A model generated the notes under the pieces. The model was not told the DNA's origin and searched no databases. It saw only the letters and a program-made list of their open reading frames with translations. From Brevundimonas sp. NIBR10 (GTDB taxonomy: Bacteria; Pseudomonadota; Alphaproteobacteria; Caulobacterales; Caulobacteraceae), in contig NZ_CP115464.1 in NCBI RefSeq assembly GCF_027912515.1, forward strand, positions 2,976,001 through 3,040,000: a DNA stretch of 64,000 nucleotides, written 5' to 3'. The position numbers were made by a program, and so were the translations under genes. Shown in pieces: positions 1 to 64,000 of this stretch (the stretch's first letter is position 1; every line of letters starts with the position of its first letter).

Positions 1-104
1 CGATCTCCCGTATGAGGCCAAACACGGCCACAGATCGACCTGACGCCCGTTCAGGGGCGACAGAACAGCCGATGAACGGCGAGATCTTCTTGGGAGGCTA
101 ACGA

Positions 105-1775
105 ATGACCGACAGCGCCGTGGGTGCGCCCGAAATGGACCAGAAGGCTCTCGACAAGCGATCCCGCCTTGTCATCCTCGCCTCGTCCGTCGGTACCGTG
201 ATCGAATGGTACGACTTCTATCTGTATGGGTCGTTGGCCGCGATCATCACGACCCAGTTCTTCTCAGGCGTGAACGAGACGACCGGCTACATCTTCGCCC
301 TCATGGCCTTTGCCGCCGGCTTTGCGGTCCGTCCGTTCGGGGCCATCGTGTTCGGGCGCCTCGGCGACCTTTGGGGACGCAAGAACACCTTCCTGGTGAC
401 GATGCTGCTTATGGGGCTATCGACCTTCGTCGTAGGCCTGCTGCCGCCCTATGCTGCTATCGGCATCGCGGCGCCGATCATCCTGGTGGCCATGCGACTG
501 GTGCAGGGCCTGGCGCTGGGCGGCGAGTATGGCGGGGCGGCAACCTATGTCGCCGAGCATGCGCCGCACGGCAAGCGCGGCTTCTACACCTCCTTCATCC
601 AGATCACGGCGACGGCGGGCCTGATGCTTAGCCTGATCGTCATCGTCGGCGTCCGCTACACGATCGGCGAGGCGGCCTTCGCCGACTGGGGCTGGCGCAT
701 TCCGTTCCTGGTTTCCATCCTGCTGCTGGGCGTGTCCCTGTGGATCCGGCTGAAGCTGGCCGAAAGCCCGGCCTTCCAGAAGATGAAGGACGAAGGCAAG
801 GGCTCCAAGACGCCGCTCAAGGACAGTTTCGGCAAGTGGCCCAACCTGAAGATCGTGCTGATCGCCCTGATCGGCCTGGCAGCCGGACAAGCGGTGGTCT
901 GGTACACCGGCCAGTTCTACGCCCTGTTCTTCCTGGAGAAGATACTCAAGGTCGACGGTGGCTTGACCAACATCATGGTCGCGATCGCGCTTCTGCTGGC
1001 CACGCCCTTTTTCGTCTTCTGGGGCTGGCTCTCGGACAAGATCGGTCGCAAGCCCATCATTCTGGGCGGCTGTTTGATCGCGGCCCTGACCTATTTCCCG
1101 CTGTTCCACGCCCTGACGAACGCGGCAAACCCGCAACTGGCCGCCGCGACGGCTTCGTCGCCGGTCACGGTCTATGCAGACCCCGCCGACTGCAATCTGC
1201 AGTTCGATCCCATCGGCAAGACCGTCTTCAACCAGTCCTGCGACCTGGCCAAATCCTACCTGGCCAAGGCCGGCGTGACCTACTCCAACATCGCGGCTCC
1301 GGCCGGGACGGTGGCCGAGGTCCGTGTCGGATCGGTCGTGATCCCCAGCTTCCGGGGCGAAGCCCTGTCCGCTGCGGACTTCAAGAGCCAGAAGGCCGAC
1401 TGGGACAAGGGCCTGGGAGCGGCGCTCAAGACCGCAGGCTATCCGGCCAAGGCGGACAGCGCCCTCGTGAACAAGCCGGTCGTGATCGGCATCCTGTTCA
1501 TCCTCGTCTTCTATGTGACGATGGTCTACGGGCCGATCGCGGCGGCACTGGTCGAGATGTTCCCGACCAATATCCGCTACACCTCGATGTCCCTGCCCTA
1601 TCATATCGGGAACGGCTGGTTCGGCGGCTTCCTGCCGACGACAGCCTTCGCCATGGTGGCCGCCACGGGCAACATCTACTACGGCCTCTGGTATCCGATC
1701 GTCATTGCGATCGCGACGGCAGTGCTCGGCTTCCTCCTGGTCAAGGAAGGCAAGGACGTAGACATCCACCATTGA
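105..1775 (+). CDS. MHS-family MFS transporter (metabolite:H+ symporter)
   Basis: This is an inner-membrane secondary transporter of 556 aa. The MFS loop 2-3 motif is clear (GRLGDLWGRK, about residues 86-95), and the N-terminal VIEWYDFYLYG stretch is typical of the metabolite:H+ symporter family (relatives of KgtP, ProP and ShiA). A GGGAGG ribosome site sits 6 bases before the ATG. An insertion of roughly 118 residues (about 338-455) separates two late membrane segments. It is polar, probably periplasmic, and has two cysteines about 16 residues apart. Family members are usually about 430-450 aa, so the insert explains the extra length. The next genes are a CrbS/CrbR-type two-component pair, a porin and acetyl-CoA synthetase, so I infer uptake of acetate or another short carboxylate. 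The substrate is not shown by sequence. Confidence 0.88.
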   Translation: MTDSAVGAPEMDQKALDKRSRLVILASSVGTVIEWYDFYLYGSLAAIITTQFFSGVNETTGYIFALMAFAAGFAVRPFGAIVFGRLGDLWGRKNTFLVTMLLMGLSTFVVGLLPPYAAIGIAAPIILVAMRLVQGLALGGEYGGAATYVAEHAPHGKRGFYTSFIQITATAGLMLSLIVIVGVRYTIGEAAFADWGWRIPFLVSILLLGVSLWIRLKLAESPAFQKMKDEGKGSKTPLKDSFGKWPNLKIVLIALIGLAAGQAVVWYTGQFYALFFLEKILKVDGGLTNIMVAIALLLATPFFVFWGWLSDKIGRKPIILGGCLIAALTYFPLFHALTNAANPQLAAATASSPVTVYADPADCNLQFDPIGKTVFNQSCDLAKSYLAKAGVTYSNIAAPAGTVAEVRVGSVVIPSFRGEALSAADFKSQKADWDKGLGAALKTAGYPAKADSALVNKPVVIGILFILVFYVTMVYGPIAAALVEMFPTNIRYTSMSLPYHIGNGWFGGFLPTTAFAMVAATGNIYYGLWYPIVIAIATAVLGFLLVKEGKDVDIHH

Positions 1776-1822
1776 TCGGCCTGTGATCGACATCGTGTCG
1801 GCACCGGATATGAGCCTTCGCG

Positions 1823-1852
1823 GAGCGGATCGGTCGAAGGACCGGTCCGCTC
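1823..1852 (+). terminator. Candidate terminator hairpin after the MHS transporter
   Basis: An 11-bp stem (GAGCGGATCGG paired with CCGGTCCGCTC, one U-G pair) with an 8-base loop lies 48 bases after the transporter stop and 43 bases before crbS. There is no long T tract after it, so it could instead be a Rho-assisted or processing hairpin. Confidence 0.45.
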
Positions 1853-1895
1853 TTCGGCTTGCGTCCTGGCGCGTTAAGCGGTCTGTGAGGCCTTG

Positions 1896-4800
1896 ATGTA
1901 CGCCCTGATGATCCTGGCGATGGTCGCCGTCTACATGGCGGTGTTGTTCGTCGTCGCCTGGCGGGGCGAACGGCCTGGCGTTCGCAGGCCCCGGCGTGGC
2001 CTTGGCCCCTGGGCCTATGCGCTCAGCCTCGCCATCTACTGCACCTCATGGACCTACTATGGTGCGGTGGGTACGGCCGCGCGCCAGGGTTGGGAATACC
2101 TCCCCATCTACCTCGGGCCGATCATCGGGATCGTGGTCCTGTTCCCGGTCTGGAAGCGGATCGCCGCCGCCGCCAGGCGAGAAAACGCAGGCTCCATCGC
2201 CGACTTCATCTCGTCCCGCTATGGCAAGAGCCAGGGTCTGGGGGCCTTGGTGGCCTGTGTCGCGATCGTAGGCTCCCTGCCCTATATCGCCCTCCAGCTC
2301 AAATCGATGTCCATGGCCTGGACCCTGGTCACGGCGGGAACCCAGATGGCCGGGTCCGAGCAGGTCACCGTCAGCCTGATCGCCCTGGCCCTGGCAGGCT
2401 TCGCGATCCTGTTCGGGGCGCGCCGGCCCGACCTGACGGAGCATAACCGTGGCCTGATCCGGGCGATCGCCGTGGAGTCCCTGGTCAAGCTGGCCGCCCT
2501 GGTCGCGGTGGCGGGCTTCGCCGTGATCCTGTTGCTGGGTGCGCCCGACACCACCGACGTCGCGGTCGCCCTGGGCGAACTTGCCGTACTGCCCGAGATC
2601 GACGCCCGCTTCGTCGCCATCCTCCTACTGGCGACCCTGTCGATCTTTTGCCTGCCACGCCAGTTTCATGTCGGCTTCGTGGAGTCGGGTGAGCCCCGGG
2701 ACGTCCGGCGCGCCCGGTGGCTGTTTCCCCTCTATTTGATCGTGACCAGCCTGGCCGTGCTGCCCCTTGTCGCGGCAGGCGGGTTGTTCTCCGGGATCAG
2801 CGATCCGGATATGCTCGTGCTCGATATCCCTTTCCGCCAGGGCGAAAGGCTCCTGACCGCCATCGTATTCGTCGGTGGGTTCTCTGCGGCAACGGCAATG
2901 GTCATCGTGGAGACGGTGGCTTTGTCTGCGATGGCGTCCAACAGCCTGATCCTGCCCCTGGTTGCCGGGGCGCGCTGGCGGCGGCGGGGAGACGCCTCTG
3001 ACATTTCCCGGACCATCCTTCAGGTCCGACGGATCGTCATCTGCGTGATCCTGTTTCTGGCATGGCTGTACTTCCAGACCCTGGATCAGGCGACCGGACT
3101 GGCGTCCATCGGTCTGACCTCCTTTTCGGCTCTGGCACAGTTGGCACCCGCCCTGTTCGGAGCCGTGTTGTGGAGAGGCGGCCATGCGCGCGGTGCAGTC
3201 GCAGGGATCATTTGCGGCACAAGCGTCTGGCTCATCCTGCTCGCCCTGCCGCAGATCGGATCTGCGCTCGGCGCGGGGACGATCCGTCCATTTGGTCTCG
3301 ACGACCCCTTGCCGCTGGCCGTCTTTCTCAGCCTGGGTCTCAACGTGATCGTCTATCTTCTCGTCTCGCGCGCTGCCCCACCGCGACTGATAGACCGGAT
3401 CCAGGCCCACGCCTTCGTCGATCGCCTCGGCCCGGACTGGCGTGAGCAGTCCGCGGTGCCCTTCGGGGCGTCGGTCGGAGACCTGAAAGTCCTTGTCGCC
3501 CGGTTCGTCGGCGACCCCGGTGCCGAGAGGGCCTTCGCCGCCTTTGGACGGGAGACGGGCAGAGCCCTCAGGGACGCAGAACCTGCCGACGCCGGCCTGG
3601 CGCGCGCGGCGGAGCGTATGCTTGCGGGGGCCGTCGGGGCGTCGTCGGCCCGTCGGGTCATCTCGGCGGCCCTGGCCGGAGGCGGCCGTGCGCCCGAGGA
3701 TGTGGTCCGGATGCTGGACGAGGCGTCCCAGGCCGTCCAGTTCAACCGCGAACTGCTTCAGGCCACCCTCGACAACATCGACCAGGGCGTCAGCGTCGTC
3801 GATGAGGACCTGCGTCTGATCGCCTGGAACGCCCGCTATATCGAGATGTTCGGCCTGCCTGCGGGCTTCGTCCATGTCGGTCAGTCGGTGGCCTCGGTTT
3901 ATCGTCTCAACGCCGAACGGGGCGAGGTCGACCCGGGCGATCTCGATGCCTGGGTCGAACGTCGGCTGGAGGCGCTCCGGCGTCGCGAACCCCATGATCA
4001 CGAAAGGGCCCAGCCCACCGGCCGCATCCTGAAATCGACCGGCGCACCGATGGCGGGCGGCGGCTATGTCACCAGCTACACCGACATCACCGAGCTCCGT
4101 CGCGCCGCCCAGGCGCTTGAGGAAGCCAACGAGCAGCTGGAAGCGCGCGTGGCGGACCGCACCGAGCGGCTGGTCGAGGCCAGGCAAGCGGCAGAAGACG
4201 CCAACGCCTCCAAGACCCGATTTCTCGCCGCAGCGAGCCACGACCTGCTCCAACCCCTGCACGCGGCCCGCCTGTTCATCGCCGCCCTCAAGGAAGGCCA
4301 GGGCGCAAAGGAGCCGGAGACCCGCAGGCTGGTCGAGCATGCCGACCGCTCGATCGAGTCGGCGCACGGATTGCTGAAGGCGCTGCTCAACCTCTCGCGA
4401 CTGGAGGCCGGGGGCGTGCGCCCCGTTGTCCGTGCTCTCTCGGTCGAGGCCTTGTTCGACGACATCCGCCGTGAGTTCACACCTCTCGCGCTCGAAAAAG
4501 GACTACAACTGACTGTCGTCGGTTCCAGCCGGTGGGTCGCGTCGGACCCCGACCTGCTGAGATCCCTGCTCCAGAACTTGACGGGCAACGCGGTCTGCTA
4601 CACCGACAGTGGACGCATTCTGGTGGGCGCACGCCAGGTCGGACAGTCCCTGAGGGTCGATGTCATCGATACCGGGCGCGGGATCGCCGAGGACCAGCAG
4701 GAGGCGATCTTCACCGAGTTCACGCGCCTCCCGGGACAGGGCGGTGACGAACCCGGGGTCGGCCTCGGTCTGGCGATCGTGCGCAAGGTTGCCAGCCTGC

Positions 4801-5276
4801 TCGACCATCCCCTGGGCCTTCGCTCACGCCCGGGCCGCGGGTCGGTCTTCACCGTGACGGTGCCCCTGGCGGCGGCCCAGGCCCCGGAGACGCGCTCGCC
4901 CTCTCCTCCAGCGGCGACGCCGGCAGGCCTGAGAGTGCTTTGCGTCGACAATGAACCGGCCATCCTCGAAGCCCTGAGCGCTCTGCTGTCCCGGTGGGGT
5001 ATGAGCGTCGTCACGGCCTCAAGTGCGACCGCGGCGCTGGCTATCGATGGGCCATTCGACGCTGCGCTCGTCGATCTTCATCTCGGGCAAGGTCCCGATG
5101 GTCTGAGCGTGATCGAAGCGCTTAAATCGCGCGGCATCGGCCATCTCGCCCTGATCAGCGCCGACGCCGACCCCACCCTGATGGCTCGCACGGCGGCACT
5201 CGGCGTCATCCTGATGGCCAAGCCCGTCAAGCCCGCGATCCTGAAAGCCTTCCTGTCCAGCCCACGGGGGACCTGA
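1896..5276 (+). CDS. crbS: CrbS-type hybrid sensor: solute-symporter domain fused to histidine kinase and receiver
   Basis: The protein has 1126 aa. About residues 1-490 form a sodium/solute symporter (SSS) multi-pass domain. A linker resembling the STAC segment of this family follows (about 500-600), then PAS (about 621-725, TLDNIDQGVSVVDEDLRLI), a coiled coil, HisKA with AASHDLLQPL (His782), HATPase (DTGRGI and GVGLGLAI boxes) and a C-terminal receiver with phospho-acceptor Asp1060 in ALVDLHL and a lysine in MAKPVKP. This architecture is that of CrbS, which with CrbR controls acetyl-CoA synthetase in Vibrio and Pseudomonas. The acs gene nearby supports the assignment. I chose the ATG at 1896 because GTGAGG lies 5 bases upstream; a TTG at 1893 is too close to it. 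The gene is convergent with the regulator gene, with 16 bases between the stops. Confidence 0.87.
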   Translation: MYALMILAMVAVYMAVLFVVAWRGERPGVRRPRRGLGPWAYALSLAIYCTSWTYYGAVGTAARQGWEYLPIYLGPIIGIVVLFPVWKRIAAAARRENAGSIADFISSRYGKSQGLGALVACVAIVGSLPYIALQLKSMSMAWTLVTAGTQMAGSEQVTVSLIALALAGFAILFGARRPDLTEHNRGLIRAIAVESLVKLAALVAVAGFAVILLLGAPDTTDVAVALGELAVLPEIDARFVAILLLATLSIFCLPRQFHVGFVESGEPRDVRRARWLFPLYLIVTSLAVLPLVAAGGLFSGISDPDMLVLDIPFRQGERLLTAIVFVGGFSAATAMVIVETVALSAMASNSLILPLVAGARWRRRGDASDISRTILQVRRIVICVILFLAWLYFQTLDQATGLASIGLTSFSALAQLAPALFGAVLWRGGHARGAVAGIICGTSVWLILLALPQIGSALGAGTIRPFGLDDPLPLAVFLSLGLNVIVYLLVSRAAPPRLIDRIQAHAFVDRLGPDWREQSAVPFGASVGDLKVLVARFVGDPGAERAFAAFGRETGRALRDAEPADAGLARAAERMLAGAVGASSARRVISAALAGGGRAPEDVVRMLDEASQAVQFNRELLQATLDNIDQGVSVVDEDLRLIAWNARYIEMFGLPAGFVHVGQSVASVYRLNAERGEVDPGDLDAWVERRLEALRRREPHDHERAQPTGRILKSTGAPMAGGGYVTSYTDITELRRAAQALEEANEQLEARVADRTERLVEARQAAEDANASKTRFLAAASHDLLQPLHAARLFIAALKEGQGAKEPETRRLVEHADRSIESAHGLLKALLNLSRLEAGGVRPVVRALSVEALFDDIRREFTPLALEKGLQLTVVGSSRWVASDPDLLRSLLQNLTGNAVCYTDSGRILVGARQVGQSLRVDVIDTGRGIAEDQQEAIFTEFTRLPGQGGDEPGVGLGLAIVRKVASLLDHPLGLRSRPGRGSVFTVTVPLAAAQAPETRSPSPPAATPAGLRVLCVDNEPAILEALSALLSRWGMSVVTASSATAALAIDGPFDAALVDLHLGQGPDGLSVIEALKSRGIGHLALISADADPTLMARTAALGVILMAKPVKPAILKAFLSSPRGT

Positions 5277-5292
5277 ACCCAGTCAGGCCATT

Positions 5293-5910
5293 TCAGACCT
5301 CTGTGGTCAGCGCCTGGGCGGCGATCACGGCCTGGGTCCGGTTATGAACGCCCAGCTTTCGGAAGACGCCGGTCAGATGCGCCTTGATCGTCGCCTCGGT
5401 CACGCCGAGGTCAAAAGCGATCTGCTTGTTCAGTCGTCCCTGTTGCAAACCGATCAGGATCTTGAGCTGCGCAGGCGTCAGGCTGGCGATCCGGGATTCC
5501 ATCGACTCTCCAGGCTCCAGCTCCGACAAGGCCGGTGCCCAGACGTCGCCACCCAGGATGGACCCCAGCGCCTCCGCCATGGTTTCAAGCGTGGCTGATT
5601 TGGGAATGAAGCCTGCTGCGCCGAACGCAAGCGCCCGGCGAACGGTGCCCTCGTCATCGCTCGCGGAGACAACTGCGACGGGCGCGGCGGGGAAGTCGGC
5701 CCGAATGCCGGCCAGTCCGGCGAAGCCTTCGCTGTCCGAAAGCTTCAGGTCCAGCAGCAGCAGATCGACCGGACCGGTCGCCAGCGCCGCCCGCGCGCCG
5801 GCCAGGCTGGACGTTTCCTCGATCACTGCATCGGGCGAAGCACGCGCCATCGCCGTTGAAAGGGCGGCGCGAAACAGGGGGTGGTCATCGGCGATGACGA
5901 TTCGGTCCAT
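5293..5910 (-). CDS. crbR: CrbR-type LuxR-family response regulator
   Basis: This 205-aa response regulator has an N-terminal receiver (IVIADDHPLFR; phospho-acceptor Asp in LLLLDLKLSDSEG; Lys in GFIPKSAT) and a C-terminal LuxR helix-turn-helix (LTPAQLKILIGLQQGRLNKQIAFDLGVTEATIKAHL). The start at 5910 (MDRIVIADDHP) is preceded by GGAGAAGG; an upstream in-frame Met at 6030 would add 40 residues that do not belong to the family. It is convergent with crbS and divergent from the porin-acs genes. By analogy with known CrbRS systems it should activate acs, and the divergent promoter it shares with the porin contains a candidate binding dyad. Confidence 0.87.
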   Translation of the reverse strand: MDRIVIADDHPLFRAALSTAMARASPDAVIEETSSLAGARAALATGPVDLLLLDLKLSDSEGFAGLAGIRADFPAAPVAVVSASDDEGTVRRALAFGAAGFIPKSATLETMAEALGSILGGDVWAPALSELEPGESMESRIASLTPAQLKILIGLQQGRLNKQIAFDLGVTEATIKAHLTGVFRKLGVHNRTQAVIAAQALTTEV

Positions 5911-5977
5911 GATGTTGCCTTCTCCCGAGCCGCGCTCTGGCGTCGCGTGCCCTGCGCCATAGTGGCGCGCCCCGACC

Positions 5978-5996
5978 TTGGTCGAAACTAGACCAA
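5978..5996. promoter_or_regulatory. Candidate CrbR operator dyad
   Basis: TTGGTC and GACCAA form a perfect 6-bp inverted repeat with a 7-base spacer. It lies in the 165-bp divergent interval between crbR and the porin gene, 80 bases upstream of the porin start. The size and symmetry suit a dimeric LuxR-type regulator. The link to CrbR is inference from position. Confidence 0.4.
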
Positions 5997-6075
5997 TGGC
6001 TAATGGCCCCAAAGCGGTTCCGCACGGCATGTCCGGTCTCAGGCTCGCATCAGACGAGTTCCCCGGGAGAAAGCC

Positions 6076-7419
6076 ATGCTCAGAAACGTTTTATTGGCCG
6101 GAGCCGCGACGGCCGCCTTGTTCGCAGCTCCGGCCCAGGCGCAGGAGAATACCGCCGCGCTGGAGGCCCGGATCGCCTTGCTGGAGGCGCAGTTGAACGC
6201 GTTGAAATCTGACGTCCAGGCGTCGCACATCCAGCAGTCGGCCCAGGCCCAGGAAATAATCCGCATCGATCAGCGCGCCGCAGCGAACCCGCCGGCACCT
6301 CCCCCTCCCGCACCGACGGACGGCTTTCGCATCGGCAACAACGTCCTGAAGATCGGCGGCTATGTGAAGGCCGACTTCATGGCCAGCCAGTACAGCGACG
6401 GGGACCCGGCGAACGGGGACCTGATGCGGGACTTCTACCTGCCGGGTGCGATCCCCGTGGGCAGGGCCGACGAAAGCACGGCGACCGATTTCAATGCCCG
6501 GCAGACCCGGTTCTGGCTGACCACGGACGGACTGATCGGGGGCCACAAGGTCGCCACACGGATCGAGATGGACTTCCAGGTCCTGCCCGGGACCGGCGAT
6601 CAACGGACGACCAGCCCCTCGACCCCCGCGCTGCGCCGCGCTTTCGTCACCATCGACAACTGGCTGTTCGGCCAGGAGTGGACGAATTTCCAGAACCTCG
6701 CCGTCCTGCCGGATACGGCGGACTATGTGGGGTCTTCCGAAGGCACGGTCTTCGCCCGCCAGGCCCAGATCCGCTACACTCGCGGGCCCTTCTCGATCGC
6801 GCTGGAGAACCCCGAGACGACGGTCACCCCCCATCTAGCCGCGACCCGGATCATCGCCGATGACAACAGTCTGCCCGATCTGACCGCCCGCTATGCGATC
6901 AACCGTCCTTGGGGCGAGGCGTCCGTCGCAGGCCTGGTGCGCCAGCTGAAGTACGAGACGACGGGCGCGGGTGCCATCGGATCGACCACGGTTGGGTGGG
7001 GCCTGTCCGCCGCGGCCAAGATCAAGGTCGGGCCCAAAGACGACCTGCGGTTGATGCTGTCCGGTGGCGAGGGCATCGGACGATACGTCGGCCTGAATTT
7101 CGCCAACGACGCCGTTCTGGACGCGCGGGGCGACCTCCAGGCCATCAGCCTGATCGCCGGCTTCGCCAGCTATCGGCACATCTGGTCGCCGCAGTGGCGC
7201 TCGAACCTGACCTGGTCGGCCCAGAGCGTGGACAATGATCGATCTCTGATCGGGCTCTCGACCAACAAATCGGCCCAGAGCCTGCGGGGCAACCTGATCT
7301 GGACGCCCGCCCCGGCGATGGATATCGGCATAGAGCTCATGTACGGCGAAAGAGAACTCGAGTCCGGTGTTTCTGGCGATCTGACCCGGTTACAGGTGTT
7401 CGCGAAATATGGCTTCTAG
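6076..7419 (+). CDS. DcaP-like outer-membrane porin
   Basis: The 447-aa precursor starts with a signal peptide (cleavage probably after APAQA, residue about 22). A short coiled coil (about 25-60, heptads of Leu/Ala), a Pro/Ala linker and a beta-barrel follow. The barrel begins [19 protein letters not shown] and ends in an aromatic residue (AKYGF), as outer-membrane barrels do. The coiled-coil-plus-barrel layout fits the DcaP-like trimeric porins, which pass small carboxylates. GGGAGAAAG precedes the ATG. The acs start lies 20 bases after the stop, so the two are probably one transcript and the porin likely supplies substrate to Acs. The exact substrate is inferred. Confidence 0.8.
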
Positions 7420-7438
7420 CGCCGTGAAGGTCCCTTTG

Positions 7439-9385
<1,947 letters not shown>

Positions 9386-9447
9386 GCCGCTTTCGACAAG
9401 CCCGGCGACAGTCCGCGTTTAGCTCAACCCGAAGTTCCACTGACCGA

Positions 9448-9471
9448 CCTCGACAGCCTTGGCTGTCGAGG
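9448..9471. terminator. Candidate bidirectional terminator hairpin between acs and mobA
   Basis: A perfect 11-bp inverted repeat (CCTCGACAGCC / GGCTGTCGAGG) is separated by only two bases, giving a CTTG-type tetraloop. It sits between the convergent acs and mobA genes. It lacks a clear T tract on either side. Confidence 0.5.
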
Positions 9472-9579
9472 CACGATGGGCACATGACTGGGCGCGGCCG
9501 CAAGAACTCTGGTCGATGAGCCAGAGCGCGCTGGTGTGCCGGAGTCATCCGTTCTGTCCCGCCCGACCCGCACGACTCC

Positions 9580-10119
9580 TCAGGCCGCTCGTTCCAGACG
9601 CAAAAGGTCCTCAGCCGTGTTGATGTTCGCGATCGGACGCGGGAGGTCGATCGCGATGGCTCGCGTGGACGCCGCCCAGGCCCACACGGCGCGGCTGGGG
9701 CCGGTAGCGAGGAAGCGGTCCAACTCCGGTGACAGGACTGCCGGCCACAGACCGGAGATCGGCAACTCGCGCAGATAGCTTACCGGTCCCGCGCACTGAA
9801 GGCGAAGTACCAGATCGGCGGGGAGCATCGGCGTGTCGCATCCGGCGCTGACGACCGCCTCATAGCCGTGATCCAGGGCGTGGCGCAGCGCCGCCGCCAG
9901 CCCTCCCAGCGGGCCCAGGTCGGGACGGGGGCGATCAGGGAGGCAGAGCCGCTTTGCCGAGGCGCGCCCGCAAACCACGACGGTGTCGACCTGATCGGAC
10001 AGGGCATCCACGGCGTGGTCCAGCAGGGAGCGGCGGTCAAGCAGGGCCAGGGCCTTGTCGGAGCCGAACCGACTGGACCGCCCCCCGGCCAGGACAGCGC
10101 CGAGGATACGCCCGGTCAT
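9580..10119 (-). CDS. mobA: Molybdenum cofactor guanylyltransferase
   Basis: The 179-aa protein has the nucleotidyltransferase signature LAGGRSSRFGSDKAL near its N-terminus, PLGGLAAAL in the middle and SAGCDTPMLPADL. It attaches GMP to molybdopterin, making the bis-MGD cofactor that NasA needs. The ATG at 10119 overlaps the cobA stop (ATGA). It is the last gene of the nirB-nirD-nasA-cobA-mobA run, which fits its role in maturing the nitrate reductase of the same operon. Confidence 0.93.
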   Translation of the reverse strand: MTGRILGAVLAGGRSSRFGSDKALALLDRRSLLDHAVDALSDQVDTVVVCGRASAKRLCLPDRPRPDLGPLGGLAAALRHALDHGYEAVVSAGCDTPMLPADLVLRLQCAGPVSYLRELPISGLWPAVLSPELDRFLATGPSRAVWAWAASTRAIAIDLPRPIANINTAEDLLRLERAA

Positions 10120-10940
10120 CGCGCTAACCCCAGGGCCTTGGCCCACGCCTCGGTCCGGACGGCGATCTGGTCGGGCCGACCGACGGCATGGCCGATCAGC
10201 AGCAGGGTCGGCGCATCCTCGGCCAGGGCGACGACGCTGAGCGGCAACAGGTCCAGGCGGGTGAACAGCAGCCGCTCGCCCGGCAGGCTGACATTGACGG
10301 CGATGAGCACCGGCGTCTCGCCCGGCATCCCGCGTGAAAGGAGTTGGCGCGTCAGTTCCGGTGCCGCCGTTCGGCCCATGTAGACGCCCAGAGTGGCGTT
10401 GGGATCGGCCAGCGCGTCCCAGTCGAGATCGAGCGTTTCCCCCGCGCGGGCATGGGCGGTGACGAACTGGATCCGCCGCGCCAGGCCTCGCAGGGTCAGG
10501 GACACACCAGCACGGGCGGCCGCCGCGCTGGCGGTCGTGATCCCCGGCGCGACCTGAACCCGGACGCCATGAGCAGTCAGATGGGCGATCTCTTCCGTCG
10601 AACGCCCGAACATCGAGGGGTCGCCGCCTTTCAGCCGCACGATCCGTCGCCCGCCTAGGGCTGCCGCCAGCAACAGGGCGTTGATCCCGCCCTGTTGCTT
10701 TGAATGGGCCCCTGCCCGCTTGCCGACGCTGATCCGTTCGACGCCTGCCGGGATGAGGGCCAGCACGCCTGGCCCCACCAGCGCGTCGTGGAAGACGATG
10801 TCGGCAGCGCGGATCAGCCGCTCGGCCTGACGGGTCAACAGATCTGGATCGCCCGGACCGGCTCCGACCAGCCAGACCTCTCCGGGCACGATCAGGTTGG
10901 CGGCATCGGCGGGTCGGCGGGGCGCGGTGTCGAAAGGCAT
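10116..10940 (-). CDS. cobA: Uroporphyrinogen-III C-methyltransferase (SUMT)
   Basis: This 274-aa SAM-dependent enzyme makes precorrin-2, the siroheme precursor required by nitrite reductase NirB. It has a complete SUMT fold: WLVGAGPGDPDLLT, DALVGPGVL, GKRAGAHSKQQGGIN, VRLKGGDPSMFGR, APGITTASAAAARAGVSLTLRGLARRIQFVTAH. The start at 10940 (MPFDTAPRR) has a strong GAGGAGG site 6 bases upstream; an in-frame Met at 10988 lies inside nasA. It begins 11 bases after the nasA stop and overlaps mobA by 4 bases. It is the only intact SUMT in the window, since the SUMT-like tail of CysG is truncated. Confidence 0.95.
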   Translation of the reverse strand: MPFDTAPRRPADAANLIVPGEVWLVGAGPGDPDLLTRQAERLIRAADIVFHDALVGPGVLALIPAGVERISVGKRAGAHSKQQGGINALLLAAALGGRRIVRLKGGDPSMFGRSTEEIAHLTAHGVRVQVAPGITTASAAAARAGVSLTLRGLARRIQFVTAHARAGETLDLDWDALADPNATLGVYMGRTAAPELTRQLLSRGMPGETPVLIAVNVSLPGERLLFTRLDLLPLSVVALAEDAPTLLLIGHAVGRPDQIAVRTEAWAKALGLAR

Positions 10941-10951
10941 GGCGGTCCTCC

Positions 10952-13522
10952 TCAGGCGGCGATGAGTCTGGCGATGGCGGGACGGCACGAGCCGCAGTTG
11001 GTCCCGGCTGACAGGGCGGCACCGACCTCGGCGACCGTAGTCAGGCTCTGGGCGGCGATGGCCGCGAGGATGGTTCGGGCACCGACATCGAAACAGGCAC
11101 AGACGATGGCCCCGCGGTCCACCGTCGCTCCGGGTGCGCGGCCTGCCAGCAGGCCCACGGGCGCGACGGCCTCGGACAGTTGCGCGATCAGCCAGTCGCG
11201 ACCGGGCAGCGAGCCGTCACGGGCTACGAACAGCGCGCCCTGCAACTGCCCCTCGACCAGCACCGCCGTGCGCAGCGACCCGCGGGCCGGATCGACAGCC
11301 GTCATCCGCGCCCCGTCCGGCAGCAGGGCCTCAAGCATTGCAGCATCACCGTCGCCGGCCAGTTCGATCAACCGTCCGCCGGGCACGGCCGCAGTCGCCC
11401 ACCAGACGCAATCAGGCTCTACGGCCGGTGTACCGCGCAGGATCAGAAAGGCCCGCCATTCGGTCGCCAGCCTGGACAGGGTCATCGCCGTCAACTTAAA
11501 CCCCGGCTGACCCGAGAACGGATCGACGGCATTGCCAGGCAACAGCCCGGCCCGACCGCCGGCCCCCGTCCGATCGGTCCAGTGGATCGGCACGAAGGCT
11601 TCGCCGGGGCGCTGAGCATCGGTGACCGCGACACGGAACACGCTTGCGCCCTGCGCGGTCTCCACCGTCGTCAGATCGCCCTCGACCAGGCCGTACCGTG
11701 CCGCGTCGTCGGGATGGATCTCGACCAAGGGTTCGCGCCGATGCTGGGAGAGACGGGGCGACAGGCCGGTGCGGCTCATCGTATGCCACTGGTCACGATA
11801 GCGGCCGGTGTTCAGGGTCATGGCGTTGGCGGCAAGCGGGGCCTGCGTCACCGCGATCATCCGGGCGCGCCCGTCGGCGGTCGAGAACCGTCCGTCGGCA
11901 AACTCGCGATCCTCGCCCCAGCGCGTGGGTTGCAGAGCCGCGTACTCGGCCTCGCCCAGACCTGTCAGGGGGGTGAGGTCCAGGCGACGGGCGCCTTCGT
12001 TTTCGAAAGCGGTCAGGCGGCAGTGCTCGTCGAACACTTCGGCCGGTGTGGTCCATCCGAAGGCCTCGCCGTGACCCATCCGACCGGCGACATCGGCCAG
12101 CGTCCGCCAGTCGGCGCGGGCCTCGCCTGGGGCTGCAAAGAACGGCCGCTGGCGGCTGATGACGCGCTCCGAATTGGTGACCGTCCCGTCCTTTTCGCCC
12201 CAGGCCAGGGCCGGCAGGCGGACGTGGGCGAACCGGCCCGTGTCGGTGTCGGCCATGACGTCGGAGACCACCACGAAAGGACAGGCGGCAAGAGCGGCCC
12301 GCACCGCGCCTGCGTCCGGCATGCTGACGGCCGGGTTCGTGGCCATGATCCAGATCGCCTTGATCCGTCCCTCGCCGACCGCCTTGAACAGATCGACAGC
12401 CTTCAGGCCGGCAGCAGTCGCCGTGTTCGGCGCGTTCCAGTAACGGCGGACGCGATCGACGTTGTCGGCTGCGAAATCCATGTGGGCGGCCAGGGTCGAG
12501 GCCAGTCCGCCGACCTCGCGGCCGCCCATGGCATTGGGCTGGCCCGTGATCGAGAACGGCGCCGCACCCGGCCTGCCGATCCGCCCTGCGGCCAGATGGA
12601 CGTTGATGATGGCGTTGGCTTTGTCAGTGCCTTGTGTCGATTGGTTCACCCCTTGACTGAACAGGGTGACGGTCTGCGGGTGAGCGGCGACCAGATCGTA
12701 GAAGGCCTCCAGATCAGCGGCGGGGACGTCACACGTCGCTGCGGTCGATGCTGTGTCGAAGTCGGCGGTCAGCGCGCCCCAGAAGCCGCGCGGAACCGCG
12801 ACGTGGGCGGCCATGTAGTCGGAATCGAGCGCGCCACGGGCCTGCAATCCCGCCAGCAGACCGTTGAACAGGGCCACGTCGCTGCCGGGGCGGAGAGCCA
12901 GATGCAGGTCGGCCAGATCAGCCGTCTCGGTCCGGCGCGGGTCGATGACGACCAGTTTGGAGCTCCGCGCCGTCCGCGCCGCCTCGATCCTCTGCCAGAC
13001 GATCGGATGGCACCAGGCGGTGTTGGACCCGACCAGCACGATCAGGTCGGCCTGATCCAGGTCGTCGTAGCAGGCAGGAACCACGTCCTCGCCGAAGGCC
13101 CGGATGTGTGCAGATACCGCGCTGGACATGCACAGGCGCGAATTGGTGTCGATGTTTCCCGATCCGATGAACCCCTTCATCAGCTTGTTGGCGACGTAGT
13201 AGTCCTCGGTCAGGATCTGTCCCGAAACGTATAAGGCGACGCTATCGGGGCCGTGTTCGGCGATGTCGGCGGCGAACCGTCCTGCGACCAGATCCAGCGC
13301 CTCATCCCAGCCGGCGCGCGCATCTCCGATCATCGGATGCAGCAGCCGGCCTTCCAGCCCCACCGTCTCCCCCAGATGGGTGCCCTTGGAACACAGCCGT
13401 CCGGCATTGGCGGGATGGGCCGAGTCGCCCGCGATCTGGACCGTCCGCTCGCCGGTCACCGTCGCCACGACACCGCAGCCGACGCCGCAGTAGGGACAGG
13501 TGGTGGCGACCGCGCAGGCCAT
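10952..13522 (-). CDS. nasA: Assimilatory nitrate reductase, catalytic subunit
   Basis: NasA (856 aa, cytoplasmic) reduces nitrate to nitrite with a bis-MGD molybdenum centre. The N-terminus carries a [4Fe-4S] site (CPYCGVGC ... LCSKG). The molybdopterin oxidoreductase domain follows (NTNSRLCMSSAV, NIDTNSR, ATNPAVSMPDAG), then the dinucleotide-binding domain (about 555-680, LNTGRYRDQWHTMSRTG, HPDDAARYGL). A C-terminal BFD-like [2Fe-2S] domain ends the protein (CACFDVG ... TNCGSCRPAI). It starts one base after the nirD stop. No NasC/NasB-type flavoprotein reductase is encoded beside it, so its electron donor is unclear. Confidence 0.96.
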   Translation of the reverse strand: MACAVATTCPYCGVGCGVVATVTGERTVQIAGDSAHPANAGRLCSKGTHLGETVGLEGRLLHPMIGDARAGWDEALDLVAGRFAADIAEHGPDSVALYVSGQILTEDYYVANKLMKGFIGSGNIDTNSRLCMSSAVSAHIRAFGEDVVPACYDDLDQADLIVLVGSNTAWCHPIVWQRIEAARTARSSKLVVIDPRRTETADLADLHLALRPGSDVALFNGLLAGLQARGALDSDYMAAHVAVPRGFWGALTADFDTASTAATCDVPAADLEAFYDLVAAHPQTVTLFSQGVNQSTQGTDKANAIINVHLAAGRIGRPGAAPFSITGQPNAMGGREVGGLASTLAAHMDFAADNVDRVRRYWNAPNTATAAGLKAVDLFKAVGEGRIKAIWIMATNPAVSMPDAGAVRAALAACPFVVVSDVMADTDTGRFAHVRLPALAWGEKDGTVTNSERVISRQRPFFAAPGEARADWRTLADVAGRMGHGEAFGWTTPAEVFDEHCRLTAFENEGARRLDLTPLTGLGEAEYAALQPTRWGEDREFADGRFSTADGRARMIAVTQAPLAANAMTLNTGRYRDQWHTMSRTGLSPRLSQHRREPLVEIHPDDAARYGLVEGDLTTVETAQGASVFRVAVTDAQRPGEAFVPIHWTDRTGAGGRAGLLPGNAVDPFSGQPGFKLTAMTLSRLATEWRAFLILRGTPAVEPDCVWWATAAVPGGRLIELAGDGDAAMLEALLPDGARMTAVDPARGSLRTAVLVEGQLQGALFVARDGSLPGRDWLIAQLSEAVAPVGLLAGRAPGATVDRGAIVCACFDVGARTILAAIAAQSLTTVAEVGAALSAGTNCGSCRPAIARLIAA

Positions 13523-13523
13523 C

Positions 13524-13859
13524 TCAGGCCGGAACCGGCTGGGGCGGCGCGATCAGGATGCGGCCGTCCTCGACCCTGACCAGGATCGTCGGCGTGCAGC
13601 CGCTGTCCGGACCCTGGGCCAGACCCGTGGCCAGGGCGATGTTCCAGTTGTGCAGGGGGCAGGCGACGCTGTGGCCATGGACGATCCCCTGGCTCAGCGG
13701 GCCACCCTTGTGTGGGCACCGGTTGATCAGGGCGAAGACGGCGTCGTCGCCGGCGCGGAACACGGCGATCTCGTCACCACCCTCGACGACGACGGTGCGG
13801 GCCCCGCGCGGGGGAATGTCCTCGATCCGCCCCACGTCGATCCAGCGATCGGCGGTCAT
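13524..13859 (-). CDS. nirD: Nitrite reductase small subunit (Rieske-like)
   Basis: The 111-aa partner of NirB in NADH-dependent nitrite reduction. The Rieske-type fold shows CPHKGGPL and ACPLHNW. Both C-x-H and C-x2-H cluster-ligand patterns are present, so unlike NirD proteins that have lost the cluster this one could bind [2Fe-2S]. The ATG at 13859 shares a base with the nirB stop (TGATG), and a one-base gap separates it from nasA, indicating tight translational coupling. Confidence 0.94.
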   Translation of the reverse strand: MTADRWIDVGRIEDIPPRGARTVVVEGGDEIAVFRAGDDAVFALINRCPHKGGPLSQGIVHGHSVACPLHNWNIALATGLAQGPDSGCTPTILVRVEDGRILIAPPQPVPA

Positions 13860-16348
13860 CACGCGGTCTCCATCAGGCTGAGCGGTTGATGCTGCTCGCT
13901 CTCGGCACCCTTGGCCCGCGCCGCCCAGGGGTCGTCCTGACAGAAGGTCTGGGAGTGCAGGAACCGGGCGGCCAGGGCGTCCCGGCCCTCCGCGTCCTCG
14001 ACGATCCGCGCCTTGATCCGCTCCAGCCCGACCCGCTCGATCCAGGGCGCGGTGCGCTCCAGATAGCGGGCCTCTTCGCGATACAGCTGGATGAAGGCGG
14101 CGCAGTAGTGCATCGCCTCGGCCTCCGTCTCGACCTTGCACAACAGGTCGGTGACCCGGACATGGATGCCGCCGTTTCCGCCGACGTGGAGCTCGTAGCC
14201 GCTGTCGACGCAGATGACGCCGAAGTCCTTGATGGTCGCCTCAGCGCAGTTCCTCGGACAACCCGAGACCGCGATCTTGAACTTGTGCGGCATCCATGAG
14301 CCCCACGTCATCCGCTCGGTCTGGATGCCCAGGCCGGTCGAGTCCTGGGTCCCGAACCGGCACCAGTCGGACCCGACGCAGGTCTTCACCGTCCTCAACG
14401 ACTTGCCATAGGCGTGACCGGACACCATCCCCGCCGCGTTCAGGTCGGCCCAGACGGCGGGCAGATCCTGTTTCTTGATGCCGAAGATATCCAGTCTCTG
14501 ACCGCCCGTGACCTTGACCAGGGGGGCGTCGTATTTTTCGACGACGTCCGCGATGGCGCGCAGCTCGCGCGGATTGGTAACCCCGCCCCACATGCGCGGC
14601 ACGACCGAGTATGTGCCGTCCTTCTGGATATTGGCGTGCATCCGCTCGTTGACGAACCGGCTCTGCTGGTCGTCGACATATTCCCCCGGCAGGGCGCACA
14701 GCAGATAGTAGTTCAGCGCAGGTCGGCATGATGAACAGCCGTCGGGCGTGGACCAGTGCAGCTTCTGCATCACCTCGGGGATGGAGCGCATGCCTTGCGC
14801 CACGATCTCGCGGCGCACGTCGTCGTGACCGAAGCTGGTGCATTTGCACATCGTCTTCACAGCGCGCTCGCCGCCGTAGTCGTCGCCCAGGGTCAGGGCC
14901 AGCAGGTTCTCGACGACGTTGGTGCAGGATCCGCACGACGCCGACGCCTTGCAAGACCCTCGCACCGCGTCCAGCGTCACCGCTCCGCCGCCGATACAGG
15001 CGACCACCTTGCCCTTGGACACGCCGTTGCAGCCACAGATCTCGGCGTTGTCCGAGAGGGCCGCAACGGCTGCCTTAGGGTCCGTCTGCCCCCCTCCAAG
15101 GGCGAAAGCCTGACCGAAGATCAGCATGTCCCGGACGGTTGAGATGTCCTCTCCCCGCTTCATCAGGTCGAAATACCAGCCGCCGTCGCCGGTATCGCCG
15201 TACAGGACCGCGCCCACGATCCGGTCATCCCTGACGATGACCCGCTTGTAGACACCGCGCGAGGCGTCCCGCAGCACGATGTCCTGGGCCCCCTGCCCGC
15301 CCGAGAAGTCACCGGCGGAAAAGACGTCGATGCCCGACACCTTGAGCTTGGTCGAGGTGACCGAGCCGCGATAGCCGGTGTGCCGCTCGGTCAGGCCGTC
15401 GGCGAGGGCCCGGCACATGTCCCACAGCGGCGCGACCAGGCCGTAGACCTGCCCGTCGTGCTCGACACACTCACCGACCGCCAGGATTGCCGGGTCCGAT
15501 GTGACCATGTGGTCGTCGACATGGATGCCGCGCCCGACCGCCAGCCCGGCCTCCTTCGCCAGCCAGACGCAGGGCCGGATGCCGACGGCCATGACCACCA
15601 GGGACGCCGGGATCAGCCGTCCGTCCTTCAGGCGCACGCCCTCGACGCAGGTCTCGCCGACGATCTCGGCGGTGTCGGCACCGGTCAGTATGGTCTGGCC
15701 CCGTGCCTCCAGCGCCGACTTGAGCAGCCAGCCCGCCGCTTCGTCGAGCTGGCGCTCCATCAGGGTGGGCATCAGGTGGATGACGGTGACCTTCATGCCG
15801 CGCAGCGACAGACCGTGCGCCGCCTCGAGCCCCAGCAAGCCTCCGCCGATAACCACGGCCTCGCCGCCGGCGTCGGCCGCCGCGATCATCCGGCTGACGT
15901 CCGCCATGTCGCGAAAGCTGATGACGCCGTCGAGCGTATGCCCCGGCACCGGTATGATGAAGGGATCGGACCCCGTGGCGATCAGCAGACGATCGTAACC
16001 GACCACCCGACCCGACCGCGCCGTCACCGTCTTGGCCCCGCGATCGATGGCCTCGACGGGGTCCGAGAGGATCAGGTCGACGGCATTGTCGTCGTACCAG
16101 GCGCGGTCGTTGATCACGATCTGATCGAAGGTCTTCTCGCCCGCCAGAACCGGCGACAGCATGATCCGGTTGTAGTGCACATGGGGCTCGGCCCCGAAGA
16201 TCGTCACCCGGTAGCGCCCGGCGTCTCGCGCGATCAGTTCCTCGACCGCCCGGCACCCGGCCATGCCATTGCCGATGACGACCAGGTGTTCGCGGGCTTC
16301 CAGCGGAGTGACCGCCGGGCGCTCCATGATCTTCGCGAAACCGTCCAT
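13859..16348 (-). CDS. nirB: NADH-dependent assimilatory nitrite reductase, large subunit
   Basis: NirB (829 aa) reduces nitrite to ammonium. Order of domains: FAD/NAD-binding pyridine nucleotide reductase (HLVVIGNGMAG at 21-31; AVVIGGGLLGLEAA at about 165), two BFD-like [2Fe-2S] modules (CGCNGVSKGKV ... SCGSCTNVV and CKCTSFGHDDV ... GCSSCRPAL), a ferredoxin-like half-domain, and the siroheme/[4Fe-4S] centre (TCVGSDWCRFG and SGCPRNCAEA). Size and order match the family. The start lies only 17 bases beyond the T tract of a leader terminator, so expression depends on antitermination (see the leader features). Confidence 0.96.
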   Translation of the reverse strand: MDGFAKIMERPAVTPLEAREHLVVIGNGMAGCRAVEELIARDAGRYRVTIFGAEPHVHYNRIMLSPVLAGEKTFDQIVINDRAWYDDNAVDLILSDPVEAIDRGAKTVTARSGRVVGYDRLLIATGSDPFIIPVPGHTLDGVISFRDMADVSRMIAAADAGGEAVVIGGGLLGLEAAHGLSLRGMKVTVIHLMPTLMERQLDEAAGWLLKSALEARGQTILTGADTAEIVGETCVEGVRLKDGRLIPASLVVMAVGIRPCVWLAKEAGLAVGRGIHVDDHMVTSDPAILAVGECVEHDGQVYGLVAPLWDMCRALADGLTERHTGYRGSVTSTKLKVSGIDVFSAGDFSGGQGAQDIVLRDASRGVYKRVIVRDDRIVGAVLYGDTGDGGWYFDLMKRGEDISTVRDMLIFGQAFALGGGQTDPKAAVAALSDNAEICGCNGVSKGKVVACIGGGAVTLDAVRGSCKASASCGSCTNVVENLLALTLGDDYGGERAVKTMCKCTSFGHDDVRREIVAQGMRSIPEVMQKLHWSTPDGCSSCRPALNYYLLCALPGEYVDDQQSRFVNERMHANIQKDGTYSVVPRMWGGVTNPRELRAIADVVEKYDAPLVKVTGGQRLDIFGIKKQDLPAVWADLNAAGMVSGHAYGKSLRTVKTCVGSDWCRFGTQDSTGLGIQTERMTWGSWMPHKFKIAVSGCPRNCAEATIKDFGVICVDSGYELHVGGNGGIHVRVTDLLCKVETEAEAMHYCAAFIQLYREEARYLERTAPWIERVGLERIKARIVEDAEGRDALAARFLHSQTFCQDDPWAARAKGAESEQHQPLSLMETA

Positions 16349-16365
16349 GACGAGGCCCCAGAACG

Positions 16366-16416
16366 AAAAAAGCCGCCATGCGGACGCTGGTTTCCCAGCG
16401 GCTGCATGGCGGCTTT
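16366..16416 (-). terminator. Attenuator terminator in the nirB leader
   Basis: On the minus strand the arms GCCGCCATGC (16413-16404) and GCATGGCGGC (16381-16372) pair perfectly and are followed by six T residues (16371-16366). AAA on the 5' side can extend the stem. The loop carries a second hairpin, CGCTGG-GAAA-CCAGCG (16385-16400), with a GNRA tetraloop. It is a textbook intrinsic terminator placed just before the nirB start and oriented to stop nirB transcription. Confidence 0.88.
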
Positions 16417-16505
16417 GCCAAAATCGACCGGATCGACCCTACGGCGGGCGACCCGGAATATCGCGAGGCATCCTTGCCTCAAGCCTTGAAAGTGACTCGT
16501 TTCAC
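16407..16505 (-). promoter_or_regulatory. ANTAR (NasT) target hairpins in the nirB leader
   Basis: Three minus-strand hairpins have six-base loops with A at position 1 and G at position 4, the signature of ANTAR-protein RNA targets. They are GTGA-AACGAG-TCAC (16505-16492), GAGGC-AAGGAT-GCCTC (16480-16465) and TGGC-AAAGCC-GCCA (16420-16407). The 3' arm and loop of the last are part of the terminator's 5' arm, so the two structures exclude each other. Binding of NasT should stabilise the hexaloop hairpins and allow readthrough into nirB-nirD-nasA-cobA-mobA. The structures are seen in sequence; the mechanism is inferred from known NasR/NasT systems. Confidence 0.72.
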
Positions 16506-16547
16506 CCCTTGCGGCAAGGGGTCATTTTGCGATGCAGCAAACGGCGT

Positions 16548-17684
16548 TCAGCTGTGAACGGATCGCTGGCCCTGTACATAGTCGGCGATCCGGGCGGTAT
16601 CGAAATTCCGATCGTCGAAGAAGCCCTGAACGGCCCCCGCCTGGGCCCGATCCGGCAGAGATCGGTGATACAGGTCCGGCCGAAACACAGCCGCCGCAGC
16701 GGCCTGCGCCACGTCTGACGGCTCGACCACGCCCCAGCGTACGAACTGGGAATAGATCCACAGGCCGTGATCCGGCGACGGGGCGTTGGCGGCCTCGCGA
16801 TGCAGCATCAGGAAGTCCGGATCGATCGTCGGGGCCTCGCCCTGGCCGAGCACGATCCGCCCCGACAGAGCCGGCAAAATCAGCTCCGCCGGTTGGTTCA
16901 CATAGGTCGGAGCCGCCAGCATCGCGGCCAGAGCCCCATGGTTCTCGGACGCATCGCACCAGGCGGCCGACCGGTCCAGCGCGCCCAGCAGGGCATCCAG
17001 CGTGTCGGGATTGGCCTCGGCCCAATCTTTCCGCGTCGCCAGAACCTTTTCCACACCCCGCCGCCACAGTCGCGATCCGAACGCCGCGATCTGGCCGAGG
17101 CCTTCGGACACCGCGACACTGCTCCAGGGCTCGCCCGCCATGAAGCCGTCGATCTCTCCGGTCCGCAGGGCCTCGACCATCAGCGACGGCGGCAGGACCC
17201 TCAGAACCAGGTCCCGGTCGGGATCGATCCCTGCGAACCCCAGCCAGTATCTCAGCATCAGGGCATGGGTCGAGAACCGGTGGACCACGCCGATGATCGG
17301 CTTTCTGCGGTGCATTCCTATAGCCGAGGCGAAGTCGTGGGCGGTCGCGATCGGGTCCTGAACCCGGTTGGCCAGCACGGGGTCCAGCGCCTGGGCGAAC
17401 TCGGCCGACAGGGTCAGGGCGTTGCCGTTCAGATTCAGCCGGAACGGCGCGACCAGCGGCGCGGGCTGCTGGCTCAGGCCCAGGGTCACGGCCACCGCCA
17501 GCGGGGCCAGCATATGGGCCCCCTGCACCTGACCATAGACCAGCCGGTCCCGCACCGTGGCCCACGAGGTGCTGCGCACCAGGGTCAGGTCCAGTCCGGC
17601 CTCGGCGGCGAAGCCCAGTTCCTTGGCCGCCACCAGAACGGCGCTGTCGGTCAGGGGAAGGAAGGCGATGGAGATCGGGGTCAT
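16548..17684 (-). CDS. nasS: NasS-type cytosolic nitrate sensor
   Basis: The 378-aa protein resembles the periplasmic nitrate-binding protein NrtA (shared PIS.AFLPLTD.A... start, ...GQVQGAHMLAPL, NLNGNALTLS, GVVHRFSTHALMLRYWL, ...GFMAGEPWSS) but has no signal peptide or lipobox. It begins directly at the binding domain, as expected for NasS, the cytoplasmic nitrate sensor that holds NasT inactive when nitrate is absent. Its ATG overlaps the nasT stop (ATGA), as is typical of co-folding partners. The nirB leader begins immediately after its stop. Confidence 0.9.
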   Translation of the reverse strand: MTPISIAFLPLTDSAVLVAAKELGFAAEAGLDLTLVRSTSWATVRDRLVYGQVQGAHMLAPLAVAVTLGLSQQPAPLVAPFRLNLNGNALTLSAEFAQALDPVLANRVQDPIATAHDFASAIGMHRRKPIIGVVHRFSTHALMLRYWLGFAGIDPDRDLVLRVLPPSLMVEALRTGEIDGFMAGEPWSSVAVSEGLGQIAAFGSRLWRRGVEKVLATRKDWAEANPDTLDALLGALDRSAAWCDASENHGALAAMLAAPTYVNQPAELILPALSGRIVLGQGEAPTIDPDFLMLHREAANAPSPDHGLWIYSQFVRWGVVEPSDVAQAAAAAVFRPDLYHRSLPDRAQAGAVQGFFDDRNFDTARIADYVQGQRSVHS

Positions 17685-18274
17685 CGGCCGGTTCCCTTGG
17701 GAGGATCGAGAAGCGCGTGGGCGGTGATAAGGGCCTCGGCCACCTCCACGATCCGGCGGCTCTGGTTCATGGCGGTGGAGCGCAACAGGGCGTGGGCCTC
17801 GGGCTCGGACAGGCCCCGGCTCTGCATCAGTATGGTCTTGGCCTTTTCCAGCGTCTTGCGGTCGGCCAGGGCGGTGATCGCGTCGTCGCGCTCGACCCGC
17901 AAGGCATTGAAGGCGTTGAAGCGGCGGATGGCCAGTTCCAGGATCGGTTTGACCCGCTCCTTCCTCAGACCATCCACGACATAGGCCGAGACCCCCGCAT
18001 CGATCGCCGCGCCGATCATGGCGTCGTCGGATCGGTCGACGAACATGGCGATGGGTCGGGCCAGGGCACGGCTGACGGTCAGCATTTCCTCCAGCGCATC
18101 GCGGCTCGGGTCGCCCAGGTCCATCAGCACGATGTCCGGGGCCATCCGCTCCAGCCGCGCGACGAAGCCGCCGTGCGGCGCCACGACCTCGATATCGGTA
18201 TAGCCCGCCTCGGCCAGTCCCTCTTTCAGGATGGTGGCCCGCAGCCCGCTGTCATCGACGATGGCGATACGCAA
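17681..18274 (-). CDS. nasT: NasT-type ANTAR response regulator (transcription antiterminator)
   Basis: A 197-aa protein with an N-terminal receiver-like domain (IAIVDDSGLRATILKEGL; Asp in VLMDLGDPSRD) and a C-terminal ANTAR RNA-binding domain (about 130-190: LADRKTLEKAKTILMQSRGLSEPEAHALLRSTAMNQSRRIVEVAEAL). NasT binds leader RNA and prevents termination when freed from NasS. The only plausible start is TTG at 18274, with GGGGA about 9 bases upstream. It lies in the same reading frame as cysG, 21 bases past its stop. Likely targets are the nirB and nrtA leaders of this same locus. Confidence 0.92.
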   Translation of the reverse strand: MRIAIVDDSGLRATILKEGLAEAGYTDIEVVAPHGGFVARLERMAPDIVLMDLGDPSRDALEEMLTVSRALARPIAMFVDRSDDAMIGAAIDAGVSAYVVDGLRKERVKPILELAIRRFNAFNALRVERDDAITALADRKTLEKAKTILMQSRGLSEPEAHALLRSTAMNQSRRIVEVAEALITAHALLDPPKGTGR

Positions 18275-18295
18275 TTCTGTTAGTCCCCGGCGAGA

Positions 18296-19306
18296 CTAAG
18301 CCTTGCCGATCGGGCGAAGTCTAGGCACGGCGGGCCCAGGGACGACCGGGACGGCGAACGCGGCGATCCCTGTTGCATCCAGAGCATCACGCTCGCGCTG
18401 GGCTCGCTCCGAAACATCGGGATCGCCGGCGTACAGACGCACGACCCGTTCACCATGATCGAGATGCCCGGCAATCAGTTCGAAAACCTGCCCCGCCGTC
18501 ATCGCCTCGACATCGCGGCGCGGCGCATCCCGCCTGGCCCTCGCCAGCACCTCGGCCGGAACCTCGCCGTCGTGCAGGATCACGTCCGCGTCCTGCATGA
18601 TCCGCAGCGCCTTCAGGGTCAGCAGCTCGGGATCGCCCGAGCCCGATCCCAGCAGGTGGACCACGCCAGCCTCGGGGGCAGCCGCGTCCAGCAGGCGGAT
18701 CATCTCGTCATGCGCCGCCTCGATCCGCCCTTCGGCGACCAGGTCGGCCGCCGCGCCGCGGAAGGCCCGCTCCCAGAACCGCCGCCGCGACATGAAGTCG
18801 GGCACGCTGGTCTTGACCCGATCCCGGATCCGCCCCGCCAGGGTCGCCAGCGGCCCGAGCGCAGCGGGCAATACCGCCTCGATCCGGGACCGAACATCGC
18901 GCGCCAGGATCGGTGCGGCCCCGCCGGTGGCGATGCCGATCACGACCGAGTCACGGTCGATCAGGGCCGGGGTCTGGAAGTCGCTGAGCGCGGGGCGATC
19001 GACGACGTTGACCTGAGCCCCCATATCGCGGGCCAGCCCTGCGATGGACACCGCCTGCGCCTCGTCGTCCAGCGCCAGAAAGACCAGACGCGCCCCGGCC
19101 AGATCTTCACGCGTCGGCGGACGAGTGATCGGGTCGGGCCCGCCTGCGGGTCTGCGGTCCCGGTCCGGCGCACCGTCGGGCGTGAACCAGACCAGCTCGG
19201 CAGGCGAGTCGACGAACAGCCTCAGCTTGGCCAGCGCCGCCTCGCCGCCGCCGACCACGATCACCCGCTCGTCCTCCAGCGGGATACCGGCCAGGAAGAC
19301 ACGCAT
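18296..19306 (-). CDS. cysG: CysG-like siroheme synthase with truncated methyltransferase domain
   Basis: The 336-aa protein starts with the precorrin-2 dehydrogenase/ferrochelatase module (MRVFLAGIPLEDERVIVVGGGEAALAKLRLF, then GLARDMGAQVNVVDRPALSDFQTPALIDRDSVVIGIATGGAAPILARDVRSRIE). From about residue 215 a SUMT-like domain begins (HLLGSGSGDPELLTLKALRIMQDADVILHDGE) but stops after about 120 residues and lacks the second lobe. Full CysG is about 457 aa. The first module should finish siroheme synthesis, with the separate cobA providing methylation. The start at 19306 follows GGGG-rich sequence; further upstream Mets overlap the porin gene. Confidence 0.88.
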   Translation of the reverse strand: MRVFLAGIPLEDERVIVVGGGEAALAKLRLFVDSPAELVWFTPDGAPDRDRRPAGGPDPITRPPTREDLAGARLVFLALDDEAQAVSIAGLARDMGAQVNVVDRPALSDFQTPALIDRDSVVIGIATGGAAPILARDVRSRIEAVLPAALGPLATLAGRIRDRVKTSVPDFMSRRRFWERAFRGAAADLVAEGRIEAAHDEMIRLLDAAAPEAGVVHLLGSGSGDPELLTLKALRIMQDADVILHDGEVPAEVLARARRDAPRRDVEAMTAGQVFELIAGHLDHGERVVRLYAGDPDVSERAQRERDALDATGIAAFAVPVVPGPAVPRLRPIGKA

Positions 19307-19325
19307 CAACCCCCGCCCCGCATCA

Positions 19326-20543
19326 TCAAAGCGCCCATTCGAGTTGCAGCCAGACCTTCTGGATATCGACCGAGAAGCCGTCGGTCTGATAGTTCGCGTA
19401 TTTGGCCACGACCCCGAACTTGCCGGGCTTGTAGCCGATCTGGGCATTCCACTCGGTGCCGTAGTCGCGCCCGCCGACGTCGCTGGAGAAGTCGTGATAC
19501 GCGACCAGGGCGTTCAGTCCCGGCAGGGCCGTCACCGACGGGAAACGCCGTCCGACACTGACATAGAGGTCCTGCAACCCCTGTGCGGGGGTGGTCAGAA
19601 AGACGTCTGCCCAGCCGTTGAACTTGTGCAGGGTGGCCAGCGGCGTCTGGAAGCTCCGGCCGCCGTCGGCCCCCAACAGCTCGTACCCGACATTGACCGC
19701 GAACCCCGCCACGGTCGTCCCGAGGTCCAGTGCCAGATAGTCGGCGGCGTAGTTGCCGGGGTTGAATCCCGCGTCCGTCTGACGCGCATAGCTGGCCGCC
19801 ACCGTGATCGGCGCATGACCGGGCAGCGGGATCGCTCCCGTCGCGCGCAGGCCGAAGGTGTCGCTGGCGTTGGCGAACTGGATCGCCTCCTCGAAATCCA
19901 GAAGGTACCCGAACGCTTTCAGGGTCACCGGCCCGGCCACCACGCCCGCGCCCAGGAAGACGAAGTCGCCGTCGAAGCTCTCACGCGGTCCAGCGTCCAC
20001 GCCAAAGATGGTGCGCTGGGCGTTGCTGTAGGCGACATCCAGTTTGACTGGTCCGAGAACACCCTCGGCCCTGACGGCGTCAAAGGTCTGTTCGCTCTGA
20101 CGCCAGCCGACCGACCCCACGAACCTTTGGTCGTCCAGGTTGATCCGCTGGCGCCCGATGGTCACTGTCAGAGGCGAGGTCCTGTACTGGACCTGCAACC
20201 GGTTGAGCTCCAGATTGGCCGGATCGGCGATGACCGCGAACGGCTCGACGCCATTGCCCGCATTGGTGTCATTGTAGTCGTCGCCGAGTGCGACGAGGCC
20301 CTCGCCCTCGGCCAGCACCGACCACGCCCCCTTTCGGACCTCGAACCCGAGCCGCAGCCGGGCCGTGACGGCGTCTGCGTCGGTCAGGGGCGCATCGCGC
20401 TCGACACCCTCGTACCGCACCCGGACCTCTGCGATCGGCTTGATGCCGTCCTTGGGCGGTGCAGGCGGCGCGGTCTGAGCGAGCGCCGGTGTTGACAGAA
20501 CGGCGAGCAAGGCTCCGCCGATGACGAGTTGAAGCGTCTTCAT
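19326..20543 (-). CDS. Alginate-export-type outer-membrane porin of the nitrate locus
   Basis: The 405-aa precursor has a signal peptide (cleavage after TPALAQ, about residue 23) and then a beta-barrel resembling the alginate export family (RVRYEGVERDAPLTDADAVTARLRLGFEVRKGAWSVLAEGEG, TIGRQRINLDDQRFVG). The C-terminus is LEWAL, so the last residue is Leu rather than aromatic. It sits between the nitrate ABC transporter and cysG on the same strand. The likely role is nitrate/nitrite or small-anion passage across the outer membrane; alginate transport is unlikely here. Function is inferred from context. Confidence 0.75.
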   Translation of the reverse strand: MKTLQLVIGGALLAVLSTPALAQTAPPAPPKDGIKPIAEVRVRYEGVERDAPLTDADAVTARLRLGFEVRKGAWSVLAEGEGLVALGDDYNDTNAGNGVEPFAVIADPANLELNRLQVQYRTSPLTVTIGRQRINLDDQRFVGSVGWRQSEQTFDAVRAEGVLGPVKLDVAYSNAQRTIFGVDAGPRESFDGDFVFLGAGVVAGPVTLKAFGYLLDFEEAIQFANASDTFGLRATGAIPLPGHAPITVAASYARQTDAGFNPGNYAADYLALDLGTTVAGFAVNVGYELLGADGGRSFQTPLATLHKFNGWADVFLTTPAQGLQDLYVSVGRRFPSVTALPGLNALVAYHDFSSDVGGRDYGTEWNAQIGYKPGKFGVVAKYANYQTDGFSVDIQKVWLQLEWAL

Positions 20544-20605
20544 GGTATCCCCCCATGGGTGTGAAAATGTGCGGTCAGTCGCCGCTGACCGGGTAGGAAA
20601 CCCGA

Positions 20606-22306
20606 TCAGGCAGCGTCGGCTTGCGCGCCGTGTTCGTAGTCCGCGAGGAACTGAAGCACCTCCTCGCGGTACGCATAGAACTGTGGGTGGCCCAGCAGGG
20701 CCCGCCTGTCGCGCGGACGCGGCAGATCGACCTTCAGCACCTTGCCGATGGTGGCGTTGGGGCCGTTGGTCATCATCACCACCCGATCGGCCAGCAGGAT
20801 GGCCTCGTCGACGTCATGGGTGACCATGACGGTGGTGACCTTGGTGCGGTTCCAGACCTCGACCAGCACGTCCTGGAGATCCCAGCGCGTGAGGCTGTCC
20901 AGCATTCCGAACGGTTCATCCAGAAGCAGCAAACGGGGCGACAGGGCGAAGGCGCGTGCGATGCCGACCCGCTGCCGCATCCCGTTCGACATATCCGCCG
21001 CCATCTTGTTCATGGCGTCGCCCAGGCCCACCCGCTCAAGATAGTAGCTGACGATGTCGGCCCGCTCGGCGCGGGTGGCGTGCGGATAGACCCGCTCGAC
21101 GCCCAGACTGACGTTCTGCCGAGCGGTCAGCCAGGGCATCAGGGATGGCGACTGGAACACCACGGCCTTGTCCGGCCCGGCGATCTCGATTTCGCGGCCG
21201 TTCAGGACGATGCCGCCGTCAGTGATGGGGTTCAGCCCCGCCGCCATGGTCAGGACCGTCGACTTGCCGCAGCCCGAATGGCCGATCAGCGAGATGAACT
21301 CGCCCCGATCCATCAGCAGGTTCACGTCCTGGACCACCGTCAGCGGCCCCTTCTGGGTCGGATAGACTTTGGACAGGTTGTAGAATTCGAGATAGCGCCG
21401 GTTGATCGGGCTCCAGGCCGCGTCCTGATAGGCCTTGGGCGGGGCCAGCAGATCCAGCGGCTCGAGGCTGGGCAGGTCGATCACATTGGACGGTGCCGTT
21501 TCCTTCACCCCGCCCGCCAGCCGACCCAGATAGCCCACGATCTCGTTCCGCAGCGTCTTGTAGGCCTCGTCATGGTTGAGGTCGGTGCGGATGCGGGGCC
21601 GCTCGATGGTGACGTCGAAGATGCGGCCGATATGGGCGTTCGGGGCCGGTGTCAGGATCGCGATCCTGTCGGCCAGCAGCAGGGCCTCGTCCACGTCGTT
21701 GGTGACCAGGAAGATGGTGCGCTTTTCCTGGCCGCGGATGCGTTCGATCTCGTCCTGCAGCTTGGCCCGCGTCAGGGCGTCCAGCGCCGACAGAGGCTCG
21801 TCCAGCAGCAGGATTTCGGGCCTGATCGCCAGGGCGCGCGCCACCGCCACCCGTTGCCGCATCCCGCCGGACAGTTGCGCCGGCTTGCGGTCCAGCGCAT
21901 GGCCGAGACCGACGAGGGTGACGGTGGATCGCACCAGTTCGGCCCGCTCGTCCTTCGTCATCGTCACATGGACGGCATCGACGGCCAGCCGCACATTCTG
22001 TTCGACGGTCAGCCAGGGGAACAGGGAATAGCTCTGGAACACCACGCCCCGATCCGGTCCCGGCCCGGTGCAGAGCTGGCCCTTGATCAGGATCTGGCCC
22101 GCGTCCGGCTGAATCAATCCGGCGATGGCCGAGACCAGGGTGGTCTTGCCGGCGCCCGAGAACCCCAGGACGGCGACGAACTCGCCCTCCTCGACGTCCA
22201 GATCGACGCCCGACAGCACATCGGATCGCTCGCCGGTCGCCCCGACATAGGACTTGGACAGGCCCTTCAGGGACAGGATGGGCCCACCTCCAAACGTCGG
22301 GCTCAT
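20606..22306 (-). CDS. Nitrate ABC transporter, fused tandem ATPase
   Basis: A 566-aa protein with two complete ABC ATPase domains in one chain. Domain 1 (about 1-260): Walker A GFSGAGKTT, signature LSGGMRQRV, Walker B ILLLDEPLSALD. Domain 2 (about 305-560): Walker A GHSGCGKST, signature MSNGMRQRV, Walker B LLLLDEPFGMLD. In cyanobacterial Nrt systems these are separate NrtC and NrtD proteins, and NrtC has a solute-binding tail that is absent here. The start overlaps the nrtB stop (ATGA). It energises nitrate/nitrite uptake with NrtB and NrtA. Confidence 0.92.
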   Translation of the reverse strand: MSPTFGGGPILSLKGLSKSYVGATGERSDVLSGVDLDVEEGEFVAVLGFSGAGKTTLVSAIAGLIQPDAGQILIKGQLCTGPGPDRGVVFQSYSLFPWLTVEQNVRLAVDAVHVTMTKDERAELVRSTVTLVGLGHALDRKPAQLSGGMRQRVAVARALAIRPEILLLDEPLSALDALTRAKLQDEIERIRGQEKRTIFLVTNDVDEALLLADRIAILTPAPNAHIGRIFDVTIERPRIRTDLNHDEAYKTLRNEIVGYLGRLAGGVKETAPSNVIDLPSLEPLDLLAPPKAYQDAAWSPINRRYLEFYNLSKVYPTQKGPLTVVQDVNLLMDRGEFISLIGHSGCGKSTVLTMAAGLNPITDGGIVLNGREIEIAGPDKAVVFQSPSLMPWLTARQNVSLGVERVYPHATRAERADIVSYYLERVGLGDAMNKMAADMSNGMRQRVGIARAFALSPRLLLLDEPFGMLDSLTRWDLQDVLVEVWNRTKVTTVMVTHDVDEAILLADRVVMMTNGPNATIGKVLKVDLPRPRDRRALLGHPQFYAYREEVLQFLADYEHGAQADAA

Positions 22307-23406
22307 GTCTCGTGGTTCCGCGACGCCAGCGACTGCAGCGCCATCATCAGCCGGTCCAGCAGAAAGCCGATCACGCCGATGACGATGACCGCGAACATGA
22401 TCCGCGCCAGCGATTGCTCGCTACCGTTCTGGAACTCGTCCCAGACGAACTTTCCGAGGCCGGGGTTCTGAGCCAGCATCTCGGCGGCGATCAGCACCAT
22501 CCAGCCCACACCCAGCGACAGCCGCATACCGGTGAAGATGTAAGGCAGGGCCGACGGCAGGATCAGCCGCCGCAGCCGCGCGAACGGGCTGAGCCGCAGC
22601 ACCCGACCGACGTTCAACAGATCCTTGTCGATCGAGGCCGCGCCAACCGCCGTATTGATCAGGGTCGGCCACAGCGAACACAGCATCACCACCACGGCCG
22701 AGATGACGAAGCTCTTGGGCAGGGTCGGATCGGGATCGGTCATGGTCGCCGACACCACCATGGTCACGATCGGCAGCCAGGCCAGCGGACTGATCGGCTT
22801 GAAGATCTGCACCAGCGGATTGAAGGCCGCGTTGAATCCCCTGGACAGGCCGCAAACCAGCCCCAGCGGCACCGCAACCAGCGACGCCAGCCCGAACCCG
22901 AAGGCCACGGTGAACAGTGAGGTGAAGATCTGATCGATGAAGCTGGGCGAACCGGAATAGCGGAAATCCTGCGCCTCTGCCCCGCGCCCGGCGGCTTCCA
23001 GTGCGGCGTTGCGGGCCGACTGGGCCTCATAGAAGGCCGACTTCTCGGCCTGACCCGCCTGCCATTCCTCGACCAGGGACACCCCTTGAGTGGCCACCGC
23101 GACCGGCCCGGGTAGCGCGCCCAGCGAGGTCTTCACCATCGGCGCGGTCAGGGCCCACAGCAGGATGAAGACCACGATCCCGACCAGCGGCAGGATCACC
23201 GTCCTGGCCTTCGGCCCGACCGCCGCGAAGCCGGCGACCAGTCCGATGCCGCCCGAAGGCTTGCCGTCGGACGCCCCACCGGCCGCCTCGCCCCCCGACG
23301 GCCGCGACGACGGCGCCGTCAGGGGGGGCGCTCCGGACAGAACCGTCGGCATGGGACGTTTGATCATCCTCTGGACCGATCCGTCTGCGGACTTGAGCTC
23401 ACTCAT
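22303..23406 (-). CDS. nrtB: Nitrate ABC transporter permease
   Basis: The 367-aa inner-membrane permease has a Pro/Gly/Ala-rich N-terminal tail (about 1-65), a first membrane segment, and after a hydrophilic region the BPD-type permease core. The core includes the EAA-like loop around AASIDKDLLNVGRVLRLSPFARLRRLILPSALPYIFTGMRLSLGVGWMVLIAAEML. Two ATGs are possible (23412 and 23406); I prefer 23406 because GGGGAG lies 6 bases upstream. It follows nrtA by about 28 bases and overlaps the ATPase gene by 4. Confidence 0.92.
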   Translation of the reverse strand: MSELKSADGSVQRMIKRPMPTVLSGAPPLTAPSSRPSGGEAAGGASDGKPSGGIGLVAGFAAVGPKARTVILPLVGIVVFILLWALTAPMVKTSLGALPGPVAVATQGVSLVEEWQAGQAEKSAFYEAQSARNAALEAAGRGAEAQDFRYSGSPSFIDQIFTSLFTVAFGFGLASLVAVPLGLVCGLSRGFNAAFNPLVQIFKPISPLAWLPIVTMVVSATMTDPDPTLPKSFVISAVVVMLCSLWPTLINTAVGAASIDKDLLNVGRVLRLSPFARLRRLILPSALPYIFTGMRLSLGVGWMVLIAAEMLAQNPGLGKFVWDEFQNGSEQSLARIMFAVIVIGVIGFLLDRLMMALQSLASRNHET

Positions 23407-23434
23407 GGTCATCTCCCCTACTCCCGCACGTCGA

Positions 23435-24853
23435 TCAGGCGGCCGACGCGCCGGCGGCGGTAACCGTCTGGCCTGTCTTCAGGCCGATCGCGAACCGGGC
23501 CAGATAGGCGTTGGGGGCCCGGCCATCGTAGGCGACGCCGTCGATGAAGCCCGTCTGCACGCCCTTGAACCCGTCGGTCGTCGGCACCGAGGCCGCCGGG
23601 ATGATGCCCTGAGCCACCAGCGAAGACGCCGCTGCGGTGTAGAGATCGGCCCGGTACACGGCTTTGGCGGTGTCGATATACCACTGATCCGGATGATCCT
23701 CCGCGATCTGGCCCCACCGGCGCATCTGGGTCAGGTACCAGACGGCGTCCGAGGCATAGGGATAGCCGGCGAAATCATCGAAGAAGATGTTGAACTCCGG
23801 CGCGGGCCGGGTGTCGCCGGGCGCATAGGTGAACTGGCCGGTCATCGAGGCCGCGATCACATCGGCGTCGGCCCCGACGTAGTTGGGCCGGGCCAGGATC
23901 TGCACCGCCTCGGCCCGGTTGGAACCGGCCCCGGCGTCGAGCCACTGCTGGGCCTTGATGATCGCGCGGATCAGGGCATTGGTCGTCGCTGGATACTGGG
24001 CCGCGAAGGCCTTGGTCATGCCCAGGACCTTCTCCGGATTGCGCGCCCAGATGTCGTGGTCGGTGATGATCGGGACGCCGATCTTCTTCTTGACCGCCGC
24101 CTGGTTCCACGGCTCGCCGACGCAATAGCCCTCGATGGTGCCGGCCTCCAGCGTGGCGGGCATCTGGGGCGGTGGCGTCACCGACAGCTGGATATCGGCA
24201 CCGGTCGTGCCGGCGACATCCCCCGGCAGATAGAAGCCCGGATGGATCCCGCCCGCCGCCAGCCAGTAGCGCAGCTCGTAATTATGGGTCGAGACCGGGA
24301 AGACCATGCCGAACTTCAGAGGCTTGCCCTCGGACCTGAACCGATCGACGACGGGCCGCAGCGCCGAGGCAGAGATCGGATGCGTCGGCTTGCCGTCGGC
24401 ACCCTTGGGCAGGGCCGGTTCGATCTGGCTCCAGATGCGGTTGGAGACCGTGATCGCGTTGCCGTTCAGGTCGAGGCTCAGCGGCGCGATCAGCTCGGCC
24501 TTGGTGCCCAGACCGATGGTGGCGGCGATCGGCTGGCCCGCCAGCATATGGGCCGCGTCCAGCTGACCGCCGATGACGCCGTCCAGCAGCACCTTCCAGT
24601 TGGCCTGTGGCTCCAGGGCGACGTTCAGGCCTTCCTCGGCGAAGAACCCCTTCTCCTTGGCAATGGCCAGGGGGGCCATGTCGGTCAGTTTGATGAAGCC
24701 CAGCTTGAGGCTGGCCTTCTCGACCGCACCGAGCGACGCGGGCGCCGCGCCGGGAGCCGCCCGCTTGTCACCGCAGCCGGCCAGCAGGGCCGTCGCGCCC
24801 GAGGCGAGCAGCAGCGAGCCTCCGGCCATCAGAAACTTGCGCTTGTCGATCAT
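23435..24853 (-). CDS. nrtA: Nitrate-binding lipoprotein of the ABC transporter
   Basis: The 472-aa solute-binding component. The N-terminus is a lipoprotein signal ([27 protein letters not shown]), with Cys27 as lipidation site. The NrtA/ThiY-like binding fold follows ([90 protein letters not shown]). It is paralogous to the cytosolic sensor NasS. ATG 24853 is favoured over 24859 because GGGG is then 6 bases upstream. It is the first gene of the nitrate uptake operon and is preceded by an attenuator leader. Confidence 0.93.
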
Positions 24854-24908
24854 CGTCATCCCCAGTGTTTCAAAGTCGGTCGCAAAACGGGGCAGATTGC
24901 GAACGCAG

Positions 24909-24951
24909 AAAAACCGCCTCGGCGCGGCTCGTGTCAGAGCGCCCCGGGCGG
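24909..24951 (-). terminator. Attenuator terminator in the nrtA leader
   Basis: On the minus strand CCGCC (24951-24947) pairs with GGCGG (24918-24914), with an inner GGCGC/GCGCC stem (24943-24939 with 24925-24921), followed by TTTTT (24913-24909). It lies 56 bases upstream of the nrtA start and is oriented to stop nrtA transcription, so it acts as a leader attenuator rather than an end-of-gene terminator. Confidence 0.8.
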
Positions 24952-25004
24952 CTTCATTGCCGAAATCTGCTGAAGGACGGAGGCGTCTCCCATCGTTGGG
25001 GACG
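24949..25004 (-). promoter_or_regulatory. ANTAR (NasT) target hairpins in the nrtA leader
   Basis: Two minus-strand hairpins carry A1/G4 hexaloops. The first is CGTC-CCC-AACGAT-GGG-(A)-GACG (25004-24984, one bulged A). The second is CGGC-AATGAA-GCCG (24962-24949), 21 bases later. The 3' arm of the second overlaps the 5' arm of the leader terminator, so they are mutually exclusive, just as in the nirB leader. NasT binding would favour readthrough into nrtA. The same 311-bp interval must also hold the gabD promoter on the other strand; I see no clear promoter hexamers there. Confidence 0.68.
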
Positions 25005-25170
25005 AACCGTTACGCGCCACGCTCAACCGCGCGACGGCCTATTGGTTACATGGAATGTTGCGACGCACAAGTGGCACGTTGAAACTTGGCGATTTCGGCG
25101 AAACCCACGACCCGGTTGCCTTCCTCCACGTCAGGCGTTGAAACATGTATCGATACCCAGAGGAGTTCCC

Positions 25171-26601
25171 ATGACCCAGCTGAAGCGCGAAGCCTGTTTG
25201 ATCGACGGCCAATGGGTCACCGGTGATCGCTGGATCGACGTCGATGATCCCGCGACCGGTCAGATCATCGGGCGGGTGCCGTCGCTGGGGGCGACGGAGA
25301 CGCAGCGCGCGATCGCGGTGGCCGAGCGGGCGATGAAGGGCTGGGCGGCGCGGACCGCCAAGGACCGGGCCATCGTCCTGCGCCGCTATTTCGATCTGAT
25401 GATGAAGCATCAGGACGCCCTGGCCGCCATCCTGACCGAGGAACAGGGCAAGCCCCTGGCCGAGGCCAAGGGCGAGATCGCCTATGCGGCATCCTTTATC
25501 GAGTGGTTCGCCGAGGAGGCCAAACGGGTCTATGGCGACGTCATCCCGGGCCATGCGCGCGACAAGCGGATCATCGTGCTGAAACAGCCGATCGGAGTAG
25601 TGGCGGCGATCACGCCGTGGAACTTCCCCGCCGCCATGATCACGCGCAAGATCGGGCCTGCCCTGGCCGCCGGCTGCGGCGTGGTGGTCAAGCCGGCCAG
25701 CCAGACCCCGTTCACGGCCCTGGCACTGGGTGTGCTGGCCCAGGAAGCGGGATTGCCGGACGGGCTGCTGAACATCGTCACCGGCGGATCGACCGAGATC
25801 GGCGGGGTGCTGACCGCCGGTCCGGTGGTGCGCAAACTGTCCTTCACCGGCTCGACCGAGGTCGGGGCCAAGCTCTATGCCCAGTCCGCCCCGACCATCA
25901 AGAAGCTGAGCCTGGAGCTCGGCGGCAACGCCCCCTTCATCGTCTTCGACGACGCCGATCTGGATGCGGCGGTCGCCGGGGCGATCCAGTCCAAGTTCCG
26001 GAACGCCGGTCAGACCTGCGTCTGCGCCAACCGCATCTATGTCCAGGACGCCGTCCACGACGTCTACGTCGAGAAGCTGGCCCGCGCGACCGAGGCGCTC
26101 AAGGTCGGGCCCGGCGACCAGAAGGGCGTCGAGATCGGCCCCGTCATCGACGACAAGGCCGTGTCCAAGGTCGAGGCCCATATCGCGGATGCGGTGTCGA
26201 AGGGTGCCACCGTCGTCACCGGCGGCGAGCGCTCGCCGCTGGGCGGCCGGTTCTTCATCCCGACGGTGCTGTCGGGCGTCACGTCGGACATGATCGTCAC
26301 CGACGAGGAGACCTTCGGCCCCCTCGCCCCGGTGATCCGCTTCAGCGACGAGGCCGACGCGATCGCCCAGGCCAACGACACGCCCTTCGGCCTGGCTGCC
26401 TATTTCTATGCCCGCGATCTGGGTCGCATCTTCCGCGTCGGAGAGGCGATCGAGGCCGGTATCGTGGGGGTCAACACCGGCATCATCTCCACAGAGGTCG
26501 CGCCCTTCGGTGGGGTCAAGGCCTCCGGCCTGGGCCGCGAGGGGTCCAAATACGGAATCGAGGACTATCTGGAGATCAAATACCTCTGCCTGTCCCTGTG
26601 A
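25171..26601 (+). CDS. gabD: Succinate-semialdehyde dehydrogenase (NADP+)
   Basis: The 476-aa aldehyde dehydrogenase shows the catalytic Glu in LELGGNAPFIVFDDADLD and the catalytic Cys in NAGQTCVCANRIYV. Other landmarks are ITPWNFPAAMITRK and SFTGSTEVGAKLY for cofactor binding and the C-terminal GLGREGSKYGIEDYLEIKYLCL typical of GabD. It oxidises succinate semialdehyde to succinate. The start at 25171 has GAGGAG 6 bases upstream. No gabT or GABA gene is adjacent. It is divergent from nrtA. Confidence 0.93.
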   Translation: MTQLKREACLIDGQWVTGDRWIDVDDPATGQIIGRVPSLGATETQRAIAVAERAMKGWAARTAKDRAIVLRRYFDLMMKHQDALAAILTEEQGKPLAEAKGEIAYAASFIEWFAEEAKRVYGDVIPGHARDKRIIVLKQPIGVVAAITPWNFPAAMITRKIGPALAAGCGVVVKPASQTPFTALALGVLAQEAGLPDGLLNIVTGGSTEIGGVLTAGPVVRKLSFTGSTEVGAKLYAQSAPTIKKLSLELGGNAPFIVFDDADLDAAVAGAIQSKFRNAGQTCVCANRIYVQDAVHDVYVEKLARATEALKVGPGDQKGVEIGPVIDDKAVSKVEAHIADAVSKGATVVTGGERSPLGGRFFIPTVLSGVTSDMIVTDEETFGPLAPVIRFSDEADAIAQANDTPFGLAAYFYARDLGRIFRVGEAIEAGIVGVNTGIISTEVAPFGGVKASGLGREGSKYGIEDYLEIKYLCLSL

Positions 26602-26737
26602 CATTCACGCGAAAATTGCTGCACTGCACACTCCCGGGCTTTCCGAAAGCGTCGATCTGGGGCAGTAGCAGCGCGTCGCGTGCGGGCGGCCGGGCGCGCC
26701 AAAGGGGGACGCCCGTTCAGAACAAAAGAGAATTTCG

Positions 26738-27274
26738 ATGAACCTGGACGCACTTTCCATCGGCAAGCACGCACCCGACGACGTCAATGTCGTGATCGAG
26801 GTGCCGATCGGCGGCGAGCCGATCAAGTACGAGATGGACAAGGCCTCGGGTGCCCTGGTGGTCGACCGGTTCCTCTATACCTCGATGCGCTATCCGGGAA
26901 ACTACGGCTTCATTCCTCACACCCTGTCGGGCGACGGCGACCCCTGCGACGTGATCGTGGCCAATACTCGCGCCCTGATGCCGGGTTCGGTCATCAGCTG
27001 CCGCGTCATCGGCGTGCTGCTGATGGAGGACGAGGCCGGTCAGGACGAGAAGCTGCTGGCCGTGCCGTCGTCATGGCTGACCGCCCGCTATGACAGCGTG
27101 AAGAACTACACCGACATGCCCGAGATCACCCTCAAGCAGATCGAGCATTTCTTCGCCCACTACAAGGATCTGGAAGGCACCAAATGGGTCAAGGTGCTGG
27201 GCTGGGACGACGCCGACAAGGCCCGCAGCCTGATCGTCGAGGGCATCGAACGCGCCAGGGCCGAAAAGGCTTGA
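26738..27274 (+). CDS. ppa: Inorganic pyrophosphatase (family I)
   Basis: The 178-aa cytoplasmic enzyme hydrolyses pyrophosphate to phosphate. Typical elements are [46 protein letters not shown] and the metal-binding signature [10 protein letters not shown], plus KNYTDMPE. Length is normal for the family. AAAGAGAA precedes the ATG. It stands alone between gabD and an uncharacterised gene. Confidence 0.96.
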
Positions 27275-27347
27275 TGCTCTGACGGGGCGGCGATCTCCCG
27301 TCGCCCGCAAGCGTTGCAATAGGTCACCGACCGGCGTCATATGACGC

Positions 27348-27950
27348 ATGACCGACACCCCGCCCCTGCCCGATCCGGACGTCTCCGACAGCCAGGGCAA
27401 GTCGTCACGAACCCAACGGGTCTCCGTCGAAGGCACGATCGCCACCGTCTCGGCCATCTCGGCCATGATCGTCGCGGTCGCCTCGATGTTCACGGCGGTC
27501 CAGGCTCTGGACGTGTCGCAGGCGGCTGCCCGCCAGAAGATCTTCGAAAGCCAGCTCGGCGTCTGCATGGCGCTGGGCGACCTGACCTCGCGGGCGGTGA
27601 CGGCCAACGAGAAGAACGGCGACTTCCGCGCTGGGCCACTGGATCCCGATCAGGTCACGGACCTGTCAAAGGCCATCGAGGCCCAGAGCGAGATCCTGCG
27701 GCTGATGCACTCTCAGTATCTGCAGATGACCATGCTGCTGCCCGAGGACGTCTCGGCCAAGGCCTTCGCGGCCCTCACCAAACACACCGACCTCTACAAC
27801 GTCATGGTCGAGGCCTATGACGCCGACGCCATGTCGCCTGAGAACGAGGCAAGGCTGGTCCAGCTGGCCGATCAGGACCAGGACCTGATGAACGAGGCCT
27901 CGGCCGCCTGCTCGACCTATGTGGCGGACAAGGCGGGGATCAGGGAGTAG
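27348..27950 (+). CDS. Uncharacterised single-pass membrane protein
   Basis: A 200-aa protein not assigned to a family. A polar N-terminus (about 1-27) is followed by one hydrophobic segment (about 29-53, EGTIATVSAISAMIVAVASMFTAVQAL). The rest is a mostly helical, acidic domain with two Cys (LGVCMAL and AACSTYV). The N-in orientation is a guess. Its 3' end overlaps the convergent gene at 27940 by 11 bases. Confidence 0.65.
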   Translation: MTDTPPLPDPDVSDSQGKSSRTQRVSVEGTIATVSAISAMIVAVASMFTAVQALDVSQAAARQKIFESQLGVCMALGDLTSRAVTANEKNGDFRAGPLDPDQVTDLSKAIEAQSEILRLMHSQYLQMTMLLPEDVSAKAFAALTKHTDLYNVMVEAYDADAMSPENEARLVQLADQDQDLMNEASAACSTYVADKAGIRE

Positions 27951-28917
27951 CCTCGTTGAGTTCAGTGGGTCGCGCCCGCAAGGCCCGCTCCATTTGCGCA
28001 GCGACCTCTCCGACCCGACCGCGCGCAGAGATGTTCATCTGTCGTGCCTCGTATAGGCCCCTGAGATAGGCCCAGTCGAAATCTGTAAGCCCCGATGGCA
28101 AGGCTTCATCGGTCCGGAACAGGTTCAGGATCGACTGGAAATGGCTCATGTCCACGTCAGGGTCGATCTGGGCGAGGCCGACCATGGCGGTGTAGTCCGC
28201 CACCTGATCAAAGGGTGCCTGGCCCAGTCTGCTGATATCGACGATGATCAGGACTTGCTGAAGCTCGTCCTTGATCTCGTTGTTGATCCGCGAGGGCATC
28301 ACCGTTATCCCATAGGAACCCAGATCGGACGGCCGGCTGATCGGGCCACCGGCAAAGGGCTGCTGACCCGGCAGGCGCACAGCGGCCAAACCGGTGTCCT
28401 CGTTCACCGGGAGACTGACGTGCCACCAACGGACGGGCCGATCTGAGGTCTGGAACGCCTCCAGGGCTTCTCGTCCCAGCGAGGCTCCTCCGGTGCGAAC
28501 CATGAATTCGCGCGGACGTGTCCGCACCAGTTCCGACGCCAAGGCCGCGCCGTCTGACGTCGCCATCACGACCAGATTGGGCTTGCAGCCAGGGCCTCCG
28601 ATCCGCAGGCCCAGCTCGGCACCAATGTCGGATATGCGATCTGCCATGAACTGGGCAGCCTCGGTCTGGAGATTGACCACGCCAACGCAGAGATCACCAT
28701 CCCATCGGGCCGGACCGCGGTTTGGTGCCGGAGCCGCCACGGTCCCGACGAACCTCTGGACTTCGGACCGGATTGGCGCGCCATCGACAATGACATCCTC
28801 AACCTGCGTGACCTCGTCGGCTGGCATAGTCTGGGCATGGGCAAGCGCTGTCGACATCAGCAGTGCGACCGACAGGACCGCCGTTAGGCCGTGCCAAACT
28901 CTCAGAGCAGTCTTCAT
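27940..28917 (-). CDS. Uncharacterised secreted protein
   Basis: A 325-aa protein with a signal peptide (about residues 1-29, cleavage after ALAHA). The mature part contains WDGDLCVGVVNLQTEAAQFMADRISDIGAELGLRIGGPGCKPNLVVMATSDG, with two Cys likely to form a disulfide, and a C-terminal helical stretch (ILNLFRTDEALPSGLTDFDWAYLRGLYEARQMNISARGRVGEVAAQMERAL). It resembles secreted proteins of unknown function that I associate with Caulobacterales and Sphingomonadales. No catalytic motif is visible. The start at 28917 is followed directly by a normal signal sequence. Confidence 0.75.
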   Translation of the reverse strand: MKTALRVWHGLTAVLSVALLMSTALAHAQTMPADEVTQVEDVIVDGAPIRSEVQRFVGTVAAPAPNRGPARWDGDLCVGVVNLQTEAAQFMADRISDIGAELGLRIGGPGCKPNLVVMATSDGAALASELVRTRPREFMVRTGGASLGREALEAFQTSDRPVRWWHVSLPVNEDTGLAAVRLPGQQPFAGGPISRPSDLGSYGITVMPSRINNEIKDELQQVLIIVDISRLGQAPFDQVADYTAMVGLAQIDPDVDMSHFQSILNLFRTDEALPSGLTDFDWAYLRGLYEARQMNISARGRVGEVAAQMERALRARPTELNEATP

Positions 28918-28988
28918 CTCACGTCCCTCCGCTCCAAACCTGCGTGACAGGCGTCAGGTTGACAACCGCTGGTCGTCGGAGCGGCGAC

Positions 28989-30644
<1,656 letters not shown>

Positions 30645-30707
30645 TCACCTTAGCGGGTGATTCGGGGGTGCGCCGGGGCGAACGGCGAATCCCCTGTTGA
30701 AAACCGA

Positions 30708-30740
30708 AACGAGCGCGGCCCGGTCCGGGGCGCGCTCGTT
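30708..30740 (-). terminator. Intrinsic terminator after secG
   Basis: On the minus strand AACGAGCGCG and CGCGCTCGTT (30740-30731 and 30717-30708) form a 10-bp stem around a GC-rich loop (CCCGGACCGGGCC type). It is followed by TCGGTTTTC. It lies 49 bases beyond the secG stop and upstream of pyrG. Confidence 0.75.
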
Positions 30741-30789
30741 GAAGGCGGGTGTGGCGGGAGCGGCGGCGGGGTGGCCCGCCGTCGTCACC

Positions 30790-31206
30790 CTACTGCTTCG
30801 GAGCCGGTTGGGCGGGGTTGGCTGCAGGCGGGGCCACGACCGAGGCTTCGAGGTCTTGCAGCGTCGGCGCGGCAGGCTGGGCCGGCGTCGCGGTCGCCGG
30901 AGCGGTCTGGGACGGCGTTGTCGGCTGATCGACGGCGATGGAACCGACGGCGTCCGAATCAATGATCGACTGGTTGCCGCGATCGATGTTGCCGACGATG
31001 GTCAGGGAGATGGCGCAGATGAAGAATGCGCCCCCCAGCCACCAGGTCACGGTGCTGAGCAGATTGCCGGCTCCGCGTGCGCTCATGAAGTTCGAGGGCC
31101 CGCCGCCCATGCCCAGCGCGCCACCTTCGGAGCGTTGCAGCAGGACCACCCCGGTCAGGGCGATCGAGATCAGGATCATGACGACGAGGAGAATGGTCTG
31201 GAGCAT
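30790..31206 (-). CDS. secG: Protein translocase subunit SecG
   Basis: A 138-aa inner-membrane subunit of the SecYEG channel. Two hydrophobic helices (about 2-22 and 54-75) flank the conserved VVLLQRSEGGALGMGGGPSNFMSARGAGNLL loop. The C-terminal Pro/Ala/Thr/Gln-rich tail (about 85-138) is longer than in E. coli SecG, as is common in alphaproteobacteria. Downstream of tpiA on the same strand. Confidence 0.93.
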   Translation of the reverse strand: MLQTILLVVMILISIALTGVVLLQRSEGGALGMGGGPSNFMSARGAGNLLSTVTWWLGGAFFICAISLTIVGNIDRGNQSIIDSDAVGSIAVDQPTTPSQTAPATATPAQPAAPTLQDLEASVVAPPAANPAQPAPKQ

Positions 31207-31295
31207 GGCGGCTTACATATGTGGCGCTGGTCGCGCCGATCAAGCGGCGGCGTCTATCATCCCTCGACGCGCGCGGCAACGGCGAGGCTCAGGCC

Positions 31296-31511
31296 TCAGA
31301 CGGCCAGCACGACCTGGGCCAGGCGGATCGTGGACCAGGCCCCGGCCACCGCGAACGCCGCCAGAAAGGCGATGACCGCCCAGTACCGGCCCGGCGTCTC
31401 GGCCCGGGTGCCGGTCAGGCCCCGATAGCTGAACCGACCCGACCGCAGGCAGAAGACCAGGGCGGCCGTGACCACCACCGTGAACAGCACAAACAGGACG
31501 AACTTGAGCAT
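31296..31511 (-). CDS. Small two-helix membrane protein of unknown function
   Basis: A 71-aa protein with two membrane segments (about 2-20 and 46-68) joined by a short basic loop (RSGRFSYRGLTGTRAETPGRY). Its ATG overlaps the tpiA stop (TGATG), so it is co-translated with tpiA. No known family recognised. Confidence 0.65.
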   Translation of the reverse strand: MLKFVLFVLFTVVVTAALVFCLRSGRFSYRGLTGTRAETPGRYWAVIAFLAAFAVAGAWSTIRLAQVVLAV

Positions 31512-32260
31512 CAGGCCGCCCGGATGATGCCGAGGAAGTCCGCGGCCTTCAGCGAGGCCCCGCCGACCAGCGCGCCTCCGACCTCGGCCACGGCCAGGAT
31601 CTCGGCGGCGTTCGACGGCTTGACCGAGCCGCCGTACAGGATCGGGGCGATCCGACCGCCCTCCCCCAGTCGCCCGATCATGGCGGCACGAACGGCAGCG
31701 TGGACTTCCTCGATCTGCTCCAGCGTGGGCGTCAGGCCGGTGCCGATGGCCCAGACGGGCTCATAGGCGACAGCGAAAGCCTTGCCGGACAGAGACGACG
31801 GCAGGGATCCCGCCACCTGGGCGCTGACGACGACGACGGCCTCGCCGGCCTGACGCTGGTCCAGGGTCTCGCCGACACAGATGATGGGTTCCAGCCCTGC
31901 GGCCAGGGCGGCCTCGACCTTGGCCGCGACGTCGGCATCGCTCTCGCCAAAGCCCGCGCGGCGCTCGGAGTGGCCCAGGATGACCAGGGTCGCCCCCGCA
32001 TCGGCCAGCATGGCGGCCGAGGTCGAGCCGGTGAAGGCGCCCGAGGCCTCGGCATGGCAGTCCTGCCCCCCGACCTCGACGACACCGCCCGCGACGGCTT
32101 CGGCCAGACGGTGAACCAGTGTGGCGGGCAGGCACAGGGCGACACGGCAGGCGGCGGGTTCGGCCGCCAGAGCCTCGGACAGGGCCCGGGCCTCGCCCAG
32201 GCTGGCTCCCAGGCCGTTCATTTTCCAGTTGCCGGCGATCAACTTCACGGATTGTTTCAT
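31511..32260 (-). CDS. tpiA: Triose-phosphate isomerase
   Basis: The 249-aa glycolytic enzyme interconverts DHAP and glyceraldehyde-3-phosphate. Catalytic landmarks are Lys in AGNWKMNG, His in LGHSERR and Glu in AYEPVWAIGTG; the phosphate-binding YGGSVKPSNA is present. The start at 32260 (MKQSVKLIAGNWK) has GAGGGCG upstream; an in-frame Met at 32362 would add residues that do not fit the family. Divergent from the PpiD-like gene. Confidence 0.96.
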   Translation of the reverse strand: MKQSVKLIAGNWKMNGLGASLGEARALSEALAAEPAACRVALCLPATLVHRLAEAVAGGVVEVGGQDCHAEASGAFTGSTSAAMLADAGATLVILGHSERRAGFGESDADVAAKVEAALAAGLEPIICVGETLDQRQAGEAVVVVSAQVAGSLPSSLSGKAFAVAYEPVWAIGTGLTPTLEQIEEVHAAVRAAMIGRLGEGGRIAPILYGGSVKPSNAAEILAVAEVGGALVGGASLKAADFLGIIRAA

Positions 32261-32458
32261 GACGCCCTCATAAGGCGCCCTCCGACCGAAAGCCAAGAGG
32301 CGACAAACCGGCCAAGCTCCCGCCGCAATGGCGAGGCACCGGAGCCGTTGCGGGCTATCCACGCCCGCAGGGCCGCTTGCCGTGCCGTCGCCCCCTGCCT
32401 ATACGCCGGGGCGGCGCCCCGTCACCGGTTCCTTGGCCGCCGTCCGTCAGGTTTGTCG

Positions 32459-34389
32459 ATGATCACTCTGTTCCGCAATTTCGCCAGGTCCAAGTTCGCC
32501 CTGATCCTGATCGCCATCGTCGGCCTGGCCGTCGTCGTCACCGGCGGGACCCAGCTGGACGTCTTCGCCAGCCTGGGCGGCAAGCATGTGATCTCGGCCG
32601 GAGACCGCAAGGTCGATCAGGCCCAGTTCCGCGCCGACTTCGACCGCCTGCGTGAGAGCCTGACCGAGCGGGCCCAGCGCCCGGTCACGATCGACGACAT
32701 GGTCAAGGAGAACCTGCACGTCCGTTATCTGGAAGAACAGACCCGCCAGCTCGGCTTCCTGAACTGGGCGTGGAAGGCGGGCATCCGACCCGGCAAGGAG
32801 CTGGTGGTCAAGCAGATCCGCGAGATCCCCGCCTTCTTCAACGGCGTCACCGGCCAATTCGACGAGACCCAGTACCAGTCCAAACTGGCCGAGCAGGGCC
32901 TGACCGCCCAGCGGCTGGAACAGGAATTCCGCGACCAGTATGCCGTGAACCACTATGGCTCGGCCGCCTTTGCCGGCCTGCGCCTGCCGCGCGTCTACGG
33001 CGCCGTGCTGGCCGCCCGTGCGATGGAAAGCCGCGACGGTCGCTGGTTCGAGGTCACCCAGGCCATGGCCGGGACGGCCCCCGCCCCCACCGACGCCCAG
33101 CTTCAGGCCTTCCTGAGCGAGAACGCCGCCCAGCTGCGCCGCCCCGAGTTCCGCATGGCCTCGGTGTTGCTCTTCAACAATCCGTCCGACACCGCCGCCG
33201 CCATCCCAGAGGCCCGGATCGTCGAGCGCTTCAACTTCCGCCAGGCCGCCCTGTCGACGCCGGAAACCCGCACCTTCGTCACCCTGACCGCCCCGACCAA
33301 GGCTGCCGCTGACGCCATCGCCGCTGCCCTTCGCGCAGGCCAGACTCCGGCACAGGCCGGTCAGGCCAACGGTGGGGTCCAGCCCGCGACCTTCAACGCC
33401 ACGCCGCGCGCCGCCGTGACCGATCCCGCGATCGCCGCCGCCGTCTTCGGTGCCACGGCTGGTCAGGTGACCAATGCGGTCCAGGGCCGGGTCGGCTTCA
33501 CCGTCGCCCAGGTGTCGGCCGTCACGCCAGGCGCCGCCGCGACGCTGGACAGCGCCCGTGAGGCCATCATCAACGAACTGCGTACCGAGGACGCCAAGGG
33601 TGCCGTCTTCGCCCGCGTCGAGAAGTATGAAAAGGCCCGCTCCGAGGGCAAGACCCTGGATCAGGCCGCCGCCGAGATCGGTGGACGCATCATCCCGCTG
33701 CCGCCCTTCACCCAGGACGGCAAGCTGCCGGACGGCCAGCCGATGAACGCCCCGCCGCAGATCCTGCAATCGGCCTATGCCCTGTCCAAGGGTGGCGAGT
33801 CCGACGTGATCGATGCCGGCCAGGGCCAGTATTTCGTGCTGCGTCTGACCGACATCCGCCCGGCCGCCCTGCCGACCCTGGCCGACATCCGCGAGCCCCT
33901 GGCCCAGCAATGGGTGCTGCGCGAGAACGCCAAACGCCTGGCCGCCAAGGCCGAGGAACTGGCCAGCCGCGTGCGCCAGGGCCAGGACATCGCCGCCGTC
34001 GCCGCCTCGGCGGGTGGCACCCTGATCAACCGTGCGTCGCTGCAACAGAACCCGCAGGTCCAGACCGAGATCGGTCAGGGCGTGATGGAAGGCCTGTTTG
34101 GACAGGGCAAGGGCCAGGTCTTTTCGGGCCCCGCGTCCGAGACCGCCTATGTCGTCGGCCGCGTCGACGCGATCCGCCCGGCGGTGCCGGCCCTGGCCGC
34201 GCCCGTCGCCGAACAGGTCCGTGCCCGCATGGCCGAGCAGATGGGCAATGCCATGGTCGAGAACGCCCTGGCCGCCGGTGCCCTGCGCTCCAAGGCCAAG
34301 AGCGACACGGCTTTCGCGCTCCAGGCCCTGGGCGTCGATCCGGCCACGGCGACCAACCCCGCCTCCGCTCCGACCCCGACTCCGGCGCA

Positions 34390-34393
<4 letters not shown>
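32459..34393 (+). CDS. ppiD: PpiD/SurA-like membrane-anchored peptidyl-prolyl isomerase
   Basis: A 644-aa periplasmic folding factor anchored by one N-terminal helix (about 12-33). SurA_N-like helices follow (HVISAGDRKVDQAQFRADFDRLRES), then parvulin-type segments (about 330-360, GATAGQVTNAVQGRVGFTVAQVS; about 435-470, KGGESDVIDAGQGQYFVLRLTDIRPA). This matches PpiD, which helps newly exported proteins near SecYEG. The ribosome site is weak. The stop overlaps the trpE GTG, so trpE is translationally coupled to it. Confidence 0.85.
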
Positions 34394-35940
<1,547 letters not shown>

Positions 35941-35954
35941 TCTCACCCACCTAC

Positions 35955-36127
35955 TTTCGTCATCCTCCGGCGAGCGTAGCGAGACCGGGGGACCCAGCGG
36001 CGCGCGAGAGCGCGAACCTGTCGCGGACTCTGGCGTCGAATATCGTGCCTGGAACAGATCGCCTATCGGCGCCGTTGGGTCCCCCGGTCTGCGCCGCGAA
36101 GGCGCGGCTTGCCGGAGGATGACGAAA
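35955..36127. repeat. 173-bp palindromic intergenic element
   Basis: The ends are perfect inverted repeats of 17 bp (35955-35971 and 36111-36127, TTTCGTCATCCTCCGGC and its complement). Inside are perfect inverted repeats of 14 bp (35983-35996 and 36076-36089, GACCGGGGGACCCA). The spacers between outer and inner arms differ (11 and 21 bases) and the right one holds its own hairpin (GCGCC..GGCGC). It carries no gene. It looks like a dispersed REP/MITE-type palindrome; I saw no second copy in this window. Confidence 0.75.
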
Positions 36128-36239
36128 GAAAAGGCGTAGCAGCGCGCTCACCTCTCCAACCTCGCCGCACCCGATCCCTTGCCCCGCCTGCTGATACGAC
36201 CGATTCTGACGTCAGACAGACGCATTCGACCAGCCACCC

Positions 36240-36632
36240 CTTCGACCCGTGGTAAGGTCCTGCCGTTCCCGTCGCATGGGGAGGCGCCTCTTGGTACCAG
36301 GCCTGAAGCGGCGGCGGGGATGGGTCGAGCGGGACACAGCCCTGTGCCAACACAGGGGGTCCGGGGGGTCTGGTAGCCTCTCGCCCGTCGCAGGCTGAGT
36401 GTAGTCGGTCAGGGCCGAACCGGGTCTGATCGAAGCCGTGGGGGAAGACCCCTGCGGTCCCGGCAGAAGAGCCCGTAGCCCGACGCGCTTGCGCTAAATC
36501 GACCGGACGGAGCGCAGGCTGACGTCGAAAATTCAAGCGTCCCTTCTCAGGCGGAGGGACATCATCGGTTCCGGACGTCAGTCTGCGCTCCGTCTCCTCT
36601 CCACCTCGCGGGCCTCGTCCCGACGGGGCTTT
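36240..36632 (+). ncRNA. Candidate structured RNA between trpE and trpG
   Basis: No believable gene is seen across 36128-36660. The plus strand is rich in hairpins: CCCTGTG-CCAA-CACAGGG near 36339-36356, GGGG-GAAGA-CCCC near 36440, and a 20-bp stem with a single G-U pair (36507-36526 with 36574-36593). The last encloses GTCCCT/AGGGAC. An intrinsic terminator follows at 36612-36632. The ensemble suggests a stable transcript of up to about 390 nt. It does not show the conserved cores of RNase P, SRP or tmRNA. Both the 5' end and the function are unknown. Confidence 0.35.
36612..36632 (+). terminator. Intrinsic terminator ending the structured region
   Basis: GCCTCGT-CCCG-ACGGGGC (7-bp stem with one U-G pair, tetraloop) is followed by TTT. 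It points rightward and has no protein gene upstream on that strand closer than trpE, 670 bases away. Confidence 0.6.
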
Positions 36633-36660
36633 AAGGCGTGGCGCTTCGGTCTTTGAAAAA

Positions 36661-36879
36661 TCAGAAGCTCTCGCCGACCTCAGCCGGCGCGTTCGGCTGG
36701 TCCAGCGCGATCCCGGTCCCCAGGATCATAACCCCGGCCATGGCGATAGCCGCCGTCGCGGCCAGTGCCGCTGCGCCGAGCGCACCCAGCGGATGGCCCA
36801 CCGTCTCTTCGGCCTCGACCAGCAGCGCGCGAGCCCGGTCGATGCTGGACCTGTCGATACTGGCGAGGATGCGGCTCAT
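36661..36879 (-). CDS. Small membrane protein of unknown function
   Basis: A 72-aa protein starting MSRILASIDRSSIDRARALLVEAEETVG, with a basic/acidic amphipathic first half and one membrane helix (about 33-58, LGAAALAATAAIAMAGVMILGTGIA). GGAG lies 5 bases before the ATG at 36879. A longer in-frame reading to 37035 overlaps trpG and is unlikely. It is divergent from trpG, with 105 bases between starts. Confidence 0.6.
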   Translation of the reverse strand: MSRILASIDRSSIDRARALLVEAEETVGHPLGALGAAALAATAAIAMAGVMILGTGIALDQPNAPAEVGESF

Positions 36880-36984
36880 GGCGGGCTCCGATGGAGGCGA
36901 GAGCAAAGCCCGGATGTCGTTAACGGACGGTTTCCGGCCAACCTTGAGCTTGGCGGGCGCGGTCGCAGGCCCTAGAACGCCTGC

Positions 36985-37575
36985 ATGATCCTGGTCGTCG
37001 ATAACTACGACAGCTTTACCTACAACCTCGTCCACTACCTGGCGGAGCTAGGCGCAGAGACGAAGGTCGTGCGCAACGACGACCTGACGGCGGCCGAGGC
37101 CTGGGCGCTGAAGCCCGAGGCCGTGCTGTTGTCGCCCGGCCCCTGCGCGCCGGATCAGGCGGGCATCTGCTTGGCCCTCATCGACACCGCGCCGCTCGAC
37201 ATGCCGATCCTGGGCGTCTGTCTGGGCCATCAGGCGATCGGCCAGGCCATGGGCGGACACGTGGTGCGCGCCAAGACCGTGATGCACGGCAAGACCTCGC
37301 CGATCCTCCATGAAAACAAGGGTATGTTCGCAGGACTTCCCTCGCCGTTCACGGCGACGCGGTATCATTCTCTGGCCGTGGCCCGCGAGACCCTGCCCAA
37401 CACCCTGAACGTCACGGCCTGGACCGAGGACGGCGAGATCATGGGCTTCCAGCACCATGACCGGCCGATCCATGGTGTCCAGTTCCATCCCGAATCGATC
37501 GCGACGGAACATGGCCACGCCATGCTTGCCAACTTCCTGGATCAGGCGGGCGTCAAGCGCCTGGCCATGGTCTGA
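36985..37575 (+). CDS. trpG: Anthranilate synthase component II (glutamine amidotransferase)
   Basis: The 196-aa amidotransferase supplies ammonia to TrpE. It shows the oxyanion region [11 protein letters not shown], nucleophile Cys in [11 protein letters not shown] and the His-Glu pair in [13 protein letters not shown]. No strong ribosome site is visible before the ATG. trpD begins 4 bases after its stop. Confidence 0.95.
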
Positions 37576-37579
37576 GGTC

Positions 37580-38614
37580 ATGTCCGCCGAGATCAAGCCC
37601 CTGTTGGCCAAGCTGGTCGACGGCCAGACCCTGAGCGCGGCCGAGGCCGGCGACTTCTTCGCCGCCTGCCTGCGCGGCGAGCCCACACCGGCCCAGGTCG
37701 CCGCCGCCGTCACCGCCCTGCGGATCCGTGGCGAAACCGTCGACGAAATCGCGGCGTTCGCCGGGGCGATGCGCGACGCGGCGGTCACTCTCGACCATCC
37801 CTACGACGTCATCGACACCTGCGGTACAGGCGGCGACGGCCAACACACCTTCAACATCTCGACGGCGGCGGCCCTGATCCTGGCGGGTGCAGGCCTCAAG
37901 GTCGCCAAGCACGGCAACCGGGCCCTGAGCTCGAAATCCGGGTCATCCGACGTCCTTGCCGCGCTCGGCGTCGATCTGACTGCGGGCATGGCCCAGCAGC
38001 GTCAGGCCCTTGACGAAGCCGGGATCTGCTTCCTGTTCGCCCCCAGCTTCCACGGTGCCATGCGGCACGTCACCCCGATCCGGGCCGAGATCGGGTTCCG
38101 CACGGTTTTCAACCTCTTGGGACCGCTTTCCAATCCGGCGTCTGCAAAACGACAGGTCATGGGGGTCTATGATCCGAAGCTGCTGGAGCCGCTGGTCGAG
38201 GTTCTCGGCCGCCTCGGAGCCATTCGCGCCTGGACGGTCCACGGCATGGGTCTGGACGAACTGACCACGACCGGCCCGACCGAGGTCGCCGAATGGAAGG
38301 ACGGCACGGTCCGACGCTTCACCGTCACGCCCGCCGACGCCGGTCTCCCGGTCGCGGACATCGAGAGCCTGCGGGGCGGCGACGCCGAAGTGAATGCCGA
38401 GGCCATCCGCGCCCTCCTCGCCGGCGCGCGAGGCCCGTATCGCGACGTAGTCCTGCTCAACGCAGCCGCCGCGCTCGTTGTCGCTGATCGGGCCGATGAT
38501 CTGAAAGCCGGCGTCGCCATCGCCGCCGCCGCCATCGACGACGGCAAGGCGGCCGCCGCGCTGGAGGCCCTCGCCCGAATCACCTCGACCCCGATCGCGG
38601 AGGAGCCCGCATGA
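37580..38614 (+). CDS. trpD: Anthranilate phosphoribosyltransferase
   Basis: A 344-aa enzyme joining anthranilate and PRPP. The PRPP/Mg site is visible as [17 protein letters not shown] and the substrate region as [21 protein letters not shown]. The start at 37580 ([12 protein letters not shown]) has GAGG upstream; in-frame Mets further left lie inside trpG. It overlaps trpC by 4 bases (ATGA). Confidence 0.96.
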
Positions 38615-39411
38615 CCGCTGCTGTTGATGACGTCCTCGCTCGCATCGCCGCCTACAAGCGCGAAGAGGTCGCCACCCGCAAGGTCGCGACGCCCCAGGCC
38701 GAGATCGAGGGCATGGCCGCTATCGCCGGCATGCCGCGCGGTTTCCGCGCCGCCCTTGAGCGCAAGGCTACCGCAGGCCGCCCCGCCCTGATCGCCGAGA
38801 TCAAGAAGGCCAGCCCGTCCAAGGGTCTGATCCGCGCCGACTTCGACCCGCCCGCCCTGGCCCGCGCCTATGAGGCCGGGGGTGCCGCCTGCCTCTCCGT
38901 TTTGACCGATGGCCCGAGCTTCCAGGGAGCCGACGACTATCTGGTCGCCGCCCGCGCCGCCGTCGCCCTGCCCTGCCTGCGCAAGGATTTCCTCGTTGAT
39001 CCGTGGCAGGTGGCCGAGAGCCGGGCGCTCGGCGCAGACTGCATCCTGATCATCCTGGCCATGATCGACGACGCCGTGGCCGCCGACCTGCTGGCCGAGG
39101 CCGGCCGTCTGGGCATGGACGCCCTGATCGAGACCCATGACGAGGCCGAAATGGCCCGCGCCGTCGCCCTGGGCGGCGACCTCATCGGCGTCAACAACCG
39201 GTCGCTTCGCACCTTCGAGGTCGATATGGACACCACGGCCCGCCTCGCCCCCATGAGCCCGCGCGGTGCCCTCCTCGTCGCCGAAAGCGGCGTCTTCACC
39301 CCCGCCGACGTCGCCCACGTCACTCGGGACGGCGCCCGCGCGATCCTCGTCGGCGAGAGCCTGATGCGGCAGGCGGACGTGGAGTCGGCGACGCGGGCGC
39401 TGCTGGCCTAG
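38611..39411 (+). CDS. trpC: Indole-3-glycerol phosphate synthase
   Basis: The 266-aa TIM-barrel enzyme closes the indole ring. Conserved elements are the phosphate/catalytic region [68 protein letters not shown] and ESGV. Monofunctional (no TrpF fusion). It is the last gene of the trpGDC run; the lexA promoter follows at once. Confidence 0.96.
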
Positions 39412-39429
39412 CGGCTGCCCGCCGTTAAG

Positions 39430-39458
39430 TTGACATTAGTGAAGAACACTTACAGAAC
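39430..39458 (+). promoter_or_regulatory. lexA promoter with SOS box
   Basis: GAAC-ACTTACA-GAAC (39444-39458) is an exact match to the alphaproteobacterial LexA site GTTC-N7-GTTC in reverse complement. A TTGACA at 39430-39435 is a good -35, which places the box over the -10 region. LexA bound here would block its own promoter. Confidence 0.9.
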
Positions 39459-39499
39459 ATCGGCAACGGTTCACGCCTTGTTCTGGACGATTCGACGCC

Positions 39500-40195
39500 A
39501 TGCTCACCAAGAAACAGCACGAGCTCCTGATGTTCATCCATGAACGGATCAAGGAGACCGGCGTGTCCCCTTCGTTCGATGAGATGAAGGAGGCGCTGGA
39601 TCTGGCGTCCAAATCGGGCATCCACCGGCTGATCACGGCGCTGGAGGAACGCGGCTTCATCCGCAGACTGGCGCACCGGGCCCGCGCGCTGGAAGTCACC
39701 AAGATGCCTGAACAGGCCACCACGGCCTCTCCGCGCGGCGGCCGCGCCCCCTTCAAACCCGGCGTCATCGAGGGCGGTGGGCGATTGTCGTCGGTCGAGG
39801 CGGCCAACGACACGCGCGACCTGCCCATGCTGGGCAAGATCGCCGCCGGTACGCCCATCGCGGCCATCGAACACGAGACCAGCCGCTATCCGGTGCCGGA
39901 ATCGATGCTCAGCGCCGGCGAGCACTATATGCTCGAGATCGAGGGCGACTCGATGATCGAGGCCGGCATCCTCGACGGCGACTATGTGGTCATCAAGAAG
40001 GTCGACACCGCCTCGTCCGGCGAGATCGTCGTCGCCGTGGTCGAGGGCGAGGAAGCCACGCTCAAGCGTCTGCGCAAGAAGGGCGGCTCGATCGCGCTGG
40101 AGCCTGCCAACCGCGCCTATGAGACCCGCATCTTCGGTCCCGATCAGGTCGATGTGCGTGGCAAGCTGGTCGGTCTGTTCCGCCGCTATCACTGA
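39500..40195 (+). CDS. lexA: LexA repressor
   Basis: The 231-aa SOS repressor has an N-terminal winged helix ([45 protein letters not shown]) and a C-terminal S24 self-cleavage domain. The Ala-Gly cleavage site lies in [11 protein letters not shown], the catalytic Ser in GDSMIEAGI and the Lys in EATLKRL. It represses SOS genes and cleaves itself when RecA is activated. The SOS box upstream indicates autoregulation. Confidence 0.97.
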
Positions 40196-40462
40196 AGACG
40201 ATTCGACGTTCGGCGCTGCTTCGAAAGGCCGAAGTATCTAACTCAACGCGAGCCAGTGCCAAGGATTTGCTGGAGATGCGACCGTTTCTGTCGCCTACCA
40301 AGTCCTATCGACGCGCCCCACTCTCGGCCGGCTATACAATGGCGGTCCTGGATCTTTGACATTCCAACAACGCACACTGGCGGGACCAAACGGTTGAAAC
40401 GGTTGAAACGGTCGCTGTTTTGTCGACCGCTTGGTGCCCACACCGCAAGCCTTGGATGGCGC

Positions 40463-42556
40463 TCAATCGACGACGTCCGCATCTCCGGTCCGGCTCCAGG
40501 GTCGGTCGCCGCGCACGTCGGTCGTCCAGGTCGCGCGCCAGCCGTCGCCTGACCGCCACAGTTCGACGGCACCCCCCCGGGCGTAGTCTGCACCGTCCAG
40601 CACCAGGGCGCCTGAACAGGCGGCGGGCAAGCTCGATACGAGCGGCCGGACACTGACCACGGGAGCCGAGGCGCACAGGGCCGACAGAGCCTCGTCAGCG
40701 GGCACCTTCCGGCCCCACCACACAGCGATCGGCCCGGCTTGAGTGGTCAAGGGTGCGCAGGCGAAACGGCCGCAGACCCAGCCCTCGTCCGGACGATCGG
40801 TCATAGTCAGACCCCGGCGCCTGGACCACAGGTCTGCTGCGAACTCCCGCACCCCGGGCCGCACCACAACGGCGTCGCCCTCGCGATGAAAGGCCGCGTT
40901 GGTGCCACCGTCTCCGATCCATAGATCGGGCGTCGGGGCCCTGGGCCAGACCAGAACGGCGGCGGCGAGCGGCAGGCCCAGCCACCGCAGACGGCCCCGC
41001 CACAGACAGACGAACAGGACGCCCAGGAAGGCGATGGGCAAAACGTAGTCCGGTGCGCTGGCCACCGTCCTGACCGCCCCCGGCAGACCCGCCGTCCAGT
41101 GACCGATCCACAGCATCAGGTCGATGCCCTTACCTGCCAGCCACAGGAAGGGCGCGCCAAGACCGATCGGCTCCAGCAGCGCTCCCAGAGCGAGTGCCGG
41201 CATCATGACGAAGTCGGCGACCGGCGAGGTGGCGAGGTTGGCGAACAGGCCATAGACGGCCGTCCGGTTGAAATGCTGCATGGCGAATGGTCCGGTCGCC
41301 AGCCCCGCCACCAGACTGGCCGCACAGGCGGCGCCGAGCCAACCGCCCAGCCTCTGCACCGCCAGGATCGGCAAGGGAGCCGAGATCTCGCGTACGCGCG
41401 GCGGCCAGCTTTCGACCAGGGCGACGAGGGCGGCGGTGGCTGCGAACGACATCTGGAACCCCGGCGTGACGATGGCCTCGGGCTGAAGCGCAAGGACCAC
41501 GAGGGCCGCGACGGCCAGGGCGTGCATGGTGATCGCCTGCCGGTCCAGCAGGATGGCGACGAAAGCGATGGAGGCGGTGATGGCGGCCCGCTCGGCCGGA
41601 GGCGGCGAGCCCGACACCACCAGATAGGTCCAGACCGCGATCAGGCCTCCGACCGCCGCGATCTTCTTGCCCGAGGCCCGCAGCGCCAGCCACGGCCAGG
41701 CGGCGATGCTCAGCCGCAGGGTGAAGAAGACGAAGCCCCCGACCACGGCCATGTGCAGGCCTGAGATCGACAGGATGTGGGCCAGACCCGAATCACGCAT
41801 GGCGTCGAGGTCCTCGCGCCCGATCCAGGTCTCGTGACCGGTGACCATGGCCCCCGCGATCCCACCCGTCCGCTCGCCCAGCCGGTCCACGATCCGCTGG
41901 GCCAGGGCGAAACGTGCGCCGTTGACGGCCATTGCCAGACGCAGACCCCAGGGCGGGCGGGGCAGCCGGGCCTCGCGCGTCTCCGACAGCGAGAAGGCGA
42001 CACCCCCCAGGCCCTGAAAGAAGGCGTTGCGGCCGAAATCATAGGCACCGGGCGAGGCCGGGGCCGGCGGCGGATTGACCAGGGCGAACAGGCGGATCGG
42101 CGATCCCGGCGGCGGCGGAGTACCCTTGACCGTCGCCCTCAGCCGGATGGGCGTCAGTTCGGGGGCCAGGCCACGAATGCGTGTGGTGGCGAGGACCAGG
42201 CGCGCGCCGTTCTGGCCGGGACTGTCGATATCCACGACCCACCCCTCGACCACGGTCGGCTCGGCCAGTGCGGGGGCGATGGGGGCCGCGACCCGCTCGG
42301 TTCGCCATTTGGCCGCTGCAACGCCGAGTGCCAGACAAGCGAGCAGCATGAGGGGCAGGGTCACCGCGCGTCGGGTGCCCCAGTGTCGAGCCAAGAGCCA
42401 GATGCCGCACGCAATCAGGGCGGCTACGGCAAGGGGCCACAGGGGAGGCTCGACCCGGAGGCCGAAATAAATCGCGCAGCCGCCGCCGAAGGCGACCGGG
42501 GCCCAGAACCGCCAGCGCAGGCCCTGGTCCAGAAACTCGTCCCAAGCGGCGGCCAT
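40463..42556 (-). CDS. comEC: ComEC/Rec2-family DNA-uptake channel protein
   Basis: A 697-aa polytopic inner-membrane protein. The N-terminal membrane pair and soluble OB-like part (about 75-185, VVEGWVVDIDSPGQNGARLVLATTRIRG) precede the Competence domain with AMVTGHETWIGREDLDAMRDSGLAHILSISGLHMAVVGG and ERAAITASIAF. The C-terminal beta-lactamase-like domain of Bacillus ComEC (with its HxHxDH) is not present; a shorter tail replaces it. I start at ATG 42556 (MAAAWDEFL), since the in-frame Met at 42718 would run into the divergent gltX gene. The ribosome site is unclear. Between lexA and this gene (40196-40462) I see only a 9-bp tandem repeat. Confidence 0.88.
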   Translation of the reverse strand: MAAAWDEFLDQGLRWRFWAPVAFGGGCAIYFGLRVEPPLWPLAVAALIACGIWLLARHWGTRRAVTLPLMLLACLALGVAAAKWRTERVAAPIAPALAEPTVVEGWVVDIDSPGQNGARLVLATTRIRGLAPELTPIRLRATVKGTPPPPGSPIRLFALVNPPPAPASPGAYDFGRNAFFQGLGGVAFSLSETREARLPRPPWGLRLAMAVNGARFALAQRIVDRLGERTGGIAGAMVTGHETWIGREDLDAMRDSGLAHILSISGLHMAVVGGFVFFTLRLSIAAWPWLALRASGKKIAAVGGLIAVWTYLVVSGSPPPAERAAITASIAFVAILLDRQAITMHALAVAALVVLALQPEAIVTPGFQMSFAATAALVALVESWPPRVREISAPLPILAVQRLGGWLGAACAASLVAGLATGPFAMQHFNRTAVYGLFANLATSPVADFVMMPALALGALLEPIGLGAPFLWLAGKGIDLMLWIGHWTAGLPGAVRTVASAPDYVLPIAFLGVLFVCLWRGRLRWLGLPLAAAVLVWPRAPTPDLWIGDGGTNAAFHREGDAVVVRPGVREFAADLWSRRRGLTMTDRPDEGWVCGRFACAPLTTQAGPIAVWWGRKVPADEALSALCASAPVVSVRPLVSSLPAACSGALVLDGADYARGGAVELWRSGDGWRATWTTDVRGDRPWSRTGDADVVD

Positions 42557-42626
42557 AAGGCGGCGGCCGAGTCTGGGCTTTGGCGCATCGGACGCTATAA
42601 GGGCGGCCCGAACGGACCCCCCCGAT

Positions 42627-44042
42627 ATGACATCCTCTTCCTCGACCGTCGTCACCCGCTTCGCCCCCTCCCCGACCGGCTCGCTGCACATCGGCGGGGC
42701 GAGAACGGCGTTGTTCAACTATCTCTACGCGAAGGGCCGCAACGGCAAGTTCCTGTTGCGGGTCGAGGACACGGATCGCGAGCGATCGACCGATGAGGCG
42801 GTCAAGGCCATCTTCGACGGCCTGAGCTGGCTGGAGCTGTTCGCCGACGAGGAGCCGGTGTTCCAGTTCGCCAGGGCCGACCGGCACCGTGAGGTGGTTC
42901 AGACCCTGGTCGAGACCGGCCACGCCTATCGCGACTATACCTCGGCCGAGGAAACCGGCCGGCTGCGGGATGAGGCGAAGGCGGCGCGGCGGGCGTTCGA
43001 ATCGCCCTGGCGCGACCGCGATCCGGGCGAGGGTGATCCCGCCCAGCCGCATGTGGTCCGTTTCCGCCGTCCCCTGCCCGGCACGGTCGTCGTGTCGGAC
43101 GAGGTTCAGGGCGAAGTGACCTGGGCCAACAGCGACCTGGACGACCTGGTATTGCTTAGGACGGACGGGGCCCCGACCTACAATCTGGCCGTCGTCGTGG
43201 ACGATCACGACATGGGCGTGACCCATGTGATCCGGGGCGACGACCACCTGAACAATGCGGCCCGGCAGAGCTTGATCTACGATGCCCTGGGCTGGGCCAG
43301 GCCGTCGTTCGCGCACATCCCCCTGATCCACGGGCCGGACGGGGCCAAGCTGTCGAAACGGCACGGGGCCCAGGCGGTGCATGAGTATGCCGAGATGGGC
43401 TATCTGCCTGAGGCGATGCGCAACTATCTGGCCCGGCTGGGCTGGGCGCACGGGGACGACGAGCTGTTCAGCGACGAACAGGCGCAGGGATGGTTCGACC
43501 TCGACGGGGTGGGCAAGGCCCCGGCCCGGCTGGACTTCGACAAACTGGCCCACGTCAACGCCCACTGGATGCGGCTGGCCAACGACGACCGGCTGGCCAA
43601 ACAGGTCCTCGACGTCCATCTGGCGCGCGGTCATGTCCTGCATGAAGAGGACGAGGCGCGGCTATTGCAGGCCATGCCCTTCGTCAAGGACCGGGCCAAG
43701 ACGGTTCTGGAACTGGCCGACCAGACGGGATTCGTCCTGCGCCGGCGCCCTCTGGCGATCTATGAGAAGGCCCTGCCCCTGCTCAACGGCGAGGCCGGCG
43801 AGCGGATCGGCCGGCTGCGGGACCGGCTGAAGCTGTTCGCCAGCTGGGATGTCTTCGCTCTGGAGGCCGAACTCAAGGTCTTCGCCGAGGAAGAGGCGGT
43901 CGGCTTCGGCAAGATCGGCCCTGCGGTACGTGCGGCCCTGAGCGGAGACGGGGTGTCGCCCGATATCGCCAGGACCCTGGCCGCCCTCGGTCGCGATGAA
44001 TCGATCGGGCGCTTGGATGATGCGCTGCAACAGACTAAGTGA
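42627..44042 (+). CDS. gltX: Glutamyl-tRNA synthetase
   Basis: The 471-aa class I synthetase has the HIGH-type motif FAPSPTGSLHIGGARTALFNYL and the KMSKS-type motif KLSKRHGA. RFRRPLPG and DGAPTYNLAVVVDDHDMGVTHVIRGDDHLNN are also typical. Divergent from comEC, with 70 bases between starts; a TATAAG at 42594-42599 may be its -10. No clear Shine-Dalgarno precedes the ATG. Confidence 0.95.
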   Translation: MTSSSSTVVTRFAPSPTGSLHIGGARTALFNYLYAKGRNGKFLLRVEDTDRERSTDEAVKAIFDGLSWLELFADEEPVFQFARADRHREVVQTLVETGHAYRDYTSAEETGRLRDEAKAARRAFESPWRDRDPGEGDPAQPHVVRFRRPLPGTVVVSDEVQGEVTWANSDLDDLVLLRTDGAPTYNLAVVVDDHDMGVTHVIRGDDHLNNAARQSLIYDALGWARPSFAHIPLIHGPDGAKLSKRHGAQAVHEYAEMGYLPEAMRNYLARLGWAHGDDELFSDEQAQGWFDLDGVGKAPARLDFDKLAHVNAHWMRLANDDRLAKQVLDVHLARGHVLHEEDEARLLQAMPFVKDRAKTVLELADQTGFVLRRRPLAIYEKALPLLNGEAGERIGRLRDRLKLFASWDVFALEAELKVFAEEEAVGFGKIGPAVRAALSGDGVSPDIARTLAALGRDESIGRLDDALQQTK

Positions 44043-44105
44043 TTTTCCACAAACAACTGGACCGGCGGCACAGCACGACCGGCCCCTGGATCGAGAGGGC
44101 ATCTG

Positions 44106-45398
44106 ATGACTGAACCGGCCAAGACCGCGACCCTGACCGTCGGCGACAAGAGCGTTGAACTTCCGGTCCTGACGGGCTCGATCGGGCCGGACGTCATCGA
44201 TATCCGAAAGCTGTACGGCGCGACCGGCGACTTCACCTTCGACCCCGGCTTCACCTCCACGGCGGCCTGCGAAAGCGCGATCACCTATATCGACGGTGAC
44301 GAGGGAATCCTGCTGCACCGGGGTTATCCGATCGGCCAGCTGGCCTCGCAGTCCAACTTCATCGAGGTCTGCCACCTGCTGCTGCACGGCGAGCTGCCGA
44401 CGGCGGCCCAGTACGAGGCCTTCGAGCAGACGGTCACCCGTCACACCATGCTGCACTCGCAGTTCGACCGCTTCTTCGAGGGCTTCCGTCGCGACGCCCA
44501 CCCGATGGCGATCATGGTGGGGACGGTCGGCGCCCTGTCGGCCTTCTATCACGACAGCCTGGACATCCATGATCCGGTGCAGCGCAACATTTCGGCCATC
44601 CGCCTGATCGCCAAGATGCCGACCCTGGCCGCGCGGGCGTATAAGTATCACATCGGCCAGCCGTTCGTTTCGCCGCGCAACGACCTGTCCTATGCCGAGA
44701 ACTTCCTGCGGATGTGCTTCGCCGTGCCGGCCGAGGACTATGTGGTCGATCCCAAGATGGCCAAGGCCATGGACCGGATCTTCACCCTGCACGCCGACCA
44801 CGAGCAGAATGCCTCGACCTCGACCGTCCGTCTGGCCGGGTCGTCGGGAGCCAATCCGTTCGCCTGTATCGCCGCCGGCATCGCCTGCCTGTGGGGCCCG
44901 TCGCACGGCGGGGCCAACGAAGAGGCGCTGATGATGCTCAAGGAAATCGGAACGGTAGACAAGATTCCAGAGTTCATTCAAGGTGTTAAGGAAAAACGCT
45001 ACAAGCTGATGGGCTTCGGCCACCGGGTCTACAAGAACTACGACCCCCGTGCGACCGTGATGAAGGAATCGGCGGACGAGATCCTGGAGCTGGTCGGCGA
45101 CAAGAACGATCCCCTGTTCCAGGTGGCCAAGGAACTGGAACGCATCGCCCTGTCGGACGAGTATTTCATCGAGCGCAAGCTGTTCCCGAACGTCGACTTC
45201 TATTCGGGCATCACCCTGTCGGCGATGGGCTTCCCGACCTCGATGTTCACCGTGCTGTTCGCCCTCGCCCGTACCGTGGGCTGGATCGCCCAGTGGGAAG
45301 AAATGCTGGCCGATCCGGCGCAGAAGATCGGCCGCCCGCGCCAGCTCTACACCGGCCCGACCCAGCGCGATTACGTGCCGATCGCCCAGCGCGGTTGA
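44106..45398 (+). CDS. gltA: Citrate synthase
   Basis: The 430-aa type I (hexameric, gram-negative type) enzyme condenses acetyl-CoA and oxaloacetate. Catalytic residues are visible as His in [14 protein letters not shown], His in [13 protein letters not shown] and Asp in [15 protein letters not shown] lies upstream of the ATG. It follows gltX after 63 bases. It supplies the TCA entry for acetate activated by the acs module at the start of the window, though the two are not linked. Confidence 0.97.
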
Positions 45399-45448
45399 GA
45401 TGGCGGTGGCGGTCTGAAAACAGGCCGCCAAACCGCCAAAGCGCCATC
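45399..45448 (+). terminator. Long hairpin after gltA
   Basis: GATGGCG pairs with CGCCATC and GGCGGT with ACCGCC, forming an almost continuous long stem directly after the gltA stop. No T tract follows. It probably ends or protects the gltA message before the convergent gene. Confidence 0.55.
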
Positions 45449-45461
45449 CTGAGGCGCACGA

Positions 45462-46055
45462 TCACGTCCCGCCGGGCCATTCCGGCGGGGTGTCTTCGTG
45501 TTCGGCGCGCAGGGCCCCGTACTGACCGAGATAGTCGGCGCGCATGTGATCAGCCGGGGTGTACAGACGGATGTCATGATCCACGACCCCGGCATGGCGA
45601 TCGACCAGGGCCAGAAGCCGCATCCAGGCTGTCGCCTCGGCGAACCCGCCCATCGCGGCCGCCTCCGCCGCCTGATGAAAGGCATGGATGCGCAGGTTTC
45701 GGGCGGTCGGCGCAAACAGCAGATCATAGCGCTGTTCCTCGGCCACGGCCGAGACCTGGGCGAACTCGGGCCGGTTGGCCAGGGTCTCGTCGCGAGCGTT
45801 CATTTCGCGCATGAAGCTGCCGATCGGCCCGTTCCAGTCCGTGCGTATCCGCGTCGCCGGCCGGACATCGGCGTGTCGCCACCCCTCGGCCGCCGCGCGC
45901 CGTTGCAGCGTTCGGACCGACAGGCCGTAACGCTCGGCAACGATGGCGGCGGACATGCCGGACAGATAGTCCCGTCGCGCCAGGGGCCAGGGATCGAGGG
46001 CCGTATCGTCGGCCGGTTTCGGGTCGGAGATGGGATGGGGATCTGGATGGGTCAT
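45462..46055 (-). CDS. Uncharacterised helix-turn-helix protein
   Basis: A 197-aa protein. About residues 22-60 (WPLARRDYLSGMSAAIVAERYGLSVRTLQRRAAAEGW) look like a helix-turn-helix of the type seen in resolvases and small terminase subunits. The rest is helical with no known motif (ARDETLANRPEFAQV, RIHAFHQAAEAAAMGGFAEATAWMRLLALVDRHAG). No phage gene is nearby, so a chromosomal regulator is the simpler reading. It is convergent with gltA and divergent from the small gene at 46211. Confidence 0.65.
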   Translation of the reverse strand: MTHPDPHPISDPKPADDTALDPWPLARRDYLSGMSAAIVAERYGLSVRTLQRRAAAEGWRHADVRPATRIRTDWNGPIGSFMREMNARDETLANRPEFAQVSAVAEEQRYDLLFAPTARNLRIHAFHQAAEAAAMGGFAEATAWMRLLALVDRHAGVVDHDIRLYTPADHMRADYLGQYGALRAEHEDTPPEWPGGT

Positions 46056-46108
46056 CCCCCATTATAGATCAGCGCCGGACCAGGGCTGGTCGAACGCCCC
46101 CTTGAGCG

Positions 46109-46139
46109 GACCAATGCCTTGCGCAGCAAGGGATTGGTC
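46109..46139. repeat. 31-bp imperfect palindrome in a divergent promoter region
   Basis: GACCAATGCCTTGC and GCAAGGGATTGGTC (14-bp arms, one mismatch) flank GCA. It lies between the divergent starts at 46055 and 46211. It could be an operator for the HTH protein or a transcript hairpin. Confidence 0.5.
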
Positions 46140-46210
46140 GCGCGAAGTTCGCAACCTGGTGCCGTTCAGACAGCCGGGATCAGACGCGCGGGGTGTGCTA
46201 GGATGGGTCC

Positions 46211-46399
46211 ATGAGCGATCCCGAAGACGACCCCACGCCCGCGACGGCCACGGCCGAAGAGAGCCCCGTCCAACGCGCCCTGCGCCTCAAGAACGCGCGG
46301 ATCGAGGCACGACCCAAGCCGCCGCGCGGCGGGCGGTTCCAGCGGGAGCAGGCCGCGCGGGTCGCGAGCGGGCAGTCGAAGCCGTGGATGAAAAAGTAG
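46211..46399 (+). CDS. Small conserved basic protein of unknown function
   Basis: A 62-aa protein with an acidic start (MSDPEDDPTP) and a basic second half (SPVQRALRLKNARIEARPKPPRGGRFQREQAARVASGQSKPWMKK). I recognise the PVQRALRLK...PKPPRG...R pattern as that of short alphaproteobacterial proteins without assigned function, which supports a real gene. The ribosome site is weak. Confidence 0.65.
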   Translation: MSDPEDDPTPATATAEESPVQRALRLKNARIEARPKPPRGGRFQREQAARVASGQSKPWMKK

Positions 46400-46535
46400 C
46401 GGACTTTGGACGGCGGGAGAGCCCGCCGGAGGTAGAAAGCGGACCCACTCGACGTCTGCGATGGGGGGGAGCGCACGTTGAGAGCGGTGCGGCTCACTGA
46501 TATTTCCGTCGGCGGCCGAACGGACCTGAACAACG

Positions 46536-47921
46536 CTACTCCTTGGGCTTTGCAGCGCCTTTCGTCGCCCGCTCCACCACGGCCTTGCCTGCGTCTGTCT
46601 GTGCCAGCCCCTCCAGCATCGCTCCGAGGGCTTGGCCGCCTTTCGCGCTGAATACATCGGTGATGCTGCTCATACCCCCGGGCACGTCGCCGCCCGTCAC
46701 GATCACCTTGATGTCGGCGGCCTTCAGGGCCTCGGCCTGGGCGATACCCACGGCCTGCCCGGCCTTGATCTGCTCCACGCGCACCAGGTAGGTCTGGTAG
46801 CCGTCGTTGCCGCCGATCTCCCTGGCGAGTTCGATCTGCGTCGAGACCGGCGCCAGAAGCAGCAGTCGCTCGGCTTCGGCGCGGCTCTGACCCTGCGCCA
46901 GCAAGCCTTCGGCGTCGAGCTTCTGCTGCGCCAGCGTTCCCTGCGCGACCAGCTCCAGCCGTTGCCGTTCGGCCTCTGCGCCGATGACCTCCTGCTGACG
47001 CTGCCCCTCCGCCCGGATGATCGTGACCTCGCGCTCCTGGGCGGCCTGAACCTCCGCGACCCCCTTGGCGATGTCGGCTGCGCGCGTATCGGCGACCAGC
47101 TTCACATCCATTTCGCGCTCGGTCGTGTCCTTCTGGGCGACCAGGACTTGCTGCTCGGCGACCTGCTTGGCGATGCCGACCTGCTTTTCCTGCTCGGCCG
47201 TCCGCATCCCGACCTGCTGCAGAGCGTCTTGCTTGTTCACCTCGACGATGCGTTCGGCCTCGATTTCCTTGGTTCGGGCCATCTGGCTGTTCATCGCCAC
47301 GGCTTCCCGGCTCTCGCGGTCGATGCGGGATTTTTCCTTCGCCATGATGTTGGCGATGACCTGGGAATTGGCGCTGTCGCGGATGTCCATGAACTCGATG
47401 TTCTTGACCGTCTCGACGCCCCACGCCTGAAGCTGATTGTCCACCTGGGCGGTAAAGGCCTCGGCGAGGGTTGATCGGGCTTCGAGGATGTCTTCGAGCT
47501 TGTGGGTGGCCAGCACGTTCCGGACGGCACCTTGAAGGATGCCGGACAGCTGATGTTGCAGTTCGTCGAAATTGGCGACCTTCTCCGCCGCCGTGTCCGA
47601 CTTTGCGATCCGCATAAACGCCTGCACGTCCACGCGGAATGGGAGGCGCCCGGTGTCGTAGGCTTCGTAGTCTTTCAAGTTCACGTCAAAAATGGAGACC
47701 GGGAATTTGGTCACCAGGACGCCAATCCTGGGCAAGAAGGCCGGCCATTCGTAGTAGACGTTTCCGGCTTCCTGACTGGCACCGTAGCTGACGCGAGACC
47801 GCCCGCGCTGGACGATATGAACTTCGTTGGCCGGGACTACCCGGCGCAGAACAAGCGCGATCAGGAATCCGATGGCGAAGACGCCGAGCGCTGTGCCGCC
47901 GGCGACGAAATACATGATCAT
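46536..47921 (-). CDS. Flotillin-like SPFH/band 7 membrane protein
   Basis: A 461-aa protein with an N-terminal membrane helix (about 3-26), the SPFH domain (about 35-205, VPANEVHIVQRGRSRVSYG ... VNLKDYEAYDTGRLPFRVDVQAFMRI), a long Glu/Ala/Gln-rich coiled coil (about 200-385, with repeated EAERIVEVNKQ and EAEAERQR-type heptads) and a flotillin-like tail. Flotillins scaffold membrane microdomains. The start at 47921 follows GGGGG by 5 bases. The interval 47922-48077 before lpxB holds nothing I can identify. Confidence 0.87.
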   Translation of the reverse strand: MIMYFVAGGTALGVFAIGFLIALVLRRVVPANEVHIVQRGRSRVSYGASQEAGNVYYEWPAFLPRIGVLVTKFPVSIFDVNLKDYEAYDTGRLPFRVDVQAFMRIAKSDTAAEKVANFDELQHQLSGILQGAVRNVLATHKLEDILEARSTLAEAFTAQVDNQLQAWGVETVKNIEFMDIRDSANSQVIANIMAKEKSRIDRESREAVAMNSQMARTKEIEAERIVEVNKQDALQQVGMRTAEQEKQVGIAKQVAEQQVLVAQKDTTEREMDVKLVADTRAADIAKGVAEVQAAQEREVTIIRAEGQRQQEVIGAEAERQRLELVAQGTLAQQKLDAEGLLAQGQSRAEAERLLLLAPVSTQIELAREIGGNDGYQTYLVRVEQIKAGQAVGIAQAEALKAADIKVIVTGGDVPGGMSSITDVFSAKGGQALGAMLEGLAQTDAGKAVVERATKGAAKPKE

Positions 47922-48077
47922 GTGAACCCCCGATCTCGGCCGGACTATGTCTTCAAACCCTGGGCGGAGCAACTATTACGGGAGGCTGCGCCACCACCAG
48001 CTCGCCGGCTGGCGGTGGCGGGCGGCCCCAAGGCGAACATCCCGAACGTGCGCAACGGGTCGAGAGCGGAAGTCCTT

Positions 48078-49238
48078 TCAGACCCACAGTTCAGACTTCC
48101 TGGCAATCACCTTCAACACCGCCTCCGCCGCGATCTCTGAAGGGTCGCGCCCTTCCCGGCCCATGAGGTCGAGCGCGGCCGTTTGGCGGGCGGACTGGTC
48201 GGCGCGGGCGGCGGGGTCGGACAGGAGACGGGCGACGGCGGCGGCCAGTTTTTCGGGCGTGGCGTCCTTCTGGATCAGCTCGGGGGCGATCATCGTGTCG
48301 GCGGCGGTATTGAACAGGGTCGCGAACTTGCCGGTGAAGAAGGGCTTCATGATCGCATAGCTGAGCGCGCCGAAGCGGTAGGCGATGACCATGGGGACGC
48401 CGGCCAGGGCCAGTTCGGTGGAGACCGTGCCGCTGGTGGCCAGGGCGACGGTCGCGGCGCGCATGGCGTCGTACTTGTCCGCCTCCTGCACCAGATGGAC
48501 GCGGAACGGCCAGGTGGCGACCCGGGCGGTGACGTCCTCGGCGACGGTGCCGGCGACGACGGCGGCGACCTGGAGCGCGGGATCGTCGGCCTTGAGCAGG
48601 GCGACGGCGGCCTCATAGACCGGCGTCATGTGGCCGATCTCGGATGGGCGGCTGCCGGGCAGGACCAGCAGCAGGGGCGCCTCGGGGGCGATGTGGCGCG
48701 CGGTGCGGAAGCGGACCCCGTCCGCCTGGCTCATGTCGATATGCAGGGCGGGCGAGCCGACGACCGTGGTGGGCAGACCCTCGGCTTCGAACCAGGGGGC
48801 GTCGAAGCTGTAGAGGGCCAGCAGGTGATCGACAGTAGCGGCCAGGGTCTTGGCCCGGCCGGGGCGCGAGGCCCAGACCTGGGGGCCGACGTATTTGATC
48901 AGGGGAACGCCCGGCAGGGCCTGACGCAGGGCCTTGGCGACCCGGATGGTGAAGCCCCAGCTGTCGATCAGGACGACGGCGTCAGGCCGTTCACGCACCG
49001 TCAAGGCCACGGTGTCAGCGACGCGGGCCTTGACCCGGTCGAGCGCGCGCAGGCCCTCGATCCAGCCGAGGATCGATAGCTGGGCGATGTCGAAGGGGCT
49101 GTCGATGCCCTCGGCCGCCATCTTGGGCCCGCCGATGCCGACGAAGGCGGTGTCGGGGTTTCGCGATTTCAAGGCCTTGGCGAGACCGGCTCCGAGGGCG
49201 TCTCCTGAAGCCTCGGCGGCGACGAGCATGATTTTCAT
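48078..49238 (-). CDS. lpxB: Lipid-A-disaccharide synthase
   Basis: The 386-aa glycosyltransferase joins UDP-2,3-diacylglucosamine and lipid X. Family features: MLVAAEASGDALGAGLAKAL at the N-terminus, FVGIGGPKMAAEGI, KYVGPQVWASRPGRAKTLA, and LLLVLPGSRPSEIGHM. Its ATG overlaps the lpxI stop by 4 bases, so the two consecutive steps of lipid A synthesis are coupled. It is the last gene of the rpsB-to-lpxB run. Confidence 0.95.
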   Translation of the reverse strand: MKIMLVAAEASGDALGAGLAKALKSRNPDTAFVGIGGPKMAAEGIDSPFDIAQLSILGWIEGLRALDRVKARVADTVALTVRERPDAVVLIDSWGFTIRVAKALRQALPGVPLIKYVGPQVWASRPGRAKTLAATVDHLLALYSFDAPWFEAEGLPTTVVGSPALHIDMSQADGVRFRTARHIAPEAPLLLVLPGSRPSEIGHMTPVYEAAVALLKADDPALQVAAVVAGTVAEDVTARVATWPFRVHLVQEADKYDAMRAATVALATSGTVSTELALAGVPMVIAYRFGALSYAIMKPFFTGKFATLFNTAADTMIAPELIQKDATPEKLAAAVARLLSDPAARADQSARQTAALDLMGREGRDPSEIAAEAVLKVIARKSELWV

Positions 49239-50095
49239 GAGGGCGATCCTGCGATCGCAGGCCCGGGCTCACCCCAGACGAACAGCCCCAGACGGTCGGC
49301 GGTCTCGATCAGGGCCGGGCGATCGATCAGGATCAGCCGACCCGCCACACCGCCGACGCCCGCCAGCCCGGCGGCCGAGGCGAGTTCCAGGGTTCGGGTG
49401 CCGATGACGGGCATGTCGACACGCAGGTCCTGGATCGGCTTGGGGGCCTTGCCGAGCGCACCCTTGGGGGCACCGGGCGCACCGCGCAGATCTGCGGGCA
49501 AATCCGCGACGCGGGTCAGCATGGCGTCGGTGCCCTCCTGGGCCTCGACGGCGAGGACCAGTCCGTCGCAGACGACGGTGCCTTGGCCGATATCGAGTTC
49601 CCCTGCTTTTTCGGCCACATACAGGGCTTTCCTGAGGTCGGAAAGCTGCTCATTCGTGGGAATGACAACACCGAGCGCGCCCTGTGGCAAGGTCTCGCCG
49701 CCCAGGATGTCGTCGGCGCCCTCGACGGCGTAACCCTCGTTCTCGAACACGGACAGGATCTTGCGCAAAAGGGCGTCGTCGCCCTTGGTCGCGGCGGCGA
49801 TGATGCCGGGCAGCAGGGTCGCGCCCTTGAGGTCGGGCTTCAGCGCCTTGAAGTCGGGGCGGTTGACCGTGCCCGCGAAACAGACCGCGCCACAGCCGGC
49901 GGCCTTCAACGCCGCCAATGCCTTGCCCAGCTCGGCCATGCCGATGTCTGCGCCCGGATAGCGGACCAGATGCGGATCGGCGAAACCGGTCAGGCGGATG
50001 ACGAACAGCGAACGCCCTTCCGCCTCGCATCGGGCGGCGATGGCCAGGGGGAGCGCGCCGCCACCGGCGATCAGGCCGAGCCGGGATGCGGTCAC
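49235..50095 (-). CDS. lpxI: UDP-2,3-diacylglucosamine pyrophosphatase LpxI
   Basis: The 286-aa enzyme makes lipid X from UDP-2,3-diacylglucosamine; LpxI replaces LpxH in Caulobacter and many alphaproteobacteria. It begins with LGLIAGGGALPLAIA and has FAGTVNRPDF, KGDDALLRKI and DMPVIGTRTLELASAAGLAGVGGVAGR. The start is a GTG at 50095, 4 bases after the lpxA stop; no in-frame ATG fits, and the longer reading to 50227 lies inside lpxA. Confidence 0.93.
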   Translation of the reverse strand: MTASRLGLIAGGGALPLAIAARCEAEGRSLFVIRLTGFADPHLVRYPGADIGMAELGKALAALKAAGCGAVCFAGTVNRPDFKALKPDLKGATLLPGIIAAATKGDDALLRKILSVFENEGYAVEGADDILGGETLPQGALGVVIPTNEQLSDLRKALYVAEKAGELDIGQGTVVCDGLVLAVEAQEGTDAMLTRVADLPADLRGAPGAPKGALGKAPKPIQDLRVDMPVIGTRTLELASAAGLAGVGGVAGRLILIDRPALIETADRLGLFVWGEPGPAIAGSPS

Positions 50096-50099
50096 GGCC

Positions 50100-50888
50100 T
50101 CAGTCGCCCGGCAGGCAGAGCGGGCGTTTGCCGCCGTCACGGATGAAGGCGACGATCTCCATGATCTCGGGCAGGTCGGCGTAGGTCTGTTCGACACCGT
50201 CCAGGCGGTCGGCGAAGACGCCCTCACCCTCGAACAGGTCGCGGAAAGCGGCCAGCAGGCGGCGTACCGCGTCCTTGCCGTAACCCTTGCGCTTGAGGCC
50301 GATCAGGTTGAGGCCGTGCAGGCGGGCGTGGTTGCCCCAGGCCGAGCCGTAGGGGATGACGTCGCGCGTCACGGCCGCCAGACCGCCAACGATCGCCCCC
50401 TGCCCCACCCGGCCGTTCTGATGCACGGCACACAGGCCGCCGAGGAAGACCTTGTTCCCGACCTGGGCATGGCCGCCGAGGGTGGCGTTGTTGGCCATGA
50501 CGACATTGTCGCCGACGACGGCATCGTGCCCGACGTGGGCACCGGTCATGAACAGGCCGTTGGAGCCGACGCGGGTGACGCCCGAGCCTTGCGGCGTGCC
50601 CCGATTGAAGGTGCAGTGCTCGCGGATGCTGTTGTCCGCGCCGATCTCCAGACGCACCGGCTCGCCCTTGTAGCCGTTGTGCTGGGGGTCGCCGCCGATG
50701 ACGGCGAAGGGATGGATGGTGGTGCTGGCACCGACCGTTGTGTCCTGTTGCAGCACGACATGGCTGATCAGCGTCACGTTCTCGGCAAGGGCAACGCCGG
50801 GGCCGACCGTACACCAGGGCCCGATCTGGACGCCGTCGGCCAGTTCGGCGGACGGGTGGACCAGGGCCGTGGGGTGGATCGTACTCAT
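50100..50888 (-). CDS. lpxA: UDP-N-acetylglucosamine acyltransferase
   Basis: The 262-aa left-handed beta-helix enzyme catalyses the first lipid A step. The start MSTIHPTALVHPSAELADGVQIGPWCTVGPGV and successive hexapeptide repeats are clear. The catalytic His lies in FMTGAHVGHDAVVGDNVVMANNATLGGHAQVG, and GLKRKGYGKDAVRRLLAAFR is typical of the C-terminus. It overlaps the fabZ stop (ATGA). Confidence 0.96.
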   Translation of the reverse strand: MSTIHPTALVHPSAELADGVQIGPWCTVGPGVALAENVTLISHVVLQQDTTVGASTTIHPFAVIGGDPQHNGYKGEPVRLEIGADNSIREHCTFNRGTPQGSGVTRVGSNGLFMTGAHVGHDAVVGDNVVMANNATLGGHAQVGNKVFLGGLCAVHQNGRVGQGAIVGGLAAVTRDVIPYGSAWGNHARLHGLNLIGLKRKGYGKDAVRRLLAAFRDLFEGEGVFADRLDGVEQTYADLPEIMEIVAFIRDGGKRPLCLPGD

Positions 50889-51361
50889 GTCGCGGGCTGG
50901 TCGACCTTGACCACCATCGCCATGAATTCCGCCTCGGCGGCCAGCTTGTCGTCGATGAAGGTCTCGCCCCGGAACTTGTAGGCGTCGCCCCGGGCACGGG
51001 TGACGATCACCTTCATGCGCAGCTGATCGCCGGGCCGGACGGGTTTGCGGAACCGCACGCCGTCGATGGACATGAACATGATGACCTTGTCCGCCACGGC
51101 GACGTCCATGGTCTTGGACATCAGCAGGGCCCCGGTCTGGGCCATGGCCTCGACGATCAGGACGCCGGGCATGACCGGGTCGATCGGGAAATGCCCCTGG
51201 AAGAAGGGCTCGTTGTGGGTGACGTTCTTGATGCCGGTGATCGAGGTGGCGGGCACGAAATCCTCGGCCTTGTCGATCAGCAGGAAGGGATAGCGGTGCG
51301 GCAGGCGGCGCATGACCTCGGCGTAGTCGATGCGGTCGTTGATGGCGGTGACGTCGCTCAT
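50885..51361 (-). CDS. fabZ: 3-hydroxyacyl-ACP dehydratase FabZ
   Basis: The 158-aa hot-dog-fold dehydratase of fatty acid elongation. The catalytic His is in NEPFFQGHFPIDPVMPGVLIVEAMAQTG, which also contains the catalytic Glu, and LPHRYPFLLIDK is conserved. The start at 51361 has AGAGGG directly upstream and overlaps the lpxD stop. Placement between lpxD and lpxA balances fatty acid and lipid A synthesis. Confidence 0.96.
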   Translation of the reverse strand: MSDVTAINDRIDYAEVMRRLPHRYPFLLIDKAEDFVPATSITGIKNVTHNEPFFQGHFPIDPVMPGVLIVEAMAQTGALLMSKTMDVAVADKVIMFMSIDGVRFRKPVRPGDQLRMKVIVTRARGDAYKFRGETFIDDKLAAEAEFMAMVVKVDQPAT

Positions 51362-52377
51362 CCCTCTGATTCCCTTGGTCGCTTCTTGCTCCCGGCCTGT
51401 TTGGACAGCCAGATCGTCTCGCGCAAGAACTGACGCAGGGGCCGGGCCGGATATCCGGACCAGGTTTCGCCGGCAGGAACGTTGGCCAGCACCCCGCCAC
51501 CGGCCGCGACGCGGGCACCGTCGCCGATACTGATGTGGTCGCCGACGCCGGCCTGGCCGCCGAACAGGACGTTGTCGCCGACGGTCACCGAGCCCGACAG
51601 GCCCGTCTGCGCCGCGATCAGGACATTGCGGCCCAGCACGCAGTTGTGACCGACCATGCACAGGTTATCGATCTTGGAATTCTCGCCGACCACCGTGTCG
51701 TCATAGGCACCACGGTCGATGCAGGTATTGGCCCCGATGGTCACGCCGTCCTGGAGGATGACGCGGCCAAGCTGGGGGATGTCGACGGGACCGGTGCTGG
51801 ATCCGGCCGCGCCGAAGCCCGCCTCGCCGATGCGGGCGCCGGCATAGAGCTTCACCCGGTCACCGATCAGGGCGAAGGCGATCGACGCGTTGGCCCCGAT
51901 GACGCAGTCGCGGCCGATCTGGACCCCCGTGCCGATGACCGTGTTGGCGCCGATACGGGTGCCGCTGCCGATACGCACGCCGGTGCCGAGGACGACGCCG
52001 GGTTCGAGCACCACGGAGGCGTCTTCGCAGGCTTCGTCGGGGGTGGAAACGCCGTCGATCAGGCGTGGCTGGTGAAACAGGCCTGAGGCGCGGGCCCAGG
52101 AGGCCTGGGCTTCACGCGATGACAGGACGGCGGTGGCGGTCGGTGCCGCCTCGACCATGGCCTGAGGCACCACGACGCACCCGGCCCGGGTGCCGGCGAG
52201 CGCTTCGGCGAAGCGGCGGTCGGCCATGAAGGCCAGGGCCCCGGCGTCTGCGGAGGCCAGTGGGGCGACGGCCGAGATCACGACCTCGCCGCCCCGTATG
52301 ACCTCTGCGCCGATCCGGCCGGCGAGTTCGGCGACCGTCAGGGACGGGCCGGTCTCGAAGAAGCGCGGATCGGGCAT
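51358..52377 (-). CDS. lpxD: UDP-3-O-acylglucosamine N-acyltransferase
   Basis: The 339-aa third enzyme of lipid A synthesis. An N-terminal uridine-binding domain (LTVAELAGRIGAEVIRGGEVVISAVAPLASADAGALAFM) is followed by hexapeptide repeats with the catalytic His in DNLCMVGHNCVLG. A C-terminal helix ends the protein. It lies 12 bases after the Skp-like gene. Confidence 0.96.
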   Translation of the reverse strand: MPDPRFFETGPSLTVAELAGRIGAEVIRGGEVVISAVAPLASADAGALAFMADRRFAEALAGTRAGCVVVPQAMVEAAPTATAVLSSREAQASWARASGLFHQPRLIDGVSTPDEACEDASVVLEPGVVLGTGVRIGSGTRIGANTVIGTGVQIGRDCVIGANASIAFALIGDRVKLYAGARIGEAGFGAAGSSTGPVDIPQLGRVILQDGVTIGANTCIDRGAYDDTVVGENSKIDNLCMVGHNCVLGRNVLIAAQTGLSGSVTVGDNVLFGGQAGVGDHISIGDGARVAAGGGVLANVPAGETWSGYPARPLRQFLRETIWLSKQAGSKKRPRESEG

Positions 52378-52389
52378 GGCGTCGCCCGC

Positions 52390-52974
52390 TTACTGGGCTT
52401 GCTGGACCGGGACCGGCAGGCGGTTGAAGCTCAGCGACGGCAGGGCGGTGTTCAGGCGGGCGATCACGTCGCCCGTCACGTCCATGGCCGGGTTCATGAT
52501 GAAGACGCTCTCGCGGTCGATCAGGATGCCGCAGCCCTTTTCCTGGTAGACGGCGACCAGGATCGGCTCGACGCCGGCCGAGATCAGGCGGCGCTGTTCG
52601 CTGAGGGTGTACTGGAGCTCGTTGCGGCGGGTTTCCTCCAGCTGCTGGGCTTCCTGGATGCGTTGTTGCAGCTGCTGACGGCGGGTCTGGAGCTGGTCGG
52701 CGGGGATGGCGGCCGCACCGGACTGGAGCGCCTGGGCTTCGGTCTGGATGGTGGTGGCATAGGGCGTCAGCTCGCCTTCGACTTCAGTGGCCAGCTGCTG
52801 CATGCGAGCCTGGACCGACTGACCGACGGTCGACTGGGCCAGAAGCTGCTGGTTGAAGTAGACGCAGACGCCCGGGATGGCGGGGCCGACGTTGGCCGGA
52901 CCGGCGGTCTGGGCCGAAGCGGCGGTGGCAACGAGCGAAGCCAGCGCGACGGCGCCGATGGCGAGAAGTTTCAT
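52390..52974 (-). CDS. OmpH/Skp-family periplasmic chaperone
   Basis: A 194-aa precursor with a signal peptide (cleavage after ATAASAQ, about residue 22). The mature part has two long helices typical of Skp tentacles (about 55-130, Gln/Leu/Ala-rich coiled coil, RMQQLATEVEGELTPYATTIQTEAQAL) and the segment GCGILIDRESVFIMNPAMDVTGDVIARLN. It is adjacent to bamA, as skp is in most proteobacteria, and should escort outer-membrane proteins to the Bam complex. Confidence 0.87.
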   Translation of the reverse strand: MKLLAIGAVALASLVATAASAQTAGPANVGPAIPGVCVYFNQQLLAQSTVGQSVQARMQQLATEVEGELTPYATTIQTEAQALQSGAAAIPADQLQTRRQQLQQRIQEAQQLEETRRNELQYTLSEQRRLISAGVEPILVAVYQEKGCGILIDRESVFIMNPAMDVTGDVIARLNTALPSLSFNRLPVPVQQAQ

Positions 52975-53008
52975 GACAGGCCTTTGTGCGGTCGTTTTGA
53001 CCGACGGT

Positions 53009-55453
53009 TTAGTTGAACTGGGTGGAGGTCGAGAAGCGGAAGGTTTCGGTGCGGTCGTAGTCCTCGCCCTTGAGAATCTTGGACAGGTCGAAGCGGATGG
53101 GGCCCATCGGCGACTTCCAGTGGATGCTGACGCCTGCGGCGGCACGCAGCGACAGGTCATCGACGATGTTGGGGTCCAGCACGCCGGTCGAGGTGATGGT
53201 GTAGCGGTCGTCGAGCACGCCCAGGGTCCCGACGTCGGCGAACAGCGAGGTCCGGATGCCGTAGGTGTCGGGCAGGAAGTTCGGCACTGTCAGCTCGACC
53301 GTGCCCACGGCGTAGAAATTGCCACCCAGCGCATCCTGGGTCGTCAGATCGCGCGGACCCATGCCGGCCGTCTCGAAGCCACGGAAGGTGTTGCCGCCCC
53401 GGAAGAAGCGATCGTTGATCCGCACAGCGTCGCCGGCCCAGCCGCCGACATAGCCAGCCGAACCCGCCACCGAGACGATCCAGCTGGGGGTGATCCCGTA
53501 GTAGTAGGTGCCCTCGACCTCGGTCTTGACGTAGTTCACGTCGCCGCCGACGCCGGCCAGATCCTGACGCAGGGTGCCGCTCCAGCCGCGCGTCGGGCGG
53601 ATCGGGTCGTTACGGCGATCGATGCCGATCGTATAGCCGACCGAGGAGTTCAGCGAGGCGCCGACCTGTTCGCACAGGGCGCGCGAGCCGGAGCCGCCGG
53701 TGTTGCAATAACCGGTCGGGACGATGATCTCATCGTCCTTGATGAAGTAGCGGGTCGACAGCCGGGTATAGCCGTTGATCGGGAAGGACAGACGCAGGCC
53801 GGCACCGGTCGAGCGATAGTCGAACGAAGACTCTTCCTGGAAGTCATAGCGGGAGTGGAACAGGTCGAAGCCCGCCCCCACGTCGCGGCCCAGGAATTTG
53901 GGTTCGGTGAAGCGGAAGTCGATCTGCTGGCGCAGCGAGCCCCATTCGGCGCGGGCCACGACGTTCTGGCCCCGGCCACGGAAGTTGCGCTCGGTGATGC
54001 CCAGGTTGATCGTATAGCTCTCGGCAGAAGAGAAGCCGGCACCGACGGACAGTTCGCCGGTCGGCTGTTCGGTCACGGTGACGTTGACGACCGAGCGATC
54101 GGGGGCCGACCCGCGCTCTTCCTTGATCTCGACGTCCTTGAAGAAGCCCAGGGCCCGCAGGTTGTTGCGCGACCGCTCGACCAGGGTGCGGTTGAAGGCG
54201 TCGCCCTCGGTCAGCATCAGTTCGCGCCGGACGACATAGTCCAGGGTGCGGTTGTTGCCGACGACGTTGATGCGGTCGATGTAGACGCGCTGGCCCTCGG
54301 AGATGTTGAAGGTGACGTCGACAAGGTTGGTTTCGGGATTGGCCCGGTAGGTCGGCCGGATGTCCACGAAGGCATAGCCCGCCGAACCCGCCGCGAAGGT
54401 CAGGGCGTCGACCGAACTTTCGATCTTGTCGCTTTCGTACAGGTCGCCGGTCTTGATCGGGATCAGCAGCTTGAGGAAGTCCGCGTTCAGGCGGTCGTTC
54501 TCGGTGACGACGCTGATCTCGCCGAAATTGTACTTGTCGCCCTCATCCACCGTCAGGGTGATGCCGAAAGCCGAGTCGTCGGGGACCAGCTCGGCCACAC
54601 CCGACACAACGCGGAAGTCGTAGTAGCCCCGGTTGGTGTAGAATTTCCGCAGCTGCTCGCGGTCGTAGTCCAGCCGGTTGGGGTCGTAGTTGTCGTTGGA
54701 GCTGAATAGCCGGTACCAAGCCGACTCCTTGGACACCATGACCTCGCGCAGTTCGGAATCCGAATAGGCGGTGTTGCCCATGAAGGTGATCGCTTGCAGG
54801 CCCGTCTCGGGACCCTCGTCGATCTCGAAGATGACGTCGACGCGGTTCTGCTCCAGCTGAACCAGCTTGGGCGAGACGGTCGCCGAGATCCGGCCCGACA
54901 GGCGATAAAGCTCGATGATCTTGCCGACGTCCTCCTGAACCTTGGCGCGGGTGTAGATGCCGCGCGGCGACAGGGTGACCTCTTCGGTCAGCTTCTTCTC
55001 GCTGAGGGCGCTGTTACCCTCGAACACGATCTGGTTGATGATCGGGTTCTCGACGATCGAGACGACCAGATCGCCGTTCGGCTGGAGGCCCAGCTGGATG
55101 TCGGCGAACAGCTGGGTGCGCTGAAGGGTGCGCAAAGCGACGTCCAGGACGACGGGATCGACCGTGTCGCCCGGCTGGATCGGCAGGTAGGACAGGACCG
55201 TGGTCTGGTCGATCCGTTGATTGCCATTGACCAGAATGCGGTTCACCACACCGGTCTCGGCCGGGCGCGGCGCGGGCGCGGCCTGGGGGGCGGCGGCCAG
55301 CGGCTGGGGCGAGATGGCCGGGGCCGGAGGCGCGGTCTGGGCCTGGGCGGTCGTGGCCAGGCCCGCCGCGACGACGAGCGCGGTCACGCTGCAAAGCGGG
55401 GCCCGCGAACGGGCGGCCAGGGTTGCGAAAGCGCGCGTATCGGTCATCGTCAT
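53009..55453 (-). CDS. bamA: Outer-membrane protein assembly factor BamA
   Basis: About 814 aa. After a signal peptide (cleavage near TTAQAQ) and a Pro/Ala linker come five POTRA repeats (first IDQTTVLSYLPIQPGDTVDPVVLDVALRTLQRTQLFADIQ) and a C-terminal barrel. The barrel has the conserved RGF of strand-6 loop (GNTFRGFETAGMGPR) and SIHWKSPMGPIRFDLS. The C-terminus reads STSTQFN, so Asn follows the usual terminal Phe. Three closely spaced ATGs (55465, 55453, 55447) are possible and none has a strong ribosome site; I chose 55453. Confidence 0.94.
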   Translation of the reverse strand: MTMTDTRAFATLAARSRAPLCSVTALVVAAGLATTAQAQTAPPAPAISPQPLAAAPQAAPAPRPAETGVVNRILVNGNQRIDQTTVLSYLPIQPGDTVDPVVLDVALRTLQRTQLFADIQLGLQPNGDLVVSIVENPIINQIVFEGNSALSEKKLTEEVTLSPRGIYTRAKVQEDVGKIIELYRLSGRISATVSPKLVQLEQNRVDVIFEIDEGPETGLQAITFMGNTAYSDSELREVMVSKESAWYRLFSSNDNYDPNRLDYDREQLRKFYTNRGYYDFRVVSGVAELVPDDSAFGITLTVDEGDKYNFGEISVVTENDRLNADFLKLLIPIKTGDLYESDKIESSVDALTFAAGSAGYAFVDIRPTYRANPETNLVDVTFNISEGQRVYIDRINVVGNNRTLDYVVRRELMLTEGDAFNRTLVERSRNNLRALGFFKDVEIKEERGSAPDRSVVNVTVTEQPTGELSVGAGFSSAESYTINLGITERNFRGRGQNVVARAEWGSLRQQIDFRFTEPKFLGRDVGAGFDLFHSRYDFQEESSFDYRSTGAGLRLSFPINGYTRLSTRYFIKDDEIIVPTGYCNTGGSGSRALCEQVGASLNSSVGYTIGIDRRNDPIRPTRGWSGTLRQDLAGVGGDVNYVKTEVEGTYYYGITPSWIVSVAGSAGYVGGWAGDAVRINDRFFRGGNTFRGFETAGMGPRDLTTQDALGGNFYAVGTVELTVPNFLPDTYGIRTSLFADVGTLGVLDDRYTITSTGVLDPNIVDDLSLRAAAGVSIHWKSPMGPIRFDLSKILKGEDYDRTETFRFSTSTQFN

Positions 55454-55482
55454 TCGGGAAACCATCGGGGGCTGGCGTAGGC

Positions 55483-56700
55483 TCAACTGACGAGCCCGCC
55501 GAGGAATTTGAACAGGTTCAGCTTCTGCAAGTCGTTCCAGGTGGCGAACAACATCAAACCCGCCAGCAAAGCAAGACCGACCCGGTACCCCGCCTCCTGA
55601 ACCTTGGCCGCCACGGGTTTCTTCGCCACAGCTTCGTAGGCGTAGAAAACCAGGTGACCTCCGTCCAGGACGGGGATGGGCATCAGGTTGATGAAGCCGA
55701 TTCCGATCGAAAGTATGGCGGCGAACTGGATAAGCGTCAGGGCGAGGTTGGCGGCCTTCAGGCCCGCAGGGGCCTCTCCGGCCGTGGCCTGCTGGCTGAT
55801 GCCGCCTGCGGCCTTGGCGATGCCGAGAGGGCCATTGAGCAGGTCACCCGACTCTCGCCCGCTGAAGATGCGGCCGATATAGGTGAAGGTGGTGCCCAGT
55901 ACGTCGCCCGTCTGGCGCACGGCGGCACACACGGCCTCGATCGGATTGTAGCGGATGGCGCGGATTTCGTCGCGGCGATAGCCCATCTCAAGACCGATAC
56001 GGCCCACCTTGATCTGGCCCGCCACGGCGTCCTCGGTCAGGGTGCGGACCGGGGTGGCGATCAGCGGCACGCGCTGGCCTCCCCGCTCGACGACAAAGCG
56101 GACGGGCGTGGCGGAGTTCAGGGTCACGACGCGGATCACGTCCTCGCCCCTCCGCACCGGATCCCCATTGGCCTCCAGGATCAGGTCGCCGGGCCGAAAG
56201 CCCGCGCTGGCGGCAGCCGAGCCAGGCACGACGTTGACGACGCGCGGCGGACTGATCTGGTCGCCGAAGGTCGCGAACAGAACGGTGAAGATGACGATGG
56301 CCAGGATGAAGTTGGCGGCCGGGCCGCCAGCGGTGATCAGGGCGCGCTGCCAGACCGGCTTGAAATGGAAATAGTCGCAGACAGCGGCGGGCCCCTCTTC
56401 TGCGATCACACGCTGGCGAAGCTCGGCGAGACCTGCGGCATCCGGCACGCTGGAGGCGTCCAGGTCGCCCGAGAATTTCACATAGCCGCCGGCGGGGATC
56501 CAGCCGATGCGCCATTCGACACCGCGCTTGTCCGTGCGGCTGAACAGGGCCCGGCCGAAGCCGATGGCGAACCGATCCATCTTGACCTTGAACAGGCGGG
56601 CGACGCCGTAGTGGCCCAGTTCGTGGATTGTGACGATGAACGTCAGCACGAGCAGGAACGGCACGATGTAGATCAGGATCTGACCCAGAAGGTTCAGCAT
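55483..56700 (-). CDS. rseP: Site-2 intramembrane metalloprotease (RseP; MmpA in Caulobacter)
   Basis: A 405-aa polytopic protease. The zinc-binding HELGH lies in the first membrane helix (about residue 27) and the third ligand in NLMPIPVLDGGHL near the C-terminus. One PDZ domain (about 135-215, PGSAAASAGFRPGDLILEANGDPV) sits between. In Caulobacter the homologue MmpA cleaves the polarity factor PodJ; in E. coli RseP acts on anti-sigma-E. Part of the run between dxr and bamA. Confidence 0.94.
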   Translation of the reverse strand: MLNLLGQILIYIVPFLLVLTFIVTIHELGHYGVARLFKVKMDRFAIGFGRALFSRTDKRGVEWRIGWIPAGGYVKFSGDLDASSVPDAAGLAELRQRVIAEEGPAAVCDYFHFKPVWQRALITAGGPAANFILAIVIFTVLFATFGDQISPPRVVNVVPGSAAASAGFRPGDLILEANGDPVRRGEDVIRVVTLNSATPVRFVVERGGQRVPLIATPVRTLTEDAVAGQIKVGRIGLEMGYRRDEIRAIRYNPIEAVCAAVRQTGDVLGTTFTYIGRIFSGRESGDLLNGPLGIAKAAGGISQQATAGEAPAGLKAANLALTLIQFAAILSIGIGFINLMPIPVLDGGHLVFYAYEAVAKKPVAAKVQEAGYRVGLALLAGLMLFATWNDLQKLNLFKFLGGLVS

Positions 56701-56724
56701 TGCGTTTCAGGTCTCCGTCCGGCC

Positions 56725-57921
56725 TCACGCGGCCATCGCGCGGCGCTCGATGATGGCGCGGGCGATCCGGCGGGCCTCGGCGTCGACGGCCAGGGCCGCG
56801 TCGCAGGCGTCGTCGGTAGCCGATGTCATCCCCTCGCACGTCGTGCGCTCAAGGGTTTCGGCGACGACTACGGCAATATTGAGAAAGCCAAGCTTCCTGT
56901 CGAGGAAGGCATAGGCGCCGACCTCGTTGGCGGCGTTGAACACTGTCGGTGCGGTACCCCCGGCCGACAGAGCCTCGCGCGCCAGCTTCAGGGCCGGGAA
57001 GCGGGTCTCGTCGGGGGCCTCGAAGGTCAATCGACCGAGCGCGGCGAGATCCAGCCTTGGCGCCGGCCAGGCCAGGCGGTTGGGCCAGGCCAGGGCACAG
57101 GCAATCGGCGTCTTCATGTCTGGCGGGCCCATCTGGGCCAGGGTCGAGCCGTCGACATACTCGACCATGGAGTGGATGATCGATTCCGGATGCACCACGA
57201 CGTCGATCCGGTCAGCGGTCATGTCGAACAGATAGGCGGCCTCGATGGTCTCCAGCCCCTTGTTGGCCATGGTGGCGCTGTCGATCGAAATCTTGGCTCC
57301 CATCGACCAGTTGGGATGGGCGACAGCCTGCTCCGGCGTCATCCGGGCCATGTCTACGAGAGACGTCTGGCGGAACGGGCCGCCCGAAGCGGTCAGGATC
57401 AGCCTGGCCACACGTTCGGGGGCCTCGGCCGGGAAGACCTGGAAGATGGCGGAGTGTTCGGAATCGACGGGGATCAGCCGGCCGCCGCTGGACCGGACCC
57501 GCTCGATCAGGCGGGGGCCGCAGCAGACCAGACTTTCCTTGTTGGCCAGGGCCAGGGTCGCACCGGTCGCCGCCGCCGCCCAGGTGGAACGCAGACCCGC
57601 CGCGCCGACGATGGCGGCCATGACCCAGTCGACCGGACGGGTCGCGGCCTCGACAACGGCGGCGTCACCGGAGGCGGTCTCGATATCGGTTCCGACGAGT
57701 GCGTCGCGCAGGTCCGGCAGGCGGGCGGGATCGGCGATGACCACGAGGCGGGGCTTCCACCGACGCGCCTGTTCGGCGAGCCGGGCGACATTGGCCCCGC
57801 CGGTCAGGACCTCAACCTGGAAGGCACCCGTGCCGGCAGCCTCGGCCTGATCCATCAGATCAAGCGTCGAACAGCCGACCGAGCCCGTCGAACCCAGGAC
57901 ACTGACGCGACGCCGGATCAA
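56725..57921 (-). CDS. dxr: 1-deoxy-D-xylulose-5-phosphate reductoisomerase
   Basis: The 398-aa MEP-pathway enzyme makes 2-C-methylerythritol 4-phosphate. NADPH binding is seen in [17 protein letters not shown], then [31 protein letters not shown] and [23 protein letters not shown]. The start is a TTG at 57921 that overlaps the cdsA stop (TTGA), with GAGG 6 bases upstream. That gives exactly the usual length of about 398, and no ATG fits. Confidence 0.94.
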
Positions 57922-58738
57922 AGCAGACCTCGCTCGACCAGGATGACCAGCCAGCGCCCTGCGGCGACGACGACGACCGCGAACATCAGGCCGTCTACCC
58001 GGTCCAGCAGTCCGCCGTGGCCGGGAATGATGGTGCCCGCGTCCTTGACCCCGAAGCGACGCTTCAGCGCCGACTCCCACAGGTCTCCGGCCATGGTGGC
58101 CAGGGCGGCGGCAAGGCCCAGGACCATGCCCCAGAAAACGTTGAGCCGCCCCATCTCGAGCCAGAGCGCGATGCCGCCACCGGCCAGCATCCCGGCCGCA
58201 AGGCCACCGATGAAGCCCGACCAGGTCTTCTTGGGCGACAGGCGTGGCCACAGCTTGGGTCCGCCGAAAAGGCTGCCGGCCAGATAGGCGACGATGTCGG
58301 CCGACCAGGTCACGGCGAACACCAGCACGGTCCAGTGCAGCCCGACCTTGTCGTGCCCGTCCCGCAGCCAGATCAACAGAATGACCGGCCACCCGAGATA
58401 GAGCACACCATAGGCGGCGTTGAGCGCGAGTTGGCCGCGAGTTCGCATGAACAGACCGGCAGCCGCCGCCCCGAAGACCAGCATGACCAGTGCGAACGAC
58501 AACTGGCCGACATGGGTCGCCCCGACGGCGACGAACAGGGCCAGACCTACGGCGATCGCCGAACCCCGCCAGGCCCCGGGGTGCTCATCCGGCCCCACTC
58601 GATCGCCAGAAGGCCACAGGCCAGCAGGATCAGCGCAAGAAACCAGAGGCCGCCGGCCCAGGTCGCCAGGACCGCAGCGGGAGCCAGCACGAAAGCCGAC
58701 GCGGCTCTGAGGCCGATGTCGCCGACCTTGAGCGCCAT
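57918..58738 (-). CDS. cdsA: Phosphatidate cytidylyltransferase, interrupted by an apparent -1 frameshift
   Basis: CdsA makes CDP-diacylglycerol for phospholipid synthesis. The N-terminal part ([20 protein letters not shown] ... [13 protein letters not shown]) reads from ATG 58738, which overlaps the uppS stop (TGATG), but this frame ends at 58547. The rest ([20 protein letters not shown] ... with the family signature [12 protein letters not shown] and the C-terminal [35 protein letters not shown]) reads in the -1 frame to 57918. The switch must lie near 58563-58590, where CCCC and GGGG runs occur. Joined, the product is about 273 aa, normal for CdsA. A single-base sequencing error is the simplest cause; a true mutation or programmed frameshift is possible. 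Confidence 0.85.
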
Positions 58739-59496
58739 CAGCCGGTCGCGAGCGCAGGCTGGACCGTCGCAAGGCCGCCGAAGCGACGGTCGCGATTGCG
58801 GTACTGTTCGACGGCGTCGGTCAGGCCGGCCAGGCCGTAGTCGGGCCAGAGCACGTCCTGAAAGACCATCTCGGCATAGGCGGCTTCCCAGAGCAGGAAG
58901 TTCGACAGCCGCTGCTCGCCCGACGTCCGGACGATCAGATCGACAGGCGGGCCACCCGCCGTGGACAGGCCCAGGCCGAGCGTGTCCTCGTCCAGCGGGC
59001 CAGTGGCCTCGCCCTTCAGAACGCGATCGACGTGGCGCTGGGCGGCATCGACGATGTCGGCGCGGCCGCCGTAGTTGAAGGCGACCTGAAGCATGAACTG
59101 GGTGTTGTGGGCCGTCTGGGCCTCGGCCCGCTCGATGATCTTGGCGATGTCGGTCGGCAGGCCGGTGCGTCGGCCCAGCACCCGGACGCGGACGCCCTCG
59201 CGGTCCAGCCGATTCAGGTCGCTGGCCACATAGGAGCGGACCAGACCCATCAGGTCCGAGACCTCCTCGGCCGGACGACGCCAGTTCTCGGTCGAGAAGC
59301 CGAAGACGGTCAGGCACTGGATGCCGAGCGAAGGCGCGGCCTGGACCGTGCGCTTCAGCGCCTGGACGCCCTCGCGATGGCCCACGGCACGCGGCAGGCC
59401 GCGAGCCTGCGCCCAGCGACCGTTGCCGTCCATGATCAGCGCCACGTGCCGGGGACCGTCTGGCGATCCGGGCAGATCGGCGATTTGAGCCGTCAT
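58738..59496 (-). CDS. uppS: Di-trans,poly-cis-undecaprenyl-diphosphate synthase
   Basis: The 252-aa cis-prenyltransferase builds the undecaprenyl carrier for cell-wall synthesis. Signatures: HVALIMDGNGRWAQARGLPRAVGHREGVQALK, LTVFGFSTENWRRP, LQVAFNYGGRADI and DLIVRTSGEQRLSNFLLWEAAYAE. It lies 29 bases downstream of frr and overlaps cdsA. Confidence 0.96.
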   Translation of the reverse strand: MTAQIADLPGSPDGPRHVALIMDGNGRWAQARGLPRAVGHREGVQALKRTVQAAPSLGIQCLTVFGFSTENWRRPAEEVSDLMGLVRSYVASDLNRLDREGVRVRVLGRRTGLPTDIAKIIERAEAQTAHNTQFMLQVAFNYGGRADIVDAAQRHVDRVLKGEATGPLDEDTLGLGLSTAGGPPVDLIVRTSGEQRLSNFLLWEAAYAEMVFQDVLWPDYGLAGLTDAVEQYRNRDRRFGGLATVQPALATG

Positions 59497-59525
59497 TTCA
59501 ATCCTGTCCCGCCGAGGTCCGCAAC

Positions 59526-60083
59526 TCAGACCTGCATGATCTCAACTTCCTTGGTTCTCAAGGTCTCGTCTATGCGCTTGATGGCCGCGTCGGTGTCCTT
59601 CTGGACCTCGGTCTCCATCTTCTTCTGCTCGTCCTGGCTGATTTCGCCTGCCTTTTCAGCCTTCTTCAGGTCATCGTTGGCATCGCGACGGACGTTGCGG
59701 ACGGAAATCTTCTGCTGCTCGGCATATTTGCCGGCCAGTTTGGCGAGGTCCTTGCGGCGTTCTTCGGTCAGGGGCGGCACCGGAATACGCAGGGTCTGGC
59801 CGTCCACGATCGGGTTGAGGCCCAGACCGGCGGCGCGAATCGCCTTCTCGACCGGGCCCACCATGGTCTTGTCCCAGACGCTGACCGAGATCATGCGCGG
59901 CTCGGGCACGCTGATGGCGGCGACGGCGTTCAGCGGCGAGTTGGAGCCATAGGCCTGGACCTGGACCGGATCCAGCAGACCGGCGTTGGCCCGACCGGTG
60001 CGCAGGCCGGAATATTCCTCCTTCAGGGAGGCGACCGCCTTGTCCATCTTCTCGCGGTAGGTCTTCAGATCGGGCTTGGCCAT
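59526..60083 (-). CDS. frr: Ribosome recycling factor
   Basis: The 185-aa factor splits post-termination ribosomes with EF-G. Typical features are [69 protein letters not shown]-type sequence and [14 protein letters not shown]. Normal length, between pyrH and uppS as usual. Confidence 0.97.
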
Positions 60084-60111
60084 GCGTGTCTCCTGTCGTC
60101 TCTGGTCGTTT

Positions 60112-60837
60112 TTACGCGTCGTCGCTGATGACGGTGAAGGTGCCCTGCCCGTTCAGGACCTTGCGCAGGGAATCCTCCTCGCGGATCGAGAAGACCACGA
60201 TCGGGATCTTCGATTCGCGCATCAGGGCGATGGCGGCGGCGTCCATGACTTTCAGGTTCTGGGTCAGGACATCCTGATAGGTCAGGTGGTCGTAGCGGGT
60301 CGCCGACTTGTCCTTCTTGGGATCGGCCGAATAGACGCCGTCGACCGACGTGCCCTTCAACAGAGCGTCGCAGTTCATTTCGGCGGCGCGCAGGGCGGCG
60401 GCGGTGTCAGTCGTGAAATAGGGGTTGCCGGTGCCCGCGGCGAAGATGACCACGCGGCCCTTCTCCAGGTGGCGGACGGCGCGTCGGCGGATGTAGGGTT
60501 CGGCGATTGCGGCCATGGGGATGGCGCTCTGGACCCGGGTGTAGACGCCGATCTTCTCCAGCGCATTCTGCATGGCCAGGGCGTTCATGACGGTGGCCAG
60601 CATGCCCATATAGTCGGCGCTGGCCCGTTCCATGTCGGCGGCGGCCTTGGACAGGCCACGGAAGATGTTGCCCCCGCCGATGACCAGACAGACCTCGGTA
60701 CCCGATTCGACGACCCGCTTCACGGCGGCGGCGACGCCGTCGACGGTTTTCATGTCGATGCCATAGCCCTGCTCGCCCATCAGGACCTCGCCCGAGACCT
60801 TGAGCAGGACGCGTTTGTATTTCGGGGCGTCGGTCAT
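60112..60837 (-). CDS. pyrH: UMP kinase
   Basis: The 241-aa hexameric kinase phosphorylates UMP. It shows [13 protein letters not shown] at the N-terminus, [13 protein letters not shown], and [47 protein letters not shown]. Downstream of tsf, from which it is separated by an intrinsic terminator. Confidence 0.97.
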
Positions 60838-60872
60838 GGAGTTCTCGTTACGCGGAATCAGAGGCGGATCAT

Positions 60873-60909
60873 AGAAAGGGCGCGTCCGGCTTCAAAGCCG
60901 AACGCGCCC
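60873..60909 (-). terminator. Intrinsic terminator between tsf and pyrH
   Basis: On the minus strand GGGCGCGT-T-CGGCTT pairs with AGCCG-G-ACGCGCCC, and TTTCT follows. It lies about 24 bases after the tsf stop. pyrH therefore either has its own promoter or depends on readthrough. Confidence 0.8.
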
Positions 60910-60932
60910 CGATAGTCACGAACTAAGTGTGG

Positions 60933-61877
60933 TTACGCTTGCGGGGCCATCATCGAGGCGACCTCGGCAGCGAAGTCGGGGCCTTCGACCTTCTCGACGC
61001 CTTCACCCAGGGCCAGGCGCACGAAGCCGGCCAGGTGCAGGTTGGAGGAGCCCAGTTCCTTGGCCGAATCCTTGACCAGTTGTTCGATGGTCACGTCGGG
61101 GTTCATGACGAAGGGCTGCTTGGTCAGCACGACGTCCTTCTGGAACTTGTTGATCTGGCCTTCCACGATCTTGGCGATCATGTTTTCCGGCTTGCCTTCT
61201 TCCTTGGCCTTTTCGGTCAGGACCTGCCGTTCCTTCTCGACGGCGGCGGGGTCCAGGTCGTCGGTGTTCAGCGACAGGGGCGCGGTCGCCGCGACGTGCA
61301 TGGCGATCTTGCGGCCCAGTTCACGCAGGGCGGTCTTGTCGCCCTCGCCTTCCAGGGCGACCAACACTCCGATACGGCCGAGTCCCGGCGACACGGCGTT
61401 GTGGACGTAGGAGGCGACGACGCCTTCCGAGACCGACAGGCGGGCGGCGCGGCGCAGTTGCATGTTCTCGCCGATGGTGGCGATCATCTGGGTCACTTCG
61501 TCCTGGACGGTCTTGCCGTTTTCCAGCTCTGCGCCGTGCAGGGCTTCGACGCTGTGGTGCTCAAGGCCCTTCTCGGCGAAGGACTTGGCGGCATTCTGGA
61601 ACAGGTCGTTGCGGGCGACGAAGTCGGTTTCCGAGTTGAACTCGATGGCGGCACCGATTTCGCCCTTGCCGTCTTCACGGCTGGCGACGGCCACGAGGCC
61701 TTCGGCGGCGACCCGGTCAGCCTTCTTGGCGGCCTTGGACAGGCCCTTGGCGCGCAGCCAGTCGATCGCGGCGTTGATGTCGCCGTCGGTTTCCTGAAGC
61801 GCCTTCTTGCAGTCCATCATGCCGACGCCGGACTTGGCGCGCAGTTCCATGACGAGGGCGGCGGTGATCTCGGCCAT
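60933..61877 (-). CDS. tsf: Elongation factor Ts
   Basis: The 314-aa nucleotide exchange factor for EF-Tu. The N-terminal UBA-like motif [42 protein letters not shown] is followed by the signature [11 protein letters not shown] and the coiled-coil core. It lies downstream of rpsB with a 127-base interval that holds two strong hairpins. Confidence 0.97.
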
Positions 61878-61909
61878 TTCTGGTCTCCTGAGGTCTTCAA
61901 TGCGGGAAT

Positions 61910-61992
61910 GGCCGGGGTACTATCCCGGCCTTATGTCAGTTTGACGGTGAGCCTGTGACCCACCCACCCCGGCATCGGCCGGGATGGGTGGG
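61910..61992 (-). other. Two strong hairpins between rpsB and tsf
   Basis: On the minus strand the first hairpin (61992-61959) pairs CCCACCC-CCCGG with CCGGG-TGGGTGGG around a short loop. The second (61930-61910) is GGCCGGG / CCCGGCC with a loop containing ATAGTA. Neither is followed by a T tract, so they may modulate the rpsB/tsf ratio by partial termination or protect mRNA ends after processing. Confidence 0.6.
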
Positions 61993-62004
61993 AAAGCATC
62001 AGGC

Positions 62005-62886
62005 TTAGGCCGTGGTCTCTTCAGTCTCGACGACAGGCTCTTCAGCAGGCGTCTCTTCGCCCGAAGCGGCCAGCATTTCCTCGGCCACGGCTTCGGTGCC
62101 GGCGGGGGCAACGTCAGCGGCGACCGGGGCGGCAGCCTCGGCCAGCATCGGCTCGACCGGGTTCTCCGAAGCGCCCATGTCGATGCCCGAGTTGGAGGCA
62201 CCGGCGGCCAGGCCGTCCAGGACGGCGTCGGCGATCAAGTCGCAATAGGTCTGGATGGCGCGGGCGGCGTCGTCGTTGCCGGGGACCGGATAGGTGATGC
62301 CGTCCGGATCCGAGTTGGTGTCCAGGATGGCGATGACCGGGATGTTCAGCTTGCGGGCTTCCAGGATCGCGATCGCTTCCTTGTTGGTGTCGATCACGAA
62401 CATGATGTCGGGGATGGAGCCCATGTCCTTGATGCCGCCGAGGGACAGTTCAAGCTTGTCCTTCTCGCGGTTCAGGTTGACCAGTTCCTTCTTGACCCGG
62501 CCTTCGCCGCCACGCTCCAGGATGCCTTCCAGCTCGCGCAGGCGGGCGATCGAGCCCGACACGGTGCGCCAGTTGGTCAGGGTGCCGCCGAGCCAGCGGT
62601 GGTTCACATAGTACTGGGCGCAGCGCTTGGCGGCCTCGGCGACGGGATCCGACGCCTGGCGCTTGGTGCCGACGAACAGGACGCGACCGCCCTTGGCGGC
62701 GACGTCACGCACGGCCACCAGAGCCTGGTGGAACAGCGGCATCGTCTGCGACAGGTCGATGATGTGGATGTTGGAGCGCGAGCCGAAGATGTAGCGGTCC
62801 ATCTTCGGGTTCCACCGGTGCGTCTGGTGGCCGAAGTGAGCGCCTGCTTCGAGCAGGGTGCGCATGGAGAAGTCTGGCAGAGCCAT
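62005..62886 (-). CDS. rpsB: 30S ribosomal protein S2
   Basis: S2 (293 aa). The core is standard: [101 protein letters not shown]. After about residue 233 there is an acidic Ala/Glu/Pro-rich tail (about 60 residues, no basic residue) that E. coli S2 (about 241 aa) lacks; similar tails occur in some alphaproteobacteria. First gene of the rpsB-tsf run. Confidence 0.97.
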
Positions 62887-63007
62887 TAGGTCAGTCCTTT
62901 TTCCGATTATTCCGCCGCAGACGGTTAAAGGATCAAATGATCCCTCGGAACGGAGCGCCCGGGATGTCTCCCCGGATCACGCCACGCCTGCGTGTGAAGT
63001 GGGCGGC

Positions 63008-63036
63008 GCTATAGGCGAACAGCGCCCTCAAGGCAA
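63008..63036 (-). promoter_or_regulatory. Candidate sigma-70 promoter for rpsB-tsf
   Basis: On the minus strand TTGCCT (63036-63031) and TATAGC (63013-63008) are separated by exactly 17 bases, about 120 bases upstream of rpsB. The leader contains a CCGGG/CCCGG hairpin near 62959-62975, which could be a site of S2 feedback, as known in other rpsB leaders (inference). Confidence 0.6.
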
Positions 63037-63041
63037 ATGAT

Positions 63042-63296
63042 TTAGCCCTCGCCGGGGCCTTCCGACTGGAAATAGGGCTCGACCGGGCCTTGGAGCTTGA
63101 CGGTCAGGGGGTTGCCCTTGCGGTCCACGGCCTTGCCGACGGCGAGGCGGACCCAGCCCTCGGAGACGCAATATTCCTCGACGTTGGTCTTTTCCTCGCC
63201 CTTGAAACGGATTCCGACGCCGCGCGCCAGAAGGTCGGCGTCGTGGTGGGGGCTGTTCGGATTGACCGAGAGGCGGTCGGGGGGCGTGTCGGACAT
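63042..63296 (-). CDS. DUF3297 family protein
   Basis: An 84-aa protein recognisable from PPDRLSVNPNSPHHDADLLARGVGIRFKGEEKTNVEEYCVSEGWVRLAVGKAVDRKGNPLTVKLQGPVEPYF, the conserved pattern of DUF3297 (glutathione-peroxidase-neighbouring small proteins; function unknown). Length is normal. It ends just before the rpsB promoter. Confidence 0.85.
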   Translation of the reverse strand: MSDTPPDRLSVNPNSPHHDADLLARGVGIRFKGEEKTNVEEYCVSEGWVRLAVGKAVDRKGNPLTVKLQGPVEPYFQSEGPGEG

Positions 63297-63364
63297 GGAA
63301 AGGCCTGAAGGCGAAACGTGAGGAGCGGCTCCATAGCCCCCCTCGCCCGCCCTGCCAACCGGAC

Positions 63365-64000
63365 TTACTGAACCGACTGGCGCGGAGGCGTGGCCGCAGG
63401 GGCCGGTGCGGGCGTCGAAGCCGCTGTCGGCGCATAGGGCTGCGGCGTCGAGGGCGTCGGAGCGGCGGCGGTCGGCGTGGGCTGGCGCGTCGGGGTCCGC
63501 GCAGGCTGGCGGGCCGGTCGGGTCGGTGTGCGGGCGGCGGTGCGTGTGGGGGCCGGCGCGGGCGTGGTGGCCGGTGCCGAGGCCGGGGTCGGTGTCGGGG
63601 CCGTCGCGGTCTGTGTCGCGGGGGCGGCGGCCGCCTGCTGAGGTGCCGGCGTGTCTACGGCACCTGCGACGGCGGCGCGGGCGGCCAGCTGCTGGGCCTG
63701 GAAGCGGCGAGCCAGTTTCTCGGTCAGTTCGCGGGCGGCGGGGGCCGGCATCTGGGCCAGGATGGCCGACAGGCCACGCGGGCGCATGGCGGCGGCGATG
63801 GGCAGTCGGACGCTGTCTTCCAGGGTCACAAAGATCGCGGCGGCCTCGCGCGGGCGCATGGCGGAATAGACGGCGACCAGGCGGTCGGTCTCGGCCTTCT
63901 CCTTGGCGTCGACCTGGCCCAGCAGGCCCTGGACCTCGGCCTTGATGGCGTTCAGCGCCTGAAGCTTGGCGTCCAGCTTCTGTTCGGCGGCGACCATGAG
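63365..64000 (-). CDS. MotE/MgtE-N-like protein, partial (5' end beyond the window)
   Basis: At least 211 residues are visible and the start lies outside the window. The visible part begins in a coiled coil (AAEQKLDAKLQALNAIKAEVQGLLGQVDAKEKAETDRLVAVYSAM). The MgtE N-like motif follows (RPREAAAIFVTLEDSVRLPIAAAMRPRGLSAILAQMPAPAARELTEKLARRF), as in MotE-type flagellar proteins. The C-terminal 100 residues are Ala/Pro/Thr-rich low complexity. A flagellar role is possible but not shown. Confidence 0.7.
   Translation of the reverse strand, partial: LMVAAEQKLDAKLQALNAIKAEVQGLLGQVDAKEKAETDRLVAVYSAMRPREAAAIFVTLEDSVRLPIAAAMRPRGLSAILAQMPAPAARELTEKLARRFQAQQLAARAAVAGAVDTPAPQQAAAAPATQTATAPTPTPASAPATTPAPAPTRTAARTPTRPARQPARTPTRQPTPTAAAPTPSTPQPYAPTAASTPAPAPAATPPRQSVQ

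Follow-up and report, generated by a model that had tools for sequence, protein, structure and literature searches.

A conserved three-hexaloop leader before nirB of Brevundimonas sp. NIBR10, a candidate NasS/NasT antitermination switch

Antitermination of nirBD by NasT is already known: it is reportedly described within the nirBD operon of Pseudomonas aeruginosa by Romeo et al. in 2012. The P. aeruginosa leader is like the one described here in joining NasT to antitermination within the nirBD operon, and we know of no mention of a third hexaloop in it. In Paracoccus denitrificans, according to the accessible parts of the sources, NasS and NasT dissociate on nitrate, NasT binds the nasA leader and free NasT is reported as a higher oligomer (PMC3795266); two hairpins of this leader, HI and HII, were studied and lie 46 bp apart (PMC5424462, PMC3795266), whereas the Brevundimonas leader has three. 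The eut leaders of Enterococcus faecalis, from whose regulator EutV the two-hexaloop rule derives, show in the available passages G4 hexaloops, a second hexaloop within the terminator and short linkers of 5-12 nt, as here, but they have two hexaloops with A1 in both and are controlled by phosphorylation instead of NasS (PMC3369931, PMC8934654). A curation of actinobacterial ANTAR-target leaders allowed linkers of 2-25 nt. The nasF leader of Klebsiella shares with the present one the nitrate response and hexaloops with a terminal C:G pair, which is also selected in NasR SELEX, but NasR is a one-component regulator and two hairpins suffice for its full binding (PMC7496416, as far as the accessible text goes). 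Views differ on how the two hexaloops serve an ANTAR dimer, both together (Ramesh 2012) or successively (Walshe 2022). In the literature covered, mainly open-access main texts, no three-hexaloop ANTAR leader was found; the supplementary alignments of Ramesh could hold unnoticed cases.

The window, the whole stretch of 64,000 nucleotides analysed, is part of a single 4.0-Mb contig. Its minus strand shows the order nasT, nasS, leader, nirB and nirD, so that nasT and nasS are immediately upstream of the leader on the same strand, as had been read from the sequence. The nasT gene (17681-18274) encodes a REC-ANTAR antiterminator by Pfam (ANTAR 1.4e-17, Response_reg 2.3e-8) and contains the only ANTAR match of the whole genome. 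Its best solved-structure match is 6wsh, titled 'Response regulator', which we take to be EutV. The ANTAR domain shows a histidine at the position of a tyrosine of this EutV-like chain, presumably Tyr164 on the RNA face; the histidine is found in five of six Brevundimonas rows, and the sixth and all 13 sphingomonad rows have tyrosine. The nasS gene (16548-17684) encodes a protein of the NMT1_2 (NrtA-like) family (2.1e-66), a putative nitrate/nitrite sensor judging by gene position and relatives. The first gene after the switch is nirB (13859-16348; Pfam NIR_SIR, Pyr_redox_2 and Fer2_BFD), with its ATG at 16348. It is followed by nirD (13524-13859), taken from the ORF list and sequence reading, whose ATG overlaps the end of nirB and whose relatives were found by tblastn with a slightly longer query frame (13524-13889).

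An intrinsic terminator is located on the minus strand between nasS and nirB (16366-16416; -36.7 kcal/mol alone), and its pairs are kept in relatives. The outer arms, 16416-16404 and 16381-16369, form a 13-bp stem, and a 6-bp inner stem (16400-16395/16390-16385) carries a GAAA loop. The six T residues (16371-16366) and the end 17 nt before the nirB ATG agree with the sequence-only reading; the stem is strong, and the word 'perfect' used there does not hold, since a 3x3 internal loop interrupts it. A simple scan for terminators over 16000-18400 gave one hit, at another place and strand, with 0.7 expected; it missed this terminator, probably on account of the internal loop.

Upstream of the terminator, the leader contains three hexaloop hairpins in series, all on the minus strand. 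The first, hexA (16464-16481), is TGAGGC-AAGGAT-GCCTCG, with A1 and G4; it shows covariation in relatives and lies within a covariance-model match. The second, hexB (16428-16456), reads CCGGGTCGCCC-GCCGTA-GGG-T-CGATCCGG, with G1 and G4; it appears in both the minimum free energy (MFE) and the centroid fold, and a covariance model built without Brevundimonas aligns it as the second hexaloop. The third, hexC (16407-16420), is the candidate antiterminator hairpin TGGC-AAAGCC-GCCA, present in leaders L002-L007; its outer pairs are kept in relatives. As had been noticed from the letters, hexC overlaps the 5' arm of the terminator (16420-16407 against 16416-16404). The linkers are 7 nt between hexA and hexB (16463-16457) and 7 nt between hexB and hexC (16427-16421); in the free MFE fold the base of hexB is longer and the linkers are shorter than 7 nt. 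Directly from hexA to hexC the distance is 43 nt, outside the short-linker range. The pair of 6-nt loops with A1 and G4 typical of ANTAR-target leaders is provided by hexA (AAGGAT) and hexC (AAAGCC); the window has three hexaloops instead of exactly two, and we take two as the usual number and not as a defining one. An extra long hairpin lies between hexB and hexC in L005 and in sphingomonad nirB leaders such as L038, L052 and L060, and by eye also in L004 and L006; it is absent in the window and in L003.

The 199-nt leader folds better than 200 of 200 shuffles (z -5.0). The hexC hairpin alone reaches -5.2 kcal/mol, and the whole leader -69.4 kcal/mol when folded freely and -52.0 kcal/mol with hexC enforced, which puts the terminator fold ahead by 17 kcal/mol. 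In partial RNAs ending at 16407, 16400 and 16385, the inner pairs of hexC have a probability of about 0.9, and only 0.13-0.16 in the one with its 3' end at 16391. Since the terminator fold is favoured at equilibrium, OFF would be the default state and ON would need a protein that traps hexC. No Rfam family matched the window at its gathering score, and 16300-16700 gave two matches at chance level.

The sequence-only reading had also counted three hexaloops where two are usual, naming AACGAG, AAGGAT and AAAGCC. All three strings are present and the number stands, with a different membership: hexB had been missed, and AACGAG (16501-16496) is probably promoter DNA, to judge from its position and its relatives. 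It sits between a TTGC (16517-16514) and the -10 position (16494-16489) of a putative leader promoter at 16489-16517, minus strand; the -10 is a poor match and no sigma-70 consensus was found in a scan of this region, and the promoter is therefore placed by position only. Of the sphingomonad nasS-leader rows inspected, taken from every third locus, all 22 have TTGC at a distance of 41-43 nt upstream of the hexA loop, and the window has it at 42 nt. At the corresponding place, several rows of the nirB type have a CTTGAG separated from a TATGGT by 17-18 nt. The AACGAG loop was rejected as an RNA hexaloop. That NasT binds AACGAG and AAGGAT as its pair, or that AACGAG, AAGGAT and AAAGCC are all used, is very improbable: AACGAG has A1 and G4, a stem of seven pairs in the window, L003 and L004, and a distance of 26 nt to the AAGGAT loop, and RNA reading through from nasTS would include it, but the stem is weak in L005 (three pairs) and broken in L006 and L007 (two pairs each), the motif is missing in L008, the seventh Brevundimonas leader, and the closing pair is A-T. 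Its place, moreover, corresponds to the spacer in a promoter-like element that is conserved, and the covariance-model match begins at 16489 and leaves AACGAG uncovered. A palindrome, CCCCTTGCCGCAAGGGG (16505-16521), spans the region of the putative promoter; a T-rich tail follows it on the plus strand, where it was listed as terminator-like. It could be an operator, and its exact form is not kept in relatives.

The comparison set contains nasTS loci, mostly of sphingomonads. Of 80 loci, 74 gave a leader; those of L019 and L021 were set by hand, and loop sizes were counted in 77 leaders, which include near-copies. The loci compared show three hexaloop hairpins in series, with hexC in the 5' arm of the terminator. 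Many of these clusters have a pair of such leaders, one following nasS and the other preceding nirB, and the window leader resembles the nirB type, with which it shares TGGC-AAAGCC-GCCA. One relative (L008 / L022) is rearranged: nasS, the leader and a gene read as nirD follow each other, and nirB is on the opposite strand. Two alignments were made. The nirB-type alignment (A3) has 35 rows from 56 sequences, after removal of 17 of other layout, in most cases one with an additional spacer hairpin, and of the close copies L049, L056, L083 and L086. The nasS-type alignment (A2) has 64 of 69 references, without L028, L030, L031 and L093 (other layout) and L090; L019-L022, L094, L005 and the duplicates L056 and L083 had been dropped before. 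A2 shifts the hexB of the window by five columns, and for this reason the window is excluded from the loop and closing-pair counts and was placed by the covariance model, while the pair counts of A2 include its row.

The stems of hexA and hexB covary in both alignments, the check that the sequence-only reading had put forward for the leader hairpins. Over hexA, hexB and hexC, A3 shows 94.9% of cells paired and 47 both-side changes against 15.7 in shuffles, and A2 shows 96.6% and 49 against 12.7. The hexC stem is nearly invariant within a type and differs between types and groups: TGGC/GCCA, CAGC/GCTG, GGAC/GTCC and GAGC/GCTC. The A1, the G4 and the inner stem pairs of hexC belonged to the search itself, so their invariance proves nothing; its outer pairs, which the search did not use, are kept in 35/35 and 64/64 rows, though the 5' arm of hexC lies outside the terminator.

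A covariance model, R1, was built from A3 only, that is, from 35 sphingomonad nirB leaders and no Brevundimonas. Its match to the window spans 16489-16366 and scores 66.3 bits (E 6e-15). Searched against the whole genome, R1 has its best match in the nirB leader (E 1.5e-13), and the next place, apart from the overlapping opposite strand, has E 0.15. Further matches, of E 9e-15 to 4e-8, are found in L003-L006 and L008, and weaker ones in leaders of other families: L172 (35.7 bits, E 3.5e-7), L151 (2.9e-4) and L103 (4.8e-4). The middle hairpin of L172 was read as a 5-nt loop, so a match of R1 alone is no proof of a third hexaloop. A sample of 199 genomes from a sphingomonad family gave 20 with an R1 match at E 1e-4. 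These make up 20 of the 22 genomes whose NasT match has at least 67% identity, a proportion that is partly circular because some of those species are probably in the training set; none of the 48 genomes with NasT at 61% identity or less and none of the 129 without a NasT match were hit, the two tallies apparently covering the same 199 genomes. In a sample of the class, three of 385 genomes matched, that of the window included. Covariation, the R1 match and this co-occurrence with a NasT subgroup argue for the NasT-type antitermination leader before nirB proposed by the sequence-only reading. By a rival explanation, the terminator only ends the nasTS transcript, NasT is uninvolved and the loops are there by chance. 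The terminator does stand directly behind nasS, but covarying hexA and hexB, a leader that accompanies a NasT subgroup and outer hexC pairs kept although the 5' arm of hexC lies outside the terminator stem make this explanation extremely unlikely.

Before hexC, the 77 leaders contain 145 hairpins with a 6-nt loop against 27.5 in shuffles, and 18-51 against 28-49 for the other sizes. Among all leaders found by script, A1/G4 loops number 243 (9.4 in shuffles) and G1/G4 loops 84 (11.6). A1/A4 loops are also in excess (34 against 3.6), which we tentatively ascribe to hexA being read one base out of register. Upstream of hexC, two or more purine-1/G4 hexaloops, thus three or more hexaloops in total, are found in 101 of 122 sphingomonad leaders, which are related, often two per locus, and include a few probably false terminators, and in 17 of 62 leaders of a mixed set that includes some sphingomonad-like leaders of family f8, such as L135; the figure for shuffles is about 0.3%. 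A leader entered this count only with one purine-1/G4 hexaloop at most 70 nt before hexC, so that the test lies in the second upstream loop alone. The script-picked leaders with at least two upstream loops are four of four in Brevundimonas and three of six in other Caulobacteraceae; L004, L006 and L007 were not picked by the script and were read directly. Entry to A3 required at least one upstream purine-1/G4 loop and entry to A2 did not. G4 is found in hexA in 35/35 rows of A3 and 62/63 of A2 without the window, and in hexB in 35/35 and 63/63. Position 1 of hexA is A in 26 and G in nine rows of A3, and A in 22, G in 40 and C in one row of A2; in hexB it is A in 19 and G in 16, and A in 59 and G in four, respectively. 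Position 1 is thus nearly always a purine, and the G1 of hexB in the window is within the natural range. A C-G pair closes hexB in 35/35 and 63/63 rows and hexA in 35/35 and 60/63. Four sphingomonad leaders that A2 does not include (L028, L030, L031 and L093) show no clean hexB hexaloop and would be exceptions for hexB. Six leaders of family f15, perhaps Rhodobacteraceae (L167, L168, L170, L172, L173 and L176), have a hairpin between P1 and hexC, which lie 47-63 nt apart; its loop size differs as read, L170 and L173 can form a G1/G4 hexaloop, and a third site in these leaders is possible. Outside the class, L180 and L204 show three-hexaloop leaders, in L180 for example before nirB, a hint that arrays arose more than once.

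The leader is, in our judgement, probably a nitrate-responsive NasS/NasT antitermination switch with three hexaloop hairpins in series. The three-hairpin set is conserved, hexA and hexB covary and keep G4, and hexC overlaps the terminator; binding by NasT, control by nitrate, readthrough and the succession of steps are modelled on NasT, NasR and EutV. Without nitrate, NasS would hold NasT, and the nascent RNA upstream of nirB would fold into the terminator. Nitrate or nitrite would release NasT, which would load on the earlier-made hexA and hexB and then catch hexC when this hairpin emerges from the polymerase. As the 5' arm of the terminator is taken up by hexC, the capture of hexC would let transcription continue into nirBD and the downstream gene for a molybdopterin oxidoreductase (nitrate reductase). 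The two 7-nt linkers fit the range of 5-12 nt and the 43 nt from hexA to hexC are too far, which favours loading on hexA and hexB and transfer to hexC. We tentatively propose such a relay, at somewhat less than an even chance: the two upstream hexaloops, with a purine at position 1 and G4, would load NasT, perhaps as a higher oligomer, and hand it to the third.

In an ordinary dual-hexaloop switch, NasT would use hexA (or hexB) together with hexC, and the other hairpin would be a distance spacer. The G1 of hexB in the window, the four sphingomonad leaders without a clean hexB hexaloop and the f15 hairpin between P1 and hexC, which varies in loop size or letters as read, are consistent with such a spacer, as are the 46 bp between HI and HII of Paracoccus nasA (PMC5424462) and the full binding of NasR with two hairpins (PMC7496416), both from the accessible parts of these papers. 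Yet the sphingomonad hexB keeps a 6-nt loop, G4 and C-G closing in 98/98 aligned rows, which a mere spacer need not do, and L005 and some sphingomonad nirB leaders have a separate further hairpin between hexB and hexC. The dual switch is accordingly judged unlikely.

NasS of the window type is found in seven of 131 genomes of the genus (at least 71% identity, that of the window included); it is 66% identical to NasS of Sphingomonas oleivorans and, among the matches listed, at most 47% identical to that of family members outside Brevundimonas. A NasT tree with 91 rows joins all six from Brevundimonas in one clade (100/97), within a supported set that contains 12 sphingomonad and six survey rows (100/99). 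The 27 rows of other Caulobacteraceae stand apart from this set; the tree carries a warning of long branches that link L179 with the other Caulobacteraceae. The nearest join, of Brevundimonas with S. oleivorans (94/93), is not starred. Regulator and RNA target have probably moved together. The nasTS-nir block (13859-18274) is patchy in the genus and its NasT is nested with those of sphingomonads; it looks acquired from them.

Leaders of this kind can be misread by searches that demand two loops exactly, each with A1. A natural array of three evenly linked hexaloops with G4 and C-G closing makes it testable whether an ANTAR dimer uses its hexaloops together or successively. If the relay from hexA and hexB to hexC is true, the length of the array would set how sensitive or how fast the response to nitrate is, and the dual hexaloop would be a single member of a series.
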